Made by a program: the position numbers and the translations under genes
Part shown: positions 1 to 64,000 of the stretch, piece after piece
How positions within the stretch are numbered: position 1 is the stretch's first letter
Layout of the letters: every line of letters begins with the position of its first letter
Notes under the pieces: generated by a model
What the model was told of the DNA's origin: nothing
What the model saw: the letters and a program-made list of their open reading frames with translations, nothing else
Database searches by the model: none
From: Paracoccaceae bacterium
Lineage (GTDB): Bacteria; Pseudomonadota; Alphaproteobacteria; Rhodobacterales; Rhodobacteraceae
NCBI GenBank assembly: GCA_022843025.1
Contig: JALHOL010000006.1
Span: forward strand, 186,001-250,000
DNA: 64,000 nt
Reading direction: 5' to 3'

Positions 1-389
1 CTGTCGGCAAGGCAAGATAGCAGGATGCAGCCTGTCCCGGTGCCAAGATCCAGCATCCGGGTGAAAGGTTCTGCCAGTGCAGCCTGAACAAGGATTTCCG
101 TTTCCGGGCGCGGATCGAGCGTGTCGGGCGTGACCCGAAAACTGCGACCCCAGAACAGGCGCTGGCCGGTGATATGGCTGACCGGTTCGCGGGCGGCGCG
201 TCGGGTGATGGCAACCTCAAACGCCTGAATGGCAGCATCAGTCAGGGGATCGGTCAGATGCAGGGTGAGCCTGTCAGGCGCAATTCCGGTGGCATGGGCC
301 AGCAACACACGCGCATCGCGGGGGGCATCGGGGACGCCTGCGGCGGCTAGGCGGGGGATGGCGGCGCGCAGCGCCTCGGCCCCGGTCAT
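1..389 (-). CDS. prmC: Peptide chain release factor N5-glutamine methyltransferase, N-terminal part (cut by window edge)
   Basis: Only the first ~129 residues are present; the gene runs off the left edge. PrmC/HemK methylates the glutamine of the GGQ motif of release factors. The N-terminal helical domain is followed by a segment reading [13 protein letters not shown] and [14 protein letters not shown], typical of the family, and the start of the SAM-binding fold, [13 protein letters not shown]. The ATG at 389 overlaps the prfA stop codon (ATGA), so it is translationally coupled to its own substrate gene, as in many proteobacteria. The catalytic NPPY motif would lie outside the window and cannot be checked. 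Confidence 0.93.
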
Positions 390-1441
390 CCTTCCATCTC
401 GGCCAGTTTTTCAGCCTGATCATGGGCCACAAGGGCGTTGACCACCCCGTCCAGATCGCCCGCCATAATTTGCGGCAGGGCGTAAAGCGTCAGGTTGATG
501 CGGTGATCGGTCAGGCGCCCTTGGGGGAAGTTGTAGGTGCGGATGCGCTCAGACCGGTCGCCAGAGCCGACCTGCGCCTTGCGGTCTGCAGCGCGGTCAT
601 TGGCCTGCCGTTCGCGTTCCATCTCGAACAGCCGAGCCCGCAGCACCTGCATGGCGATGGCACGGTTCTGATGCTGGGACTTTTCCGATGAGGTGACGAT
701 TATCCCCGTGGGGATATGGGTTATGCGAACCGCCGAGTCGGTGGTGTTGACATGCTGCCCCCCTGCCCCGCTGGCGCGCATCGTATCAATGCGGATGTCA
801 GAGGCGGGTATGTCGATATCCACCTCTTCTGCTTCGGGCAGCACGGCCACGGTGGCGGCAGAGGTGTGAATGCGGCCACCCGCTTCGGTTTCCGGAACAC
901 GCTGCACGCGGTGCACGCCGGATTCAAATTTCAGTTTCGCGAAGACACCTTCGCCCTGCACATGGGCGGTCAGTTCCTTGATGCCGCCCAGATCAGAGAG
1001 TTGCTGTTCGAGGATGTCGAACCGCCAGCCCTGCCGTTCGGCATAGCGCTGATACATCTTGAGCAGGTCAGCCGCGAAAAGTGCGGCCTCATCGCCCCCG
1101 GTGCCGGGGCGGATTTCAAGGATGGCGGGGCGCGCATCGGCGGCATCCTTGGGCAGCAGGGCGAGGCGCAGCTGGTGTTCAAATTCGGGGATCAGGGCGC
1201 GCAGGCGGGGGATCTCATCCTCGGCCAACGCTTTCATTTCGGGGTCTGACAGCATCGCCTCGGCCTCGGCCAGATCATCGAGTGCGCGGCGATAGGCGGC
1301 GATCTGATCGGCGACGGGGCGCAGGTCGCTGTATTCACGCGAGATTTTGGCGATATCCGATGGTTCGGCACCCGCGTTTAGGCGCGCTTCGAGATACTCG
1401 AAACGCTGGGTGATCTGGGCGAGTTTGTCCAAGGGAACCAT
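386..1441 (-). CDS. prfA: Peptide chain release factor 1
   Basis: 351 residues, the usual RF1 length. It terminates translation at UAA and UAG. The N-terminal helical domain (about 1-105) is followed by the PCRF region with [13 protein letters not shown] (about 111-123) and the catalytic GGQ loop ([19 protein letters not shown] at about 227-229), whose Gln is the target of PrmC encoded next. The C-terminal tail is RF1-like. It sits first in a two-gene unit with prmC, with a 4-bp ATGA overlap. Nothing unusual is seen. Confidence 0.97.
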
Positions 1442-1493
1442 GCGGGTTCTGTGGCGCGTTCAGCCCAGCCGGTCAAGGGGGGGCAGGTCGCTT

Positions 1494-1515
1494 GGGTATT
1501 TGGGCCAAGATGAAG
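1494..1515 (-). repeat. Dispersed intergenic repeat, AAATACCC type
   Basis: On the minus strand this reads CTTCATCTTGGCCCAAATAC followed by CC. Twenty bases are identical to the copy at 43151-43170 and nearly identical to 60638-60660. It lies just downstream of the stop codon of the DUF1499 gene. See the finding on this repeat family. Confidence 0.7.
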
Positions 1516-1518
1516 CCA

Positions 1519-1953
1519 TCAGAGCCTTGAGAGCCAGTCCCGGAGTCGCGCGGCGTTCACGCCCATGTCGCTGCTGCCAAAGCGAAGGCGGGCGTGCAGG
1601 GTGAGCGTGGTGCCTGCGCTGGCGGGCGTCGCCTCGGCGGTGATGTAGTCGGGAAAACCCCACAGGCTCGACCGCGTGATCCAGGTGATGCGCCCCTCGT
1701 CAGGCGATCCGGCAAGGCGGGTGGTGCGCGGGGTGGCCATGGCGATTTCGTCAAGCCGGGCAAGCAGTGCCGCCGGGGCATCGGCGCGCGCGCAAGTGGC
1801 TCGGGCGTCGCCTGTGCCCTGTTCTACATTGCAATCAGCCGTCGCGGCAGGAGATGGTTCGACGTGCCAACGTGCGGGGTCAGAGGGGGCAAGACGGACG
1901 TAAAGGCCAAAGCCCACCACGATCAGGACCAGAAGTCCCGCGATCATTCCCAT
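1519..1953 (-). CDS. DUF1499 family membrane-anchored protein
   Basis: About 144 residues. The N-terminus is one hydrophobic segment (MIAGLLVLIVVGFGLYVRL), so the protein is probably anchored in the inner membrane with the rest in the periplasm. The C-terminal half has the DUF1499 pattern, including PRTTRLAGSPDEGRITWITR and a WGFPDYITAE stretch. Function is unknown. I prefer the ATG at 1953, with AGGGTGG six bases upstream; a GTG three codons earlier is too close to that site. It follows speB by 24 bp and may be co-transcribed with it. Confidence 0.75.
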   Translation of the reverse strand: MGMIAGLLVLIVVGFGLYVRLAPSDPARWHVEPSPAATADCNVEQGTGDARATCARADAPAALLARLDEIAMATPRTTRLAGSPDEGRITWITRSSLWGFPDYITAEATPASAGTTLTLHARLRFGSSDMGVNAARLRDWLSRL

Positions 1954-1977
1954 CTTGCCCACCCTGTGTGATTTCCC

Positions 1978-2943
1978 TCAGCGCTGCGTTCTTGCCCAGT
2001 GATAAAGGCAAATCAGTTCATACGCCACATGCGCGCCAGCAATGGCCGTGGCCCCGGTGGTATCATAGGGGGGGGAGACCTCGACGATATCGCCACCCAC
2101 CATGTTGATGCCCGCAAGATCGCGCAGCATCGCCGCCGCCTGCCAGGAGTGCAGCCCACCCCAAACCGGGGTGCCGGTGCCCGGCGCGACCGAAGGGTCG
2201 AGGCAATCGATATCGAAAGTCACGTAAGTGGCTTTGTCGCCTACGATGTCCTTGGCCTTGGCCACGGCGGCATTGATGCCCTTTTCATGCACCTCACGCG
2301 CATCAATGACATGGACGCCGAGATAATCCTCGGTCGTGGTGCGGATGCCGATCTGGACGGAACGCTTCGGGTCCACAATCCCGGTTTTCACCGCCTTGTA
2401 GAGCATGGTGCCGTGGTCGATCCGGGACAGGTCATCATCGGGCCAGAGGTCGGAATGGGCGTCGAAATGGATCACGCCAAGGGGGCCGAACTTTTCGGCA
2501 TAGGCGCGCAGGATCGGGAAGGTGATGTAGTGATCGCCGCCCAGTGTGATGGTCCCTGCCCCGGCTTGCAGGATGCCCCGGATATGGGCGGTCAGCGTGT
2601 CGGGGAAATCCGATACCTTGGCATAATCGAAGGCGACATCGCCGTAATCGACAATTGCCATATCTTCCAACGGGTTGGTGGGCCAGCCATGCGGCGGATC
2701 ATAGGGCATCAGGCTGGACGCCTCACGGATCGCGCGGGGGCCAAAGCGGGTGCCGGTGCGGTGGGTGACGGCCTGATCAAAGGGCACGCCGGTGATGGCC
2801 AAATCGACCCCGGTGAGGTCTTTGGTATAGGTCCGGCGCAGGAAGGACGTCGCCCCCCCGAATGCGTTTTCAAAGGCATAGCCGCGCAGGCCTTTGCGGG
2901 TGAAGGCGGTGTCGACTTCGGATTTGGCGTCTTCAAGAGCCAT
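1978..2943 (-). CDS. speB: Agmatinase-type ureohydrolase
   Basis: About 321 residues of the arginase/agmatinase family, expected to hydrolyse agmatine (or a related guanidino compound) to putrescine and urea with a binuclear manganese centre. Metal ligands are visible in GGDHYITFP (about 135-143), HFDAHSD (about 159-165) and TFDIDCLDPSVAPGTGTP. The His after GGD is followed by Tyr rather than the more common Ser, so a guanidinobutyrase or related specificity is possible. The start is taken at the ATG at 2943, behind a G-rich site; the frame extends 26 codons upstream without conservation I recognise. An aminotransferase lies upstream, consistent with amine catabolism. Confidence 0.85.
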   Translation of the reverse strand: MALEDAKSEVDTAFTRKGLRGYAFENAFGGATSFLRRTYTKDLTGVDLAITGVPFDQAVTHRTGTRFGPRAIREASSLMPYDPPHGWPTNPLEDMAIVDYGDVAFDYAKVSDFPDTLTAHIRGILQAGAGTITLGGDHYITFPILRAYAEKFGPLGVIHFDAHSDLWPDDDLSRIDHGTMLYKAVKTGIVDPKRSVQIGIRTTTEDYLGVHVIDAREVHEKGINAAVAKAKDIVGDKATYVTFDIDCLDPSVAPGTGTPVWGGLHSWQAAAMLRDLAGINMVGGDIVEVSPPYDTTGATAIAGAHVAYELICLYHWARTQR

Positions 2944-3215
2944 GATGGGATTGCCCCCGTGTAAAGCGCTGCGTCGTTTGAAAGCCGAGACGCGGCGGAT
3001 CGGGTGGCGCGAAGGGACCAAGGGGCGCGGGGCTTGTCAAGCGGGGCTGCCGTATGGGATGGAGCACGCGGGGTTAACCTTTTGCTTTTCAGCGATTTTT
3101 CCGAAATCGGCTGTGCAGCACGCGGTGCAGCGCCCTGTGCAGCACATGGTATGCACGCAGCGCACGCTGTTTCTGCCCGCGCAACGGGTAACCAAGGGGG
3201 CCGAATCGGTGCAGG
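2944..3215. other. Intergenic region between aminotransferase and speB
   Basis: 272 bases without a convincing gene. It holds a bulged dyad at about 3090-3113 (CAGCGATTT...AAATCGGCTG), a possible terminator for the leftward aminotransferase gene. It also holds two identical 11-base copies of CTGTGCAGCAC at 3111-3121 and 3135-3145. The end nearest 2943 presumably carries the speB promoter, but no clear -35/-10 pair was found. Confidence 0.4.
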
Positions 3216-4619
3216 TCAGCCCAGACGGTGGCCTTCGCGGACGAGTTCATCGGTGATCTTGCGGATGGCTTTTTCCAGCACATCGGCCACGAAATCGACC
3301 TCGGCTTCCGTGATCGTCAGCGGCGGAGACATGACGTTGAGATGCGCCAAGGGCCGCACGATCAGACCCATCGCCTCGGCCGCGTCCGAGATGCGCTTGG
3401 ATTCGTTCACGCCATCGGGCAGCGGTTCCTTGGTCGTCTTGTTCATCACGTTCTCGGTGCAGATCATCAGGCCCCGCCCGCGCACCTGCCCGACGAGGGG
3501 CAGGTCTTCCATCGCCTTCAAACGGTTCTGGAAATAGGCCCCCACGCGTGCGGCGTTGGCGAGCAGCCCTTCACGTTCCATGATCTCGATATTCTTCAGG
3601 CCTGCTGCGCAGGACACCGGGTGGCCGGAATAGGTGAAGCCGGCAGTGAACCAGCGCGACGGATCGGCTGCCATGATTTCCCACAGTCTGTCGGAAAAGA
3701 TCATCCCGCCAAGGGGGACATAGCCCGAGGTCAGACCTTTGGCCGTGCAGATGATATCGGGCATGACGCCAAATTCATCCCAGGACGCGAACCAGTGGCC
3801 CAGGCGGCCAAAGGCGGTGACGACCTCATCGGCGATGAACAGGATGCCGTGGCGCTGGCACACCTCCCACATGCGTTTGAGGTATCCGTCGGGCGGCACG
3901 ATCACGCCACCCGAGGCCTGGATCGGTTCAGCGATGAAGCCGCCGATGCGGTCTGCGCCGACATGGGCAATCAGGTCTTCGAATTCCTGCACCAGCCAAT
4001 CGCAGAACTGCGCCTCGGTCATTCCATCGGGGCGGCGATAGGGGTTCGGCGGCGACAGGTGATAGATGCCGTCTTCTTTGTAGCGGAACTCTGGCACGCG
4101 GTCGCCCGGACGCTTGCCCACCGATTGCGACAGGTAGGTGGAGCCGTGATAGCTGTGGTCGCGGGCAACGATCCCGATCTTGTCAGGATGGCCAAGGCAG
4201 GACTGCACATAGGCCACCATGCGCACGGCGGTATCGACAGCGGTGGAACCGCCCGTGGTGAACATCACGCGGTTCAGATCGCCGGGGGCGAGGTCCGCGA
4301 TACGCGCGGCAAGCCGGGCCGAGGGATCATTCGCCATGTCGACAAAGGTGTTGGAGAATGCCAGCCGTTCCGCCTGATCCGCGATGGCCTGCGCCATCTC
4401 GCGGCGGCCGAGGCCGATATTGGTGCACCAAAGGCCACCCACGCTGTCGAAATAGCGGTTTCCGTCAGCATCCCAGAGCCAGCACCCCTCACCCCGGGTA
4501 ATGACCAGCGATCCCTTATCCTGAAACGATCCAAAATTCGTCCAGGGATGGAGGGAATGGTTGTGGTCCATTTCCCAAAGATCGGCTGGCGAAGGCGTGT
4601 TCAGCGCGGCGGTCGGCAT
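3216..4619 (-). CDS. Class III (omega) aminotransferase, probably amine-pyruvate type
   Basis: 467 residues of the class III PLP aminotransferases. Family marks are TTGGSTAVDTAVRM (about 121-134), the DHSYHGST motif (about 154-161), the PLP-pyridine Asp in FIADEVVTAFG (Asp264) and the Schiff-base Lys in CTAKGLTSGYVPLG (Lys294). The overall sequence resembles the putrescine/polyamine- and taurine-pyruvate aminotransferase branch. With the neighbouring agmatinase, putrescine deamination is the best guess; the substrate cannot be fixed from sequence alone. A strong operator-like dyad lies 17 bp upstream of the ATG. Confidence 0.85.
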   Translation of the reverse strand: MPTAALNTPSPADLWEMDHNHSLHPWTNFGSFQDKGSLVITRGEGCWLWDADGNRYFDSVGGLWCTNIGLGRREMAQAIADQAERLAFSNTFVDMANDPSARLAARIADLAPGDLNRVMFTTGGSTAVDTAVRMVAYVQSCLGHPDKIGIVARDHSYHGSTYLSQSVGKRPGDRVPEFRYKEDGIYHLSPPNPYRRPDGMTEAQFCDWLVQEFEDLIAHVGADRIGGFIAEPIQASGGVIVPPDGYLKRMWEVCQRHGILFIADEVVTAFGRLGHWFASWDEFGVMPDIICTAKGLTSGYVPLGGMIFSDRLWEIMAADPSRWFTAGFTYSGHPVSCAAGLKNIEIMEREGLLANAARVGAYFQNRLKAMEDLPLVGQVRGRGLMICTENVMNKTTKEPLPDGVNESKRISDAAEAMGLIVRPLAHLNVMSPPLTITEAEVDFVADVLEKAIRKITDELVREGHRLG

Positions 4620-4635
4620 TTCGGGCGTCCTGATC

Positions 4636-4667
4636 GTGAGTTGTTACACGTTAGTATAACAGCTCAC
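4636..4667. promoter_or_regulatory. Operator-like dyad upstream of the aminotransferase
   Basis: A 32-base dyad of the form GTGAG-n-TGTTA-n-AC ... GTnTAACAnCTCAC, where 12 of 16 half-site positions match their partner. It is centred about 32 bp upstream of the aminotransferase ATG and about 135 bp downstream of the M20 gene, so it fits a repressor site for the leftward unit. The TGTTA...TAACA core resembles GntR-family sites, but no GntR gene is in the window. Confidence 0.5.
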
Positions 4668-4785
4668 GCCGAAACGGGCCAGCCGGAACGGGACACCAAA
4701 CGTTGCGCGGGGCAGGATATGGTGTGCCAAAGGTTGAACCGGGGCCAAATATGGCCCCGTTTCCTGCTGTCCGATTCGGGGCAGA

Positions 4786-5961
4786 TCACACGACGGGCTG
4801 CGCGCGTTCCACCAGACGGGCGAAGAAGCTTGCGCCGATCGGCGCGGCCTCATCGTTGAAATCGTAGGCCGGGTGGTGCAGCCCCGCCCCCGGCCCGATG
4901 CCAAGGAAGAGATAGGCGCCGGGGCGGGCCTCGAGCATGTAGGAGAAATCCTCGGACCCCATCTCGCGGTTGGAGTTTTCGTTCACCGCCGCATCGCCCG
5001 ACACTTCGCGCGCCACGTCGGCGGCGAAATGGGTGGGTTCGGCATGGTTGATCGTGGCGGGATAGCCCCAATCATAGTCGATCCGGGCGGACACGTTATA
5101 GGCCAGCGCATGGCCTTCGACGATTTCATGGAAGCGGCGCTTCAACAAAGCCCGCACCTCGGGGTTGAAACAGCGGATGGTGGCGCAGAACATCGCCTCT
5201 TCGGGGATGATGTTGCTGGCGGTGCCGGTGTGGATCTGTGTGACAGAGATCACCGCCTCGTCCAGCGCATAGACGTTGCGCGGGATGATGGTCTGGATCG
5301 CACCAACCATGCCCACAACGGCGACGACAGGGTCGATACATTCATGCGGGGTGGCCCCATGGCCGCCCTTGCCGGTGATATAGACGAATGCCGTATCGAC
5401 CGAGGCCATGAGCGCGCCGGGATTGGTGTGGAAATGGCCAAATTCGACATTGGGCGCGTTATGGATGCCATAGACGGTGTCGATACCGAACTTGTCCATC
5501 GCGCCTTCCTTGACCATCACTTCGCCGCCGCCGCCATCCTCTTCCGCAGGTTGGAACAGCAGGGCGACGCGGCCTTTGAAATTGCGCGTCTCGGCCAGGT
5601 ATTTGGCGGCCCCGAGCAGCATGGTGACATGGCCGTCATGGCCGCAGGCATGCATCTTGCCGGGAACAGTGGAGGCGTGCTCCACCCCGGTGATTTCATG
5701 GATCGGGAGCGCGTCCATATCGGCGCGCAGGCCGATGGTGGGGGCGTTGGGCGCATCGGCCCCCTGCCCGTTGATGATGGCAACGATCCCGGTCTTGGCA
5801 ATGCCGGGATGAATCTCGTCCACGCCGAACTCGCGCAGGCGATCTGCGATGAAGGCTGCAGTGTCGTGGCAATCGAAGCCAAGCTCGGGATGGGCATGCA
5901 GATGGCGACGCCAGGTCTTCATTTCCTCGGCATAAGCGGCGATACGGTTGAGGACGGGCAT
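4786..5961 (-). CDS. M20 family amidohydrolase (hippurate hydrolase/aminoacylase-like)
   Basis: About 391 residues. M20D peptidases of this kind remove acyl groups from N-acyl amino acids or related amides with metal ions. The motifs are WRRHLHAHPELGF near the N-terminus, GLRADMDALPI, KMHACGHDGHVTMLLGAA (metal His and Asp) and FQPAEEDGGGGEVMVKEG (catalytic and metal Glu). A GTG at 5964 and an ATG at 5961 are adjacent; AAGGA is seven bases from the ATG, so the ATG is preferred. It lies upstream of the aminotransferase and is divergent from mazG. The substrate is unknown; an acylated amine or amino acid would suit the neighbours. Confidence 0.85.
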   Translation of the reverse strand: MPVLNRIAAYAEEMKTWRRHLHAHPELGFDCHDTAAFIADRLREFGVDEIHPGIAKTGIVAIINGQGADAPNAPTIGLRADMDALPIHEITGVEHASTVPGKMHACGHDGHVTMLLGAAKYLAETRNFKGRVALLFQPAEEDGGGGEVMVKEGAMDKFGIDTVYGIHNAPNVEFGHFHTNPGALMASVDTAFVYITGKGGHGATPHECIDPVVAVVGMVGAIQTIIPRNVYALDEAVISVTQIHTGTASNIIPEEAMFCATIRCFNPEVRALLKRRFHEIVEGHALAYNVSARIDYDWGYPATINHAEPTHFAADVAREVSGDAAVNENSNREMGSEDFSYMLEARPGAYLFLGIGPGAGLHHPAYDFNDEAAPIGASFFARLVERAQPVV

Positions 5962-6018
5962 CACATGTTCCTTGTGCGTTGGTGTCTTTGATCAAATCCC
6001 AATTCAGAGGTGCCCGCA

Positions 6019-6855
6019 ATGCCCCTGCCCGACCGTGACGCAGCGACAAGCGACAAGTTGATCATGGAAGGGGGCGCCAGCATGGACCGGCTGTTGGCGA
6101 TCATGCGGCGGCTGCGCGATCCGCAGACCGGATGCCCCTGGGACATCGCGCAGGATTTCGCCTCTATCGCGCCCTATACGATCGAAGAGGCGCATGAGGT
6201 GGCCGATGTGATCGCGCGGCAGGCCTGGAGAGAGTTGCAGGGCGAGCTGGGCGATCTGCTGCTGCAAACCGTCTATCACGCGCAAATGGCCGATGAGGCG
6301 GGGCTGTTCGGGTTTGACGATGTGGTGCGCGCGATTTCCGACAAGATGGTGGCGCGGCACCCGCATGTGTTTGGCAGCGAGAGTCGCAACAAGAGTGCCG
6401 AACAGCAGACTGCCGACTGGGAACGGATAAAGGCCGCCGAGCGGGGGCCTGCGCGGGTGCTGGACGGGGTGGCGCTGGGGCTGCCCGCGCTGACGCGGGC
6501 GGTGAAGTTGCAAAAGCGCGCGGCGCGGGTGGGGTTTGACTGGCCGTCCACCGATGAGGTGGTGGCCAAGATCGCCGAGGAAGCGGCGGAACTGGTCGAG
6601 GCGCGCGAGACATTGACCGAGGCTGAAGTGGCAGAGGAATTCGGTGATCTGCTTTTCGTGATGGCCAATCTGGCGAGGCACCTGAAGGTGGACCCAGAGG
6701 CGGCGCTGCGGGCAGCGAATGCCAAGTTCACCCGCCGCTTTGGCCGGATCGAGGATTGGCTGGCCGAGGGCGGAAAGACCCCGGCCGAGAGCGTTCTGGC
6801 CGAGATGGACGCCCTGTGGAACCGGGCGAAGGCTGAGGAAAAGGAAAAAAGATAG
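6019..6855 (+). CDS. mazG: Nucleoside triphosphate pyrophosphohydrolase
   Basis: About 278 residues with two tandem MazG repeats. The first contains RLRDPQTGCPWD and the EEAHEVADVI/GDLLLQTVYHA metal-binding pattern. The second contains EEAAELVEAR and EEFGDLLFVMANLARHL. It hydrolyses NTPs to NMP and pyrophosphate and is thought to remove non-canonical nucleotides and modulate ppGpp. The start is put at the ATG at 6019 because AGAGG lies eight bases upstream; an in-frame GTG occurs three codons earlier. It is divergent from the M20 gene across a short gap. Confidence 0.93.
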   Translation: MPLPDRDAATSDKLIMEGGASMDRLLAIMRRLRDPQTGCPWDIAQDFASIAPYTIEEAHEVADVIARQAWRELQGELGDLLLQTVYHAQMADEAGLFGFDDVVRAISDKMVARHPHVFGSESRNKSAEQQTADWERIKAAERGPARVLDGVALGLPALTRAVKLQKRAARVGFDWPSTDEVVAKIAEEAAELVEARETLTEAEVAEEFGDLLFVMANLARHLKVDPEAALRAANAKFTRRFGRIEDWLAEGGKTPAESVLAEMDALWNRAKAEEKEKR

Positions 6856-6873
6856 GGGGCTGTCTTCCCCCTC

Positions 6874-6921
6874 TTGGCGCTTTGCGCCAATTCACCCCCG
6901 AGGATATTTCAACAGAGAAGA
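6874..6921 (-). repeat. Dispersed intergenic repeat with GC hairpin
   Basis: On the minus strand this copy reads TCTTCTCTGTTGAAATATCC, then TCGGGGGTGAA, then a perfect TTGGCGC-AAA-GCGCCAA hairpin (hairpin at 6874-6890). The hairpin and its GGGGGTGAA lead-in recur at 60638-60693. It begins 19 bp after the mazG stop and could act as its terminator. Confidence 0.7.
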
Positions 6922-7071
6922 GGGCGCAGGCTTTGCTCCGCCCCCGGTCTTATCGGCGGCATATATCCTTCTGGGGAGGAAGGTGCGGCACCTTGCCTTC
7001 GGGGGACGAGTGCCCGCTTCCTCTTTTCTTGCGGTTACGGGCGCGCGATCTCTGACTTTTTCACTCACCTA

Positions 7072-7100
7072 TTGACCAAAGTAAAATTGTCGGGTTTATG
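7072..7100 (+). promoter_or_regulatory. Possible promoter of the iron-type binding-protein gene
   Basis: TTGACC at 7072-7077 and TTTATG at 7095-7100 are separated by 17 bases, 37 bp upstream of the start codon. The pair fits a housekeeping promoter only loosely. The AT-rich stretch just before it (TGACTTTTTCACTCA) could hold an iron-responsive operator, but I could not match it to a named box. The rest of the 6922-7071 gap shows no other clear signal. Confidence 0.3.
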
Positions 7101-7136
7101 GCGGGCATAAGATTTCCCGACAAAAGGACTCAAGCA

Positions 7137-8144
7137 ATGACGATGCGCCTTTCCCTGATGGCCCTCGCCCTCGCCTCCACCGCCGCGCCTGTGCTGGCAG
7201 ATGAGATCAACGTCTATTCCCACCGTCAGCCCGAACTGATCCAGCCGCTGGTCGATGCCTTTACCGCCGAGACCGGAATCACGGTCAACGTGGCCTTTGT
7301 CGACAAGGGGATGGCGGAACGTCTGGTGGCGGAAGGCGACCGATCGCCGGCGGATCTGGTCCTTACGGTGGATATCGCCCGGCTGACGCAGGTCGTCGAT
7401 GCGGGCGTAACGCAGGCGGTGCAATCCGATGTGCTAGAGGCGAATATTCCCGCCGCCCTGCGCGATGAGAATGATCAGTGGTTCGGACTGACCAGCCGCG
7501 CGCGGATCGTCTATGCCAGCAAGGACCGCGTGGCCGAGGGCGAGGTGACGACCTATGAGGATCTGGCCGATCCGAAATGGCAGGGACGTATCTGCATCCG
7601 CTCTGGCACCAATGATTACAACGTGGCGCTGACGGCGGCGGTGATTGCCCATCACGGCGAAGAGGCCGCAAAAGCATGGCTGGAAGGCGTGAAGGCCAAT
7701 CTGGCGCGCAAACCCGATGGCGGCGACCGGGATCAGGTCAAGGCGATTGCGGCAGGCGAATGCGACATTGCCGTGGGCAACACCTATTACATCGGGCAGA
7801 TGCTGGCCGACCCCGAACAGAAAGAGGCCGCCGAATCCGTAAAGATCCTGTTCCCGACCTTTGAAGGCGACGGCACCCATCTGAACGTGTCGGGTGTTGC
7901 GATGACCAAAGCCGCACCCAACCGTGAAAACGCGCTGAAATTCATGGAATGGCTGTCGGGGGATGAGGCGCAGAAGATCTATGCCGAAACCAACCACGAA
8001 TACCCGGTGAAACCGGGGGTGGCGAAATCGGATCTGGTGGCAAGCTGGGGCGAATTCACCCCGGATTCCAAACCCCTGACCGAAGTGGCCAAGCTGCGCC
8101 CGGCAGCGCTGAAACTGATCGAAGAGGTCAATTTCGACGGCTGA
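7137..8144 (+). CDS. Iron(III)-type ABC transporter substrate-binding protein
   Basis: About 335 residues, FutA/FbpA/AfuA type. A classical signal peptide (MTMRLSLMALALASTAAPVLA) precedes DEINVYSHRQPELIQPLVDAF, the typical N-terminus of periplasmic iron-binding proteins. Near the C-terminal third, VGNTYYIGQML supplies the paired tyrosines expected as iron ligands. The start at 7137 is chosen because AAAGGA lies eight bases upstream and the signal peptide begins there. No permease or ATPase gene follows: a strong terminator ends the gene, so the rest of the importer must be elsewhere. Confidence 0.88.
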   Translation: MTMRLSLMALALASTAAPVLADEINVYSHRQPELIQPLVDAFTAETGITVNVAFVDKGMAERLVAEGDRSPADLVLTVDIARLTQVVDAGVTQAVQSDVLEANIPAALRDENDQWFGLTSRARIVYASKDRVAEGEVTTYEDLADPKWQGRICIRSGTNDYNVALTAAVIAHHGEEAAKAWLEGVKANLARKPDGGDRDQVKAIAAGECDIAVGNTYYIGQMLADPEQKEAAESVKILFPTFEGDGTHLNVSGVAMTKAAPNRENALKFMEWLSGDEAQKIYAETNHEYPVKPGVAKSDLVASWGEFTPDSKPLTEVAKLRPAALKLIEEVNFDG

Positions 8145-8173
8145 CACAGCCCGCAAGAGGCAGGACAGGCAGT

Positions 8174-8207
8174 GAAAGGGGGCACAGATGTGCCCCCTTT
8201 CTTGTTT
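8174..8207 (+). terminator. Strong intrinsic terminator after the iron-binding-protein gene
   Basis: A perfect 12-bp stem GAAAGGGGGCAC / GTGCCCCCTTTC with loop AGAT (8174-8201), followed by a T-rich tail. It begins 30 bp after the stop codon. Confidence 0.85.
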
Positions 8208-8222
8208 GACCATCTGGACAAA
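8205..8222. promoter_or_regulatory. Operator-like dyad upstream of the nucleoside hydrolase
   Basis: The 18-mer TTTGACCATCTGGACAAA has the symmetric form TTTG-n-CCA-nn-TGG-n-CAAA with all 14 defined positions matching. It lies 53 bp upstream of the nucleoside hydrolase ATG, right after the preceding terminator. It is a good candidate repressor site; the cognate regulator is not in the window. Confidence 0.5.
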
Positions 8223-8274
8223 AGTCGCGGGTTGGGATTTTTTGGCGGACCTGACTAGAGTAAAGGCACGCAGC

Positions 8275-9219
8275 ATGACGCATCCGCGCAAGATCATCAT
8301 CGACACTGATCCGGGGCAGGATGATGCGGTGGCGATCCTTCTGGCGCTGGCCAGCCCGGACGAGATCGAGGTGCTGGGCCTGACCGCAGTGGCGGGCAAC
8401 GTGCCGCTGGCGCTGACGCAAAAGAATGCGCGCATCATTTGCGAACTGGCGGGCAAGCTCGCGACGCCCGTCTATGCCGGGTGCGACCGGCCCATGACGC
8501 GCAAGTTAGTGACGGCAGAACATGTGCATGGCAAGACCGGGCTGGACGGCCCGCAGATGGCCGACCCCGTGATGCCCTTGGCCGAGGGCCATGCCGTCGA
8601 TTTCATCATCGACACGCTGCGCCGCGAGGCGCCACATACCGTGACGCTCTGTCCGTTGGGGCCGCTGACCAACATCGCCACCGCCTTTGAACGCGCGCCC
8701 GATATCGTAGGCCGGGTGCAGCAGATCGTGTTGATGGGCGGCGCCTATTTCGAGGTGGGCAACATCACACCGACGGCCGAGTTCAACATCTATGTCGATC
8801 CCGAGGCGGCAGAGATCGTGTTCAAATCCGGCATTCCCATCGTCGTGATGCCGCTGGACGTAACGCATAAGGCCCTGACCACCCGTGCGCGGGTAGAAGC
8901 GTTCCGCGCCCTTGGCAATGAGGCCGGGCGGATGGTGGCCGAATGGACCGATTTCTTCGAACGCTTTGACATGCAGAAATACGGCTCAGACGGCGCGCCG
9001 CTGCATGACCCCTGCGTCATCGCCTATCTGATCCGGCCCGAGCTGTTCGCCGGGCGGCATATCAATGTGGAGATCGAGACGCAGTCGCTCCTGACATTGG
9101 GGATGACAGTGGCCGATTGGTGGGGGGTGACGGATCGCCCAGCCAATGCGTTGTTCGTCGGATCGGTGGACGCAGAGGGATTCTATGCCCTGCTGACCGA
9201 ACGGATCGGCCGGCTTTAA
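8275..9219 (+). CDS. Nucleoside hydrolase (inosine-uridine preferring type)
   Basis: About 314 residues. The family hydrolyses ribonucleosides to base and ribose with a calcium ion bound by the N-terminal aspartate cluster, seen here as IIIDTDPGQDDAVAILLAL. A C-terminal HDPC motif (LHDPCVIAYLI) carries the catalytic His of the family. The ATG at 8275 places the DTDPGQDD cluster at residues 10-17, the usual place; an upstream extension of the frame overlaps the terminator and is ignored. It appears to be a single-gene unit, convergent with phoU. Confidence 0.92.
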   Translation: MTHPRKIIIDTDPGQDDAVAILLALASPDEIEVLGLTAVAGNVPLALTQKNARIICELAGKLATPVYAGCDRPMTRKLVTAEHVHGKTGLDGPQMADPVMPLAEGHAVDFIIDTLRREAPHTVTLCPLGPLTNIATAFERAPDIVGRVQQIVLMGGAYFEVGNITPTAEFNIYVDPEAAEIVFKSGIPIVVMPLDVTHKALTTRARVEAFRALGNEAGRMVAEWTDFFERFDMQKYGSDGAPLHDPCVIAYLIRPELFAGRHINVEIETQSLLTLGMTVADWWGVTDRPANALFVGSVDAEGFYALLTERIGRL

Positions 9220-9273
9220 CCATCCGACCGGATCAGCCGGCCCTGCCCCCCTATTGTGGCAGGATACGGGCGA

Positions 9274-9984
9274 TCAGACGTCAGGCGTGCCTGCGGCGGT
9301 GCTGTCGAGTTTGGGCCGGTCATCGCCCGGAAGCGCGCCGGTGACGAGGTAGATCACCTGTTCGGCCACCGCTGTGGCGTGATCGCCCACCCGTTCGATG
9401 TTCTTGGCAATGAAGTGCAAATGCATGGCCGGGGTGATGTTGCGGTGGTCTTCCATCATCTCGGTCAGCAACTCGCGAAACAAGGCGGAATACATCTGAT
9501 CCACCTCCTGATCACGCTGCCGCACCTCGGCGGCCAGTGCCACGTCACGCGCGACAAAAGCCGCCAGCGCATCGGTCAGTAGGGCCGAGACATGTTTCGC
9601 CATCTGCCGGATCGCACCCGTGGGCACCGGCAGAGTTGTCATCTCGGCCAGCACGAGCGACCGCTTGGCAAGGTTCTTGGCATAGTCGCCGCAGCGTTCG
9701 AGGTTGGCGGCGATCTTCATCACCGTGAGCACCGTGCGCAGGTCGGATGCCGCAGGGGCACGCAGCGCGATCAGGCGCGCGCAATCGGAATTGATCTTTT
9801 CCTCCAGCGCGTCGATGTCCTTGTCGCCCGCCCGAACCCGCTGGGCCGTGGCTGCATCGCGGGTTTCCAGCGCCTCGGCCGCATCCACAAGCGCGGCCTC
9901 GACCAGACTGCCCATGCGCAGAACCTGCTCTTGAATCGAGGCGAGGTCACGGTCGAAGGCCAGCATGATATGGGTCTGGGGCAT
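9274..9984 (-). CDS. phoU: Phosphate transport system regulatory protein PhoU
   Basis: 236 residues forming two homologous three-helix PhoU repeats, with the typical KIAANLERCGDYAKNLAKRS in the first and IAKNIERVGDHATAVAEQV in the second. PhoU links the Pst phosphate importer to the PhoR kinase and represses the Pho response when phosphate is ample. In relatives it ends a phoR-pstSCAB-phoU-phoB cluster. Here it directly follows phoR across a 163-bp gap that holds a PHO box, and neither pst genes nor phoB are adjacent. Confidence 0.95.
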   Translation of the reverse strand: MPQTHIMLAFDRDLASIQEQVLRMGSLVEAALVDAAEALETRDAATAQRVRAGDKDIDALEEKINSDCARLIALRAPAASDLRTVLTVMKIAANLERCGDYAKNLAKRSLVLAEMTTLPVPTGAIRQMAKHVSALLTDALAAFVARDVALAAEVRQRDQEVDQMYSALFRELLTEMMEDHRNITPAMHLHFIAKNIERVGDHATAVAEQVIYLVTGALPGDDRPKLDSTAAGTPDV

Positions 9985-10082
9985 TGATTTGGCTTTCGCT
10001 GCGGGCGGATCGGATCTGTCGCCCGGTGGCAGGGCACCTGCGCGCCTGCAACCCTGCGGGTTTTGCCGTTTTGCGAAGAATT

Positions 10083-10101
10083 TGAAACAGTTTTATGACA
10101 A
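10083..10101 (-). promoter_or_regulatory. PHO box upstream of phoU
   Basis: On the minus strand the site reads TTGTCATAAAACTGTTTCA, close to the PhoB consensus of two CTGTCA-like repeats spaced by an AT-rich linker. It sits 98 bp upstream of the phoU ATG and downstream of phoR, the position usually taken by the pstS promoter. Confidence 0.65.
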
Positions 10102-10147
10102 TCGCCAGACCCATGCGACCAGCGGGCCGGGCTGGCCGGCAATTCGA

Positions 10148-11170
10148 TCAGGTTTCCGGCAGTATCACGCTGAAAACGCTGCCTTTTCCGCGTTCGCTTT
10201 CAATCCGAATACGGCCGCGGTGGCGCTGAATGATGTGTTTGACGATGGCCAGGCCCAGCCCTGTGCCCCCCTGTTCGCGCGAGCGGTGGCCGTCGACGCG
10301 GTAGAATCGTTCGGTCAGGCGGGGGATATGGACGGGGTCGATTCCCTCGCCCTGATCCATCACGTCGATCCGCAGACCGGGGCCGCGCGGCAGTTGTTCG
10401 CGCGCGATATGGATGCCGACCTTGCCCCCCGCGCCGCCGTATTTCACGGCGTTTTCGATCAGGTTCACCAGCACCTGCGTGATCTGATCGGCATCGCCCG
10501 GCACGGGCAGCGGGCCGGGTTCGCCGGTCACCTCGACCGCGACACCTGCGCCTTCGGCAAGCGGGCGCAGCGTGGCAACCGCGCCTGTCACCAGCGCCTG
10601 CAAATCCACCCGTTCGGTGGGGCGGATGCGTTCCTGGCTTTCCACACGGCTCAGTTGCAGCAGATCACCGATCAGGCGATTCATGCGGCCCGCCTCGCGT
10701 TCCATGATGGACAGGAACCGCTCGCGCGCCGCGGGATCATCCTTTGCGGCGCCGCGCAGCGTTTCGATGAAACCCAGAAGCGCAGTCAGCGGTGTGCGCA
10801 GCTCATGGCTGACATTGGCCACGAAATCGCGGCGCATCTGGCCCATCTGTTCAGCCTCGGTCACGTCTTCAAAGGTCAGCAGCGCGTGCCCCTCGCCCGC
10901 CGGGGCCACGGTGACGCGGTAGGTGATGTCCTGCGACGGGCCGGGGATCACATGGCGCACTGTGCCCGCCACACCCTGCCCCAGCGCGGCGGCGATGGCC
11001 TCTTGCAGCGCGGGCTGGCGCAGCGACAGCAGATGATGCCGCCCTTCGATGGCCGCACCAAAGAGCGCGAGTGCTGCCGGATTGGCCGCCGCGACCCGTT
11101 CATCCCGCCCGATGGCGATCACCGGAAGCGGCACCGCTGCCACGATTGTCCGCATCATTTCCGCATGCAT
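10148..11170 (-). CDS. phoR: Phosphate regulon sensor histidine kinase PhoR
   Basis: About 340 residues. A PAS-like N-terminal region (about 1-110) is followed by the HisKA segment FVANVSHELRTPLTALLGF (phospho-acceptor His) and a HATPase domain with NLIENAVKYG, DQGEGI and GTGLGLAIVKH boxes. The ATG at 11170 has AGGAG seven bases upstream; longer in-frame extension into the divergent gene is rejected. No transmembrane segment is evident, as in several alphaproteobacterial PhoR proteins. Assignment as PhoR rests on the neighbouring phoU and PHO box. The response regulator PhoB is not encoded nearby. Confidence 0.85.
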   Translation of the reverse strand: MHAEMMRTIVAAVPLPVIAIGRDERVAAANPAALALFGAAIEGRHHLLSLRQPALQEAIAAALGQGVAGTVRHVIPGPSQDITYRVTVAPAGEGHALLTFEDVTEAEQMGQMRRDFVANVSHELRTPLTALLGFIETLRGAAKDDPAARERFLSIMEREAGRMNRLIGDLLQLSRVESQERIRPTERVDLQALVTGAVATLRPLAEGAGVAVEVTGEPGPLPVPGDADQITQVLVNLIENAVKYGGAGGKVGIHIAREQLPRGPGLRIDVMDQGEGIDPVHIPRLTERFYRVDGHRSREQGGTGLGLAIVKHIIQRHRGRIRIESERGKGSVFSVILPET

Positions 11171-11278
11171 GCCACTCTCCTGCCCCGTTCTGCCGTCATA
11201 CCACGCCCTGACGCAGAGGCCAGAGGCCGGGGCGCGGCCACAAGGCCCGCCATACCGGCAGATTGTGACGGAGGGCGC

Positions 11279-11686
11279 ATGCAGACGGGTGGACAGCAAC
11301 AGGCGGCAGCCGCGATCAAGGCGCAGCGGGCCTTGGCGGTGCGTCGTCGTGCCCCCCGGGTGCGGCCCGCCGAACAGGTGGTAGAAGAGGAACCGCAAGT
11401 CGCGATCGTGCTGGGGTTCGAAGCGCTGGCGCCCGATGCCGTGGCCGTGGACCGGCCCGAGGCGATTGACGCCGGATTGCTGGCGCGGGTGCAGCCCAAA
11501 AAGGTGATCTGCCCGATGATCGGCGAAGATTATGACGCGCTGATCGTCGCCACCCATCTGCGCGCGCTGAACTTTGCGGGCACGCTTGTGGTGGTGGCCC
11601 CCGAATTGCCCAATCCCCGCATGGTAGAGCGGGAGATTCGCAATCAGGCGGGCGGGCTGCGCGTAAGCGTGGTGATCAAGCCGTAA
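11279..11686 (+). CDS. Conserved-looking protein of unknown function, divergent from phoR
   Basis: 135 residues. The first ~35 are basic and disordered in composition (Gln, Ala, Arg); the rest alternates strands and helices in a Rossmann- or receiver-like pattern (VAIVLGFEALAPDAVAVDRP; KVICPMIGEDYDALIVA; FAGTLVVVAPELPNPRMVE). I do not recognise a named family. It may be a degenerate receiver-like domain lacking the phospho-acceptor Asp. It is divergent from phoR with 108 bp between starts, and ends 8 bp from the convergent iolB, so it forms its own short unit. Confidence 0.65.
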   Translation: MQTGGQQQAAAAIKAQRALAVRRRAPRVRPAEQVVEEEPQVAIVLGFEALAPDAVAVDRPEAIDAGLLARVQPKKVICPMIGEDYDALIVATHLRALNFAGTLVVVAPELPNPRMVEREIRNQAGGLRVSVVIKP

Positions 11687-11693
11687 CTTTCGG

Positions 11694-12515
11694 TCAGACC
11701 GCGGCCTCAGGGTTGTCGCGGCGATAGATCCAGTCGTGATCGGGATCGTTCTGGAACCGCCAATTGCGGCGCGGGCCTGCCATGACGTTCAGATAATACA
11801 TCTCATAGCCATAGGGCGCGCCACAGGGATGATGCCCTTTTGGCACCAGCGTCACGTCGTGGTTCTTGACCGCCATGGTTTCATCCAGACTGCCATCCTC
11901 GGTATAGACACGCTGGATGCCAAAACCCTGCGCCGGATTGAGGCGCATGTAATAAGTCTCTTCCAGATAGGTCATGCGGGGGAAGTCATCCTCATCATGC
12001 CGGTGGCTGGGATAGCTGGACCAGTTGCCGGCGGGGGTGAACACCTCGGTCACCAGCAGGCTGTCAGCCACCTCGCGCGCTTCCATGGCGATGTTGTTGA
12101 TGTGGCGCGTATTGGCCCCTTGCCCGCGTGGCGTCAGCGTGATGCCGTCCGGCCCAAGGCGTTGCACCGGATGGTTGCCCATCCCCGGTGCGGTGCAGAT
12201 GGCCAGCGTGCAATCCGTGGTGGCCACGGCCTGCCAGTCGCTGCCACCCGGAACATAAAGGCAGTGCGGCGGGGTCTTTTCAAACACATCCATACGGTCG
12301 CCCATTTCGCCGAAGTCCGTGCCGCCGGCTGTGATCCGCGCCTTGCCTTCGACCAGCACAAGGATCGCCTCGCGCGCCCCCGTCGCCTCGGCGGCCGATT
12401 GGCCGGGGGTCAGGCGATAGAGGGTAAACCCCACATAGCCCCAGCCCGCGCTTTCCGGCGTGATGTCATGAACCTTGCCATTGGTCCCCGTAGGCTTGCG
12501 CAGAAGATCGGCCAT
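11694..12515 (-). CDS. iolB: 5-deoxy-glucuronate isomerase
   Basis: 273 residues of the KduI/IolB cupin family. It converts 5-deoxy-D-glucuronate to 2-deoxy-5-keto-gluconate in myo-inositol catabolism. Metal-binding His and Glu residues typical of IolB are visible in YPSHRHDEDDFPRMTYLEE and in LVPKGHHPCGAPYGYEMYYL. It is the last gene of a leftward iolC-iolD-iolE-iolB unit. A GC hairpin and dispersed repeat lie between iolE and iolB and may lower its expression. Confidence 0.95.
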   Translation of the reverse strand: MADLLRKPTGTNGKVHDITPESAGWGYVGFTLYRLTPGQSAAEATGAREAILVLVEGKARITAGGTDFGEMGDRMDVFEKTPPHCLYVPGGSDWQAVATTDCTLAICTAPGMGNHPVQRLGPDGITLTPRGQGANTRHINNIAMEAREVADSLLVTEVFTPAGNWSSYPSHRHDEDDFPRMTYLEETYYMRLNPAQGFGIQRVYTEDGSLDETMAVKNHDVTLVPKGHHPCGAPYGYEMYYLNVMAGPRRNWRFQNDPDHDWIYRRDNPEAAV

Positions 12516-12533
12516 GCTGTTTCATCCGTTCCT

Positions 12534-12573
12534 AAATATCCTCGGGGGGTGCGGGGGGCAGACAGCCCCCCGC
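12534..12573 (+). repeat. Dispersed repeat with GC hairpin between iolE and iolB
   Basis: AAATATCCTCGGGGGGT is followed by a perfect 9-bp hairpin GCGGGGGGC-AGACA-GCCCCCCGC (12551-12573). Read in the direction of iol transcription the hairpin comes first and is followed by AGGATATTT, so it could attenuate iolB expression. Confidence 0.65.
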
Positions 12574-12585
12574 TGCGCCGGGATG

Positions 12586-13482
12586 TCAAATGAGACCGGC
12601 TTCTCGCGAAAGCCGCTTCAACGTCGCCAGACCGAGCGTCTGATAGAGCAGCGGGTTGCGGACCTGCGGGTTCTGTTCCGCCTCGATCACGATCCAGCCG
12701 TCATAGCCTGCCTTGCCAAGGATGTTCAGCAGCGGCGCAAAATCAATGCCGCCTTCCTGATCGCCGGGCACGGTGAAGGCCCCTTCGACCACACCCTTCA
12801 GGAAAGACCAACCTTCCTTGCGGACCTTGTCCACCACGGCGGGGCGGATGTTCTTGGCATGGAAATGGCGCACGCGGGCGATGTGTTTCGTCAGCACCGC
12901 CACCGGATCGCCGCCGCCAAAGGCACAATGGCCCGCGTCGAAGAGCAGATGGGTATGCGGCCCCGTGGCGGCCATCAGTGCGTCAATCTCTTCCGGGCTT
13001 TCCACAATGGTGCCCATGTGGTGGTGGTAAACCATCGTCACGCCCTGCCCTGCAAGATAGGCGGCGAAGGCTTCAAGCTTCGCGCCGAAGGCATTCATTT
13101 CGCTGGCAGAAAGTTTCGGGCGGTCATTCACGGCCTTGGCCGCGTCGCCATGAATGGCGTTAGAGGTTTCGCAAACGATGCAAACCTTGCAGCCATTGTG
13201 TTTCAGCTTGGCCAGATGCGGTTGAACCGCGGCGATTTCATCTTCGACCGACCGGATCAGCAGCTCTGTCGAATACCAGCCAGAAATGAATTTCAGCCCG
13301 TAAGAGCCAAGCATTGCACGCAATTCTTCTGGATCATCCGGCCAGCGATGGCCGTTTTCGATGCCGTCAAAGCCGATCTGACGACCTGCCTCATCCAGAA
13401 TGCGCGCGGTGGGGATATCGGCCCCGATGCTGCGGTCGTCGTCATTGGCCCAGGCGATGGGATTGGTTCCGAAAAGGATCAT
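12586..13482 (-). CDS. iolE: myo-Inosose-2 dehydratase
   Basis: 298 residues of the sugar phosphate isomerase/epimerase TIM-barrel family. It dehydrates scyllo-inosose to 3D-(3,5/4)-trihydroxycyclohexane-1,2-dione. The N-terminus ([13 protein letters not shown]) and the [12 protein letters not shown] and [12 protein letters not shown] stretches are typical of IolE, the last with metal-proximal histidines. It follows iolD by 14 bp in the same orientation, supporting a single transcript. Confidence 0.94.
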
Positions 13483-13496
13483 GTGTTTTCTCAGCT

Positions 13497-15326
13497 TCAG
13501 TTTGCAAGCAACTGTTTCTTTGTGTTTTCTTCATAGCGCGCGCGGGCTGCGCGCACCTCGGCACGGGTGGATACTTCGGGCACGGCCACATCCCACCAGG
13601 TGCCGCCGGCGGCGGTGGAGGGCGCGGGATCGGTGTCGATCACGATCACCACGGGGACTGCGGCGCCTTTGGCTTCGGCCAGCGCGGCCTCAAGCTCGGC
13701 GATGCTGCCCACCTTCACCGCCTTTGCCCCCATTGCGCCTGCATGGGCGGCAAAGTCGATATGGCTGGGGTTCACGTGGTGGCTGTCATCCAGAAGGTTG
13801 TTGAACGGCGCGCCGCCCGTGCCCTGTTGCAAACGGTTGATACAGCCATAGCCGCGATTGTCGGTCACCACGACGGTGAAGGGGATGCCCATCATCACGG
13901 CAGTCGCCAGTTCGCTATTGGCCATCATGTAGGACCCGTCACCCAACATGCAGATCACATCCGCCTGCGGGCGGGCCATCTTGATGCCCATGGCGCCTGC
14001 GATTTCATAGCCCATGCAGGAGAAACCGTATTCCATGTGATAGCCGCCCGCGGCCGCATCCCAGATCTTGTGCAACTCGCCCGGCATGGTGCCTGCGGCC
14101 CCCATCACCACGGTTGTGGGACCTGCGCTGCGCTGCACGGCGCCAATCACCTGCGCATCCGTTGGCAGGGCATTCCCGGCCTCGGGTGCGGCTTTGACGG
14201 CTGCCGTGGCCTGCGCCCAGTCGGCCTTCAGCTTTGCATTCGGCGCGGCAAAGCGCTGGGTTCCCAGCGCCGCCCCCAGCGCATCCAGCGCGACGCGGGC
14301 ATCCGCGACAAGCGACAGCGCGTTGTGCTTGGCAGCATCGAACGGCTGCACGTTGATCGACAGAATCCGCCGCGCGGGGTTCTTGAAGAGCGACCATGAC
14401 CCGGTTGTGAAATCCTGAAACCTTGTGCCAAGGCCAATCACCAGATCGGCATTTTCGCACACGATATTGGCCGATGAGGCCCCCGTCACGCCGACCGGGC
14501 CGAAGTTCAGCGCATGGTCATGGGCCAGCGCAGATTTGCCACCCTGCGTTTCCACCACGGGGATGTTGTGGGCGGTGGCAAAGGCGGCCAAGCGTTCCTC
14601 GGCCTGTGAATAGATCACGCCGCCACCTGCCACGATGACCGGCGCTTTTGCCACTTTCAGCGCCGCGATGGCCACGGCCAATTCGCCCGCATCGGGTTCG
14701 GGGCGGCGGATGTGCCAGACCTTGGGGGTAAAGAAAGCCTCGGGGTAGTCGAATGCCTCGGCCTGCACGTCCTGACAGAAGGCCAGCGTCACGGGGCCAC
14801 ATTCGGCGGGGTCCGTCATCACCCGCAGCGCGCGGGGCAGTGCCGTCATGATCTGTTCCGGCCGGGTGATACGGTCGAAATAGCGGCTGACGGGTTTGAA
14901 GCAGTCATTGGCGCTGATGGTGCCATCGCCGAAATCTTCCACCTGTTGCAGCACGGGATCGGGCGCGCGATTGGCAAAGACATCGCCAGGGATGATCAGA
15001 AGCGGCAGGCGGTTCACATGGGCAAGTGCTGCGGCGGTCACCACGTTCAACGCGCCGGGGCCGATAGAGGTTGTCACCGCCATGGCCTTGCGCCGCTTGT
15101 GTGCCTTGGCATAGGCGATGGCGGTATGGGCCATGGTCTGTTCGTTATGGCCACGCCAGGTGGGGAACACGTCGCGGGCGCCATGCAGCGCCTCGCCGAT
15201 GCCGGCCACATTACCATGGCCGAAGATGGCCCAGATGCCTTCGATGAAACGGCTGCCATCTTCCGTATGCTGGACCGAAAGCCAGCGGATCATGGCTTGT
15301 GCGGCGGTAAGGCGGATCGTGGTCAT
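13497..15326 (-). CDS. iolD: 3D-(3,5/4)-trihydroxycyclohexane-1,2-dione acylhydrolase
   Basis: About 609 residues of the thiamine diphosphate enzyme superfamily. It opens the inositol ring, giving 5-deoxy-glucuronate. The N-terminal PYR domain starts with [15 protein letters not shown], and the C-terminal TPP-binding domain contains [17 protein letters not shown] followed by [15 protein letters not shown]. The ATG at 15326 overlaps the iolC stop by four bases (ATGA), giving translational coupling; upstream in-frame codons lie inside iolC. Confidence 0.95.
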
Positions 15327-17242
15327 GCGGCATGTCCTTCTGTGGCGCGGGCCTTGTCCCAGATGGCGCAAAGGCGGGCATAGCGTTCGGCCATCTGGGA
15401 GATGGCCGCGTGATCCGTCATGGTGCCAGCCAGCCAGCCACGCGCGGCATCGGCGAATATGGTGCGTCCCACGGCGAAGCCTTTCACGAGATCATGCCGC
15501 GCGGCCAGCGCCAGCGAGGCGGCAAGCTGATCTTCGGCCGCATCAAGGCCCAGCACGACAATGCCGCGCACATGGGGATCGCGGGTGGTGATGGCGGTAC
15601 AGGCGTTCGACCAAGCCGCATCTGTCGCAAAGGGTTCCAGCTTCCACCAATCGGGATAGATGCCGAGGTCATAGAAGCGCTTTATGACGCGGGCTGATGT
15701 CATGTCATCCACCGGCCCAACCTTGGACGGGATGATTTCCAGCAGCATTTCCAGACGGTTGCGGCGGCAGGCATGGAACAGGCGCAGGACGGTATCTTCC
15801 TGCTTTGCCTTCATCTCTGCATCGTCATCGGGGTGATAGAAACACAGCACCTTGACCACATGTTCCAGTGGCCATTCCGACAGGCCGCCGAAATCAGGGC
15901 CAATCTCAGGTTCCAGCGTCAGGGGGCGCGATCCCGGCCATTCGACCGGCCGCCCAATCCACAGACCGGTTCCGGCAGCGGCATAAAGCGCGTCGCGGCC
16001 CAGGCGGGAATCGCACAGGATGCCATGGCCGGGCTGGCCATCCGCCACCTGCAGCGCGGCGGTCAGGCACAGCTCCTTGAACGCGCCGATCTTGGCGGGG
16101 GTGGCCCCCTCCATCGCCTCCAGCTGCATGCGGTGGTCAAAGGCGAAGACGCGCATCGTGGACCAATCCTTGTGCCGGTTGGTCGCCCAATGCACCTGCT
16201 CCAGTGCGGCATCCTTGCGCAACGCGCGTTCGACAACGCCGCGTTGCAGGAAGAATTGCAGCTCCTCCCAGCTGGGATAGGCGGGCGTGCAGCCATGGCG
16301 CGAAACGGCAAAGGCCCCGCAGGCATTGGCGTATTTGAGCGCGACGGGCCAAGGCTCGCCATCCAGCCAGCCTTTCAGAAGGCCGGACATGAACCCGTCG
16401 CCCGCGCCCAGCACGTTGAACACCTCGATCGGGAAACCGGGGCCGGTTTCGCCATCGTCCAGAGAGTCGGGGATCGCGCCGGTAAAGGCTGCGGCCCCCA
16501 TCGGCCCGCGCTTGCAGACCAGCGTGGCCTTGCTGACCGCCCGCACGGCGCGCAGGGCGGCGATGGTGTCGGTGGTGCCGCCCGCGATGTGGAATTCCTC
16601 TTCCGTGCCGACGATCAGATCGAAAAAATGCAGCGTCGCCTGCAGCTTGGCCGTCACGGCGGCGCTTTCGATGAAGCGGCTTTCGCCATCGCCATGCCCG
16701 GCAAGGCCCCAGAGATTGGGGCGATAGTCGATGTCCAGCGCGGTTTGCAGCCCGTGCTTGCGCGCCAGTTCCAGCGCCTTGATCACCGCCGCCGCCGTGC
16801 GGGGATGCGACAGGTGGGTGCCCGTGGCGACGACAGACCGGGATTGCGCGATAAAGCCTTCGTCGATGTCATCTTCGCAAAGCGCCATGTCGGCGCAGTT
16901 CTCGCGGTAGAAGATCAGCGGGAATTGCTTGTCATCGCGGATACCCAGCAGGACCAGCGCGGTCAGGCGTTCCGGATCGGTCTTTACACCCCGCACATCC
17001 ACGCCTTCGCGGGCCAGTTCCTCGCGGATGAAGCGGCCCATATGTTCATCGCCGACGCGGGTGATCAGCGCGGATCTCAGGCCAAGGCGTGCGGTGCCTG
17101 CGGCCATGTTGGTGGGGCTGCCCCCGATGTATTTCTGGAATGACCCCATGTCTTCCAGCCGCCCGCCCACCTGCGCGCCATAAAGATCGACCGAGGCACG
17201 GCCAATGGTGATGACATCCAGGGGTTTATCAGTTGTCGTCAC
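15323..17242 (-). CDS. iolC: 5-dehydro-2-deoxygluconokinase fused to a DUF2090 (aldolase-like) domain
   Basis: 639 residues, about twice the length of a stand-alone kinase. The first ~320 form a PfkB-type sugar kinase (IGRASVDLYGAQVGG near the start; GAGDGFMSGLLKGWL with the catalytic Asp). The rest, from about 330, is the DUF2090 domain, related to class I aldolase-type folds and proposed to cleave the phosphorylated product, which would merge the IolC and IolJ steps. It is the first gene of the iol unit. A GGAA-N6-TTCC operator lies 58-71 bp upstream, matching the regulator encoded next door. Confidence 0.93.
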   Translation of the reverse strand: MTTTDKPLDVITIGRASVDLYGAQVGGRLEDMGSFQKYIGGSPTNMAAGTARLGLRSALITRVGDEHMGRFIREELAREGVDVRGVKTDPERLTALVLLGIRDDKQFPLIFYRENCADMALCEDDIDEGFIAQSRSVVATGTHLSHPRTAAAVIKALELARKHGLQTALDIDYRPNLWGLAGHGDGESRFIESAAVTAKLQATLHFFDLIVGTEEEFHIAGGTTDTIAALRAVRAVSKATLVCKRGPMGAAAFTGAIPDSLDDGETGPGFPIEVFNVLGAGDGFMSGLLKGWLDGEPWPVALKYANACGAFAVSRHGCTPAYPSWEELQFFLQRGVVERALRKDAALEQVHWATNRHKDWSTMRVFAFDHRMQLEAMEGATPAKIGAFKELCLTAALQVADGQPGHGILCDSRLGRDALYAAAGTGLWIGRPVEWPGSRPLTLEPEIGPDFGGLSEWPLEHVVKVLCFYHPDDDAEMKAKQEDTVLRLFHACRRNRLEMLLEIIPSKVGPVDDMTSARVIKRFYDLGIYPDWWKLEPFATDAAWSNACTAITTRDPHVRGIVVLGLDAAEDQLAASLALAARHDLVKGFAVGRTIFADAARGWLAGTMTDHAAISQMAERYARLCAIWDKARATEGHAA

Positions 17243-17299
17243 CGCAATCTCCTATCAACGCAGCCCCGCGTGACCGGGATTCGCCGCATCTGCATTTTT

Positions 17300-17313
17300 G
17301 GAATATTTATTCC
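17300..17313. promoter_or_regulatory. IolR-type operator upstream of iolC
   Basis: GGAA-TATTTA-TTCC inside a longer palindrome, TTTGGAATATTTATTCCAAA (17297-17316). GGAA-N6-TTCC is the motif reported for the RpiR-type inositol regulator IolR of Sinorhizobium meliloti. It lies 58 bp upstream of iolC. Confidence 0.8.
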
Positions 17314-17362
17314 AAATGTGCGCCAGAGGGAAGGTTTTTCTTGCCTGATTGACGAAGGACCG

Positions 17363-18172
17363 TCAGCCCCGCGCCGACCCCACCGCAACAGCCAGCGACA
17401 GCGCCAGCGCCAGCGTGGCGGAAAGCGACCGGAAGGCGCCGAAATCCACCTCGGGCACGGTCAGCACGACCGAAGACAGGCGCGCGACCGGGCTGGTCAG
17501 GCGGTCGGTAATCCCCACCACCGGCAGACCGCGCGCCCGCGCATCCTGCGCGACCGACAAGGTTTCATCCGAATAGGGAGCGAAAGTGATGGCGATGCAG
17601 GCGTCATTGGGCCTCAGCGCATGACGATGGTCCAGCCGACCCGCGTGATCGTGCAGGATCGACGGCACGGCCAGCTTTTCCAGCACATAGGTCAGATAGC
17701 TTGCCACCGGATAGGCGCGGCGCAAACCCACGACATGCAGCGTATCCGCCCGCGCCAGCAGCGCGACGGCCTGCGAAAGCGCGGCCTCATCGGTAGATTT
17801 TGCCAGTTGCTCCAGCGACAGCCGCCCGGCCTCGACAAACTCGGCCAGCAGGGCCGAAGGGCTGCCTGCGCCACTGTCTTTCAGGTTGCGCAGGCGGGTG
17901 GTGTAGTCGGGCCAGCCCGGGGCATAGGCCTCGCGGAACAGTTTCTGCATTTCGGAAAAGCCGGAAAAACCAAGGATCTGGCAGAACCGCATCAGGGCCG
18001 AAGGCGGCACATCGGCCCCGGCGGCCAGTTCCGCCACGGTAGAAACGGCGATACGATCCGTATTCGCGGCGATGTAATCGGCACATTGGCGCAGGCGTTT
18101 CGGCAGGCCTTCGGTCACCGCGGCAAGGCGGCTGCGAAACTCGTCGATCGTGGTCGGCGCGGCGTCGGTCAT
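17363..18172 (-). CDS. iolR: MurR/RpiR family regulator of inositol catabolism
   Basis: 269 residues. The N-terminal HTH_6 domain (about 1-80; ending PPSALMRFCQILGFSGFSEMQ) is followed by a SIS sugar-phosphate-binding domain (about 115-250, with LHVVGLRRAYPVASYL and AITFAPYSDETL). RpiR proteins of this type repress iol genes and respond to a phosphorylated intermediate. Position beside iolC and the presence of GGAA-N6-TTCC sites before both iolC and its own start support this role and autoregulation. The symbol is by analogy with rhizobial iolR. Confidence 0.85.
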   Translation of the reverse strand: MTDAAPTTIDEFRSRLAAVTEGLPKRLRQCADYIAANTDRIAVSTVAELAAGADVPPSALMRFCQILGFSGFSEMQKLFREAYAPGWPDYTTRLRNLKDSGAGSPSALLAEFVEAGRLSLEQLAKSTDEAALSQAVALLARADTLHVVGLRRAYPVASYLTYVLEKLAVPSILHDHAGRLDHRHALRPNDACIAITFAPYSDETLSVAQDARARGLPVVGITDRLTSPVARLSSVVLTVPEVDFGAFRSLSATLALALSLAVAVGSARG

Positions 18173-18209
18173 GCAGGTCCCCGGCTGGTGGGGCGCAGGC
18201 TAGCATCGC

Positions 18210-18223
18210 GGAACGAATATTCC
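18210..18223. promoter_or_regulatory. IolR-type operator upstream of the regulator gene
   Basis: GGAA-CGAATA-TTCC, 38 bp upstream of the RpiR-family start codon. It has the same arms and the same N6 spacing as the iolC site, suggesting autoregulation. Confidence 0.7.
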
Positions 18224-18250
18224 AACCGGATTTGGAACGCGCGGCGAAGA

Positions 18251-18359
18251 CGATTTCTGACGCAGAAATCGTTGCGGAATTTGACGCAAATTCCGCGTGC
18301 CACCCCGGACGCCCGATTTCTGCGTCAGAAATCGGCGCGAAATCTGCGCCAGATTTCGC
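18251..18359. repeat. Array of four stop-codon-linked hairpins (REP-like)
   Basis: Four perfect hairpins: 18251-18271 (CGATTTCTG, loop ACG), 18274-18296 (GCGGAATTTG, loop ACG), 18313-18335 (CCGATTTCTG, loop CGT) and 18337-18359 (GCGAAATCTG, loop CGC). The TGACGCA centres of the left pair are the reverse complement of the TGCGTCA centre of the third. The last hairpin overlaps the first base of the gamma carbonic anhydrase stop codon. Related arrays lie at 23844-23923, 27400-27466 and 56783-56932. Confidence 0.85.
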
Positions 18360-18877
18360 TACAGCGCCCGCAGTCCCGCGCCAAAGCGCCGCGCATTGGC
18401 GCGGTATCCGGCGGCGGATGCCAGCAGCCGCGCGCGCGCGGCATCGTCCAACATGCGCACCACCTTGCCGGGGCTGCCCATGACCAGCGACCCGTCGGGA
18501 ATCTCCTTGCCTTCGGTGATCAGCGCGCAGGCCCCGATCAGGCAGCCCTTGCCGATCTTTGCCCCGTTCAGGATGGTGGCCCCCATCCCGATCAGCGTGC
18601 CATCCCCGATGATGCAGCCATGCAGCATGGCCTTGTGGCCGATGGTGCAATCCGCACCGATCACCAGCGGCGATCCCATATCGGTGTGCAGCACGCAGTT
18701 TTCCTGCACGTTGGACCCCTGCCCGACCCAGATTTCCTCATTATCGCCGCGCAGCGTGGCCCCGAACCAGACCGAGGCCCCCGCCTCCAACACCACCTTG
18801 CCAATGATGTTCGCATCCGGCGCGACCCAGGCATCAGCGGCGATGTCAGGCGCGATCCCATCCAGCGAATAGATCAT
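18359..18877 (-). CDS. Gamma-class carbonic anhydrase family protein
   Basis: 172 residues forming a left-handed beta-helix of hexapeptide repeats. The three metal-binding histidines of the family are placed in [10 protein letters not shown] and [14 protein letters not shown]. The family includes gamma carbonic anhydrases and YrdA/PaaY-like proteins; activity cannot be judged from sequence alone. Its ATG overlaps the gmk stop codon by four bases, so it is coupled to yicC-gmk. The TAG stop is followed directly by a hairpin array. Confidence 0.9.
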
Positions 18878-19515
18878 CTTGCGTCAAACTCCCGGTTCAG
18901 TTGGCGCACGAAATCGGCCAGTCCCGGCTGGCGGTCGCGGCGCATCCGTTCGGTTTGCAGGATGGTCTGCAACTGGGCGAAAGTGGCGTCCAAATCATCA
19001 TTGATCAGGACGTAATCGTATTCCGCCCAATGGCTTATCTCATCGCGGCTTTTGGCCATGCGCCCAGCGATCACCTCGGCGCTGTCCTGCGCGCGGTCAT
19101 TCAGGCGGCGGTCAAGCTCGGCAATGGACGGGGGCAGAACAAAGATCGACACCACGTCGCGCCCCAAGGCAGAATTGCGGATCTGCTGGCCGCCCTGCCA
19201 ATCAATGTCAAACACCGTATCGCGGCCTTCGCGCATGGCATCCTCGACCGGGCCACGCGGCGTGCCGTAGAGGTTTCCGAACACCTCGGCATGTTCCAGC
19301 ATCTGGCCATCGGCCACCATCGCCTCGAACTCGGCACGTGTGCGGAAATAATATTCGCGCCCGTCCTGTTCGCCGGGCCGGGGCGCGCGGGTGGTGGCGG
19401 ATACGGAAAAGCGCATCGTCGCATCCCATCCCATCAGCATCCGCGTCAGGGTGGATTTGCCCGCTCCCGAAGGGGAGGACAGGATAAGAAGAAGCCCCTT
19501 GCGCGCCATGGTCAT
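18874..19515 (-). CDS. gmk: Guanylate kinase
   Basis: 213 residues. It phosphorylates GMP to GDP. The P-loop is [16 protein letters not shown] near the N-terminus, and the GMP-binding region has [20 protein letters not shown], both canonical. It overlaps the yicC stop codon by four bases and the downstream carbonic-anhydrase-like gene by four bases, giving a tightly coupled three-gene unit. yicC-gmk is a common bacterial pairing. Confidence 0.97.
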
Positions 19516-20411
19516 TCCACGTTCTGAACCTGTTCGCGCATCTGATCGATGACCGTTTTCAGGTCAAGCCCGATCCGGGTGAGCGTCAGCGCCTGCGCCT
19601 TGGAACAGAGGGTGTTCGCCTCACGCATGAATTCCTGCATCAGGAAATCAAACTTGCGCCCCACGGGGCCGGGTTCGGCCAGCAGGTCGCGGGCGGCCGC
19701 AACATGGGCGGTCAGACGGTCCAACTCTTCGGTGACGTCATTCTTCACTGCGATCAGGGCGAGTTCCTGCGTCAGCCGCGCTTCATCCACCCCGTCGGCA
19801 TTGGCGATCACCTTGGCCAGCGCGTCGCGCAGCGCGCTGGCGGTGGCGTCGCGGCGGGCCTCGGCCTCGGTTGTCGCGGCGCGGGTCAGGCTGTCGATCC
19901 GGTCAAGCTGCGCCGCAATCACGCCGTTCAACGCCGTGCCTTCGGCGGCGCGCATGGCGTTGAAATCGGCCAGCAGCGCGGGCAGGTCGGCCAGAATGGC
20001 GGCGCGCAGGGGGGCGGTGTCCTCATCCGCGCTGGACATGTCCAGCACGCCGCGCACGGCCAGCACATCGGCGGCAGTCGCCTGCGCCAGCGTGACACCT
20101 GCGTCCATTGCGGCTGCCTCCACCTCACCCAGGGCGCGCAGGACGGCACCCAGAACGGTGGGGTTCACGCGCAGCGCGGCCTCGCCCTCGGTCGCGCCAT
20201 CCCGCGCGACCTTCAGCGACAGGGACACATTCCCCCGCCCTAGCGCGCGGCCCAATTCGGTGCGCAGCGCCGCCTCCAGCCCGTCGATCCAATCCGGGAC
20301 GCGCAGGCGCAAATCCAGCCCTTTGCCGTTGACCGACCGCAGATCCCAGGCCCAGCCATGGCCCGCGCCCTGCCCTTTGCGGGCCGCGAAACCGGTCATC
20401 GAAATGGTCAT
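19512..20411 (-). CDS. yicC: YicC/YloC family endoribonuclease
   Basis: 299 residues. The N-terminus [13 protein letters not shown] and the [15 protein letters not shown] stretch are the family signature, and the C-terminus ([20 protein letters not shown]) matches the conserved DUF1732 tail. YicC proteins are endoribonucleases reported to act on small RNAs. The ATG at 20411 is chosen because the family begins at MTxSMTGF; the frame has four extra codons upstream. First gene of the yicC-gmk-carbonic anhydrase unit. Confidence 0.92.
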
Positions 20412-20602
20412 GCGTGCCCCCAAGTGCGCCCCCGGGCGCGGTTAACCCTTTGTTCATCTTTCACTGCGGCCCGGCACCTTTCCGCCATAGATTGGCGGGC
20501 GGGGCTAATCCAGCGGTTGCAGCGTCCGTTATTGGGCCTAACAGAGGGGCGCAAGCCCGACAACAGGCAGCGCGGCCAAGCAGGGCGCAGGCAGAAGGCA
20601 AG

Positions 20603-21229
20603 ATGGACATGGCAGGCGGGCGGACAGGGTTTCAGGGCTGGCAGGGGGGCACCGCGCAGGCAGCACCTTCGGGCCTGCTGAAACGCCATTGGCACAGCCT
20701 GCGGCAGGGCACTGCCCTGCCCCGGCGCGACGCAATCACCCCGCGCGCCATTGCCGGGATGCTGGACCACGTGCTGATGGCCGAACGCAGGCCCGGTGGC
20801 GCGGTCCTGCTGCGCTATGCCGGGACGGCGGTGAATGCGGTGCATGGGCAGGACCTGACCGGGCGGCCCCTATCCGCCTTGTTCGAAATCGGGATGCGCG
20901 ATCAGTTGCTGGGCGCGCTGGAGATGGCCTTTGCGGGCCAGCGCACGCTGGAGATGGGGCTTTATTCGGAACGCGGGCTGACCCGGCCGCCGCTGACGGC
21001 GCGGCTGACGCTGCTGCCGCTGGCGGCTGTCGCGTCCGAAGGCGTCACGCTGATCGGCTGCCTTGATCTTGCCGGCCCGCCGATCCTGCCGCCGCGCCGG
21101 TTCCGGATCGAACGGGTGCTGGGCGTGCCGCTGACCGCCTTGCACGATCCGCGACAGCCGCAGGAACGGCCCCCGGATCGTCCGGCGGGGGCCGATAGTG
21201 GCCCGGTTCTGGTCTGGTCGGGGGGCTGA
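20603..21229 (+). CDS. PAS_5-type PAS domain protein
   Basis: 208 residues. The central part (about 30-150) fits the PAS_5 family of alphaproteobacteria: LLKRHWHSLRQGTALPRRD, then LLRYAGTAVNAVHGQDLTGR. There is no kinase, cyclase or HTH domain, so it is a stand-alone sensor or adaptor of unknown partner. The C-terminal ~30 residues are Pro- and Arg-rich. The ATG at 20603 has AAGG five bases upstream. It is divergent from yicC and followed by a strong bidirectional terminator. Confidence 0.75.
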   Translation: MDMAGGRTGFQGWQGGTAQAAPSGLLKRHWHSLRQGTALPRRDAITPRAIAGMLDHVLMAERRPGGAVLLRYAGTAVNAVHGQDLTGRPLSALFEIGMRDQLLGALEMAFAGQRTLEMGLYSERGLTRPPLTARLTLLPLAAVASEGVTLIGCLDLAGPPILPPRRFRIERVLGVPLTALHDPRQPQERPPDRPAGADSGPVLVWSGG

Positions 21230-21232
21230 TGC

Positions 21233-21263
21233 GAAAGGGGCGGTCTGGTGGACCGCCCCTTTC
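21233..21263. terminator. Bidirectional terminator between the PAS gene and DAHP synthase
   Basis: A perfect 13-bp stem GAAAGGGGCGGTC / GACCGCCCCTTTC with a 5-base loop, 4 bp after the PAS gene stop and 24 bp beyond the convergent DAHP synthase stop. It can serve both strands. Confidence 0.8.
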
Positions 21264-21287
21264 CCATTTCATGCCGTGTCGCGCGGA

Positions 21288-22658
21288 TCAGAGCGCGATG
21301 CGCCGTCCGGCATCACGCAGCGTGGTCAATTCCTCGGCCACGAGGAAGGCCAGTTCCAGCGACTGCGATGCGTTCAGGCGCGGGTCGCAGGCGGTGTGAT
21401 AGCGGTCGGACAGGTCTTCGTCAGTGACGGCGCGCAGACCGCCGGTGCATTCGGTCACGTCCTTGCCCGTCATCTCGAAATGCACGCCGCCGGGAATCGT
21501 GCCCTCGGCCTTGTGGATGGCAAAGAATTCACGGACTTCGCGCAGGACGCTGTCAAACGGACGTGTCTTGTAGCCGGTCGACGACTTGATCGTGTTGCCA
21601 TGCATCGGATCGCAGGACCAGACGACGTTTGCCCCTTCCTGCTGCACCGTCTTGATCAGGCGCGGCAGGTGTTCGCCGACCTTGCCCGCACCAAAGCGCG
21701 CGATCAGCGTCAGGCGGCCTGCCTCGTTCGTCGGGTTCAGCTTGGCCATCAGGACCTTCAGATCCTCGGCCGTGGTGGATGGCCCGCATTTCAGCCCGAT
21801 CGGGTTCAGCACGCCACGCGCGAATTCCACATGCGCGCCGTCCGGCTGACGCGTGCGGTCGCCGATCCAGATCATGTGACCCGATCCCGCCACCGGCTGG
21901 CCGGTGATGGAATCGATGCGGCAGAGCGCCTCTTCATATTCCAGAAGCAGGGCTTCGTGGCTGGTGTAGAAATCCACCGCCGAAAGGGTATGTGCGGTAT
22001 CTGCATTCACCCCGGCCGCATTCATGAAATCCAGCGCGTCAGAGATGCGGTTGGACAATTCGCGATAGCGTTCTGCCTTGTCATGTTCGGCAAAGCCCAG
22101 CGTCCAGGAATGGACGCGGTGAATGTCGGCGAACCCGCCCGTGCTGAAAGCGCGCAACAGGTTCAGCGACGCGGCCGCCTGCGTATAGGCCTGAAGCATC
22201 CGCTGCGGATCGGCAACGCGCGCCTCGGGCGTGGGGTCAAAACCGTTGATGATGTCGCCCTTGTAGGACGGCATTTCCACGCCATTGATCACCTCGGTCG
22301 GGGCCGAACGCGGCTTGGCGAATTGGCCGGCCATGCGGCCCACCTTGATGACCGGAACCTTGGCACCATAGGTCAGGACCACGGCCATTTGCAGCATCAC
22401 GCGGAAGGTATCGCGGATGTTGTCGGCACTGAATTCGGCAAAGCTTTCGGCGCAATCGCCGCCCTGCAACAGGAAGGCCTTGCCCTCGGCGGCAAGTGCC
22501 AGCTGCTTCTTCAGCTTGCGCGCCTCGCCCGCAAAGACCAGCGGCGGATATTTGGCAAGCTGCGCCTCGGCGGCGTGCAATGCGGCCTGATCCGGGTAAT
22601 CGGGCATCTGGATGCGCGGCTTTGCGCGCCAGTCAGATTTCGTCCAGCCCTTGGTCAT
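21288..22658 (-). CDS. aroG: Class II 3-deoxy-7-phosphoheptulonate (DAHP) synthase
   Basis: 456 residues, the plant-like type II length. It condenses phosphoenolpyruvate and erythrose-4-phosphate, the first step of the shikimate pathway. Signature stretches are [25 protein letters not shown] and [13 protein letters not shown], the last with a metal-binding His. The gene is monocistronic and leftward, with a bidirectional terminator beyond its stop and a divergent regulator gene at its other end. The symbol is used loosely; type II enzymes are also called aroH or aroF. Confidence 0.95.
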
Positions 22659-22795
22659 GGGTCTTCTCCGAAGGTTTGCGGTAACGGGGGCGGTATAAGG
22701 TCATCGCACGGCATATGCAAAGGAAGAAACTGGCCTGATTCCCAATCCGATTGCCCTTGCAGTAAAATTCGTTTCCTGAAAGGCTGCGCCGAATA

Positions 22796-22813
22796 CCGAC
22801 ATTTTCAGGTCGC
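22796..22813. promoter_or_regulatory. Operator-like dyad directly before the GlxA-type regulator gene
   Basis: CCGACA-TTTTCA-GGTCGC, ending 3 bp before the regulator ATG. Ten of twelve arm positions match the perfect dyad GCGACA-N6-TGTCGC at 30580-30597, with the same N6 spacer. Its position over the ribosome-binding region fits autorepression. Confidence 0.55.
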
Positions 22814-22816
22814 ACA

Positions 22817-23833
22817 ATGTCCACCGCCCCCAAGAAAGCCCAGCACATCGCCAAGGGTGCCGAACCCCGGCGCTTTGTCTTTTTGTTGCTGGACCATTTC
22901 ACGATGCTGTCTTTTGCCAGCGCGATCGAACCGCTGCGCATCGCAAACCGCGTGTCGGGCGAGACGTTGTATACGTGGAAGCTGGCGGGTGAAGGCGGTG
23001 AAAGCGCCACCTGCTCCAACGGCGCCTCGTTCAAGCTGGACATGGGGCTGGAGGAGATCGAGCGTGAGGATACGCTCTTGGTCTGTGGCGGCATCGACGT
23101 GCAGAAGGCCACCACCCGTGGCGTGCTGAACTGGCTGCGGCGCGAAGCGCGGCGCGGCGTCACGATGGGAGGGCTGTGCACCGGGGCCTATGCCGTGGCC
23201 AAGGCGGGGCTTCTTGACGGCAAGAGGGCGACGATCCATTGGGAAAACCAGGACGGGTTCCTTGAGGAATTCGAAGATGTGAAGCTGACGAAGTCGGTCT
23301 TCGTGATGGATGGCAACCGCTGGAGCACGGCGGGGGGCACCTCGTCCATTGACCTGATGCTGAAGGTGATCGCCGCCGATCACGGCGAGGATCTGGCCAA
23401 TACGGTGGCGGATCAGTTGATCTATTCCACCATCCGCACCGATCAGGACACGCAGCGCCTGTCGATCCCCACGCGGATCGGCGTGCGGCATCCCAAGCTG
23501 AGCCAGGTCATCCAGATGATGGAAGGCAATATCGAAGATCCGATGTCGCCCGCCGATCTGGCCGAAGAGGTGGGCATGTCCATCCGTCAGTTGGAACGCC
23601 TGTTCCGGCGCTATCTGAACCGCTCGCCCAAGCGGTATTACATGGAGCTGCGCCTGCAAAAGGCGCGCAACCTGCTGATGCAGACGGATATGAGCGTGAT
23701 CAACGTGGCCTTGGCTTGCGGCTTCGCCTCGCCCTCACATTTCTCGAAATGCTACCGCGCGCATTACAACACCACGCCCTACCGCGAACGAGGGTCGCAG
23801 GGTGGCGGCACGGGCGTGCGCCTGTCCATCTGA
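22817..23833 (+). CDS. GlxA/GbdR-type AraC family transcriptional regulator
   Basis: 338 residues. An N-terminal class I amidotransferase-like domain (about 18-190, starting FVFLLLDHFTMLSFASAIEP and including GLCTGAYAVAKAGLLDGK) precedes an AraC double HTH (about 235-325; MSIRQLERLFRRYLNRSPKR and ALACGFASPSHFSKCYRAH). This architecture is that of GbdR and CdhR, which control glycine betaine, dimethylglycine and carnitine catabolism. The dimethylglycine-dehydrogenase-like gene 7 kb away carries the same dyad as this gene, which supports that link by inference. Confidence 0.85.
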   Translation: MSTAPKKAQHIAKGAEPRRFVFLLLDHFTMLSFASAIEPLRIANRVSGETLYTWKLAGEGGESATCSNGASFKLDMGLEEIEREDTLLVCGGIDVQKATTRGVLNWLRREARRGVTMGGLCTGAYAVAKAGLLDGKRATIHWENQDGFLEEFEDVKLTKSVFVMDGNRWSTAGGTSSIDLMLKVIAADHGEDLANTVADQLIYSTIRTDQDTQRLSIPTRIGVRHPKLSQVIQMMEGNIEDPMSPADLAEEVGMSIRQLERLFRRYLNRSPKRYYMELRLQKARNLLMQTDMSVINVALACGFASPSHFSKCYRAHYNTTPYRERGSQGGGTGVRLSI

Positions 23834-23843
23834 TCCAAACCAC

Positions 23844-23923
23844 GAATTTTCTGCGAAAATTCTGCTCTGTTTTGCGTTGGGCGCGAACGGACGTTCGCGC
23901 CCCGATTTTTCGCAGAAAAATCG
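23844..23923. repeat. Paired hairpins filling the convergent gap (REP-like)
   Basis: Left hairpin GAATTTTC-TGC-GAAAATTC (23844-23862) and right hairpin CGATTTTTC-GCA-GAAAAATCG (23903-23923) are in inverted orientation. Between them is a perfect 10-bp hairpin GGGCGCGAAC-GGAC-GTTCGCGCCC (23879-23902). The element fills nearly the whole gap between two convergent genes and ends one base before the sugar dehydrogenase stop codon. Confidence 0.85.
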
Positions 23924-23924
23924 C

Positions 23925-25085
23925 CTACTCGTTCGGTGTCAGGCGATAGGCCACCCCGTCATAGACTGCCAGGTACCAGATTGATCCATCCGGCGCCTCG
24001 ACGATGTCGCGCACACGGCCGGTTTGCGGCCCGGCGATCCGCTCTTCGGCATAGCCGTTTTCGGGGTCCAGACGGCTGATGAAATCGGAATTCAGCGACC
24101 CCGTGAAGACATCGCCTTTCCAGTCGGGGAACAGGTCGCCCTGATAGATGACCATTCCCGATGGCGCGATGGAGGGCACCCAATAATGCACCGGCTGCTC
24201 CATCCCGTCGCGGGCCGAGCCTTCGCCGATCTGGCCGCCGCCGTAATCTTCGCCATAGGAAATGACGGGCCAGCCATAGTTGCGTCCCGCCTCGATGCGG
24301 TTCAACTCATCCCCGCCTTGCGCCCCATGTTCGACCAGCCAAAGGTTGCCTTCGGCATCCAGCGTGGCGCCCTGTGCGTTGCGATGGCCCAGCGAAAAGA
24401 CACCGGGGCGATGACCAGGCAGCGAGGTGGCGGGGCTGCCGTCGCGGTTCAGGTGAATGACCTTGCCCTCCGCCCGCATGGGATCCTGCGCCTCCATCCC
24501 TTCGGGGCCGGTGCCACGGTCGCCCGTCGTCAGGAAGACCGTCCCATCCGCCGCCTCGACGAGCCGCGATCCGAAATGCCGGCCGCCGCCTGTGGCATCC
24601 CCCTGATACAGCGTGCTGAAGCCTTCCAGCGCGGTGCCTTCCGCGTTCAGAACCCCTTTGCCCACGGCCGTTGCGCCACCGCCATCAAGCGGGATGGAAA
24701 AGCTTAGCCAGACCTCGCGCGTCTGTTCGAAATCCCGCGGAATCATCACATCCAACAGTCCGCCCTGCCCGCTATCGAACACCTCCGGCAGGCCGGAAAC
24801 AGGCTGCGCGGCACCTTCTTTCACATGCAGCAAAGCCCCTTCGCGCTCGGTGATCAGAAGGCTGCCATCGGGCAGAAACTCCAGCGCCCAAGGCTCGTTC
24901 AGGCCCGTCACCATGGGCGTCACGGCCAGCGGACCAACCGAACTGTCCAGTGTCGCAGCCCCAACCGGGGCCGCCATCGCGACAACCAGCAAGGACGCAA
25001 GCGGGGCCCGTCCAGACCATACGCGGCGCGGGTTCAGGGGGCTTCGTGCGGCGGGCAAAGACAGGGCGGCAAGGCGCTGATGCAT
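23925..25085 (-). CDS. PQQ-dependent sugar dehydrogenase (soluble aldose dehydrogenase type)
   Basis: 386 residues. An N-terminal export signal (LASLLVVAMAAPVGAATLD, about 30-47) precedes a six-bladed propeller of the GSDH family with ALEFLPDGSLLITEREG, GDRGTGPEG and GHRNAQGA, the last typical of the PQQ/substrate site region. Such proteins oxidise aldoses in the periplasm using PQQ and calcium; YliI of E. coli is the model. The first ~29 residues are unusual for a signal peptide, so a start further in is possible. It appears monocistronic. Confidence 0.85.
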   Translation of the reverse strand: MHQRLAALSLPAARSPLNPRRVWSGRAPLASLLVVAMAAPVGAATLDSSVGPLAVTPMVTGLNEPWALEFLPDGSLLITEREGALLHVKEGAAQPVSGLPEVFDSGQGGLLDVMIPRDFEQTREVWLSFSIPLDGGGATAVGKGVLNAEGTALEGFSTLYQGDATGGGRHFGSRLVEAADGTVFLTTGDRGTGPEGMEAQDPMRAEGKVIHLNRDGSPATSLPGHRPGVFSLGHRNAQGATLDAEGNLWLVEHGAQGGDELNRIEAGRNYGWPVISYGEDYGGGQIGEGSARDGMEQPVHYWVPSIAPSGMVIYQGDLFPDWKGDVFTGSLNSDFISRLDPENGYAEERIAGPQTGRVRDIVEAPDGSIWYLAVYDGVAYRLTPNE

Positions 25086-25268
25086 TGGAACAATCCTTTC
25101 CTTTCAACCCCAGATAATCATGCGGCGCCGGAAAGGAACCCGGCTCACGGCTTTCTGATTGGACCCGGTTTCACGACCGGCATTCCGCCACACATCGGGG
25201 TGCTTCCCTTTTGATCACAAGCACACTACGTTCGCCGACAGGACAACGATCCAACTCGGGAGTTAACG

Positions 25269-26450
25269 ATGAAAAAACTGCTGCTGGCTTCGGCCGCAAC
25301 CGCCCTGATGGCTGGTGCCGCCTCGGCCCAAGACGTGAAACTGGGCGTTCTGCTGGGCTTCACCGGCCCGCTCGAATCGATCACCCCGGCCATGGGTGCC
25401 GGCGCTGATCTGGCGATCAAGGAAGTCAACGACTCGGCCAAGTTCACGCTGGGCACCGTTTCGGCCGTCCGCGGCGACTCGACCTGTATCGACGCAGCGG
25501 CTGCCACGGCGGCGGCGGAACGTCTGGTCACCGCCGATGGCGTGACAGCGATTGTCGGCGGCGACTGCTCGGGTGTGACCGGCGCCGTGCTGCAGAACGT
25601 GGCACGTCCGAACGGGATCGGGATGATCTCGCCTTCGGCCACCTCGCCCGCCCTGTCGACCGCTGAAGATGACGGCCTGTTCTTCCGCACCGCCCCGTCG
25701 GATGCGCGTCAGGGCGAAATCATGGCCGACATCCTGACGGAAAAGGGCATCAAGTCCGTCGCGCTGACCTATACCAACAACGACTATGGCAAGGGTCTGG
25801 CCGACAGCTTCGGCGCGGCTTTCGCAGCAAAAGGCGGTTCGGTCACCATCTCGGCCCCGCATGAAGACGGCAAGGCCGACTATTCGGCAGAGGTTGCCTC
25901 GCTGGCTTCGGCCGGTGGCGAAATGCTGGTGGTTGCGGGCTACGTCGACCAGGGCGGCAAGGGCGTGATCCAGGCCTCGCTCGATTCGGGCGCGTTCTCG
26001 ACCTTCTACCTCGTGGACGGCATGTATGGCGACGCGCTGATCGAAGCGATCGGCGAGCCGCTGAACGGCTCGTTCGGCGCGGTGCCGGGCACCGATTCCG
26101 AAGGCGCGACCAAGTTCCAGGAAATGGCAACGGCTGCTGGCTTTGACGGCACCTCGGCCTTCTCGCCGGAATCCTATGACGCGGCGGCGCTGATCCTGAT
26201 GTCGATGGCGGCGGCGAATTCGACCAATTCCAAAGACTGGACCACCAAGGTGATGGATCTGGCCAACGCCCCGGGCGAGCCGATCCTGCCGGGCGAACTG
26301 GGCAAGGCGCTGGAGCTGATCGCAGCAGGCACCGATATCGACTATATCGGCGCCACGGCGGTGGAACTGGTGGGCGCTGGCGAATCCGCCGGCAACTACC
26401 GCGAATACTCGATCACCGACGGTGCGATCACCACGGTCGGGTTCCGTTGA
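25269..26450 (+). CDS. livK: Branched-chain-type ABC transporter substrate-binding protein
   Basis: 393 residues. A signal peptide (MKKLLLASAATALMAGAASA) is followed by QDVKLGVLLGFTGPLESITP, the start of a periplasmic binding protein of the LivK/peripla_BP_6 family. It is first in a livK-G-F-H-M unit, a full importer set. A strong hairpin after this gene probably makes the binding protein more abundant than the membrane parts. The ligand is not known; the dehydrogenase downstream makes a methylated glycine or betaine-like compound as plausible as an amino acid. The ATG has a GGGAG site upstream. Confidence 0.9.
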   Translation: MKKLLLASAATALMAGAASAQDVKLGVLLGFTGPLESITPAMGAGADLAIKEVNDSAKFTLGTVSAVRGDSTCIDAAAATAAAERLVTADGVTAIVGGDCSGVTGAVLQNVARPNGIGMISPSATSPALSTAEDDGLFFRTAPSDARQGEIMADILTEKGIKSVALTYTNNDYGKGLADSFGAAFAAKGGSVTISAPHEDGKADYSAEVASLASAGGEMLVVAGYVDQGGKGVIQASLDSGAFSTFYLVDGMYGDALIEAIGEPLNGSFGAVPGTDSEGATKFQEMATAAGFDGTSAFSPESYDAAALILMSMAAANSTNSKDWTTKVMDLANAPGEPILPGELGKALELIAAGTDIDYIGATAVELVGAGESAGNYREYSITDGAITTVGFR

Positions 26451-26476
26451 TCCGGCTTTCTGCTTGACCTGAAGGC

Positions 26477-26502
26477 ACGGCCCGGGCAAACGCCCGGGCC
26501 GT
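26477..26502 (+). terminator. Attenuator hairpin between livK and livG
   Basis: A perfect 11-bp stem ACGGCCCGGGC / GCCCGGGCCGT with loop AAAC, 26 bp after livK. There is no long T run, so partial termination or mRNA-end stabilisation of livK is more likely than full termination. Confidence 0.7.
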
Positions 26503-26575
26503 TGCCATAAGCAAATGTCCCGCGACGCCGCCCATCCAAGGGCGGACGGAAATGACGGGATACAGGGGAACACAT

Positions 26576-27367
26576 ATGATCGTTGTCGAAGACCTGCACA
26601 GGCATTTCGGCGGCTTCCGTGCCGTTGACGGGGCCTCGCTGGAGATAAAGACCGGCTCCATCACCGGGCTGATCGGCCCCAATGGCGCGGGCAAGACCAC
26701 CCTTTTCAATGTCATCGCAGGCCGCCTGCCGCCCACGTCGGGCCGGGTGATGATGGATGGCGAAGATATCACCGGCCTGCCGCCGCATGAGCTGTTCCAC
26801 AAGGGGCTGCTGCGGACCTTTCAGATCGCGCATGAATTCGGGTCGATGACCTGTCTCGAGAACCTGATGATGGTTCCGGCGCGGCAGAAGGGGGAAACCC
26901 TGATGAACGCCTGGTTCAACCGCCGCGCCGTGGCCGAGGAAGAGGCCGCGATCCGCAAGAAGGCGCTGGATGTGCTGGATTTCTTGACCATCAGCCATCT
27001 TGCCGAACAGAAGGCCAGCCAAATCTCGGGCGGTCAGAAGAAACTGCTGGAACTCGGTCGTACCATGATGGTCGACGCCAAGATCGTCTTCCTCGACGAG
27101 GTGGGTGCAGGCGTGAACCGCACGCTTTTGAACACCATCGGTGATGCCATCGTGCGGCTGAACAAGGAACGCGGCTACACGTTCTGCGTGATCGAACATG
27201 ACATGGATTTCATCGGCCGCCTCTGCAACCCTGTCATCTGCATGGCCGAAGGCAAGGTGCTGGCACAGGGCACGGTGGACGAGGTCAAGAATGACGAACG
27301 GGTGATCGAGGCCTATCTCGGCACCGGCCTGAAGAACAAGGTGAAGGAGGAGGCGGCCCATGCGTGA
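26576..27367 (+). CDS. livG: Branched-chain-type ABC transporter ATP-binding protein LivG
   Basis: 263 residues. Walker A is GPNGAGKTT, the signature is ISGGQKKLLELGR, and Walker B is IVFLDEV, where the residue after DE is Val rather than the usual Pro. The HFGGFRAVDGASL start is typical of LivG. The ATG at 26576 has AGGGGA seven bases upstream. It pairs with LivF as the second ATPase of the importer. A 23-bp inverted repeat separates it from livF. Confidence 0.92.
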   Translation: MIVVEDLHRHFGGFRAVDGASLEIKTGSITGLIGPNGAGKTTLFNVIAGRLPPTSGRVMMDGEDITGLPPHELFHKGLLRTFQIAHEFGSMTCLENLMMVPARQKGETLMNAWFNRRAVAEEEAAIRKKALDVLDFLTISHLAEQKASQISGGQKKLLELGRTMMVDAKIVFLDEVGAGVNRTLLNTIGDAIVRLNKERGYTFCVIEHDMDFIGRLCNPVICMAEGKVLAQGTVDEVKNDERVIEAYLGTGLKNKVKEEAAHA

Positions 27368-27399
27368 CGCCCCCGTGATGAACCCCGGAACCGGGGCCA

Positions 27400-27466
27400 A
27401 CGAATTTTCTGCGAAAATTCAGGCCCCAACCGCTAAGAGACTGCTGAATTTTCGCAGAAAATTCGT
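27400..27466. repeat. Perfect 23-bp inverted repeat of hairpins inside the liv operon (REP-like)
   Basis: The 23 bases at 27400-27422 are the exact reverse complement of 27444-27466. Each arm is itself a hairpin, GAATTTTC-TGC-GAAAATTC on the left and GAATTTTC-GCA-GAAAATTC on the right, with a 21-base spacer. A small CCCCGG-AA-CCGGGG hairpin precedes it at 27383-27396. It sits between livG and livF, so it must be read through for the operon to work. Confidence 0.85.
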
Positions 27467-27486
27467 TGCAGTCGGAGGCATTGCCC

Positions 27487-28197
27487 ATGGCTGAGCCCTT
27501 TCTGATCGGCGAGGCGATGACCGGCGGCTATGGCGGTGCGGATATCCTGCATGCCTGCACGATTGCCGTGGAAAAAGGCCAGATCGCCGTGATTGTTGGC
27601 CCCAATGGCGCCGGCAAATCCACCGCCATGAAGGCGGTCTTCGGGATGCTGAAGCTGCGGTCCGGCCATGTGAAACTGGCGGGTGAGGATATCACCGCGT
27701 TGACGCCGCAGGCCCGCGTGGGCAAGGGGATGGGCTTCGTGCCGCAGACCCACAACATCTTCACCTCGATGACGGTGGAAGAGAACCTCGAGATGGGGGC
27801 CTTTATCCGCACCGACGATTTCCGCGATACGCTGGCGCAGGTCTATGACCTGTTCCCTGTCCTGAAGCAAAAGCGTTTGCAGCCCGCAGGCGAGTTGTCG
27901 GGCGGGCAGCGCCAACAGGTCGCTGTGGGCCGCGCGTTGATGACCAAGCCCAAGGTCCTGATGCTGGACGAACCCACCGCAGGCGTCAGCCCCATCGTGA
28001 TGGACGAGTTGTTCGACCGCATCATCGAAGTGGCGCGCACGGGTATTTCGATCCTGATGGTGGAACAGAATGCCCGTCAGGCGCTGGAGATCGCCGACAA
28101 GGGCTATGTCCTTGTGCAGGGCGCCAACCGATTCACCGACACCGGGGCCGCGCTGCTCGCCGACCCGGAAGTCCGCCGTTCCTTCCTTGGGGGTTGA
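27487..28197 (+). CDS. livF: Branched-chain-type ABC transporter ATP-binding protein LivF
   Basis: 236 residues. Walker A is GPNGAGKST, the signature LSGGQRQQVAVGR and Walker B VLMLDEP, all canonical. The ATG at 27487 has GGAGG eight bases upstream; the in-frame extension upstream runs into the inverted repeat and is rejected. It is followed three bases later by livH. Confidence 0.93.
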   Translation: MAEPFLIGEAMTGGYGGADILHACTIAVEKGQIAVIVGPNGAGKSTAMKAVFGMLKLRSGHVKLAGEDITALTPQARVGKGMGFVPQTHNIFTSMTVEENLEMGAFIRTDDFRDTLAQVYDLFPVLKQKRLQPAGELSGGQRQQVAVGRALMTKPKVLMLDEPTAGVSPIVMDELFDRIIEVARTGISILMVEQNARQALEIADKGYVLVQGANRFTDTGAALLADPEVRRSFLGG

Positions 28198-28200
28198 GGC

Positions 28201-29211
28201 ATGGATATCCTGAACGCCCTGATCGTTTTTCTGAACTTCGTCTTCGTGCCGGGCTTGGCCTATGGCGCGCAACTGGCGCTGGGGGCGCTGGGGGTGACGC
28301 TGATCTATGGCATCCTGCGCTTTTCCAACTTTGCCCATGGCGACACGATGGCCTTTGGCACCATGGCCACAATCCTGGTGACATGGTGGTTGCAATCCAT
28401 GGGCATCGGCTTTGGCGTGCTGCCCACCGCCCTGCTGGCTCTGCCCATCGGCATTGCCGTCACCGCGTTGTTCGTGCTGGGCACGGACCGGGTGATCTAT
28501 CGCTTTTACCGCAAGCAGAAGGCCGCGCCGGTGATCCTTGTGATGGTGTCGCTGGGCGTGATGTTCGTGATGAACGGCATTGTCCGCCTGATCATCGGGG
28601 TGGATGACCAGAACTTCACCGATGGCGAACGCTTTGTCATCTCGGCCGGGGATTTCAAGACGGCCACCGGGCTTGCCGAAGGGTTGGCGATCAAGACAAC
28701 CCAAGCCGTGACCGTCGTCACCGCGCTGGTGGTGATGGGCCTGCTGTTCTGGTTCCTGCAAAAGACCCGCACCGGGAAATCCATGCGCGCCTTTTCCGAC
28801 AATGAGGATCTGGCGCTGCTGTCGGGCATCAACCCCGACCGCGTGGTGGCCGTAACCTGGATCATCGCAGCCGCCTTGGCCACGATTGCAGGCGTTCTGT
28901 ACGGATTGGACAAGAGCTTCAAACCATTTGTCTATTTCCAGCTCCTGCTGCCGATCTTTGCTGCCGCCATCGTGGGTGGCCTTGGCAGCCCGCTGGGTGC
29001 CATCGCGGGCGGTTTCGTCATCGCCTTTTCCGAGGTGATGGTCACCTATGCCTGGAAGAAGGTGGTCACCTATCTGGTGCCCGAAAGCATGGCGCCGGAC
29101 GGGCTGCTGCAACTGATGTCGACGGATTACAAATTCGCCGTCAGCTTTGCGATCCTGATCCTTGTGCTGATCTTCATGCCCACCGGCCTGTTCAAGGGGA
29201 AATCGGTATGA
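28201..29211 (+). CDS. livH: Branched-chain-type ABC transporter permease LivH
   Basis: 336 residues, strongly hydrophobic, with about eight predicted membrane segments. The N-terminal GLAYGAQLALGALGVTLIYG and the EAA-like stretch FGTMATILVTWW region fit the LivH family. It overlaps livM by four bases (ATGA), so the two permease subunits are translationally coupled. Confidence 0.92.
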   Translation: MDILNALIVFLNFVFVPGLAYGAQLALGALGVTLIYGILRFSNFAHGDTMAFGTMATILVTWWLQSMGIGFGVLPTALLALPIGIAVTALFVLGTDRVIYRFYRKQKAAPVILVMVSLGVMFVMNGIVRLIIGVDDQNFTDGERFVISAGDFKTATGLAEGLAIKTTQAVTVVTALVVMGLLFWFLQKTRTGKSMRAFSDNEDLALLSGINPDRVVAVTWIIAAALATIAGVLYGLDKSFKPFVYFQLLLPIFAAAIVGGLGSPLGAIAGGFVIAFSEVMVTYAWKKVVTYLVPESMAPDGLLQLMSTDYKFAVSFAILILVLIFMPTGLFKGKSV

Positions 29212-30506
29212 CCCGCAACCTTGCGCTTTTCGGAACGGTCGCTGCCCTGTTCATCATGACGGGGGTGTTCCAGAGCTGGAACCTGTCCCTGTCGATCCTT
29301 GGTATCTCGCTTCTGTCGGCCATCATGGCGCTGGGGGTGAATATCCAGTGGGGCTATGCGGGGCTGTTCAACACCGGGATCATGGGCTTTACCGCGCTGG
29401 GGGGGCTGGCTGTCGTGCTGGTTTCCGCCCGGCCCGTGGCCGAAGGCTGGGCCGCTGGCGGCACCGGTATTCTGGGGGGCCTGTTCCTTGGGGCTGCGTC
29501 GATCGCCGCCGCCATCTTTGCCTGGAACCGGATGCGTCCGGGCCGCCTGCGGATGCTGGTGACGCTGGCCATCTGCGTCGCCGGTTTCTTCCTGTTCCGC
29601 ATGGTCTTCGACCCGGCGGTCGAGGCGGTCGAGGCGTTCAATCCCGCCACCGCGGGCAATATCGGCGGTCTGGGCCTGCCTGCGCTGGTGTCTTGGCCGG
29701 TGGGCGGCCTGCTGGCCGCCGCCGCCGCCTGGGCCATCGGAAAAATCTCGCTGGGCCTGCGGTCGGACTATCTGGCCATCGCCACGCTGGGGATCGCCGA
29801 AATCATCATCGCCGTGATGAAGAACGAAGACTGGCTGGCGCGTGGCGTAAAGAACATCATCGACCTGCCCCGCCCCTGGCCGGTTCCCTATGAGGTGGAC
29901 CTTCAGCAATCGACGGCCTTTATCGACTGGGCCACGCGCTGGGGGTTCGATCCGATGACGGCCTCCTCTATCGTGGTGAAGCTGTTGTACATCGCGCTGT
30001 TCTCGGCGGTGCTGCTGGCGATCATCTGGCTGTCCGAACGCGCGCTCAACAGCCCTTGGGGCCGCATGATGCGCGCCATCCGCGACAATGAGGTGTCCTC
30101 GGCCGCCATGGGCAAGGATGTGAAGCGCCGGCATTTACAGGTCTTCGTGCTCGGCTCGGCTGTCGTGGGGATCGCGGGGGCGATGTATACCTCGATGGCG
30201 GGCCAGTTGCTGCCGGGCGAATACAACCCGCTGCGCTTCACCTTCCTGATCTGGGTGATGGTGATCGTGGGCGGGTCGGGCAACAACTGGGGCGCGGTTC
30301 TGGGCGGGCTGTTGATCGGCTGGCTCTGGCTGATCGTGGAAAGCCTTGGCCCGCTGGTCATGGGCGGTATCGTGTCGGGCCTGTCGGAAGGGCCGCTGAA
30401 GACCCATCTTGTCGACAGCGCCCAGCATATGCGCCTGCTTACGCTGGGGGTGATCCTGCTTCTGGTGCTGCGGTTCAGCCCGCGCGGCCTGATCCCCGAA
30501 AAGTGA
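29208..30506 (+). CDS. livM: Branched-chain-type ABC transporter permease LivM
   Basis: 432 residues with about ten membrane segments, longer than many LivM proteins. Family marks include LGVNIQWGYAGLFNTGIMGF near the N-terminus, RSDYLAIATLGIAEII in the middle and AIRDNEVSSAAMGKDV. The last gene of the importer, closed by a clear terminator 23 bp downstream. Confidence 0.92.
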   Translation: MTRNLALFGTVAALFIMTGVFQSWNLSLSILGISLLSAIMALGVNIQWGYAGLFNTGIMGFTALGGLAVVLVSARPVAEGWAAGGTGILGGLFLGAASIAAAIFAWNRMRPGRLRMLVTLAICVAGFFLFRMVFDPAVEAVEAFNPATAGNIGGLGLPALVSWPVGGLLAAAAAWAIGKISLGLRSDYLAIATLGIAEIIIAVMKNEDWLARGVKNIIDLPRPWPVPYEVDLQQSTAFIDWATRWGFDPMTASSIVVKLLYIALFSAVLLAIIWLSERALNSPWGRMMRAIRDNEVSSAAMGKDVKRRHLQVFVLGSAVVGIAGAMYTSMAGQLLPGEYNPLRFTFLIWVMVIVGGSGNNWGAVLGGLLIGWLWLIVESLGPLVMGGIVSGLSEGPLKTHLVDSAQHMRLLTLGVILLLVLRFSPRGLIPEK

Positions 30507-30528
30507 CAGGCCGTCCATCGGCACATGC

Positions 30529-30557
30529 AGGGGCGCCCCACCGGGCGCCCCTTTGCT
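30529..30557 (+). terminator. Terminator of the liv operon
   Basis: A perfect 10-bp stem AGGGGCGCCC / GGGCGCCCCT with loop CACC, followed by TTGCTTT. Confidence 0.8.
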
Positions 30558-30579
30558 TTGCCGCATCCGATTTTCACAT

Positions 30580-30597
30580 GCGACATATTCTTGTCGC
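30580..30597. promoter_or_regulatory. Operator-like dyad before the dimethylglycine-dehydrogenase-like gene
   Basis: The perfect dyad GCGACA-TATTCT-TGTCGC lies 66 bp upstream of the start codon, between the liv terminator and the gene. A near-identical site with the same spacing precedes the GlxA-type regulator gene at 22796-22813, making that regulator the obvious candidate to bind here. Confidence 0.6.
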
Positions 30598-30663
30598 TAA
30601 CCAACATGCCGCCCGGCCCGGCTTGCGGCCAATCTGCGGACAATCCAACGCAGGGAGTCCCCC

Positions 30664-33090
30664 ATGAAAACCCATACCCGAGTGCTCGTGATCGGCGGCG
30701 GTGTCGTCGGCTGCTCGGTTCTTTACCACCTCACCAAGCTGGGCTGGTCCGATGTGATGCTGGTGGAACGCTCCGAGCTGACCTCCGGCTCCACCTGGCA
30801 CGCGGCGGGGGGGTTCCATACCCTGAACGGCGACACAAACATGGCGGCGCTTCAGGGCTATACGATCCGCCTCTACAAAGAGCTTGAGGCGATCACCGGC
30901 ATGTCCTGCGGCCTGCACCATGTGGGCGGCATCACGCTGGCCGACAACGCCGCGCGGTTCGAACAGCTCAAGGCCGAACGCGCCAAGCACCGCTATATGG
31001 GGCTGGATACGGAAATTCTGGGCCCGGAAGAAATTCACAAGCTGACCGACGGGATGGTCAATCTCGAAGGTATCATCGGCGCGCTTTACGATCCGCTGGA
31101 CGGGCACCTCGATCCGTCGGGCACCACCCATGCCTATGCCAAAGCCGCGCGCATGGGCGGGGCCGAGATTGTGCTGCACAACCGCGTGCTGGAAACCAAC
31201 CCGCGCCCTGACGGGTCGTGGGAAGTGGTCACCGAAAAAGGCACCATCATCGCCGAGCATCTGGTGAACGCGGGCGGCCTCTGGGCGCGCGAGATTGGCG
31301 CCATGGCGGGGGTCTACCTTCCGCTTCTGCCGATGGCGCACCAATATCTGGTCACAGACGATATTCCCGAAATCATGGACATCCTGAAATCGGGCCGCGA
31401 ATTCCCGCATGTCATGGATCCGGGCGGCGAAAGCTATCTGCGTCAGGAAGGCCGCGGCCTGTGCATCGGCTTCTACGAAAAGCCGTGCGAGCCGTGGTCG
31501 GTGGATGGCACGCCGTGGGACTTCGGCCATGAGCTTCTGAACGAACAATTCGACAAGATCGAGGATTCCGTCAACTTTGCCTATCGCCGCTTCCCCGTGC
31601 TGGAACGGTCGGGGGTGAAGCGCGTGATCCACGGCCCCTTCACCTTTGCCCCGGACGGCAACCCGCTGATCGGCCCCGTGCCGGGCCTGCGTAACTACTG
31701 GTCCGCCTGCGCCGTCATGGCAGGCTTCTCGCAGGGCGGAGGCATGGGCCTTGCGCTGGCGCAATGGATGATCGAGGGCGAGGTGGAACGCGATCCGCGC
31801 GGCTTCGACGTGGCCCGTTTCGGCGGCTGGACCAGCCCGGGCTATACCGTTCCGAAGGTGATCGAAAACTACCAGATGCGGTTCAGCGTGTCCTACCCGA
31901 ACGAGGAACGCCCCGCCGCCCGCCCCTTCCGCACCACCCCGATGTATGAGGTGTTTGACGGAATGAACGCTGTCTGGGGCCAGCAATACGGGCTGGAGGT
32001 GGTCAACTACCACGCTCTGCCGGGCGAGCCGCGCTATGAAGAGCCGTCCTTCAAACGCTCCAACGCCTGGGAGGCGACGCGCCAAGAGGTGATGGCCGTG
32101 CGCGAAGGCGTGGGCATCAATGAGGTGCAGAACTTCGGCAAATACCGCGTCACCGGCCCGAACGCCCGCGAATGGCTCGACCGGATCATGGCCGGCACCA
32201 TCCCGAAACCGGGGCGGCTGTCGCTTACCCCGATGCTGGCCCATTCCGGCAAGATTTTCGGCGATTTCACCGTCTCCTGCCTGTCGGAACAGGAATTCCA
32301 GCTGACCGCCAGCTATGGCGCGCAGGGTTGGCATTCCCGCTGGTTCGACCAGAACATGATGGATGGCGTGCGGGTCGAAAACATTTCCGACGCCCGCTCG
32401 GGTTTCCAGATTGCCGGCCCCAAGGCGCGCGAACTCCTTTCCCGCGTCACCCGCGCCGATGTGTCGGCCGAGGCGTTCAAGTTCATGGATGTCAAACGCA
32501 TGACCGTGGGCATGGCCAATTGCATCGTCCAGCGCGTCAGCTACACCGCCGATCTGGGATATGAGATCTTCACCGATCACATGTCCGTCCGGCATCTCTG
32601 GGACGTGCTCAACGCCGCCGGCACCGATCTGGGGCTGCGCCCCTTCGGGATGCGCGCGATGATGAGCCTGCGGCTCGACAAATGGTTCGGCAGCTGGGGC
32701 CGGGAATTCAGCCCCGATTACACACCCATGGAAACCGGGCTGGACCGCTTCATCCGCTGGAACAAGGATGCAGACTGGATCGGCAAGGCCGCCGCCACCG
32801 CAGAAAAGGCCGCCGGACCGAAGCGCCGCCTTGTCAACTTCATCGTCGATGCAAACGACGCTGATGTCGTGGCATGGGAGCCGATCTGGCTCGACGGTGC
32901 CGTAGTGGGCTATTGCACCAGCGGCGGCTACAGCCATTGGACAGGCAAATCGGTCGCCATGGGCTTCCTGCCCGCCGACCGCGTTCAGGACGGGCTGGTC
33001 TGTGAGATCGAGATCCTGGGTGAACGCCGCAAGGCCACGGTCCAGCTCGCACCGCTCTGGGATGGCGACGGCGCCCAGATGCGGGGGTAA
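30664..33090 (+). CDS. Dimethylglycine/sarcosine dehydrogenase-like flavoenzyme (FAD + GcvT domains)
   Basis: 808 residues. The N-terminal FAD oxidoreductase domain (about 1-390) begins VLVIGGGVVGCSVLYHL (GxGxxG) and has GSTWHAAGGFHT, where the His matches the residue that carries covalent FAD in mitochondrial dimethylglycine and sarcosine dehydrogenases. The C-terminal ~420 residues form the folate-binding GcvT fold (YRVTGPNAREWLDRI; SYTADLGYEIFTDH; GMRAMMSLRLDKWFGSWG). It should oxidatively demethylate an N-methylglycine and pass formaldehyde to tetrahydrofolate. It forms its own unit behind a strong dyad. Confidence 0.87.
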   Translation: MKTHTRVLVIGGGVVGCSVLYHLTKLGWSDVMLVERSELTSGSTWHAAGGFHTLNGDTNMAALQGYTIRLYKELEAITGMSCGLHHVGGITLADNAARFEQLKAERAKHRYMGLDTEILGPEEIHKLTDGMVNLEGIIGALYDPLDGHLDPSGTTHAYAKAARMGGAEIVLHNRVLETNPRPDGSWEVVTEKGTIIAEHLVNAGGLWAREIGAMAGVYLPLLPMAHQYLVTDDIPEIMDILKSGREFPHVMDPGGESYLRQEGRGLCIGFYEKPCEPWSVDGTPWDFGHELLNEQFDKIEDSVNFAYRRFPVLERSGVKRVIHGPFTFAPDGNPLIGPVPGLRNYWSACAVMAGFSQGGGMGLALAQWMIEGEVERDPRGFDVARFGGWTSPGYTVPKVIENYQMRFSVSYPNEERPAARPFRTTPMYEVFDGMNAVWGQQYGLEVVNYHALPGEPRYEEPSFKRSNAWEATRQEVMAVREGVGINEVQNFGKYRVTGPNAREWLDRIMAGTIPKPGRLSLTPMLAHSGKIFGDFTVSCLSEQEFQLTASYGAQGWHSRWFDQNMMDGVRVENISDARSGFQIAGPKARELLSRVTRADVSAEAFKFMDVKRMTVGMANCIVQRVSYTADLGYEIFTDHMSVRHLWDVLNAAGTDLGLRPFGMRAMMSLRLDKWFGSWGREFSPDYTPMETGLDRFIRWNKDADWIGKAAATAEKAAGPKRRLVNFIVDANDADVVAWEPIWLDGAVVGYCTSGGYSHWTGKSVAMGFLPADRVQDGLVCEIEILGERRKATVQLAPLWDGDGAQMRG

Positions 33091-33095
33091 AGACC

Positions 33096-33122
33096 GGTCC
33101 GGGGCGCATCACGCCCCGGACC
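33096..33122 (+). terminator. Terminator-like hairpin after the dehydrogenase
   Basis: A perfect 11-bp stem GGTCCGGGGCG / CGCCCCGGACC with a 5-base loop, 5 bp after the stop codon. No T tail follows. Confidence 0.65.
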
Positions 33123-33224
33123 CATCGCTGCAGTCTAGTGCAACGACGCTCGAACACGAAAGCCCATTGCAAACAAAAACCGGGCCCGCCCCCCGACCTT
33201 TCCCGAAAACGCCACCCTGCCCCC

Positions 33225-33248
33225 TCTTCTCTGCCCAAATATCCTCGG
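33225..33248 (+). repeat. Dispersed intergenic repeat, AAATATCC type
   Basis: TCTTCTCTG (33225-33233) and AAATATCCTCGG (33237-33248), matching the copies at 55525 and, in reverse, 6921. Hairpins follow within 65 bases. Confidence 0.65.
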
Positions 33249-33436
33249 CTGTCTGCCATCGGATTCGCCACCGGTTCAAGAACCGATGGCTGACGGGGGG
33301 CGAAGCGCCCCCTCCTCTGAGCCGAAGCGTGCAGGCGCGCAGGCGAGGCAAAAGACCTGCGGGCGCATGCCCGCTCCGACAGATCACCGCCCGATCATTA
33401 CTTGACGCCCCGCGCGGCTCTTGGAAGGGTTGGGCC

Positions 33437-34042
33437 ATGAACGCACATATCCTGATCCTCGCCGCCGGGTCCTCTTCTCGCATGCGGGGAGGTGACAAGT
33501 TGCTGGAACAGGTCGATGGCCAGCCCCAGCTTGCGCGCATCCTTCAGGCGGCGCTTCAGACCGGCCTGCCGGTCACTGTCGCCCTGCCGCCGGACCGCCC
33601 GGATCGGGCGGCGGTGATCGCGGGCCTTCCCGCGAGACAGATCACAGTGCCAGACCCCGCGCAGGGCATGGCTGCCAGCCTGACTGCCGGGCTCGCCAGC
33701 CTGCCCGCGACAGCCGGGGTCATGCTGCTGCTCGCCGACCTGCCAGAGATCACCACCGCCGACTTGATCACCCTGCGCGATGCCTGGGCGCAGGAACCTG
33801 AGGCGATTCTGCGCGGGGCGGCGGCGGATGGCACGCCGGGCCATCCAGTCTGCTTTCCCCCCGATTTACGCGATGACCTGATGACGCTGAAGGGCGACGA
33901 AGGGGCGCGGGCGGTCCTTGTGCGCCACCGCGCCCGGCTGCGGCTGATCCCCCTGCCCGACCGCCATGCCACGACCGACCTCGACACGCCCGAAGACTGG
34001 GCTGCCTGGCGTGCGGCACGGCCGGCGCTGCCGTCAGAATAA
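33437..34042 (+). CDS. MocA/MobA-like nucleotidyltransferase family protein
   Basis: 201 residues. The N-terminus AHILILAAGSSSRMRGGDKLL is the nucleotide-binding loop of MobA/MocA-type transferases, and LLLADLPEITTADL carries the metal-binding Asp. MocA attaches CMP to molybdopterin for enzymes such as xanthine or CO dehydrogenase. No molybdenum enzyme is encoded in the window, so the enzyme it serves is unknown. The ATG at 33437 gives the family-typical start; the upstream frame overlaps repeats. Confidence 0.82.
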   Translation: MNAHILILAAGSSSRMRGGDKLLEQVDGQPQLARILQAALQTGLPVTVALPPDRPDRAAVIAGLPARQITVPDPAQGMAASLTAGLASLPATAGVMLLLADLPEITTADLITLRDAWAQEPEAILRGAAADGTPGHPVCFPPDLRDDLMTLKGDEGARAVLVRHRARLRLIPLPDRHATTDLDTPEDWAAWRAARPALPSE

Positions 34043-34094
34043 CCCACCCCTACGTTTCATGGCGCAAGGCGCCACGGGTTGGGGCAAAGGACAA

Positions 34095-34110
34095 TTGGCA
34101 CAAGACTTGC
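34095..34110 (+). promoter_or_regulatory. Putative sigma-54 (-24/-12) promoter
   Basis: TTGGCAC-AAGAC-TTGC has GG and GC separated by exactly ten bases, as RpoN requires, and differs from the consensus only at the weak positions. It lies 97 bp upstream of the hybrid kinase start in a gap with no other clear promoter. Confidence 0.55.
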
Positions 34111-34206
34111 CGTTAAATCCGTGCAATACCCGCTCAGGTTGCGCCCGCAACGCCAGCCCGCACGGCAAGCAGATTGGGAATGGTGGGCCGCGGCGAAAGG
34201 GCGCTT

Positions 34207-36024
34207 ATGACGACATCCGTAGATATCCGGCTCCTTGTGGGCATCGCCTGTACCCTGCTGGTCATGTCGCTATGCCTTGCCGCCTATCTGAACCGCACCT
34301 GGACGGAGCGCTTTCACCGGGCCGTCAACCTCTATGGGGCCAGCCTTGGCAGCCTGACCCTTTCCGCCCTAGGCGTCTTCCTGTCGCAAACCGCCCCCTT
34401 TGTGGTCAGCACGACGTTGCTGATCTCTGGCGCGCATTTCGGCATCGTGTTTGGCTATCTTTCGGTGCATGAGGCGCTGCGGCCGCATCTCGGGCTGCGA
34501 ACCGTGCTTGGCGTGGCGGCCGCCATCTGCCTTGCACAGGTTGCATTGGCGGTGATCTTTCACGATGCCGCCCTGCTGATCGCCACATCCTCGATCGTGA
34601 ACGGGCTGGTGGGCTTTCTGGCCGCAACCCACCTGTGGAAATTGGCCACCGTTACCGCGCCCCGGCTGCGGCTGCTGATTGCGGCCCCGTTCTATCTTGT
34701 CGGCTGTGCCTATGTTGTGCGGCTGGCGCTTCTGGCGGCGACGGACCCCACGAAACTCTTTGTCATGGCCTCATCTGTTGTCGCCTTTACCCTTGGCCTC
34801 ATGTCACTTTATCTGGGCTTTTCCCTGATCATCCTGCGCGAGGCCGCGCTTTCTGTTGACCTGCGGCGCGCCCGCGAACAGGCAGAAGAGGCGATGCGCC
34901 AGCGCACGCGGTTCTTTTCCCAGATCAACCACGAACTTCGCACGCCCTTGAACGGCATCCTCGGCCTGACGCGGATGCTTTCGGCCCATGTGCAAGGCGA
35001 TACAGGCGCCAGAACGCTGAAGGATCTGCAATCCTCGGCGGCCCTGCTGAAGACCGTCGTTGATGATGTGCTGGATTTCGCCAAGCTGGAATCGGATGCA
35101 GTCCGGCTTGAATCCATCGCCTTCGACATCGAAGAGGTGATTGGCGGGATGGTCACACAGTATGAGACATTGGCCGCCGAAAAGGGCGTGACCCTGCGCT
35201 TTGAACCGTCTCCCGATCCGCTGGGCTGGCGAATGGGCGATCCGATGCGCCTGACCCAGATCCTGCACAACATCCTTGCCAATGCGGTAAAGTTTACCAC
35301 CGCCGGGCAGATCACCGTCTCCGTCCGGCGGGCAGAGGGGGATGCCGTCGCACTCTCCATCGCCGATACCGGGATCGGGATGGATGACGATCAGCTTGGT
35401 TCGTTGTTCGAGCCGTTTCGGCAGGCCTCGGCCAGCACGGCGCGGCGCTTTGGCGGTACCGGTCTGGGGATGAGCATTGTCCGGATGCTGGTGGATGCAA
35501 TGGATGGCAAGATCACCGTCCAAAGCCGCCCGGGCCAAGGGACGCGCGTCGATCTGATCCTGCCCCTCGCCTTAACCGCGGCGCCACTGGCCGATGCCGG
35601 GCCGGAGAGTGCCGCCATGGCCCCGACGATGGCGCATGGACCGCTGCGCATCCTCTGCGTCGATGATGACGAGATCAACCGTCTGGTCCTTCAGGCCCTG
35701 CTGGCGGAATTGTCCATCGAAGCCGCCATGGCCGCCAGCGGGGCGGAAGCGGTTGCGATGGCGCGCGATGCGCTGTTCGATGTCTATCTCATTGATATCA
35801 ACATGCCCGAAATGGGCGGTGTCGAAACCCTTGCCGCCCTGCGCGGGATTGATGCCATGCGCAACGGGCCCGCCCCCTTCGCCGTCGCCGTGACAGCCAA
35901 TGTGATGCAGGACGACGTCCAGTCCTATCTGCGGGCCGGGTTCGACGCGCATCTGCCCAAACCCATCGTGTTCGATGATCTGTCCAACATGCTGCATCGG
36001 GCGCAAACCCGCGCAGGCGGCTGA
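34207..36024 (+). CDS. Membrane-bound hybrid sensor histidine kinase
   Basis: 605 residues. About seven hydrophobic segments fill residues 1-215, with no periplasmic loop of size, suggesting sensing within the membrane. Then come HisKA (FSQINHELRTPLNGILGL, about 238-255), HATPase (NILANAVKFT; IADTGIGM; GTGLGMSIVRML) and a C-terminal receiver (RILCVDDDEINRLVLQALLA, phospho-acceptor in LIDINMPEMGG). No HPt domain or output regulator is encoded nearby. The ATG at 34207 has AAAGGG six bases upstream. A sigma-54-type promoter precedes it. Confidence 0.88.
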   Translation: MTTSVDIRLLVGIACTLLVMSLCLAAYLNRTWTERFHRAVNLYGASLGSLTLSALGVFLSQTAPFVVSTTLLISGAHFGIVFGYLSVHEALRPHLGLRTVLGVAAAICLAQVALAVIFHDAALLIATSSIVNGLVGFLAATHLWKLATVTAPRLRLLIAAPFYLVGCAYVVRLALLAATDPTKLFVMASSVVAFTLGLMSLYLGFSLIILREAALSVDLRRAREQAEEAMRQRTRFFSQINHELRTPLNGILGLTRMLSAHVQGDTGARTLKDLQSSAALLKTVVDDVLDFAKLESDAVRLESIAFDIEEVIGGMVTQYETLAAEKGVTLRFEPSPDPLGWRMGDPMRLTQILHNILANAVKFTTAGQITVSVRRAEGDAVALSIADTGIGMDDDQLGSLFEPFRQASASTARRFGGTGLGMSIVRMLVDAMDGKITVQSRPGQGTRVDLILPLALTAAPLADAGPESAAMAPTMAHGPLRILCVDDDEINRLVLQALLAELSIEAAMAASGAEAVAMARDALFDVYLIDINMPEMGGVETLAALRGIDAMRNGPAPFAVAVTANVMQDDVQSYLRAGFDAHLPKPIVFDDLSNMLHRAQTRAGG

Positions 36025-36060
36025 AACGCCACGCGGCGCAGGAACATTCAGGGGAAAGCG

Positions 36061-36144
36061 TGGTGCCCGAGGTCGGACTCGAACCGACATATCTTGCGAT
36101 GGCGGATTTTGAATCCGCTGCGTCTACCATTCCGCCACTCGGGC
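36061..36144 (-). tRNA. tRNA-Leu (anticodon CAA)
   Basis: On the minus strand the sequence starts GCCCGAGTGGCGGAATGG and ends CTCGGGCACCA, with the acceptor stem closed and CCA encoded. The anticodon arm is GCGGA-TTCAAAA-TCCGC, giving CAA. A long variable arm follows, as expected for a class II tRNA, then the T arm GTCGGTTCGAGTCCGAC. It reads UUG codons. Confidence 0.95.
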
Positions 36145-36223
36145 CACGGATGCGGTTTAGCCGCTGCCGTGTGCGGCGTCAACGGCGGCCGGAACCCCGC
36201 CGACCGCCCATCTTTGCACGACC

Positions 36224-37081
36224 TTACAGGCGCGCGGCCGCAAAGGTATCGCAGGACTCGATCTCGCCCGTGGTCAGGCCCGTCTCGAACCAGCGCATCC
36301 GCTGGTCACTGGTGCCGTGGGTAAAGCTGTCGGGCACAGGCCTGCGCCCGGCTTCCCGTTGCAGGGCATCATCGCCGATCTGCGCGGCGGCGTTCATCGC
36401 TTCTTCAACATCTCCGCGTTCGATGGATCCGAAACGCGCATCCGCCTCATGCGCCCAGACGCCCGCCAGACAATCGGCCATCAACTCAACCCGGACCGAG
36501 ATTTCGTTGCCTTCCACCTGACTGGCCTGCTGGCGCAGGCGGGTGGTCTGTTCCAGAACGCCCAATTCATTCTGCACATGGTGGCCAATTTCATGCGCCA
36601 CCACATAGGCGGCGGCAAAGTCGCCTCCTGCCCCCATGCGCTGATCCAGCACGGTGAAAAACCCGGTATCCAGATAGACCTTGCGGTCGCTGGGGCAGTA
36701 GAAGGGCCCGGTCGCCTCGGACGCGCCGCCGCAGCCGGATTGGGTATAGCCCTTGAACAGCACCAGCGTGGCAGGGCGATAGTCCCGCCCCAATTGTTCG
36801 CGGAACAGCGCGGCCCAGACCTCTTCGGTATCGGCCAGCGTGACCGATACAAACTCGCCAATCGCCTGATCCTCGGCGGTCAGTTCGGTTGGCGCTTCGC
36901 TGCCTGCCCCCGGTTGCCCCTGCAACAGCGGCGTGACGTCAACGCCAAGGAACCAACCCAAGAGCAGCACGACGATCACACCCGCGCCACCGATTCCGGC
37001 CCCGCGTCCGCCGCCACCGCCGCCGCCTGCTGTCCGACGATCCTCGATGTTCCGGCTGCCCCGGCGTCCGCGCCATTCCAT
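36224..37081 (-). CDS. Neutral zinc metallopeptidase (YpfJ family)
   Basis: 285 residues. The N-terminus is Arg- and Gly-rich (a run of glycines at about 20-27) followed by one membrane segment (GVIVVLLLGWFLGV, about 35-48), so the catalytic part is periplasmic. The zinc motif is VVAHEIGHHVQNELG (HExxH). Cysteines in YTQSGCGGASEATGPFYCPS fit the family. Substrates of this family are unknown. It lies between a tRNA gene and the divergent dsbB. Confidence 0.87.
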   Translation of the reverse strand: MEWRGRRGSRNIEDRRTAGGGGGGGRGAGIGGAGVIVVLLLGWFLGVDVTPLLQGQPGAGSEAPTELTAEDQAIGEFVSVTLADTEEVWAALFREQLGRDYRPATLVLFKGYTQSGCGGASEATGPFYCPSDRKVYLDTGFFTVLDQRMGAGGDFAAAYVVAHEIGHHVQNELGVLEQTTRLRQQASQVEGNEISVRVELMADCLAGVWAHEADARFGSIERGDVEEAMNAAAQIGDDALQREAGRRPVPDSFTHGTSDQRMRWFETGLTTGEIESCDTFAAARL

Positions 37082-37264
37082 ACCTGACCCCTACCTGTCT
37101 GTTCGTCTTGCTTAACACCCGATCCGCCTGCCGCCAAAGCGCAAACTGGCCGAACAGCCCTCCCCGGCGACGCTTCGCCCTGCCCGGCTTCACGATCCCG
37201 TAGGCGCGGCTTGCCTTCCTCGGCGCGATGGTCATTCTGCGCCCGGAATACAGGAGTGCTGCCC

Positions 37265-37750
37265 ATGACGACCGACCGCCGCCGCTTTGCCATTCTTCTT
37301 GCGGCGGGCGGGTCTGCCGCCGTTCTGGCCGCGGCCTTTGCCTTCCAATATCTGGGGGGGCTTGCACCTTGCCAGTTGTGTATCTGGCAACGGTGGCCGC
37401 ATGCCGCGGCGGTGGTCATCGGCGGGCTGGCGCTGATCCTTGCACGCGGCACGATCGGGCGCATCCTGCCACTTCTGGGGTCGCTGGCGGCGCTGACCAG
37501 CGCCGGGATCGGGGTCTTTCATGTGGGGGTGGAACAGAAATGGTGGCAAGGGTTGGCCTCCTGCACCGCAGGGTCGATCAGCGGCATCTCCACCGACGAT
37601 CTGCTGAACCCCGATGTCGCCGTGGGCGCGGTGGTGCGCTGCGATGCCATCGCCTGGCAGATGTTCGGAATTTCGATGGCCGGGTGGAACGTGATCCTGT
37701 CGGCATTGCTGGCGATGATCTGGATCGCCGCCTATCGCCGTTCGGTCTGA
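37265..37750 (+). CDS. dsbB: Disulfide bond formation protein B
   Basis: 161 residues with four membrane segments. The first cysteine pair is APCQLCIWQRWPH, with the CxxC and Arg typical of the quinone-linked DsbB site; the second pair is provided by ASCTAG and VVRCDAIAWQMFG. DsbB re-oxidises DsbA and passes electrons to ubiquinone. No dsbA is adjacent. It is divergent from the zinc peptidase and convergent with the next gene. Confidence 0.9.
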   Translation: MTTDRRRFAILLAAGGSAAVLAAAFAFQYLGGLAPCQLCIWQRWPHAAAVVIGGLALILARGTIGRILPLLGSLAALTSAGIGVFHVGVEQKWWQGLASCTAGSISGISTDDLLNPDVAVGAVVRCDAIAWQMFGISMAGWNVILSALLAMIWIAAYRRSV

Positions 37751-37758
37751 TCGCCTGA

Positions 37759-38670
37759 TTATTCCGGCGTAAGGATGGCCGCACCGGGCCGCAGGATCAA
37801 CATGCGCCGCGCCGGAAAATTCCACAGCGTCGGATGGCCGGCGAAGAAGGCCGCGCCAAGGCGCAGTTCATCCGGCTGACCAGTGCGGCGGCCATCCTCC
37901 GCACTCCCGGCCTCGATCAATTGCACAGGCGTGGGCGGCATCAGCGCCCCGCCCAGCGTGACGCCTGCCAGTTCCCAAAGCCCGTTCGGGCCACTGGCAA
38001 GACTGCCCGCCGCCACCATCCGCGCGCGGGTGCCGGGTTGCACGTAAAGCGTGCCGCTGTCGCCGGAATCAAAGCTCACCAGAACCGGCACCTCACCAAT
38101 GCGCGCCACGGCCAGCGGCAGTTCATCGGGGAAAAGCAGGACATCCAGCGTCGCGATCACATCGGTTGGCTCTGGCATCGGCAGGGCCATCACGCCCGCC
38201 TCATCCACCCGGATCACCGTCAGCGCCGCGCGGTCATAATCCAGCATCACCGCATGATCCTGCACGGCGGGAAGACCGACAAAGCCAAGGAAATCCGAGC
38301 CATAAGCCACTTCGGCAAAGCCGAAATCCCCGCTTTGCACCCGCTCGGGCAGGGCCATCGCCTGCCCCGCCAGCATCAGGTCGGGCGCGGGGTGCAGTTG
38401 CACCACGATCTCCTGCCCGGATGCGGCATGTCCCCGCCCCACCTCTTGCCCGTCTGGCAGATCGACCGCAGCCCGGTTGAAGAACACAGGCGACGGCGTG
38501 CCGATATCGAACATCATCACGCCCGCGCGCCCATCCACCGCCACGGGCAGCATGGGCTTGCCATCCATCACCGTGAACCCGATCTCGCGCCGATCCTGTC
38601 CTTCGTTCAGAAGCCCTGCCCACAGGGGCGTGGCAGCCGTCAGCAGCACGGCACAGACTGCCGCCCTCAT
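37759..38670 (-). CDS. Exported protein with two retropepsin-like active-site motifs
   Basis: 303 residues with a signal peptide (MRAAVCAVLLTAATPLWA). Two halves each carry an aspartic-protease-like turn: VMMFDIGTPSP at about 51-61 and LVSFDSGDSGTLYV at about 197-210. In the first half the usual D-T-G is D-I-G, so activity is doubtful. The overall pattern fits a clan AA (retropepsin/pepsin) fold in the periplasm. I do not recognise a named family. It overlaps the dGTPase-like gene's end by four bases and is downstream of it on the same strand. Confidence 0.65.
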   Translation of the reverse strand: MRAAVCAVLLTAATPLWAGLLNEGQDRREIGFTVMDGKPMLPVAVDGRAGVMMFDIGTPSPVFFNRAAVDLPDGQEVGRGHAASGQEIVVQLHPAPDLMLAGQAMALPERVQSGDFGFAEVAYGSDFLGFVGLPAVQDHAVMLDYDRAALTVIRVDEAGVMALPMPEPTDVIATLDVLLFPDELPLAVARIGEVPVLVSFDSGDSGTLYVQPGTRARMVAAGSLASGPNGLWELAGVTLGGALMPPTPVQLIEAGSAEDGRRTGQPDELRLGAAFFAGHPTLWNFPARRMLILRPGAAILTPE

Positions 38671-39842
38671 GCGCCATCCCCGATCAGGCGGGCATGTTCC
38701 TGAATGGCAAAACGGTCGGTCATCCCGGCCACGTAATCGGCCACGATGCGTGCCAGCGTTACCTCATCCTGCGCCGCCTCGATGTCAGACCGCCATTCGG
38801 CAGGCAACAGGTCAGGCTGCGATAGGAACAACGGGAACAGGTCATTCACCATCCGTGTCACCCGCGCCCGTTCGACCATCACCGAAGGCGCGCGATACAT
38901 GCGGTGGAACAGGAAGGACCGGATCGCCTTAAGCTCCTGATACAGCGGCTTGGAAAAGCGGATCACGGTGGTGCCCAGATGGCGGATATCATCCACCGAT
39001 TTCGGCTGCGCCGCCGTCAGGCGGTTCTGCGCCACGGCGATCACATCCTCTACCATCCGCCCGAAGACCCGCCGCAACGCCTCATGCCGGCGGCGCATCT
39101 TCTCCAGGCCCGGATAAAGGCGGTCCACCTCCTCGAACGCGGGCCCCGTGACCGGCAGGTCCATCAGATCGGCCTCGGTGAACAGCCCCGACCGCAGCCC
39201 GTCATGCAGGTCATGGTGGCTATAGGCCACGTCATCGGCAATCGCCGCCACTTGCGCCTCGGCGCTGGCATGGGTGTGCAGTTCCAGATCCCAGGCGGCA
39301 TTCACTTCGGCCAGCGCATAGGGCAGCGGCCCCTCATGCTTTTTGTCCGCATTCGGGCCGACCACCGGGCCGTTGTGTTTTGCGATGCCCTCAAGCGATT
39401 CCCATGTCAGGTTCAGCCCATCGAAATCGGCGTAATGCCGTTCCAGCCGTGTCACGATGCGCAGCGCCTGCGCGTTGTGATCGAACCCGCCATAGGGTTC
39501 CATCAACAACCCCAGCGCATCCTCGCCAGTGTGGCCGAATGGGGTATGGCCAAGGTCATGCGCCAAAGCTATGGCCTCGGCCAGATCGGTGTTCAGGCCC
39601 AGCACGCCGGATATGGTACGCGCCACCTGCGCCACCTCGATCGAATGGGTCAGGCGGGTGCGATAATAATCGCCCTCATGTTCCACAAAGACCTGCGTCT
39701 TGTGTTTCAACCGCCGAAACGCGCTGGAATGGATGATCCTGTCCCGGTCGCGCTGAAACGGCGACCGAAAGGAAGACATGCGTTCCGGATGAAGCCGCCC
39801 GCGCGATTGATCGGGCTGGCAGGCATAGGGGGCAAGGGTCAC
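38667..39842 (-). CDS. dgt: Deoxyguanosinetriphosphate triphosphohydrolase-like protein
   Basis: About 391 residues of the HD superfamily. The HD metal site is seen in YRTRLTHSIEVAQVART and IALAHDLGHTPFGHTGE. Such enzymes cleave dNTPs to nucleoside and triphosphate. I place the start at a GTG (39842) because homologues begin MTLAPYAC and this codon opens exactly that sequence; a later ATG and an upstream frame are alternatives. The GTG leaves 77 bp to the divergent erpA-like gene. Confidence 0.88.
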   Translation of the reverse strand: MTLAPYACQPDQSRGRLHPERMSSFRSPFQRDRDRIIHSSAFRRLKHKTQVFVEHEGDYYRTRLTHSIEVAQVARTISGVLGLNTDLAEAIALAHDLGHTPFGHTGEDALGLLMEPYGGFDHNAQALRIVTRLERHYADFDGLNLTWESLEGIAKHNGPVVGPNADKKHEGPLPYALAEVNAAWDLELHTHASAEAQVAAIADDVAYSHHDLHDGLRSGLFTEADLMDLPVTGPAFEEVDRLYPGLEKMRRRHEALRRVFGRMVEDVIAVAQNRLTAAQPKSVDDIRHLGTTVIRFSKPLYQELKAIRSFLFHRMYRAPSVMVERARVTRMVNDLFPLFLSQPDLLPAEWRSDIEAAQDEVTLARIVADYVAGMTDRFAIQEHARLIGDGA

Positions 39843-39919
39843 GCGGTTTTGCCTGTTCTTGTTGATCCTTATGCGGCATCCTATATGTGCCTGACCCCAC
39901 AAGGAAACCGGATTCCACC

Positions 39920-40252
39920 ATGGACCTGACCCTTCCCCCGAAAGTGACCGACCGCGCCTTCACCCGCCTGCGCGAGATTTGCGAAGCCACGGGCGAGGCA
40001 AAGGCGCTGCGCGTCTCGGTCGAAGGCGGCGGCTGTTCCGGTTTTCAATATGATATCAAGCTTGATGATCCCGCCACTGATGACCTGATCCTTGAACAAA
40101 ACGGGGCGAAGGTTCTAGTCGATGCCGTGTCGCTGCCCTTTCTGGCGAACGCCGTGATCGACTACACCGAAGAACTTATCGGCGCGCGTTTTGTGATTGA
40201 AAATCCCAACGCTTCATCCTCTTGTGGCTGTGGAACCTCCTTTTCGATGTAA
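39920..40252 (+). CDS. erpA: Iron-sulfur cluster insertion protein (ErpA/IscA family)
   Basis: 110 residues of the A-type carrier family. The three cluster-binding cysteines are in VEGGGCSGFQY and SSCGCGTSFSM. It delivers Fe-S clusters to apoproteins. A-type carriers are hard to tell apart, so ErpA is by length and context; divergence from a dgt-like gene is a common alphaproteobacterial arrangement. The ATG at 39920 is preferred, although AAGGAA is somewhat far upstream (about 13 bases). Confidence 0.9.
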   Translation: MDLTLPPKVTDRAFTRLREICEATGEAKALRVSVEGGGCSGFQYDIKLDDPATDDLILEQNGAKVLVDAVSLPFLANAVIDYTEELIGARFVIENPNASSSCGCGTSFSM

Positions 40253-40255
40253 CTT

Positions 40256-40999
40256 GTGTTCGTGATGTTAAGTTCGAGTGGCTTTGTTTCCGTACCGCGT
40301 GGCGCTGTTGGCTTTGCCTATGCGGCAGTTCTGATTGCCGCAGTGGGCGCTTTCTGGCTGCTGGCCGGCTTTCCGATGATCACCTATCACCTGCTGATGT
40401 CGGCGATTCTGCTGCCGCTGGTCGCATGGCGACAGGACGCGGCGACGGATGCGCTTGTCCGCCTGCCCTTTCCGCCGACATTGCGCTTCATCCTGCTGGC
40501 CTATGCCGCCGTCATTCTTGAAGAAACCCTCGTCGGCACCTTGGCCGCCCTGCTGGCCGAGGGCGACCCCGCCCTTTGGGCAGACCGGGTGCGCCAGTTC
40601 ATCACGCTGCACCTGCTGATCTTTACCGGGCCGATTCTGGCCATGGCCATCCATGCGCGGCTCTGCGCCCCGCACCGCTGGGAGGTGCTGGTGATCGCCG
40701 GGGGATGGGGGCTGTTTGCCGAATCCGTCCTGCAACGCCTGATCGGCGCGCCGCTGCTGGCGGGGTTGCTGGTCTGGCCGACGCTGGTGATCTATGCGCT
40801 GATCTTCCTGCCCGCCACCCTGTCGGTCGCCCCCGCGCGCGGCCATCGCACCCCGCCACTGATCCTGCGCGCGGTTCTGGTATGGGCTGTGGCCTTCGCG
40901 ATCACGCTGCCCCTTGTCATGCTGGTCGAACATCTGCGCGCCACGATGCCGGATCTGTTTCCGCCCTGCCTCTACATGATCTGCGCGCCGGCCCCATAG
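40256..40999 (+). CDS. Polytopic membrane protein of unknown function
   Basis: 247 residues, about six or seven hydrophobic segments (for example AYAAVLIAAVGAFWLLAGF, LLAGLLVWPTLVIYALIFL and AVAFAITLPLVMLVEHL). I do not recognise the family; an acidic patch in VILEETLVGTLAALLAEG lies between segments. The frame opens at a GTG at 40256, and an ATG three codons in (40265) is equally possible. It begins four bases after the erpA-like stop codon, so co-transcription is likely. Confidence 0.65.
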   Translation: MFVMLSSSGFVSVPRGAVGFAYAAVLIAAVGAFWLLAGFPMITYHLLMSAILLPLVAWRQDAATDALVRLPFPPTLRFILLAYAAVILEETLVGTLAALLAEGDPALWADRVRQFITLHLLIFTGPILAMAIHARLCAPHRWEVLVIAGGWGLFAESVLQRLIGAPLLAGLLVWPTLVIYALIFLPATLSVAPARGHRTPPLILRAVLVWAVAFAITLPLVMLVEHLRATMPDLFPPCLYMICAPAP

Positions 41000-41101
41000 C
41001 CGCAAATCTGTGCCCCTGCTGACTTATCCTTAGCGCAACGGATGCTTTGGCGTGACTTGCCGCGCCCGTGCCCTACCTTCGCGTGATAGGAGAGCATTTT
41101 C

Positions 41102-41818
41102 ATGGATACCGTTTTGATGCTGGGGTCCGCCCCGATGGCGATGCAGGCGGCAGATTGGCCGCGCGCGCCTTTTGATGCGCTGGTGGCGATCAACAACGCC
41201 CATGCCGTGCGGCCTGACTGGACGCATCACATATACCCATGGGACTATCCCGAAGACCGCCGCCCCACCCCCGGCCCAGGCCAAAAGGCCGTCACGCAAG
41301 AGGATTTTGTCCCCGCCCAGAACGCCTTTGGGGGCTTTGTCTATGCGGGCGGCACCATGGCCTTTACCGCCGCCTATTGGGCGCTTCACGCGCTGACACC
41401 CCGCGTGATCGCGGCCTTCGGCTGCGACATGCACTATCCCAAGGGCCAGACCCATTTCTACGGCACCGGCACCGCCGATCCCCTGCGCCCCGACATCACC
41501 CTGCAAAGCCTTGAGGCGAAATCCGCCCGGCTGATGATCCTTGCCGCGATGGAGGGCTGCGCCATGGTCAACCTCTCCAACGGCCCCTCCCGGCTGATCT
41601 TTCCCCGCGTCACGCGCGACCGCGCGGCGCGCGCCCGCCCCCTGCCCTTTGACATCCGCCTCGCCGATCAGGCCCTGCGGCGCGAAGATGATCTGGGCTA
41701 CCACGTCCCCTCTGGCCGCTACTGGGAAGAATCCCACCGCTTTGATCCGGCCGAACTTAAGCGGCTGGATATGCTCTGGCTTGCGGCAGCGCAGACCGGG
41801 CTTGCCGCCACAGCCTGA
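41102..41818 (+). CDS. Protein of unknown function, glycosyltransferase-like features
   Basis: 238 residues, no signal peptide. The N-terminus VLMLGSAPMAMQA followed by DALVAINNAH and a C-terminal half with FGCDMHYPKGQTHFYGTG recalls proteins of the DUF115 or bacterial sialyltransferase-like type, where a GNGPS-like loop precedes a nucleotide-sugar fold. This is only a resemblance; no family can be assigned. It is a single-gene unit between a membrane protein and xthA. Confidence 0.6.
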   Translation: MDTVLMLGSAPMAMQAADWPRAPFDALVAINNAHAVRPDWTHHIYPWDYPEDRRPTPGPGQKAVTQEDFVPAQNAFGGFVYAGGTMAFTAAYWALHALTPRVIAAFGCDMHYPKGQTHFYGTGTADPLRPDITLQSLEAKSARLMILAAMEGCAMVNLSNGPSRLIFPRVTRDRAARARPLPFDIRLADQALRREDDLGYHVPSGRYWEESHRFDPAELKRLDMLWLAAAQTGLAATA

Positions 41819-41869
41819 CTTGTGCGCTCACGACCCCCGGCCTAGAACGGGGGCGACAGGGAGACGCCC

Positions 41870-42652
41870 ATGAAACTCGCCACCTTCAACATCAACGGCA
41901 TCAAGGCCCGCATCGACGCCCTGCCCGCCTGGCTGCGCGATGCAAAGCCCGATGTCGTCTGCCTGCAGGAAATCAAGTCGGTGGACGATGCCTTTCCGCG
42001 CGAAGTGTTTGAAGACATGGGATACCGCGTCGAAACCCATGGGCAAAAATCCTTCAACGGCGTCGCCCTCCTGTCGCGCCTTCCGCTGGAGGATGTGACA
42101 CGCGGCCTGCCGGGGGACGAGACTGACGAACAGGCCCGCTGGATTGAGGCGACGGTGATCGGCGAGGCGCGCGCTGTGCGCGTCTGCGGGCTTTACCTGC
42201 CCAATGGAAACCCCGCGCCGGGGCCGAAATACGACTATAAGCTCGGCTGGATGGCCCGGATGGAGGCGCGGGTGCGCGCCCTACTGGAAACCGAAGACCC
42301 CCTCGCCTTTTGCGGCGATTACAACGTGATTCCACAGCCCGAGGATGCCGCAAAACCCGCCGCATGGGTTGAGGATGCGCTGTTCCTGCCCGAAACCCGC
42401 GCCGCCTTTCGCCGGATCGTGAACCTTGGCCTGACCGATGCCTTCCGCGCCCGTGATGCGCGGCCGGGGCAGTATTCGTTCTGGGATTATCAGGCCGGCG
42501 CTTGGGAACGGAACAACGGTATCCGCATCGACCACCTGCTTCTGTCCCCGCAATGCGCCGACCTGCTGCTGGATTGTGGCATCGACAAAGGCGTCCGGGG
42601 CGGCGAAAAACCCTCGGATCACGTGCCGGTCTGGGTGCAGCTCGACGCCTGA
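41870..42652 (+). CDS. xthA: Exodeoxyribonuclease III
   Basis: 260 residues of the endonuclease/exonuclease/phosphatase fold. The catalytic set is visible: FNINGIKAR, CLQEIKSVD (metal Glu), YLPNGNPAPGPKYDYKLGW, CGDYNVIPQPED and the terminal SDHVPVWVQ with the catalytic Asp-His. It is an AP endonuclease and 3'-5' exonuclease in base excision repair. The ATG has GGGAGA upstream. Appears monocistronic. Confidence 0.95.
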   Translation: MKLATFNINGIKARIDALPAWLRDAKPDVVCLQEIKSVDDAFPREVFEDMGYRVETHGQKSFNGVALLSRLPLEDVTRGLPGDETDEQARWIEATVIGEARAVRVCGLYLPNGNPAPGPKYDYKLGWMARMEARVRALLETEDPLAFCGDYNVIPQPEDAAKPAAWVEDALFLPETRAAFRRIVNLGLTDAFRARDARPGQYSFWDYQAGAWERNNGIRIDHLLLSPQCADLLLDCGIDKGVRGGEKPSDHVPVWVQLDA

Positions 42653-42792
42653 ACCTGCGCCGCGATCACGGCTGCGTGATGCGCCGGGAACACATCTCGC
42701 ATTAAGCATGTTTGACCCGCGCGCATCGTCATTGCCGGGGGCAACGCCGCGGCTATCGTGACGGTACGACTCATGCCAAAGGAGTTCCGCCC

Positions 42793-43119
42793 ATGTCACG
42801 CCTTGCCATCGGCGGCCTGTCCGCCCTTCTCGCCCTTGCCACGGCCCTGCCCGCCGCCGCGCTGGATCGGCGGGTGACGCTGATCAACAATACCGGCTTT
42901 ACCATTGTCGAGTTCTACGGCTCCAACACCGGATCGGACAGTTGGGAGGAAGACATCCTTGGTGCGGATGTCCTGCCGTCAGGGTCATCGGTGGTGATCA
43001 ATTTCGATGATGCCACCGGCTATTGCATGTTCGATTTCCGCGCCGTCTTTGACGATGGCGATGTGCTGGAACGCGGCGATGTGAACATCTGCGAGATCGG
43101 CACCTTTACGTACGAATAG
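42793..43119 (+). CDS. Small exported protein of unknown function
   Basis: 108 residues. A signal peptide (MSRLAIGGLSALLALATALPAAA) precedes DRRVTLINNTGFTIVEFYGSN, a beta-rich domain with two cysteines (TGYCMFDF and NICEIG) that may form a disulfide. Acidic overall. I do not recognise a named family, but the layout is a common small periplasmic protein. The ATG at 42793 has a strong AAAGGAG site. Confidence 0.75.
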   Translation: MSRLAIGGLSALLALATALPAAALDRRVTLINNTGFTIVEFYGSNTGSDSWEEDILGADVLPSGSSVVINFDDATGYCMFDFRAVFDDGDVLERGDVNICEIGTFTYE

Positions 43120-43150
43120 GGCACCTCCGAACAGGGTGCGACTTTCCCCA

Positions 43151-43170
43151 TCATCTTGGCCCAAATACCC
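43151..43170 (+). repeat. Dispersed intergenic repeat, AAATACCC type
   Basis: TCATCTTGGCCCAAATACCC, identical over 20 bases to the reverse complement of 1494-1513. It lies in the short convergent gap after the small exported protein gene. Confidence 0.7.
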
Positions 43171-43184
43171 AAAATGACCCGGGC

Positions 43185-44369
43185 TCAGCCTGCGGTAACG
43201 TCAAAGCCATAAAGCCAGTCGAACCGCCGCAGCGCCATGCCGGGGGCCACGGTTCCCGCCAGTCGCAGCGCAGCATGGCCCACCGCCCGCCGCGCGCCCG
43301 TCAGGTGATAGTTGCGCGCATTGGCCTCGGCCGCCTGCACGATCCGGGCACAGCGCGGCGCGCGGGCGGCCTGATAGGCCGCCAATGCAGCGACATCCCC
43401 GTCATGGCCTGACAGCGCGGCAGCCAACGCCCAGGCATCCTCCAGCGCCATATTGGCCCCCTGCGCCAGAAAAGGCAGCGTCGGATGGGCCGCATCGCCC
43501 AGGATCACCGCCGCCCCATCGGGCAACCCCCTGAACCATGATTGCGCCACCGGATGGCGGAACAGCCCCCAAAGCCAGACATCCTCCACCCGGTCCAGCC
43601 AGCCGCGCACTCGGGGCGAAAACCCGGCAAAGGCAAGCCGCAGTTCCATCGGATCATCGCGCAGCGACCAGCCTTCTTCGACCCAGCGCCGCCGCTCCTC
43701 GACCGCCACGATATTGCGCCACGCCCCGCCCCGCAGCGGATAGCTCACCAGATGGCGGCCGGGACCCATATGCACCTCAGCCTCCACCGCATCGCCGGGA
43801 TCGTTCGGGATCACCGCACGCCAGGCCACCTGATGGGTAAAGAAAGGGGCCGCCGCCCCGTTCAGCGCCATACGCAGCGGCGAATGCAGGCCATCCGCCC
43901 CGATCAACAGCCCCGCCTCGACTTCACTCCCCTGCGTCAGTTGCACACGCGGCCTTGCGCCGGATAGATCGACCGCCTCCACCTTTTGCAACAGCCGCAG
44001 CGTCACCCCCGCCTCGCGCGCGCCGTCCAGCAAAAGCGCGATCAGATCGGCGCGGTGCACGAAGTGCCACCCCTGTTCCGGGCGCAGCCGCGCCAGATCC
44101 ATCCGCAACACCGCCGAACCGTCCAGCCCGTCACGCAGCACCACCGCCTGCGCCCGCAGGCTGACTGCGGCCAGAGCAGGGCCAAGCCCCAAGGCCTGCA
44201 ACACCGCCGCACCGTTCGGGCTGATCTGAAGCCCGGCGCCCACTTCGCGGATCGCGTCGGCCTGCTCCAGAACCGTCACCTGCGCCCCGCGCAGCGCCAA
44301 CGCCCGCGCGACAGCCAGCCCCGCCACGCCCGCGCCAAGAACCGTTACCGGCCGCCCGATCAGGCTCAT
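43185..44369 (-). CDS. FAD-dependent monooxygenase (salicylate/3-hydroxybenzoate hydroxylase-like)
   Basis: About 394 residues of the group A flavoprotein hydroxylases. The FAD motif is VTVLGAGVAGLAVARALALRG near the N-terminus, and the second motif is VILGDAAHPTLPFLAQGANM with the conserved GD. The length and EQADAIREVGAGLQISPNG stretch resemble salicylate or 3-hydroxybenzoate 6-hydroxylases; the UbiH branch is an alternative. The start is taken at MSLIGRP (44369). No other aromatic-degradation genes are near. Confidence 0.82.
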   Translation of the reverse strand: MSLIGRPVTVLGAGVAGLAVARALALRGAQVTVLEQADAIREVGAGLQISPNGAAVLQALGLGPALAAVSLRAQAVVLRDGLDGSAVLRMDLARLRPEQGWHFVHRADLIALLLDGAREAGVTLRLLQKVEAVDLSGARPRVQLTQGSEVEAGLLIGADGLHSPLRMALNGAAAPFFTHQVAWRAVIPNDPGDAVEAEVHMGPGRHLVSYPLRGGAWRNIVAVEERRRWVEEGWSLRDDPMELRLAFAGFSPRVRGWLDRVEDVWLWGLFRHPVAQSWFRGLPDGAAVILGDAAHPTLPFLAQGANMALEDAWALAAALSGHDGDVAALAAYQAARAPRCARIVQAAEANARNYHLTGARRAVGHAALRLAGTVAPGMALRRFDWLYGFDVTAG

Positions 44370-44390
44370 CCCCCGCACCCCCGAATGCAA

Positions 44391-44416
44391 AACGCCGAAC
44401 CCGAAGGTCCGGCGTT
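44391..44416 (-). terminator. Terminator of dksA
   Basis: On the minus strand AACGCCGGACC-TTCG-GGTTCGGCGTT forms a stem capped by a stable TTCG tetraloop, followed by TTGC. It lies 45 bp after the dksA stop. Confidence 0.7.
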
Positions 44417-44460
44417 ACTTTCTGCTTCCCCGCCGCGCCCCGCAAGGGGCGGACCTGCGG

Positions 44461-44883
44461 TCAATCTTCGCGGTGAACCTTCTCGCGGCGTTCGTGCTTT
44501 TCCTGCGCTTCCAGCGTCATCGTGGCAATGGGTCGCGCATCCAGCCGCTTCAGGCTGATGGGTTCGCCCGTCATTTCACAATAGCCGTATTCGCCATTGT
44601 CGATCCGGCGCAGGGCCGAGTCGATCTTGGCCACAAGCTTGCGCTGCCGGTCCCGTGTGCGCAGTTCCAGCGCGCGATCCGTTTCTTCGCTCGCACGGTC
44701 GGCGATATCGGGCACGTTGCGCGCCGAATCCTGAAGGTTATCGATGGTTTCCGCCGATTGCGACAGAAGCTCGGCCTTCCAGTTGAGCAGCTTGCGCCGG
44801 AAATATTCCAGCTGCCGGTCATTCATGAACGGCTCGTCCTCGGCCGGGCGATAATCGTCGGGAAGAAACACTTCGGGCTTCAT
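44461..44883 (-). CDS. dksA: DksA family transcription factor, single-cysteine form
   Basis: About 140 residues. It binds the RNA polymerase secondary channel and works with ppGpp. The coiled coil spans roughly 20-90 (FMNDRQLEYFRRKLLNWK; SEETDRALELRTRDRQRK). The zinc-finger region reads NGEYGYCEMTGEPISLKRLD with a single cysteine instead of four, as in the Rhodobacter sphaeroides protein described as active without zinc. The start at 44883 (MKPEVFLPDDYRPAEDEPF) is that of alphaproteobacterial DksA; in-frame upstream codons are not conserved to my knowledge. Confidence 0.92.
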   Translation of the reverse strand: MKPEVFLPDDYRPAEDEPFMNDRQLEYFRRKLLNWKAELLSQSAETIDNLQDSARNVPDIADRASEETDRALELRTRDRQRKLVAKIDSALRRIDNGEYGYCEMTGEPISLKRLDARPIATMTLEAQEKHERREKVHRED

Positions 44884-45054
44884 CACTGCTGTCTCCGTCT
44901 GGTCGGACCGCGCCGACAGGGGGTCTGCTTGCATGGCGCGCTCCTGTTGGCCGTGCATCTAGACCATCGCTAAAGGATTGTCACTAGCAGTTGCGACGGA
45001 ATTACCGGGGCGATAGGGTCCACCCCTGCCCGCCCCCTCCCTGCGCGAGATCCC

Positions 45055-45894
45055 ATGAAATTCTCTTCTACCTCTGGCTATGTCGCGACCGATGATCTGA
45101 CCCTTGCGGTCAACGCAGCCGTCACGCTGCAACGCCCGCTTCTGGTCAAGGGCGAGCCCGGCACCGGAAAAACGGAACTGGCGCGACAGGTGGCCCAGGC
45201 GTTGGGGATGCCGCTGATCGAATGGCATGTGAAATCCACCACCAAGGCACAGCAGGGCCTGTACGAATACGATGCCGTCAGCCGCCTGCGCGACAGCCAG
45301 CTGGGCGATGCGCGCGTGAACGACGTGCGCAACTACATCCGCAAGGGCAAGCTGTGGCAGGCGTTTGAGGCCCCCTCCCGCGTGGTTTTGCTGATCGATG
45401 AGGTGGACAAGGCCGATATCGAATTTCCCAACGATCTGTTGCAGGAACTCGACCGGATGGAATTCCACGTCTACGAGACGGGCGAAACCATCCGCGCCAC
45501 CCATCGCCCCGTGGTCATCATCACGTCCAACAATGAAAAAGAATTGCCCGACGCGTTCCTGCGGCGCTGCTTCTTTCACTATATCCGCTTCCCCGACATC
45601 GACACGATGCGCGCTATCGTGGATGTGCATTTTCCCGGCATCAAACCCGCCCTGCTGACCGCCGCGCTGACCCAGTTCTACGAACTGCGCGAAGTACCGG
45701 GGCTAAAGAAGAAACCCTCCACCTCCGAAGTGCTGGATTGGCTGCGCCTCTTGCTGGCCGAAGATCTGTCACCGGAAGACCTGAAGCGCGAAGGTGGGCC
45801 GGCGCTCCCGCGTCTGCATGGCGCACTTTTGAAGAACGAGCAGGACGTTCACCTTTTCGAAAGACTTGCGTTCATGGGACGAACCAAGCTTTAG
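45055..45894 (+). CDS. MoxR family AAA+ ATPase
   Basis: 279 residues. Walker A is GEPGTGKTELARQVA, Walker B is VVLLIDEVDKADIEFPNDLL, and sensor 1 is VIITSNNEKELPDAFLRR. MoxR ATPases act with VWA-domain partners as maturation chaperones; a CoxE-type VWA protein is encoded 2.1 kb downstream on the same strand. CoxD-like sequence. It opens a rightward cluster of envelope-associated genes. Confidence 0.9.
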   Translation: MKFSSTSGYVATDDLTLAVNAAVTLQRPLLVKGEPGTGKTELARQVAQALGMPLIEWHVKSTTKAQQGLYEYDAVSRLRDSQLGDARVNDVRNYIRKGKLWQAFEAPSRVVLLIDEVDKADIEFPNDLLQELDRMEFHVYETGETIRATHRPVVIITSNNEKELPDAFLRRCFFHYIRFPDIDTMRAIVDVHFPGIKPALLTAALTQFYELREVPGLKKKPSTSEVLDWLRLLLAEDLSPEDLKREGGPALPRLHGALLKNEQDVHLFERLAFMGRTKL

Positions 45895-46373
45895 GCCGAA
45901 TCGCCAGAAATTGCCGCAACTTGGCCGTAGTTTTGCCACAAAGTGATCACGCGTCGCCGTGATTTGGACATGTTTTGAAATCTTCCGTGAACGCCCTGCA
46001 CAGATGCGGTGTCTTCCGCCTGCATGAGCGCGATCCGTAGTCGGGCCGTGGTCTTGCACTTTTCCCGGAATTGACACGTCAACGCCCTCATAACGACACT
46101 GACGGACATCTTCTTGGGGGCATCCGTTCCTGGTGTTGATGGTGGTCTGCGTGTCTGTGTCCCTTGGCAAAAGCCTGCCCTTTTTCCCGCGCTGCGCGGG
46201 TCTGGCATTGCTCTTGCAGGGTGCGGCCAAGGTCGTCTGTCGGAACGGTTCCGGTCTGGTGACGCGGGGGCGTCACCTTGTCTGGGGTGACGGAACTGCG
46301 GCCCTGCGGGCGGGTTCCGGTGTTGGTCGGGTCGCAAGACCCTTGGTTCAGAATGAAAGCAGAGCTGCCACTC
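45895..46373. other. Gene-free region before the DUF2927 lipoprotein
   Basis: 479 bases with no convincing gene. It holds a TTGAC-AC-GTCAA dyad (46071-46082), a perfect hairpin GGTGACGC-GGGG-GCGTCACC (46258-46277) and GGGTC-GCAA-GACCC with a GNRA loop (46329-46342) just before the next start. This could be a long structured leader or a small RNA; nothing matches a known riboswitch that I can recognise. Confidence 0.45.
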
Positions 46374-47756
46374 ATGCGTATTTCTATGGCCGTCGCGGCC
46401 CTCTCACTGATCGTTTCCGCCTGTTCACCCGCACCCGTTGCGCAAGTGGCCATGAACCGGGCTGCCCCGTCGATGGCCGGGGCCTCGCTTCCGCCGTTGC
46501 AGGGCTTTGCGGCGCAACCCGCTCCCGCAGCTTCGCGCAGCAACGCTGATATCGCGCGCGACATTCTCGATCTGGAATTCCTGATGGAAAGCGGGCGCGC
46601 CCTTCCGGCGCTGACCCGGTTCGAAGGACCGATCACTGTGGCCATGACGGGCAATGTACCCGCCACCGCCCATCCCGATCTGTCGCGCGTCATGGCCCGC
46701 CTGCGGGCCGAGGCCGGGCTGGACGTGCGCCCCGCCGCGCCGGGCAGCCGCGCCTCGATCACCATTGATTTCCAGCCCCGCGCCGCGATGCGGCGTCTGG
46801 TGCCGTCGGCGGCCTGCTTCGTTGTGCCGCGCGTGTCGTCCTTTGCCGAATACCGCACCGCCCGCAGCGCCGGGCTTACCGATTGGGCCACCGTGACCCA
46901 GCGCGATACGGTGGGGATCATCATGCCCTCCGACACCTCGCCGCAGGAAGTGCGCGATTGCCTGCATGAAGAACTGGCGCAGGCCATCGGCCCACTGAAC
47001 GATCTGTACCGCCTGCCCGACAGCGTGTTCAACGACGACAACTTTCACACGGTCCTGACCGGCTTCGACATGCTGGTTCTGCGCGTGCATTACGACCCTG
47101 CCTTGCAATCCGGCATGACCCGCAACGAAGTGGCCGCCCGTCTGCCCGCCATTCTGGCGCGTCTCAACCCGGCAGGCGAAGGCCGCCCCACCGCTGGCAA
47201 TACCCAAATGGCCCCCCGCGTCTGGATCGAGGCGGTCGAAGCCGCCATCGGCCCGCGCGGATCGGATGCCGCGCGGCGCAAGGCGGCAGAACGGATGCTG
47301 TCCATCGCCCGCGCACAAGGCTGGCAGGACAACCGTCTGGCCTTTTCCTGGTTCGCGCTTGGCCGCGCGCAGGTGGGCAGCGACATCGCCGCCGCCAGCC
47401 GGGCCTTTACCGAAGCGCAGCGCATCTGGCAGCGTATGCCGGGGGGCGAGGTCCGCTCGGCCCATGTCGACATGCAGCTTGCCGCCTTTGCCCTCGCCGA
47501 AGGACGCTTTCCTGAGGCGCTGGCCCTGACCGACCGCGCCATCCCGGTGGTGCGCCGGGCCGAAAATGCCGCCCTGCTGGCAACCCTTCTGATGATCCGG
47601 TCCGAGGCATATGGCTCCATCGGCCGCGATGATCTGGCCCGGGAGGCCCGTCTCGACAGTCTGGGCTGGGCGCGTTATGGGTTCGGCACGGATGCGATGG
47701 TCCGCGCGCGGCAATCCGATATCGCAGGTCTGGCCGCATCCGGCCGAAGCGGCTGA
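46374..47756 (+). CDS. DUF2927 lipoprotein
   Basis: About 460 residues. A lipoprotein signal (MRISMAVAALSLIVSACSP, lipobox Cys at about 17) anchors it to a membrane. The DUF2927 region follows, with SDTSPQEVRDCLHEELAQ and DSVFNDDNFHTVLTGFDM, the latter strongly conserved in Rhodobacteraceae. The C-terminal third is helical and TPR-like. Metalloprotease-like character has been suggested for the family on the basis of an HEE motif, here LHEELAQ; this is unproven. An ATG seven codons earlier (46353) is an alternative start. Confidence 0.8.
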   Translation: MRISMAVAALSLIVSACSPAPVAQVAMNRAAPSMAGASLPPLQGFAAQPAPAASRSNADIARDILDLEFLMESGRALPALTRFEGPITVAMTGNVPATAHPDLSRVMARLRAEAGLDVRPAAPGSRASITIDFQPRAAMRRLVPSAACFVVPRVSSFAEYRTARSAGLTDWATVTQRDTVGIIMPSDTSPQEVRDCLHEELAQAIGPLNDLYRLPDSVFNDDNFHTVLTGFDMLVLRVHYDPALQSGMTRNEVAARLPAILARLNPAGEGRPTAGNTQMAPRVWIEAVEAAIGPRGSDAARRKAAERMLSIARAQGWQDNRLAFSWFALGRAQVGSDIAAASRAFTEAQRIWQRMPGGEVRSAHVDMQLAAFALAEGRFPEALALTDRAIPVVRRAENAALLATLLMIRSEAYGSIGRDDLAREARLDSLGWARYGFGTDAMVRARQSDIAGLAASGRSG

Positions 47757-47759
47757 GAC

Positions 47760-47777
47760 GGGCAGGCCTTCCTGCCC
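47760..47777 (+). terminator. Weak hairpin after the DUF2927 gene
   Basis: GGGCAGG-CCTT-CCTGCCC, 7-bp perfect stem just after the stop codon, no T tail. Probably mRNA-end stabilising or partial termination. Confidence 0.45.
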
Positions 47778-47809
47778 CCCGGCCATAAAAAGACGGGGGC
47801 GAGGCAGGC

Positions 47810-47974
47810 ATGATCGTGATCGCGGGGTTGATTCTGGGCGCTGCCATCGGCGCGCGCAAGGCGCTGAAATCAGGTGGCAAGCGGCTGGACGCGCTGCAAT
47901 ACGGCGCGGGCTACGGGATCGCCTTCGCTCTGGTCGGTCTGTTTCTGACGCTGTTCATCGACCGCATGGTCTAA
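47810..47974 (+). CDS. Small membrane protein (54 aa)
   Basis: 54 residues: hydrophobic segment (MIVIAGLILGAAIGARKAL), a short basic loop (KSGGKRLDALQYG), then a second hydrophobic segment (IAFALVGLFLTLFIDRMV). It begins behind GGCGAGGCAGGC and ends 9 bp before the VWA gene, so it belongs to that unit. I know of similar unnamed hairpin-like membrane proteins next to VWA genes in this family; no function is known. Confidence 0.7.
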   Translation: MIVIAGLILGAAIGARKALKSGGKRLDALQYGAGYGIAFALVGLFLTLFIDRMV

Positions 47975-47983
47975 GGGCGCGGC

Positions 47984-49165
47984 ATGTTCCTGCCCTTCTT
48001 CCAGAAGCTGCGGCAGGAAGGCGTGCCGGTCTCGCTGCGCGAATACCTCGCCTTTCTGGAAGGCATGGTGGCGGGCCTTGTAACCTATGACGTCGACGGC
48101 TTCTATCACCTTGCCCGCGTGGTGATGGTCAAGGATGAACGCCACCTTGACAGGTTCGACCGCGCCTTTGCCGCCGCCTTCAACGGGCTGGAGGCGATCA
48201 CCGCGGATCAGGTGCTGGATGCCATCGACCTGCCCCGCGACTGGCTGGAAAAGCTGGCCGAGCGCCACATGACCCCCGAGGAACGCGCACAGGTCGCGGC
48301 CTTGGGCGGGTTCGACAAATTGATGGACACGCTGCGCAAGCGGCTGGAGGAACAGAAGGGCCGCCATCAAGGCGGGTCGAAATGGGTGGGTACTGCCGGG
48401 ACCAGCCCGTTCGGCGCCTATGGCTACAACCCCGAAGGGGTGCGCATCGGGCAGGACCAAAGCCGCCACCAGCGCGCAGTCAAGGTCTGGGACAAGCGCG
48501 AGTTCCGCAATCTCGACGATTCGGTGGAACTGGGCACCCGCAACATAAAGGTGGCGCTGCGCCGCCTGCGCCGCTGGGCGCGTGACGGGGCGGAACAGGA
48601 ACTGGATCTGGAAGGCACCATCCGCGCCACTGCCGATCACGGCTGGCTGGATGTCCAGACGCGCCCCGAACGGCGCAACGCGGTGAAGGTTCTGCTGTTT
48701 CTGGATATCGGCGGGTCGATGGACCCTTACGTCAAGGTGATGGAGGAGCTGTTTTCCGCCGCCAAGTCGGAATTCAAACACCTCGCCCCCTTCTACTTTC
48801 ACAACTGTTTGTATGAGGGCGTCTGGCGCGACAACCGCCGCCGTTGGGATGACCAGACCCCGACGATGGACCTGTTGCGCACCTATGGCCCGGATTGGAA
48901 ATGCATTTTCGTGGGCGATGCCAGCATGTCGCCCTATGAAATCCTGCATCCCGGCGGCGCTAACGAACATTGGAACGCCGAGGCAGGCCAGGTCTGGCTG
49001 AACCGCGCCTGCGCGCAATGGCCCCGCCACATCTGGATCAATCCCCTGCCCGAGGCGCATTGGGGTTACACCCAATCCACCCGCCTGATCCGTGACATCT
49101 TTTCAAACCGCATGGTTCCGATGACACTGGACGGCATCGCGCGGGGGATAAAGGAACTCAGATGA
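47984..49165 (+). CDS. VWA domain protein, CoxE-like
   Basis: 393 residues. The N-terminal half (REYLAFLEGMVAGLVTYD; GGFDKLMDTLRKRLEEQKGR) fits CoxE-like proteins that partner MoxR ATPases. The VWA domain begins at about 235; its MIDAS is FLDIGGSMDPY, DxGxS instead of the classical DxSxS. No signal peptide, so it is probably cytoplasmic. It ends with an ATGA overlap with the next gene. Confidence 0.85.
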   Translation: MFLPFFQKLRQEGVPVSLREYLAFLEGMVAGLVTYDVDGFYHLARVVMVKDERHLDRFDRAFAAAFNGLEAITADQVLDAIDLPRDWLEKLAERHMTPEERAQVAALGGFDKLMDTLRKRLEEQKGRHQGGSKWVGTAGTSPFGAYGYNPEGVRIGQDQSRHQRAVKVWDKREFRNLDDSVELGTRNIKVALRRLRRWARDGAEQELDLEGTIRATADHGWLDVQTRPERRNAVKVLLFLDIGGSMDPYVKVMEELFSAAKSEFKHLAPFYFHNCLYEGVWRDNRRRWDDQTPTMDLLRTYGPDWKCIFVGDASMSPYEILHPGGANEHWNAEAGQVWLNRACAQWPRHIWINPLPEAHWGYTQSTRLIRDIFSNRMVPMTLDGIARGIKELR

Positions 49166-49494
49166 TCCGGCGGTTCTGGCGCAAAAGCCCTGCACTGACG
49201 CTCGCCTTCGGGCTGGCGCTGGCGGCCACGCTGTTCTTTGGCGGGCGGGCGGTCCTTTTTGCAGTGACGCTGAACTATCGCTCCGAAAAACCGATCGCAG
49301 GATGGATGACCCCGCGCTACATCGCCCGCACCTACGGGCTGGACCGCGAGGATCTGGCGGTCCTGCTGTCGACCGTCGACAAGGATGATCTGCGCCAGCC
49401 GCTTTACACCATTGCGCGGGAACAGGGTGTTCCGGTCACCGACCTGATCGCCCCGGTGCAAGAGGCGATCGACGCATTGGATGCGGCGGAATGA
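49162..49494 (+). CDS. Small membrane-anchored protein of unknown function
   Basis: 110 residues. One membrane segment (LTLAFGLALAATLFFGGRAVLFAV, about 10-33) then a soluble domain with YGLDREDLAVLLSTVDKDDL and a helix-rich tail. No family recognised. It overlaps the VWA gene by four bases and the DedA gene by four bases, so all three are translationally coupled. Confidence 0.72.
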   Translation: MIRRFWRKSPALTLAFGLALAATLFFGGRAVLFAVTLNYRSEKPIAGWMTPRYIARTYGLDREDLAVLLSTVDKDDLRQPLYTIAREQGVPVTDLIAPVQEAIDALDAAE

Positions 49495-50177
49495 CCGAAA
49501 CCCTGCTTACCCTTGTGCCGGAATGGGGCGCAATCCTGCTGGCGCTTGCGAATTTCCTCGCCTGTCTTGCTTTGCCGGTGCCTGCCTCTTTGGTGATGCT
49601 GGCCGCCGGGGCCTTTGCGGCGGCGGGCGATCTGAACGCGCTGCCCTTGTGGATCGGGGCCATTGCGGGGGCTTTGCTGGGCGATCAATGCGGCTATTGG
49701 ATCGGGCGTGGTCTCGGGCCCCGCGTGATGGTGCGGCTATCCCGGCGTCGGCGCGGTGCTGCCCTTGTCAAACGGGCGGTGGCTTGGCTTGGCAAGCGCC
49801 GTCTGCCCGCGATCTTTCTGTCGCGCTGGCTGGCCTCGCCCCTGTCGCCCTACATGAATTTTGCGGCAGGTGCGGCGCGGATCAACTGGCTGGGTTTCAC
49901 CCTGCCCGCCTCGGCCGGGGCCAGCGTCTGGGTGTCGATCTATATCGGCCTTGGCTACAGCTTTTCCGGCGATCTGGAGGCTTTGGGGTCCGTTCTGGCG
50001 AACCTCGCTGCCGCCATCGCGGCGGGCATCGTGACCATGATCCTCTGGCAGATGCTGGGCCGCAACGGCGATACCGGGCCCGAAGATGACCGTGCCGACA
50101 GCCCGCCCCCCGCCGAAGACAACGGTCCCAGCAGCGCTGCGGACAACCACCTTCGGGATCGTGACCCGCGCAGTTGA
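49491..50177 (+). CDS. DedA family membrane protein
   Basis: 228 residues. Typical DedA features are ALPVPASLVMLAAGAFAAAG, the GDQCGYWIGRGLG motif and SRWLASPLSPYMNFAAG with its essential Arg. The family contains lipid-carrier flippases such as undecaprenyl phosphate translocases. The C-terminal ~30 residues are acidic and disordered. It is coupled to the preceding gene by an ATGA overlap. Confidence 0.88.
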   Translation: MTETLLTLVPEWGAILLALANFLACLALPVPASLVMLAAGAFAAAGDLNALPLWIGAIAGALLGDQCGYWIGRGLGPRVMVRLSRRRRGAALVKRAVAWLGKRRLPAIFLSRWLASPLSPYMNFAAGAARINWLGFTLPASAGASVWVSIYIGLGYSFSGDLEALGSVLANLAAAIAAGIVTMILWQMLGRNGDTGPEDDRADSPPPAEDNGPSSAADNHLRDRDPRS

Positions 50178-50221
50178 CCGCCCCCCTTCCCCTTGCCGGA
50201 TTTCTTCCCATATCCTGACGC

Positions 50222-50926
50222 ATGGCAGCGCTTCTTATCCCCACGCTTCTCGCCATCGGCTACGCGCTGGTGATGTACCGCTTTTCCGTCTGGCGGACGG
50301 GAAAGATGCTGGACGAACAATCCCGCCCGCTCACCGACCCCGCGATTACCCGGCTGGCAGACCGTATGGCAGCGGCGCTCAACATCCCTTCGATCCCTGT
50401 GCATGTGTTCGAGGTGGAGCCCGTGAACGGCCTTGCCGCCCCGGACGGGCGCATCTTTCTGACGCGCGGCTTTCTCAATCGCAAAATGCGGGGCGAGGTG
50501 ACGGCAGAAGAGCTTGCCGCCGTCATCGCGCATGAACTGGGCCATGTGGCCCTTGGGCATACCAAACGCCGCATGATCGACTTTACCGGTCAGAATGCGG
50601 TGTTCGTGGTGCTGTCGGCGGTGCTCAACCGCTTTTTGCCTTTCATCGGCATCTGGATCGCGCGGCTGATGTCCGGCGCGCTGGCCGCCCGCCTGTCGCA
50701 ACGCGATGAATATGAGGCAGACGCCTACGCCACGGCCCTCCTCCTGAAATCCGGCATCGGGACCGAGCCGCAGAAGGCGCTCTTCCGCAAGCTTGACAGC
50801 ATGACCAAGGGAAATCGCGGCGAAATGCCTGCATGGCTTTTGTCGCACCCCTCCAGCGCCGACCGCATCGCCCAGATCGAGGCGAACGAACGCCGCTGGC
50901 TTCAACCGGCCCGACTGCCGTCCTGA
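50222..50926 (+). CDS. M48 family metallopeptidase (HtpX-like, short)
   Basis: 234 residues. A first membrane segment (about 1-20) is followed by a soluble region with EVEPVNGLAAPDGRIFLTRG and the zinc motif VIAHELGHVALGH, then a second hydrophobic part and the third zinc ligand in RDEYEADAYA. It probably degrades membrane or periplasmic proteins. It follows DedA by 45 bp in the MoxR/VWA cluster. Its 3' end overlaps the convergent PIN gene by 25 bp. Confidence 0.88.
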   Translation: MAALLIPTLLAIGYALVMYRFSVWRTGKMLDEQSRPLTDPAITRLADRMAAALNIPSIPVHVFEVEPVNGLAAPDGRIFLTRGFLNRKMRGEVTAEELAAVIAHELGHVALGHTKRRMIDFTGQNAVFVVLSAVLNRFLPFIGIWIARLMSGALAARLSQRDEYEADAYATALLLKSGIGTEPQKALFRKLDSMTKGNRGEMPAWLLSHPSSADRIAQIEANERRWLQPARLPS

Positions 50927-51462
50927 GTAACGGCCTTGGCAAGGCGCGGCAGGCTCGCGCGTTTGAGCAGCGCCTTGAGCGAGACAGGCCCCCCCGCCAT
51001 TTCCTCGGCCCGCCGATGCACATGCGCAATCACCGCGCCCGCCTTTGCCGGCTCGCCCGACCACAATTCCCACAGGAACCCGTCCGGATCGCGCCGCGCC
51101 ACGCCTTCGCCCGCCAGCACATGGCGGGGGAAATCCACCGCGTTGAACGTGATGATGGCATCCGCGCTGCTCGCCACCGCCACCGCCAGCACATGGGTAT
51201 CGTTGGGGTCTGGCAGCACCAGCCGCGCCTCCACCCCCGGTGCGGCGGCCTGCATCGCGCGCGGAAAGGCTGCGCGCATCAGCGCTGCCGTGCCGCGTGC
51301 CTGCGCCTCGGCCCCCGGCCCAAGCTTCACTGTGGCCCGCGCCCATTCCTCAAGAATACGTTCTGACCATTTCGGTTCGAACAGCCCCGCCTCGGCCATC
51401 CCCAGCAGCAGATCGCGCAGCACGGGCGGAAACAGAACGCAGGCATCCAGAACCGCGCGCAT
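50902..51462 (-). CDS. PIN domain ribonuclease-like protein
   Basis: 186 residues. The acidic cluster of PIN nucleases is seen in MRAVLDACVLFPP (first Asp), an Asp in LPDPNDTHVLAVAV and a further Asp in ITFNAVDFP. The C-terminal ~50 residues extend beyond a simple VapC toxin, and no antitoxin gene lies upstream, so it may not be a toxin. Its ATG overlaps the rlmI stop (ATGA), making it the second gene of that unit. Confidence 0.8.
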   Translation of the reverse strand: MRAVLDACVLFPPVLRDLLLGMAEAGLFEPKWSERILEEWARATVKLGPGAEAQARGTAALMRAAFPRAMQAAAPGVEARLVLPDPNDTHVLAVAVASSADAIITFNAVDFPRHVLAGEGVARRDPDGFLWELWSGEPAKAGAVIAHVHRRAEEMAGGPVSLKALLKRASLPRLAKAVTQDGSRAG

Positions 51463-52694
51463 CAATCCAGACGGAAGAACAGCGATTTCAGGTATCCGCT
51501 TTCCGCCAATTGCGGCAGCATCGGATGATCCGCCCCGGCAAAACCCGTGTGCAGCAACTGCCCGCGCCGCCCCCCGCGCCCGATCCCGCGCGCCGAAGCG
51601 TTGCGGAAGGATTGCAAATCGACCGCGTGGGAACAGGAACACAGCACCAGATAGCCACCCGGCGCCACCAAAGGTGCCGCCAGCCGCGCAATGCGTTCAT
51701 AGGCGCGCAACCCCGCCTCCAGGGCGGGCTTTGCCGGCGCGAATGCAGGCGGATCGCAGATCACCAGATCAAACCGCGCGCCCTCGCCCCCCAGCGCCTC
51801 CAGCACCGCAAAGGCATCGCCCTGCCGCGTGCTGAACCGCTCCGCCACACCCGAGGCCCGCGCGCCCTCATCGGCCAGCGCAAGCGCCGGGGCAGAAGCA
51901 TCAACCGCCAACGCGCTTTCCGCGCCTCCGGCCAGCGCGGCAAGGGCAAAGCCCCCCACATGGGTGAACACATCCAGCACCCGCGCCCCGCGCGCCAGCC
52001 CAGCGGCAAAGGCATGGTTCGGACGCTGGTCAAAGAACAGCCCCGTTTTCTGCCCGCCGGTCACATCGGCCATATAGGTGGCCCCGTTCATCGGCACTGC
52101 CACAGGCCCATCCACCGCGCCCGCCAGAACGACGGTTTCTTCAACCAACCCCTCCAGCCCGCGTGACCGGCCCGTGCCGTTCTTGACCACGGTGGAAACC
52201 CCGGTCACTGCCTGCAAGGCCGCCACCAGCGGCGTGATCAGCATCTCGGCCCAGGCGGCATTGGGCTGCACCACGGCCAGATCGCCGAACCGGTCGATCA
52301 CAACGCCGGGCAATCCATCCGCCTCGGCATGGACCAGCCTGTAGAAGGGCGCGTCAAAAAGCCGTTCCCGCAATTCCAGCGCGCGGGCCAGACGTGCGCC
52401 AAACCACGCCTCATCAATCACAGCCGCCGGATCACGGTCCAGCATCCGCGCCACGATCTTGGATTTCACGTTGACCGTGACCAGACCGAGCACCCGCCGC
52501 TCGCCGTCTTCCAGAACGGCCAGCGCACCGGGCGGGATATTCCCCGTCCGGCGATCCATCACCAGTTCATCGGCATAGACCCAAGGGAAGCCATGGCGGA
52601 TCGCCCGCGCCTCGGCCTTGGGCCGCAGCCGCACCACAGGAAGCCCCGACAGAGGCGGCTCATCATCGGAAATGGAAGAAGGGGAGGACATCAT
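51462..52694 (-). CDS. rlmI: 23S rRNA (cytosine-5) methyltransferase, RlmI family
   Basis: 410 residues. An N-terminal PUA-like domain (about 15-100, with HGFPWVYADELV) precedes a SAM methyltransferase fold: GLFFDQRPNHAFA, RVLDVFTHVGGFALAALAGG and VICDPPAFAP (catalytic and binding motifs). RlmI methylates C1962 of 23S rRNA in E. coli. It uses a GTG or ATG start near 52694, with a second Met next to it. Followed, with overlap, by the PIN gene. Confidence 0.88.
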   Translation of the reverse strand: MMSSPSSISDDEPPLSGLPVVRLRPKAEARAIRHGFPWVYADELVMDRRTGNIPPGALAVLEDGERRVLGLVTVNVKSKIVARMLDRDPAAVIDEAWFGARLARALELRERLFDAPFYRLVHAEADGLPGVVIDRFGDLAVVQPNAAWAEMLITPLVAALQAVTGVSTVVKNGTGRSRGLEGLVEETVVLAGAVDGPVAVPMNGATYMADVTGGQKTGLFFDQRPNHAFAAGLARGARVLDVFTHVGGFALAALAGGAESALAVDASAPALALADEGARASGVAERFSTRQGDAFAVLEALGGEGARFDLVICDPPAFAPAKPALEAGLRAYERIARLAAPLVAPGGYLVLCSCSHAVDLQSFRNASARGIGRGGRRGQLLHTGFAGADHPMLPQLAESGYLKSLFFRLD

Positions 52695-52732
52695 GTCCTC
52701 CCCTTACCTGTTCCTGCCCGAATGGGAAAGGC

Positions 52733-53419
52733 TCAGCGCGCGACCAGCACCGGCGCGCCCGGGTTCTGCGTGGCGCGTGCCACCAGCGCCGGATCGGTCA
52801 CCGCGCCGGAGAGTTCCCGCCGCAACGTTTCCACCAGCTTTTCGGTCACCACAACCTTCTGCGTCCGGCCCGCCTGCTCCTCGGCAATCGCGGCTTGGCC
52901 GCCTGCTGCCTTGGCATCGGCCACCACACGACGCGGCCCGTCGATCACGGCACCGGTCGCGGCATCGCGCACGGTCAGATCGAAGACCATGTTATGCGTG
53001 CCGCCGATCGTGTAGCGGGTCTTTTCCGTCACGCCGTGAAAGCGCACGATCTCCAACGACAGCACGGCCTGACGCGGCCCGGCCATGGTGGCGGTCGCGC
53101 GGTCTGCCGCAGCCTGGAAGATGGACGCGATCTGCTGATGGCGGTCGCCCATGGGATCACCGCGCCAGACGATATCTGCCATCGGATAATAGCCGTTGGC
53201 CTCAGACACCTGCAGCGCCCGCGGCACCGCGATCTGCACATCCGTGACCGTGTAAAGCGGGGCCACCACACGCGGCGCACCGCGCAGCGGGGTTTCCGCG
53301 CCGCGCGACGCCAGGGTCAGCCCATCATTCGATGCGTTGCGGCTGGCCGGTTCGCTGCTTACACAGGCCGACAGCACCAGCGCAAAGCCAAGAGCGACGA
53401 ATTTCGTGATACCATTCAT
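52733..53419 (-). CDS. DUF6778 lipoprotein
   Basis: About 228 residues. The lipobox is LGFALVLSACVSS, so it is membrane-anchored after processing. The body has a beta-rich domain with DLTVRDAATGAVIDGPRRVVAD and a C-terminal TLRRELSG region; the family is common in Rhodobacteraceae and has no known function. The ATG at 53419 is chosen because GGAGG lies seven bases upstream; a Met two codons earlier is too close to it. Confidence 0.75.
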   Translation of the reverse strand: MNGITKFVALGFALVLSACVSSEPASRNASNDGLTLASRGAETPLRGAPRVVAPLYTVTDVQIAVPRALQVSEANGYYPMADIVWRGDPMGDRHQQIASIFQAAADRATATMAGPRQAVLSLEIVRFHGVTEKTRYTIGGTHNMVFDLTVRDAATGAVIDGPRRVVADAKAAGGQAAIAEEQAGRTQKVVVTEKLVETLRRELSGAVTDPALVARATQNPGAPVLVAR

Positions 53420-53705
53420 GTCCATACCTCCGGGCTCCTGCCCATTACATGGGAGGGAGGTATGCGAATCGAATGTGGCCAAATTTGGTTAACGGCAGAA
53501 CTTTTCAGGGATTTAGCTCCGTTCCGGAAACAATCCGTGCGATAATCGCCAAATCGGCAACGTTCTTGTACGGTTGGGCAATAAGCCGCTCAGCGCAGCC
53601 CCAAAGACCGCCCCGCCACTGTCCTTATCCGCCTTGGCCGGAGGCTGTTGTTAGCGCTAACAGAATCTGCTAACCTGCCGCCAACCACCGCCAGAGGAGT
53701 CGCCC
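53420..53705. other. Divergent intergenic region before edd
   Basis: 286 bases. The left end carries the ribosome-binding site of the lipoprotein gene, the right end the edd control region with the palindrome at 53649. In between, an AT-richer stretch (about 53470-53590) probably holds both promoters. GTTC-TTGTACG-GTTG near 53569 is one base off an alphaproteobacterial LexA box but was not accepted. Confidence 0.45.
53649..53662. promoter_or_regulatory. LacI-type operator before edd-eda
   Basis: TGTTAGCGCTAACA is a perfect 14-bp palindrome of the LacI/GntR-gluconate kind, 43 bp upstream of edd. A second half site (GCTAAC) follows at 53669-53674. The regulator is not in the window. Confidence 0.7.
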
Positions 53706-55511
53706 ATGTCGCTGCACCCCACCATTGCCCGCGTCACGGATCGCATTCGCGCCCGCTCGGCCGATAGCCGCGGCCTCTATCTGGAACGGCTGGCCAAGGC
53801 CGCGACGGACGGCCCCGCGCGCGGGCATCTGGCCTGCGGAAATCAGGCCCATGCCTATGCCGCGATGGGCGATGACAAGGCTGCGCTTGCCGCCGGCCGC
53901 GCCCCGAATATCGGCATCGTCACTGCGTATAACGATATGCTCTCGGCCCATCAGCCGTTTGAAACCTACCCCACCCTGATCCGCGCAGCCGCCCGCAAGG
54001 CTGGCGCCACGGCGCAGGTGGCGGGCGGCGTTCCCGCCATGTGCGATGGCGTGACGCAGGGCCAGCCGGGGATGGAACTGTCGCTCTTTTCCCGCGACGT
54101 GATCGCGCTGGCGGCTGGCGTGGCCATGTCGCATAACACCTTTGACGCGGCGCTCTATCTGGGCGTCTGTGACAAGATCGTTCCCGGCTTGATCATCGCC
54201 GCCTCTACCTTCGGCCATGTGCCTGCGATCTTTGTCCCTGCCGGCCCCATGACATCGGGCCTGCCCAATGACGAAAAATCCCGCGTCCGCAATGCCTATG
54301 CGGCGGGCGAAATTGGCCGCGATCAGCTGATGGCGGCGGAAATGGCTTCTTACCACGGCCCCGGCACCTGCACCTTCTACGGCACGGCCAATACCAACCA
54401 GATGCTGATGGAATTCATGGGCCTGCACCTGCCGGGTGCCTCTTTCGTCAACCCCGGCACCCCCCTGCGTGACGCGCTGACAACGGCGGCTGTCGAACGG
54501 GTGGCCCAGATCACCGCGCTCGGCAATGATTTCCGCCCCGCAGGCGAAATCCTCGATGAACGCGCCTATGTGAACGGCCTCGTGGGCCTGATGGCGACGG
54601 GCGGGTCCACCAACCTTGTGCTGCACCTGCCTGCCATGGCCCGCGCCTCGGGCGTGATCCTCGACCTGCAAGACTTCGCCGATATTTCCGAAGTCGTCCC
54701 GCTGATGGCCAAGGTCTATCCCAACGGTCTGGCCGATGTGAACCATTTCCACGCGGCGGGCGGCTTGTCCTACATGATCGGCCAGCTTCTTGACGCAGGC
54801 CTTCTGCATCCCGATGCCAAGACGGTGGCAGGCGACGGCCTGTCGCTCTACCGGCAGGAACCCAAGCTCAAGGATGGCAAGCTTGCTTGGGAAGATGGTG
54901 CCAACGCCACCCTGAATGACAGGATCCTGCGCCCCGCCACCGATCCTTTCCAACCCTCGGGCGGGCTGAAGCAGCTGACGGGCAATCTGGGCCGCGGCGT
55001 GATCAAGGTCTCCTCCGTCGCGCCCGATCGCCACGTCATCGAAGCCCCCGCCCGCATCTTCCACGATCAGAATGATGTGAAGGCCGCCTTCAAGCGTGGC
55101 GAGTTCACCTCCGACTGCGTCGTCGTCGTCCGCTTCCAGGGCCCGCAGGCCAACGGGATGCCGGAACTGCACTCGCTCACCCCCACGCTCTCGGTCCTGC
55201 AGGATCGCGGCCTGCGCGTGGCACTGGTCACCGATGGCCGCATGTCGGGCGCATCGGGCAAGGTGCCCGCCGCCATCCATGTCTCGCCCGAAGCCGCAAC
55301 CGGCGGCCCGCTCGCCAAACTGCGCGACGGCGACATCATCCGTCTGGATGCCGATGCCGGCACCCTGACGGTCCTCGCCCCGGATTTCGACAGCCGGACC
55401 CCGATCACCGCCGATCTCTCCGCCAACAGCTTCGGCATCGGGCGCGAATTGTTCGAAGCCTTCCGCCGCACTGTCGGCCCCGCCGAAACAGGTGGCGCAG
55501 TCGTCGTATGA
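53706..55511 (+). CDS. edd: Phosphogluconate dehydratase
   Basis: 601 residues of the IlvD/Edd family. It converts 6-phosphogluconate to KDPG, the first step of the Entner-Doudoroff pathway. Cluster-binding cysteines are in [16 protein letters not shown] and [11 protein letters not shown], and [15 protein letters not shown] is a family motif. The GAGGAG site is close to the ATG. It is followed by eda, separated by a dispersed repeat with a hairpin. Confidence 0.95.
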
Positions 55512-55524
55512 TTGCCCACCTATA

Positions 55525-55575
55525 TCTTCTCTGCTGAAATATCCTGCGGGGGTCCGGGGGCGCAAAGCCCCCGGG
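55525..55575 (+). repeat. Dispersed repeat with GC hairpin between edd and eda
   Basis: TCTTCTCTGCTGAAATATCC (55525-55544) is followed by GCGGGGGT and a perfect CCGGGGGC-GCAAA-GCCCCCGG hairpin (55554-55574). It starts 13 bp after edd and may attenuate eda. Confidence 0.75.
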
Positions 55576-55610
55576 TCTCTCCGCCAAACGACCGACCAAG
55601 GACCCTGCCC

Positions 55611-56252
55611 ATGACCCCCGCCGAACAATCCGCCGCCAGCCTCAAGGTTTGCCAGCTTGCCCCCGTCGTCCCGGTTCTGGTGATCGACGATCTGGTCCAT
55701 GCCGCACCCCTCGCCCGCGCGCTGGTCGCAGGCGGACTGCCCGCGCTGGAGGTCACGCTGCGCACCCCGGTCGCACTTGATGCGATCCGCGCCATGGCCG
55801 ATGTCGAAGGCGGCATGGTCGGCGCAGGCACCCTGCTGACACCTGCCGATGTGAAAGCCGCCAAAAAAGCGGGTGCCACCTTCGGCGTCTCGCCCGGTGC
55901 CACGGATGCGCTGATCAAGGCCTGCGAGGATGAAGGCCTTCCCCTTCTCCCCGGTGCCGTCACCGCCACCGAAATCATGGTCCTCTTGGAACGCGGCTAT
56001 ACGGTGCAGAAATTCTTTCCCGCCGAACAGTCGGGCGGCGCGGCCTTCCTCAAATCCATCGGATCGCCCATCCCGCAGGTAAAATTCTGCCCCACCGGCG
56101 GCATCAGCCTGAAGAACGCGTCAGATTACCTGTCACTGAAGAACATCCTCTGCGTCGGCGGCTCCTGGGTCGCCCCGAAAGAGGCGATGGCCGCGGGCGA
56201 CTGGGCTGCTATCACCCGTCTCGCCGCCGAGGCGCGCGCCTTGCGCGCCTGA
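55611..56252 (+). CDS. eda: KDPG aldolase (2-keto-3-deoxy-6-phosphogluconate aldolase)
   Basis: 213 residues of the KDPG/KHG aldolase TIM barrel. It splits KDPG into pyruvate and glyceraldehyde-3-phosphate. The active-site elements are [19 protein letters not shown], the Schiff-base Lys in [12 protein letters not shown] and [14 protein letters not shown] lies eight bases before the ATG. It makes, with edd, a complete Entner-Doudoroff pair. Confidence 0.95.
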
Positions 56253-56320
56253 TTGCAGACTTGCCCGACTCCCCCCAAGGGCGCAAAGTGACTGTGTCGC
56301 GCATCTCGGGGGGGAACACG

Positions 56321-56782
56321 GTGACAGGGCCCAGCATCCAGACCTGCCTCTGGTTCGACGATCAGGCCGAAGAGGCCGCGTCGTGCTATGTCACGCTGCT
56401 GCCGGGGTCCAAGATCATCCAGACCTTTCCCCGCCGCGGGGCCGAGGGGGTCTTCCTCGTCCATCTCTCGCTCCTTGGTCACCGCTACAGCTTCCTCAAT
56501 GGCGGTGCGCATTACCGCCTCACCCCCGCCGCCTCGATCGAAGTGCATCTCGATACTCAGTCCGAGGTCGATCTCCTGTGGCACGCGCTGTTGCAGGGCG
56601 GCACCGCCCAGCGCTGCGGCTGGCTGGTGGATCGCTTTGGCGTCAGCTGGCAAATCATTCCACGCAGCCTGATCCGCCTGATGCAGACAGGCGACGCCGC
56701 ACAGGCCGCCCGCGTGACCGAAGCGATGATGGATATGGTCAAACTCGACGGCCCCGCGCTCGAGGCCGCCGCGCGCGGCTAG
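56321..56782 (+). CDS. VOC family protein (PhnB-like)
   Basis: About 153 residues with the start SIQTCLWFDDQAEEAASCYV of the PhnB / 3-demethylubiquinone-9-methyltransferase-like glyoxalase fold family. Function is unknown. I place the start at a GTG (56321), preceded by a G-rich site seven bases upstream; GTG at 56288 or an earlier frame opening are alternatives. The TAG stop is followed with no gap by a REP-like hairpin. It follows eda by 68 bp on the same strand. Confidence 0.72.
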   Translation: MTGPSIQTCLWFDDQAEEAASCYVTLLPGSKIIQTFPRRGAEGVFLVHLSLLGHRYSFLNGGAHYRLTPAASIEVHLDTQSEVDLLWHALLQGGTAQRCGWLVDRFGVSWQIIPRSLIRLMQTGDAAQAARVTEAMMDMVKLDGPALEAAARG

Positions 56783-56932
56783 GCGATTTTTGACGCAAAA
56801 ATCGCGCAAAATTCTGACACAGAATTTTGTGCACCTAGACCGATGCGATCCGAAAAACCTTCTCTCTCTGAACGACTGACGCTATCCGAAATCTGCGTCA
56901 GATTTCGGCGCGATTTTTGTGTCAAAAATCGC
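56783..56932. repeat. Hairpin pairs abutting stop codons on both sides (REP-like)
   Basis: Four perfect 10-bp hairpins: 56783-56805 (GCGATTTTTG, loop ACG), 56807-56829 (CAAAATTCTG, loop ACA), 56886-56908 (CCGAAATCTG, loop CGT) and 56910-56932 (GCGATTTTTG, loop TGT). The left outer hairpin starts at the first base after the VOC stop codon and the right outer one ends at the base before the 95-aa gene's stop. The middle (56830-56885) has no gene. Confidence 0.9.
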
Positions 56933-57220
56933 TTACGCGCCGCCGACCCGCGCCGCGCGCCCGCCGCGCCGCTTGGGTGCGTCGGGCGTCATCAGCCCGT
57001 CCTTCAGCACCGCCGACATCGGATGATCCGGCGCGCCCAGCGCATATTCTGCCATCAGGGTGCGCACGGCATCCTTGATGGGCGCATCCACCGGCAGGCT
57101 CAGCGCCCAATCAACAAAGATCGACCGGCATTCCCCCGCCGTGATCCCGTCAATCCGATAGCTTTCCCGCACCAACCCCTTGGGGTCCGCCTCACTCAAC
57201 AGCACTGCCCGTCTCCCCAT
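56933..57220 (-). CDS. Conserved-looking 95-aa protein of unknown function, downstream of glnE
   Basis: 95 residues: SEADPKGLVRESYRIDGITA near the start, ECRSIFVDWALSLP, and a basic tail (KRRGGRAARVGGA). I recall similar unnamed proteins in this family but no name or function. The ATG overlaps the end of glnE by 29 bp, implying co-translation with the nitrogen-regulation enzyme. A REP-like hairpin starts at its TAA stop. Confidence 0.6.
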   Translation of the reverse strand: MGRRAVLLSEADPKGLVRESYRIDGITAGECRSIFVDWALSLPVDAPIKDAVRTLMAEYALGAPDHPMSAVLKDGLMTPDAPKRRGGRAARVGGA

Positions 57221-60035
57221 GCCCCGCCCCCTGCGCGCCTTTCGGCATCTGGGTCACAATCACCGCTTCGGCAAGCCCCGCCACCGCCTCAAGCCGGTCC
57301 GACAGCGCCGCTGCCGATGTCTCGCCCGTCTCGCGCAGCAAAAAGGCACAGGCCCCTTCACCCAGCTTCGCCGGATCCAGCGCCCCGTCCGTGATCAGCC
57401 GTGTCCCCGCCTGCAAACGCCACATCAACCTGTAGGCCTCCAGCAGGCCTGTCGCGTCGGAATCCGACAGAATACCGCCCTTTCGCCCCGCCTCGATCTG
57501 CCGTTCCACCCCGCGCGCGGGCGATCCGCTCAGCAAAGCCGCCATCTCGGCCAGCAATTCGATGTCCATCAACCGCCCGGGTCCGTTCTTGGCCTCCCAC
57601 TGCCCGCGCGCGGGCTTGGCCACCGCCAGCCGTGCCCGCATCTCGGCCACCTCCTTGCGCACCCCGGCCCCCTTGCCCTTGGCCAGCAGCAGATCGCGCC
57701 GGAACGCCTCGACCTCGGCCATCAGCACCGCCGCGCCCACCAAAGGCCGCGCCCGCGTCAGCGCCAGATGTTCCCAAGTCCAGGCCTCCGTCTCCTGATA
57801 GCTGGTGAAAGACTGGATCGAGGTCGCCACCGGCCCCCCGCGCCCGCTTGGGCGCAGCCGCATGTCCACCTCGTAAAGCCGCCCCTCCGGCATCTGCGCC
57901 GTCAGCGCCGTGACAAGCGCCTGTGTCAGCCGCGCATAATAGGCCCGCGTCGCCAGCGGGCGGGGCCCGTCGGATGTCTCTACCCCTTCGGCATCATAGA
58001 TCACGATCAGGTCAAGGTCGGACCCCGCATTCAACCGCGCCGCCCCCAGCGACCCCATCCCGATCACCACCGCCCCCCGCCCCGGCAGCGGCCCATGCTT
58101 GCGCGTAAACTCGGCACAGACCACCGGCCACAGCGCGGCAATCACCGCATCCGCCAGATCGGCATAGTGCTTGGCCGCCTCAAAGGCATCAACCAGCCCG
58201 CGCAGATGATGCACCCCCACCCGGAAATGCCATTCCTTCATCACCCGCCGCGCCGCATCCAGCTTGCGCTCGTAATCCGCCGTCTCGGCCATAGCCCTGC
58301 CCAGCGCTTCGGCCAGCGGCCCCACCCCCGGCCAAGGCGCAAAGAACGACCCGCCGATCACCGCATCCAGCACGCCCGCATTGCGCGACAGATACCGCGC
58401 CAGCGCGGGCGAGGTGCCGGCCACGTCGATGATCAGATCAATCAGCGCCGGATTGGCCTCGAACAGCGAAAACAACTGCACACCGGCCGGCAGCCCCGCC
58501 AGAAACCCGTCCAGCGCCACCAGCGCCTCATCCGGGTTCGCCGCCCGCATCAGTCGTTTCAGCAGCACCGGTCGCAAGCGGCGAAAGATGCCCTGCGCCC
58601 GCTCCGACCGCAGCGCCGGATAGTGCGACCACCCCTCGACAATCGCCCGCGCGCTATCTGACAGCGCAGGCAGCGCTTCCACCTCACCGGGGGCAAAGAA
58701 CCCCTCGGTCAGCCCATCCGTCCGCGCCAATCGGTCCAGCAGGCCCACCCGGAACGCCGCCTCCTCCTGCCCGCAAAAGGCCGCGATCCGCGCCACACCT
58801 TCCGCCGTCACCGGCATGTCATGGGTCTGCGCGTCACCCACCATCTGCAACCGATGCTCCACCTCGCGATGTGCACGGTAAAGCGCGGTCAGGTCATCGG
58901 CCACCTCGGCAGGGATCCAGCCCTTTGCCGCCAGCGCCGCCAAACTTCCCACTGTCGTTCTGTCCCGTAGGTCCGGATCGCGCCCCCCCGCAATCAGCTG
59001 GCGGGTCTGGGTAAAGAACTCGATCTCCCGTATCCCCCCCTGCCCCAGCTTCATGTTGTGCCCCTCCACCGTCAGGGGCCGGTTCAACTGCCGATGCTCA
59101 CGGATCCGCAGCCGCATGTCATGCGCATCCTGAATGGCCGCGTAATCCAGATGCTTGCGCCAGACAAAGGGCGTCAGCGCCTTAAGGAACCGCTCCCCTG
59201 CCACAAGATCGCCCCCACAGGGCCGCGCCTTGATATAGGCCGCCCGCTCCCAGGTCCGGCCCACGCTTTCATAGTAACTCTCTGCTGCCGCCATTGATAT
59301 GCAGACCGGCGTCACCGCCGCATCGGGCCGCAGCCGCAGATCGGTGCGGAACACATAGCCCCCCGCCGTCAGATCGCTCAGCAGCGCCGCCATCTTGCGC
59401 GTCACCCGGATGAACGCCGCCCGCGCCTCTTGGGCCGCTTCGCCATAGCGCGTCTCGTCGAACAGACAGATCAGGTCGATGTCCGAGGAATAGTTCAACT
59501 CCCCCGCCCCCATCTTCCCCATGGCCAGCGCAACCATCCCCGCCCCGGTCGCCGCATCCTCCGCCACTGCACCGGGCAGCTTGCCACGCCGGATCTCCTC
59601 GGCCACGGAGGCCCGGATCGACAGATCCACCGCCCGATCTGCCAGCCCGGTCAGCGCGCCGGTCACCGCCTCCAGCGTCCAGACCCCGCCCAGATCGCAT
59701 AGCGCAGCCAGCAGTGCCACGCGGCGCTTTGCGGTCCGCAGCGCCTCGCCCAGCGCCTCTGCCCCGGCCTCCAGCGCGGCGTCCGGGGCGGCCAGCAGGT
59801 CCGCCAGCACCGTTTCTGGTGCCTCGGCCAGTGCCGCGCGCAGCCACGCCGCCTCGCGCGTCATAAGTCCCTTCAGATAGGGGCTGCATCCCGCCGTCCC
59901 CCCGATCAGCCCCGCCACCTCGGGCGGCAGGTCGGCAAAAGCGCGCGCCGCATCCCGCCCCGCCTCGGCGTCAAAGGCAATTGGCGAACGGCGCAGGCGG
60001 GCGGCAAAGGCAGCAGGTGCAGGATCACGGGTCAT
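57192..60035 (-). CDS. glnE: Glutamine synthetase adenylyltransferase / adenylyl-removing enzyme
   Basis: 947 residues with two tandem nucleotidyltransferase halves, the GlnE layout. The N-terminal active site is in AMGKMGAGELNYSSDIDLIC and the C-terminal one in VIGMGSLGAARLNAGSDLDL. It switches glutamine synthetase activity by adenylylation and de-adenylylation under PII control. The ATG at 60035 is the first that keeps family-like sequence; the frame continues upstream into the divergent region without it. Last residues overlap the next gene. Confidence 0.95.
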   Translation of the reverse strand: MTRDPAPAAFAARLRRSPIAFDAEAGRDAARAFADLPPEVAGLIGGTAGCSPYLKGLMTREAAWLRAALAEAPETVLADLLAAPDAALEAGAEALGEALRTAKRRVALLAALCDLGGVWTLEAVTGALTGLADRAVDLSIRASVAEEIRRGKLPGAVAEDAATGAGMVALAMGKMGAGELNYSSDIDLICLFDETRYGEAAQEARAAFIRVTRKMAALLSDLTAGGYVFRTDLRLRPDAAVTPVCISMAAAESYYESVGRTWERAAYIKARPCGGDLVAGERFLKALTPFVWRKHLDYAAIQDAHDMRLRIREHRQLNRPLTVEGHNMKLGQGGIREIEFFTQTRQLIAGGRDPDLRDRTTVGSLAALAAKGWIPAEVADDLTALYRAHREVEHRLQMVGDAQTHDMPVTAEGVARIAAFCGQEEAAFRVGLLDRLARTDGLTEGFFAPGEVEALPALSDSARAIVEGWSHYPALRSERAQGIFRRLRPVLLKRLMRAANPDEALVALDGFLAGLPAGVQLFSLFEANPALIDLIIDVAGTSPALARYLSRNAGVLDAVIGGSFFAPWPGVGPLAEALGRAMAETADYERKLDAARRVMKEWHFRVGVHHLRGLVDAFEAAKHYADLADAVIAALWPVVCAEFTRKHGPLPGRGAVVIGMGSLGAARLNAGSDLDLIVIYDAEGVETSDGPRPLATRAYYARLTQALVTALTAQMPEGRLYEVDMRLRPSGRGGPVATSIQSFTSYQETEAWTWEHLALTRARPLVGAAVLMAEVEAFRRDLLLAKGKGAGVRKEVAEMRARLAVAKPARGQWEAKNGPGRLMDIELLAEMAALLSGSPARGVERQIEAGRKGGILSDSDATGLLEAYRLMWRLQAGTRLITDGALDPAKLGEGACAFLLRETGETSAAALSDRLEAVAGLAEAVIVTQMPKGAQGAGHGETGSAVE

Positions 60036-60149
60036 GCCGCCACCATGCGCCGCCCGCGATACGGGGTCAACGCAGGCAAAGCTGCCCCCATCTTGCCCCT
60101 GACCTCCCGCGCGCGCTACACCCCTCCCACCCCAGTCAGGACGCCCCCG

Positions 60150-60620
60150 ATGAGCAAAAGCCTCGCCCGTGTCACCGCCGCCTTGCAGACCGCAGGCCTG
60201 ACCATCACGCCCCTCGAAATGCCGTCCGAAACCCGCACCGCCCAGCAGGCCGCGACAGCCGCAGGGGTCGCCCTCGACCAGATCGTGAAATCCATCCTTT
60301 TTGCCGGGGCCAACAGCGGGCGGCTTTTCCTCTTTCTCACCGCAGGCGGCAATCAGGTGGACCCCACACGCGCCGCCACTCTGGCGGGCGAAGCTCTCGC
60401 CCGCGCCGAAATTGACGCCGTCCGCCGCATCACGGGCTTTGCCATCGGTGGCGTGGCCCCGGTCGGCCATCTGACACCACTGCCGACCTGGCTCGATCCC
60501 CGCCTGATGGATTTCCCCCTCCTCTGGGCCGCCGCTGGCACGCCGCGCCACATCTTCCCCATCACTCCGGCCGACCTGCACCGCCTCACCGGCGCCACCC
60601 TCGCCCTGTTTACCGCATAG
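60150..60620 (+). CDS. YbaK/EbsC family aminoacyl-tRNA deacylase
   Basis: 156 residues of the YbaK/prolyl-tRNA editing domain family. The conserved Lys is in DQIVKSILFAG and the family GxxP loop in FAIGGVAPVGHL. It probably hydrolyses mischarged tRNA (Cys- or Ala-tRNAPro); which one is not settled by sequence. Divergent from glnE. The ATG at 60150 is preferred over an upstream frame inside the shared promoter region. Confidence 0.85.
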   Translation: MSKSLARVTAALQTAGLTITPLEMPSETRTAQQAATAAGVALDQIVKSILFAGANSGRLFLFLTAGGNQVDPTRAATLAGEALARAEIDAVRRITGFAIGGVAPVGHLTPLPTWLDPRLMDFPLLWAAAGTPRHIFPITPADLHRLTGATLALFTA

Positions 60621-60637
60621 GGCCTACTGCCCAGCCT

Positions 60638-60693
60638 CTTCATCTTGGCCCCAAATACCCTCAGGGGGTGAATTGGCGCGCATGCGCCAAGAG
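60638..60693 (+). repeat. Dispersed repeat with GC hairpin after the ybaK-like gene
   Basis: CTTCATCTTGGCCCCAAATA then CCCTCAGGGGGTGAA, then the perfect hairpin TTGGCGC-GCAT-GCGCCAA (60673-60690) and GAGG. It joins both versions of the family: its 5' part matches 1494/43151 and its 3' part matches 6874. Confidence 0.75.
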
Positions 60694-60811
60694 GGGGCGC
60701 ACCGCCCCTGCCCGGGGCCCCGCACGCGCCGCATGGCGCGGGTGGGGAGAACAGCCTTGCGCGGGCCCTGCCCGCGCGCCGAAAGATCACCGCCAGCCCC
60801 GCCGGAATGCG

Positions 60812-60830
60812 ATGTGAATTATTTTAACAT
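60812..60830. promoter_or_regulatory. Operator-like dyad, copy 1, before the DUF2852 gene
   Basis: ATGTGAA-TTATT-TTAACAT, six of seven arm positions paired, 82 bp upstream of the start codon. Confidence 0.45.
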
Positions 60831-60870
60831 GCCCTCTTGAACGCGGCCCCTTTCCCCCTCATCTTCCCCA

Positions 60871-60889
60871 ATGTGAAAGACATTCACAT
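60871..60889. promoter_or_regulatory. Operator-like dyad, copy 2, before the DUF2852 gene
   Basis: ATGTGAA-AGACA-TTCACAT, perfect 7-bp arms with the same N5 spacing as copy 1, ending 23 bp before the ATG. The spacing differs by one from the CRP site (N7 between TGTGA and TCACA instead of N6). Confidence 0.55.
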
Positions 60890-60912
60890 CAACCTTCAAC
60901 CGGAGACCGCCG

Positions 60913-61365
60913 ATGAACAGCTTTCCCTCCGCCGCCCCCCGCGTTCCGGGCGGCCTCCTGTCCTGGCCGCGCCGCGCCGAGGCCTGGCTTGATGGCCATG
61001 GCCGCAAGGCCTGGATCACCGCCATGGTGCTGGGATTCATCTTCTTCTGGCCCGTGGGCCTCGCCCTCGTCGCCTATATGACCATGACCAACCGCTGGAG
61101 CAAAACCATGTTCGGATCGTCCTGCCGCAAGTCCAACCGTGCCGAATGGGGCGCGCATCGTGTCTACTCCTCTTCGGGCAACAGCGCCTTCGATGCCTAC
61201 AAGGCCGAAACCCTGCGCCGCCTCGAAGAAGAGCAAGCCGCCTTTGAGGGCTTCCTGAACCGTCTGCGCGAAGCCAAGGACAAGCAGGAATTCGACGCCT
61301 TCATGGATGACCGCGCCCGCAGTCCGCGCCCGGTTGCCGACATCCCGCCGCCCGCCGACGCGTGA
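60913..61365 (+). CDS. DUF2852 family membrane protein
   Basis: 150 residues. One or two membrane segments (AWITAMVLGFIFFWPVGLAL, about 33-52) are followed by a cytoplasmic helical tail (LRRLEEEQAAFEGFLNRLRE) typical of DUF2852. Function unknown. The strong CGGAGA site lies just upstream. Two identical-spaced dyads precede it. An RDD gene follows. Confidence 0.85.
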   Translation: MNSFPSAAPRVPGGLLSWPRRAEAWLDGHGRKAWITAMVLGFIFFWPVGLALVAYMTMTNRWSKTMFGSSCRKSNRAEWGAHRVYSSSGNSAFDAYKAETLRRLEEEQAAFEGFLNRLREAKDKQEFDAFMDDRARSPRPVADIPPPADA

Positions 61366-61434
61366 CCGGCCCAAACACTTGAACCGGTGGCCCGCAAGGG
61401 CCACCTCTTCCCCATCCGCCACGGAACCCCGCAC

Positions 61435-61884
61435 ATGATGTCCGACAGCCTGATCAACGCCCAGCCCGACCCCGACCGCCATGCCGAATTCTACAGCGGC
61501 GTGGCCTTCAAGCGCGGCATCGCCTGGATTGTCGACACCATCTTCGTCACGCTGATTGTGGCGCTGGTGGCCCTAGTCACCGCGCTGACCGCGCTGTTCA
61601 TCCTGCCGCTGGTCTGGCTCGCCGTGGGCTTTCTCTATCGCTGGGTCACCCTGTCGGGCAATTCCGCGACATGGGGAATGCGGCTGATGTCGATCCAGTT
61701 GCTTGATCGCTATGGCCAGCGTTTCGATGCCGCCACCGCCTTCCTGCACACGCTGGGCTATTCGCTTTCCATGGCCTTCGTGCTGCCGCAGATCCTGTCT
61801 GTCGCGCTGATGATGATCAGCCGCCGGGGCCAAGGTCTGACCGACATGGTTCTGGGCACTGTCGCCATCAACCGCGCGGCCTGA
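61435..61884 (+). CDS. RDD family membrane protein
   Basis: 149 residues. Residues 20-140 form an RDD domain: GVAFKRGIAWIVDTIFVTL (the Arg and Asp-Thr of the family) and a third hydrophobic segment. RDD proteins are small polytopic membrane proteins of mostly unknown role, some with ion transport links. It follows the DUF2852 gene by 69 bp. Two Met codons (61435 and 61438) are possible starts. Confidence 0.85.
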   Translation: MMSDSLINAQPDPDRHAEFYSGVAFKRGIAWIVDTIFVTLIVALVALVTALTALFILPLVWLAVGFLYRWVTLSGNSATWGMRLMSIQLLDRYGQRFDAATAFLHTLGYSLSMAFVLPQILSVALMMISRRGQGLTDMVLGTVAINRAA

Positions 61885-61909
61885 GTCTCTCGCACCGCTC
61901 CCAAAGCTC

Positions 61910-61952
61910 CCAAGCCCGCCACCGGCGACCTCACCGCCGAGGCGGGCCTTGG
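61910..61952 (+). terminator. Long hairpin after the RDD gene
   Basis: CCAAGCCCGCC pairs with GGCGGGCCTTGG across an inner CGGCG/CGCCG stem. It starts 26 bp after the stop codon and has no long T run. Confidence 0.5.
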
Positions 61953-62058
61953 AATTCCCCGACAATCGGCTGAAAAGGCCCGGATGATGCCGGATTCCCG
62001 GCTTGGCGGCAGGCATCGCCCTTGCTAGGGTTGTGATGGTTTCCATGATCATCCGAAG

Positions 62059-62898
62059 ATGCGCCACACCCTTCCCATCGCGCCCCAGTTCTATGTGACG
62101 GCTCCGCAGCCCTGCCCCTATCTGGATGGCCGGATGGAACGGAAGCTGTTTACCGCGCTGCAAGGGGAACATGCGCAAAAGCTGAACGATACCCTGTCCA
62201 AGCAGGGCTTTCGGCGCAGCCAGAACGTCCTCTACCGCCCGTCCTGCGCGGAATGTTCGGCCTGCCTGTCGGCGCGCATCCGGGTGGCCGATTTCTCGCC
62301 CCGCCGCACGCAGCGCCGGGTGCTGAAGAAATGCGAAGACCTGCGCCGCAACGCCACCTCGCCCTGGGCGACCGAAGATCAGTTTTCGCTTTTCCGCCGC
62401 TATCTCGACACCCGCCATGCCGATGGCGGTATGGCCGACATGGATATCTTCGAATTCGCGGCCATGATCGAAGAGACGCCGATCAAATCCCGTGTCATCG
62501 AATATTCCCGCCCACCCGGTCCGGGTGAAACGGGCCGCCCGCTCGCCGCTGTCTGCCTGACGGATGTGTTCGATGACGGGTTGTCGATGGTCTACAGCTT
62601 TTATGACCCCGATCTCGCCGATCTGTCGCTGGGCACCTATCTGATCCTCGATCACATCGACATCGCGCGCGAGGCGGGGCTGCCTTACGTCTATCTCGGC
62701 TATTGGGTGCCGGGGTCGCGCAAGATGGGCTACAAGGCGGGCTTCAACGCGCTGGAAATCTACAAGGGCGGCCGCTGGCATGACATCGGCGATCCGGCCG
62801 ATCACAAGGCCGAACTGCACCCCCTGTCGGTCGATCCCATCGCCGAACAGGTGGCCCGCATCTCGCTACCCGAAACCCGCACCCCGCGCGACGCCTGA
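62059..62898 (+). CDS. bpt: Aspartate/glutamate leucyltransferase
   Basis: 279 residues of the bacterial N-end-rule transferase family (Ate1/Bpt). It adds leucine from Leu-tRNA to N-terminal Asp or Glu of proteins, targeting them for ClpAP. The cysteines [11 protein letters not shown] and [17 protein letters not shown] at the N-terminus, and [20 protein letters not shown] near the C-terminus, are family marks. It appears as its own unit, followed three bases later by a VOC gene. Confidence 0.93.
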
Positions 62899-62901
62899 TC
62901 C

Positions 62902-63294
62902 ATGGCGCAAAGCCGCCTTGCAGGCGTGTCGCTGATCGTGCCGGACTATGACAGCGCCATCGCCTTTTTCGTCACCGCCCTTGGCTTTCGCCTGACCGCC
63001 GATCTGGATCAGGGTCACAAGCGCTGGGTCACCGTGGAACCTCCCGGCGGCGGCTGCCGCCTAATCCTCGCCCGTGCCGAAGGGCCGGATCAGCAGGCCG
63101 CAATCGGGATGCAGGGCGCAGGCCGCGTCTGGCTGTTTCTGGAAACCGACGATTTCGCCCGCGATCATGCCCGCATGATGGCCCATGGCGTGGTGTTCGA
63201 AGAGGCTCCCCGCCATGAACCCTATGGCATCGTCGCCGTCTGGCGCGATCCCTTTGGCAACCGCTGGGATCTGATCGAACACACAAAGGCGTGA
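62902..63294 (+). CDS. Glyoxalase/VOC family protein
   Basis: 130 residues. The VOC fold is shown by LIVPDYDSAIAFFVTALGFRL and VWRDPFGNRWDLIEH. Members include glyoxalase-like and dioxygenase-like enzymes; no specific activity can be named. It begins three bases after the bpt stop and likely shares its transcript. Confidence 0.85.
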   Translation: MAQSRLAGVSLIVPDYDSAIAFFVTALGFRLTADLDQGHKRWVTVEPPGGGCRLILARAEGPDQQAAIGMQGAGRVWLFLETDDFARDHARMMAHGVVFEEAPRHEPYGIVAVWRDPFGNRWDLIEHTKA

Positions 63295-63413
63295 CTGCCT
63301 CGCCACGGGGGCCGTGCAAAACCCGCGCTTTCTGCGCTTTTTCACCCCCGCCCTCTTGTCCTTCCCGATCCAGACACGATGTGGGGCGCAACATTGTAAA
63401 CTGACTTGGGGTT

Positions 63414-64000
63414 ATGATGACGTATCTTCTCTTCGCACTGGGCCTCGTCGCCCTGTTCTTTGGCGGCGAATATCTGGTGCGCGGGGCGACAGCCATCGCC
63501 AAGCACTTCCGCCTGTCGCCCATGGTGATCGGCCTTACCATCGTGGGTTTCGGCACCTCGGCCCCGGAAATGCTCGTCTCTGTTCAGGCCGCCATGGCCG
63601 GACAGCCCGCCATTGCCATCGGCAACGTGCTGGGATCGAACATCGCCAATATCCTCTTGATCCTTGGCATCTCGGCGCTGATCGCCCCGCTGATCATCCC
63701 TGTGCGCAAGCTGTGGCGCGATCTGGGCTTCATGCTGCTGGCCACGGCGGTGATCTGGGTGATGCTGCTGGATGGCAATGTCACGCGCCTTGACGGTGCC
63801 CTGCTGATCGGCGGTCTGCTGATCTTCCTGATCGTTGCTTTCACCACCGGCAAAGTGGAACCGGAAGAGGCCAACGCAGGCGACATCCCCCAATGGAAGG
63901 CCTGGGCCATGACGCTGGGCGGCCTGGTCGTGCTGGTCATCGGTGCGCGGCTTCTGGTGGACAGCTCCACCGAACTCGCCCGCGCCTTCGGCATATCTGA
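63414..64000 (+). CDS. Calcium/sodium antiporter (CaCA family), N-terminal part (cut by window edge)
   Basis: At least 195 residues; the gene runs off the right edge. The N-terminal half has the alpha-1 repeat GFGTSAPEMLVSVQAAMAG with GNVLGSNIANILLILG, which carries the ion-binding residues of CaCA exchangers, and several membrane segments (YLLFALGLVALFFGGEYLV; LIGGLLIFLIVAFTTG). It starts at one of two adjacent ATGs (63414 or 63417). The second alpha repeat is expected outside the window. Confidence 0.88.
   Translation, partial: MMTYLLFALGLVALFFGGEYLVRGATAIAKHFRLSPMVIGLTIVGFGTSAPEMLVSVQAAMAGQPAIAIGNVLGSNIANILLILGISALIAPLIIPVRKLWRDLGFMLLATAVIWVMLLDGNVTRLDGALLIGGLLIFLIVAFTTGKVEPEEANAGDIPQWKAWAMTLGGLVVLVIGARLLVDSSTELARAFGIS

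Follow-up and report, generated by a model that had tools for sequence, protein, structure and literature searches.

Inverted hairpin doublets at stop codons form a candidate REP-like family centred on a single genus

We describe here a genomic module that consists of two hairpins 24 nt apart, a spacer of 15–59 nt and two further hairpins in inverted orientation, present at about 30 places in the genome studied and belonging to a family found mainly in its genus. In our reading these modules make up a new family, REP-like if the term is taken broadly and novel in its architecture. They lie at the ends of genes far more often than expected from random placement, and their stems keep pairing while the sequence changes. 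The reading of their role that we tentatively favour, at a little short of an even chance, is that they act as an RNA barrier at 3' ends, usable from either side.

The window, by which we mean the whole 64-kb stretch of DNA analysed, contains two such modules. The first fills the gap between a gene for a VOC-type protein (Pfam 3-dmu-9_3-mt; 56261–56782, plus strand, TAG at 56780–56782) and a convergent gene of 95 aa that has no Pfam match (56933–57220, minus strand) and overlaps the glnE-like gene upstream of it. Hairpin H1 (56783–56805, plus strand, loop ACG) has the sequence GCGATTTTTG-ACG-CAAAAATCGC and begins at the first base past the TAG, with 0 nt between, and H2 (56807–56829, plus strand, loop ACA, which is ACG in strain G041) follows at a loop-to-loop distance of 24 nt. 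Beyond a 56-nt spacer (56830–56885) lie H3 (56886–56908, minus strand, loop ACG on that strand) and H4 (56910–56932, minus strand, loop ACA on that strand), the latter reading GCGATTTTTG-TGT-CAAAAATCGC on the forward strand and adjoining directly, again at 0 nt, the TTA at 56933–56935 that is the minus-strand TAA of the 95-aa gene. Both inner hairpins, H2 and H3, are perfect. Seen from the gene on the same side, every loop reads ACG or ACA, so the block as a whole consists of one doublet, the 56-nt spacer and a second doublet in the opposite orientation. The second module has hairpins at 18250–18272 and 18274–18296 on the plus strand and at 18313–18335 and 18337–18359 on the minus strand, the last sharing its outermost base with the TAG of a hexapeptide (gamma-carbonic-anhydrase-like) gene at 18359–18877.

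A sequence-only reading of this DNA had pointed to hairpins that start within 0–1 bases of four stop codons, and a recheck places all four as it claimed, including an outer hairpin pair with the same arms on the two sides of the convergent gap. That outer pair is real but is not the whole unit, since the two inner hairpins make it a four-hairpin module. The fourth site does lie one base from the TAG of the sugar dehydrogenase gene (GSDH, glucose/sorbosone dehydrogenase), but the hairpin there (23903–23923, minus strand, loop CTGCG in the sense of the gene) is a different, single-hairpin repeat outside the module family. Its sequence is CGATTTTT-CTGCG-AAAAATCG, with identical arms in all six copies examined (window 23903–23923; L204 3035; L205 3040; L206 2977; L207 3020; L208 2963), and all six are oriented with the gene whose stop is nearest, at distances of 1, 1, 5, 13, 14 and 36 nt. 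Other hairpin repeats were also seen in this genome. One family has adjacent pairs of 22–24-nt A+T-rich hairpins with TCGA or TCCA loops, 3–7 nt from a stop codon (L030 14977–15021; L032 1669–1712 and 7439–7483; L042 10488–10533), and hairpins whose stems are A+T-rich, many of these ending in TTTTC, also occur behind genes in arrays of two or three, about 33–71 nt apart (L033 971–1073; L043 15935–16037; L049 19914–19982; L050 7305–7409).

The window copy at 56783–56932 is predicted to fold with a large stem between H1 and H4 (minimum free energy −79.1, z −8.8), which arises because H1 and H4 share arms; as a conserved fold this stem was rejected, the outer arms being different in many other copies. 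A search of the window with the covariance models of Rfam 15 returned one tRNA only at gathering score and no match to the module, and a known RNA family was rejected on that basis.

The hairpins are far more numerous than chance would provide. The pattern proposed from the first module, GCGATTTYTG-N3-CARAAATCGC, occurs five times in the window at up to three mismatches and in none of 100 shuffles. In an 864-kb sample of the genome, made up of the window and 40 stretches of 20 kb, we found 39 family hairpins against 3, 1 and 2 in Markov controls. Intergenic hairpins with a stem of 9 or longer numbered 122 in this sample, against 6, 5 and 1 in shuffled intergenic sequence. Over the whole genome, one arm type is present at 52 places at up to two mismatches, with the reversed pattern at none, and a broader pattern (loop ACR, four free stem bases) has 94 matches, every one of them within the stretches sampled or fetched for analysis, three of which (C1:142338, C5:273420 and C8:99419) have unpaired arms and are left out by the hairpin finder. 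The same broader pattern has at least 100 matches in G041, a genome of the same species.

The architecture is regular. Seventeen of the 34 clusters of at least two hairpins in this genome are complete, with two hairpins in one orientation followed by two in the other and a spacer of 15–59 nt, and most of the others resemble partial versions; over all fetched loci this order is seen in 64 unique clusters. The loop spacing of 24 nt holds for 45 of 45 same-orientation neighbours in this genome and for 191 of 204 over all fetched loci. Each doublet of a complete module comprises two A+T-rich hairpins of about 10 bp with the consensus GCG-N4-YTG-ACG-CAR-N4-CGC-G-N-CG-N4-YTG-ACG-CAR-N4-CG. Across 190 unique doublets the stems follow GCG-N4-YTG, a purine precedes the first stem in 87%, and the first and third loop bases are A (90%) and G (92%) respectively; the loops of 456 hairpins include 354 ACG, 49 GCG and 36 ACA. 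Arm sequences vary from copy to copy, with pairing and loop kept. A few clusters in other genomes are long runs, one with 14 hairpins and another with 7, which look like amplifications of the unit.

Thirty-two modules in this genome have both neighbouring genes called (by a codon-usage caller rather than an official annotation), with L191, which is the same locus as L042, and L032 and L194, each probably covered by a wrong gene call, left out. Twelve lie in convergent gaps, 16 in tandem gaps and 4 in divergent gaps. Placement is non-random, as had been claimed from the window: 25 of the 28 modules in convergent or tandem gaps are within 15 nt of a facing stop codon, whereas 10,000 random placements within the same gaps averaged 11.5 and reached 18 at most. 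The genome-wide enrichment at stop codons that the claim called for is likewise present in this genome, where 32 of 40 facing stops are at most 15 nt from the module and 17 at most 3 nt, and in tandem gaps 15 of 16 modules are closer to the upstream stop than to the downstream start. The 32 stops within 15 nt are enriched for TAG and TAA (16 of 32, against 209 of 767 sampled genes; p=0.008).

We compared the hexapeptide-gene gap across 17 genomes, omitting G001, in which a contig ends without the gene. The module is present in 12 of them, our own included, in some incompletely, and absent from five (G010, G016, G003, G009 and G015). Six of the 12 module-bearing genomes end the hexapeptide gene with a TAG just before the hairpin, and in the other six the stop is a TGA inside the hairpin (TGACGCA), so that the arm encodes the last residues. 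Stops of this kind were seen at L160, L161, L162, L168, L171 and L174 for the hexapeptide gene and at L156 for an aldolase gene, the 5' arm coding for the final residues EI or DF.

The other gap was anchored on the 95-aa gene because 9 of 16 relatives have no match to the VOC-type gene beside it; the neighbouring gene there often differs too among relatives. Modules lie behind the 95-aa gene in our own genome, G041, G006, G014, G013 and G007, one hairpin in G010, and remnants, judged by eye, in G017, G002 and G004; seven of the 17 genomes (G008, G005, G012, G003, G015, G016 and G009) have no module there. A module can thus occupy the same site in several species. Two orthologous blocks, each up to 20 kb long, were compared over 16 and 17 genomes, and clusters occur in these two gaps only, indicating that the sites are old and not freely changing. 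Our genome and G041 are about 2% apart in the DNA compared. All 10 sites compared (both window modules and eight G041 loci, these chosen among the G041 matches listed) hold hairpins or their decayed remains in both strains, with no presence/absence polymorphism at any of them, and the differences are single changes, decay, altered spacers and one 24-nt deletion that fuses two hairpins. The suggestion that the element is inserted at gene ends fits the clean empty sites in relatives, but no recent insertion is seen in the two strains compared.

All 19 genomes of the genus that were searched contain at least one match, G004 at one place only. At up to two mismatches a match is present in each of the 18 genus genomes covered by that search and in none of seven other genera of the family, and elsewhere in the class one of 16 has two, both unpaired. 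The commonest arm type was sought as an exact sequence in 295 genomes of the family and found in both members of the genus drawn and in 2 of the 293 others. The genome studied here probably belongs to a Tabrizicola-like genus. Of 87 stretches with exact copies, the 80 listed come from Tabrizicola, Rhodobacter amnigenus, R. ruber, R. kunshanensis (as filed) and Gemmobacter straminiformis, and also from metagenome bins, a few of them labelled Planktomarina, Silicimonas or Pseudorhodobacter; the Planktomarina- and Silicimonas-labelled bins have a single hairpin and the Pseudorhodobacter-labelled one a doublet.

A rival reading is a non-autonomous mobile or selfish palindrome with no benefit to the host, whose ends are the doublets. 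Such an element would bring a TGA of its own and would persist just past stop codons, where its insertion is least damaging. The inverted organisation with its variable spacer, the clean empty sites, the copies throughout the genome and the in-hairpin TGA that serves as the stop in 6 of 12 orthologs are all consistent with it. We nevertheless regard this explanation as unlikely. No Y1/RAYT-type transposase exceeds the cut-off in the 19 genus genomes (G008 has one sub-threshold match; 5 of 14 controls were positive), the two strains show no presence/absence difference at the 10 sites, and the arms differ from copy to copy, while one 21-base arm type has no exact copy in viral contigs and the window module no match in plasmids.

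The stems keep pairing while their sequence changes. In the alignment of the hexapeptide site from 12 genomes 96.7% of cells are paired, 17 of 36 stem pairs have changed on both sides (7.6 ± 1.7 in shuffles) and covariation is 0.288 against 0.106; when partners are shifted along the alignment, pairing falls to 53% at most. Over all copies, pairs 3–9 are Watson-Crick in 97.8–99.3%, percentages that are conditioned on a finder that tolerates a single mismatch and fixes pairs 1 and 2 in advance. Pairs 5 and 6 are split about evenly between A-T and T-A. A one-strand (RNA) signature in the mismatches was rejected, the imperfect pairs on the ACG strand showing no G-U excess (12 G.T and 15 C.A, p=0.70), and these pairs therefore lend no support to selection on RNA.

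Between our genome and G041 the differing positions number 7 of 522 in arms, 24 of 402 in spacers, 10 of 87 in loops and 128 of 5400 in flanks, and with G041 as the reference 9 of 520, 23 of 351, 9 of 87 and 104 of 4798. Arms differ less than spacers (p=0.00014); their conservation is not significantly higher than that of the gene-containing flanking DNA (p=0.17 and 0.63) in a test that relies on the hairpins detected in the reference strain, for which each strain served as reference in turn (9 and 8 modules). Loops, at small numbers, change about five times faster than flanks (p=0.00006), and 7 of the 11 loop changes listed are from ACG to ACA or the reverse. The fast change of the loops suggests hairpin formation in the DNA as well.

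This raises an explanation at the level of DNA, in which the A+T-rich palindromes are extruded as cruciforms or fold into hairpins on the lagging strand. Template switching during replication would then rewrite one arm from the other and so keep the arms perfect with no selection on RNA. Loops that change faster than flanks, mostly by ACG/ACA swaps, could be expected of an exposed single strand, and the lack of G-U bias and the near-complete Watson-Crick pairing at pairs 3–9, subject to the finder's rules, agree with it. It leaves the placement at stop codons unexplained, however, the loop numbers are small, and no pair has changed on both sides at once between the two strains (0 of 270); we give it a low probability. 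A variant that we rate as similarly improbable would have freely drifting palindromes, their pairing restored by extrusion and arm-to-arm copying, with the 24-nt doublet recognised by a protein or recombinase that places or maintains modules at stops without a RAYT.

The sequence-only reading had proposed a terminator cassette inserted at, or selected for, the ends of genes, with a T-rich arm that works in either direction. Its gene-end placement and two-sided use are borne out; as to termination itself, the counts of hairpins with T stretches depend on the stem G+C required. In such a bidirectional intrinsic terminator RNA polymerase would meet a hairpin and then the T-rich 5' arm of the next one, and in the window module a terminator-like pattern is indeed present both ways (56886–56908 on the plus strand, 56829–56807 on the minus strand). 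When stems of any G+C content are counted, 21 of 32 gene ends that face a module have a hairpin followed by at least four T in 10 nt, and the figures for control ends are 21 of 62 (convergent) and 26 of 162 (tandem); the T-rich arm can thus follow the stem of another hairpin, as had been proposed, and this count, in which A+T-rich stems are allowed, favours termination over the RNA barrier.

With stems of at least 55% G+C, however, module-facing ends (9 of 32) do not differ from convergent controls (18 of 62; tandem, 23 of 162), and the terminator-like total for the region is 9 against 6.5 ± 2.9 in shuffles. No constant T-tract follows either hairpin in the 190 unique doublets. T occupies the three bases past the outermost stem, read outward, in 33–43%, TTTT occurs in 15 of 65 outer arms, and 5 of 65 ends have at least five T among the 8 nt that follow that stem. 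The genome has, moreover, separate G+C-rich hairpins behind other genes, more often about 8 or 20 nt past the stop, and both the orthologous sites that are empty in several relatives and the four of 32 modules in divergent gaps speak against a cassette needed at gene ends. The terminator-cassette proposal is partly supported. Termination is possible, but is not the best fit, and as the explanation of the modules we think it improbable.

Inverted pairs of the uptake sequences of Neisseria and Haemophilus lie behind genes and double as terminators. The modules share with them the pairing of a repeated word with its inverted copy past the ends of genes, but the arms of the modules vary by copy, with pairing and loop kept. 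Like intrinsic terminators, they are hairpins just past genes, symmetric in convergent gaps, with a T-rich arm that can follow a stem, and they differ in having no constant T-tract, A+T-rich stems and a fixed multi-hairpin array.

The closest comparison is with REPs, which PMC3733652 describes as extragenic palindromes of 20–40 bp, mostly near the 3' ends of genes in convergent and tandem gaps (at less than 20 bp where convergent gaps were analysed in two species), often as inverted dimers 20–100 bp apart, with complementary changes in their stems and termini that supply stop codons. The modules share with REPs and BIMEs of the GTAG type their extragenic position at 3' ends, inverted pairs, complementary stem changes and stop-supplying termini: they are many-copy extragenic palindromes at gene 3' ends (25 of 28 eligible modules) and form inverted dimers or mosaics (17 of 34 clusters). 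They differ in their A+T-rich stems, 3-nt loop and doublets at a fixed 24 nt, and GTAG stands unpaired at the hairpin foot, as the tag of that super-family does, in only 9 of 190 doublets. A RAYT-driven REPIN was rejected, no Y1_Tnp having scored over the cut-off in the 19 genus genomes. The same paper describes CGTC REPs, mostly of Alphaproteobacteria, as head-to-head dimers with 8–9-bp stems and no dedicated transposase known. The modules are likewise alphaproteobacterial inverted dimers with short stems and no known transposase, but in them CGTC falls within the loop region (TGCGTCA) and the loop is of 3 nt rather than 4–5; a terminal unpaired CGTC tag occurs in 1 of 190 doublets, and the position table of these doublets shows no constant tail (mostly CCA in CGTC REPs). 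Among the literature matches listed, which cover titles and the starts of abstracts of open-licence papers, we found no published description of the module, and occurrences of the 9-mer CTGACGCAG among the matches listed appear, from titles and abstract starts, to be unrelated.

According to PMC12306157, E. coli REPs less than 16 nt from a stop codon lower translation, and REP hairpins protect mRNA. If the modules act as an RNA barrier in the same manner, each would form the 3' UTR in the transcript of the preceding gene and would fold into hairpins that, by analogy with the REPs of E. coli, may block 3'-to-5' exonucleases. A stem beginning no more than about 15 nt past the stop codon could also interfere with the terminating ribosome, as E. 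coli REPs do, and weak intrinsic termination may contribute without being the defining feature. Its inverted build presents the doublet in the same orientation to the gene on each side. The four divergent-gap modules count against this RNA barrier, because neither neighbour would place them in its 3' UTR, as do the absence of a G-U bias and the empty sites in several relatives.

The ideas about REPs, as RNA barrier, terminator, selfish DNA or DNA structure, have long been debated. The modules described here add a REP-like family without either of the described tags or a RAYT, and one that can be traced site by site within a single genus. Its shared sites and clean empty ones, its compensatory changes and a pair of strains about 2% apart are natural material with which these ideas may be separated, and the stop codon within the hairpin and the fast-changing loops are both directly testable.
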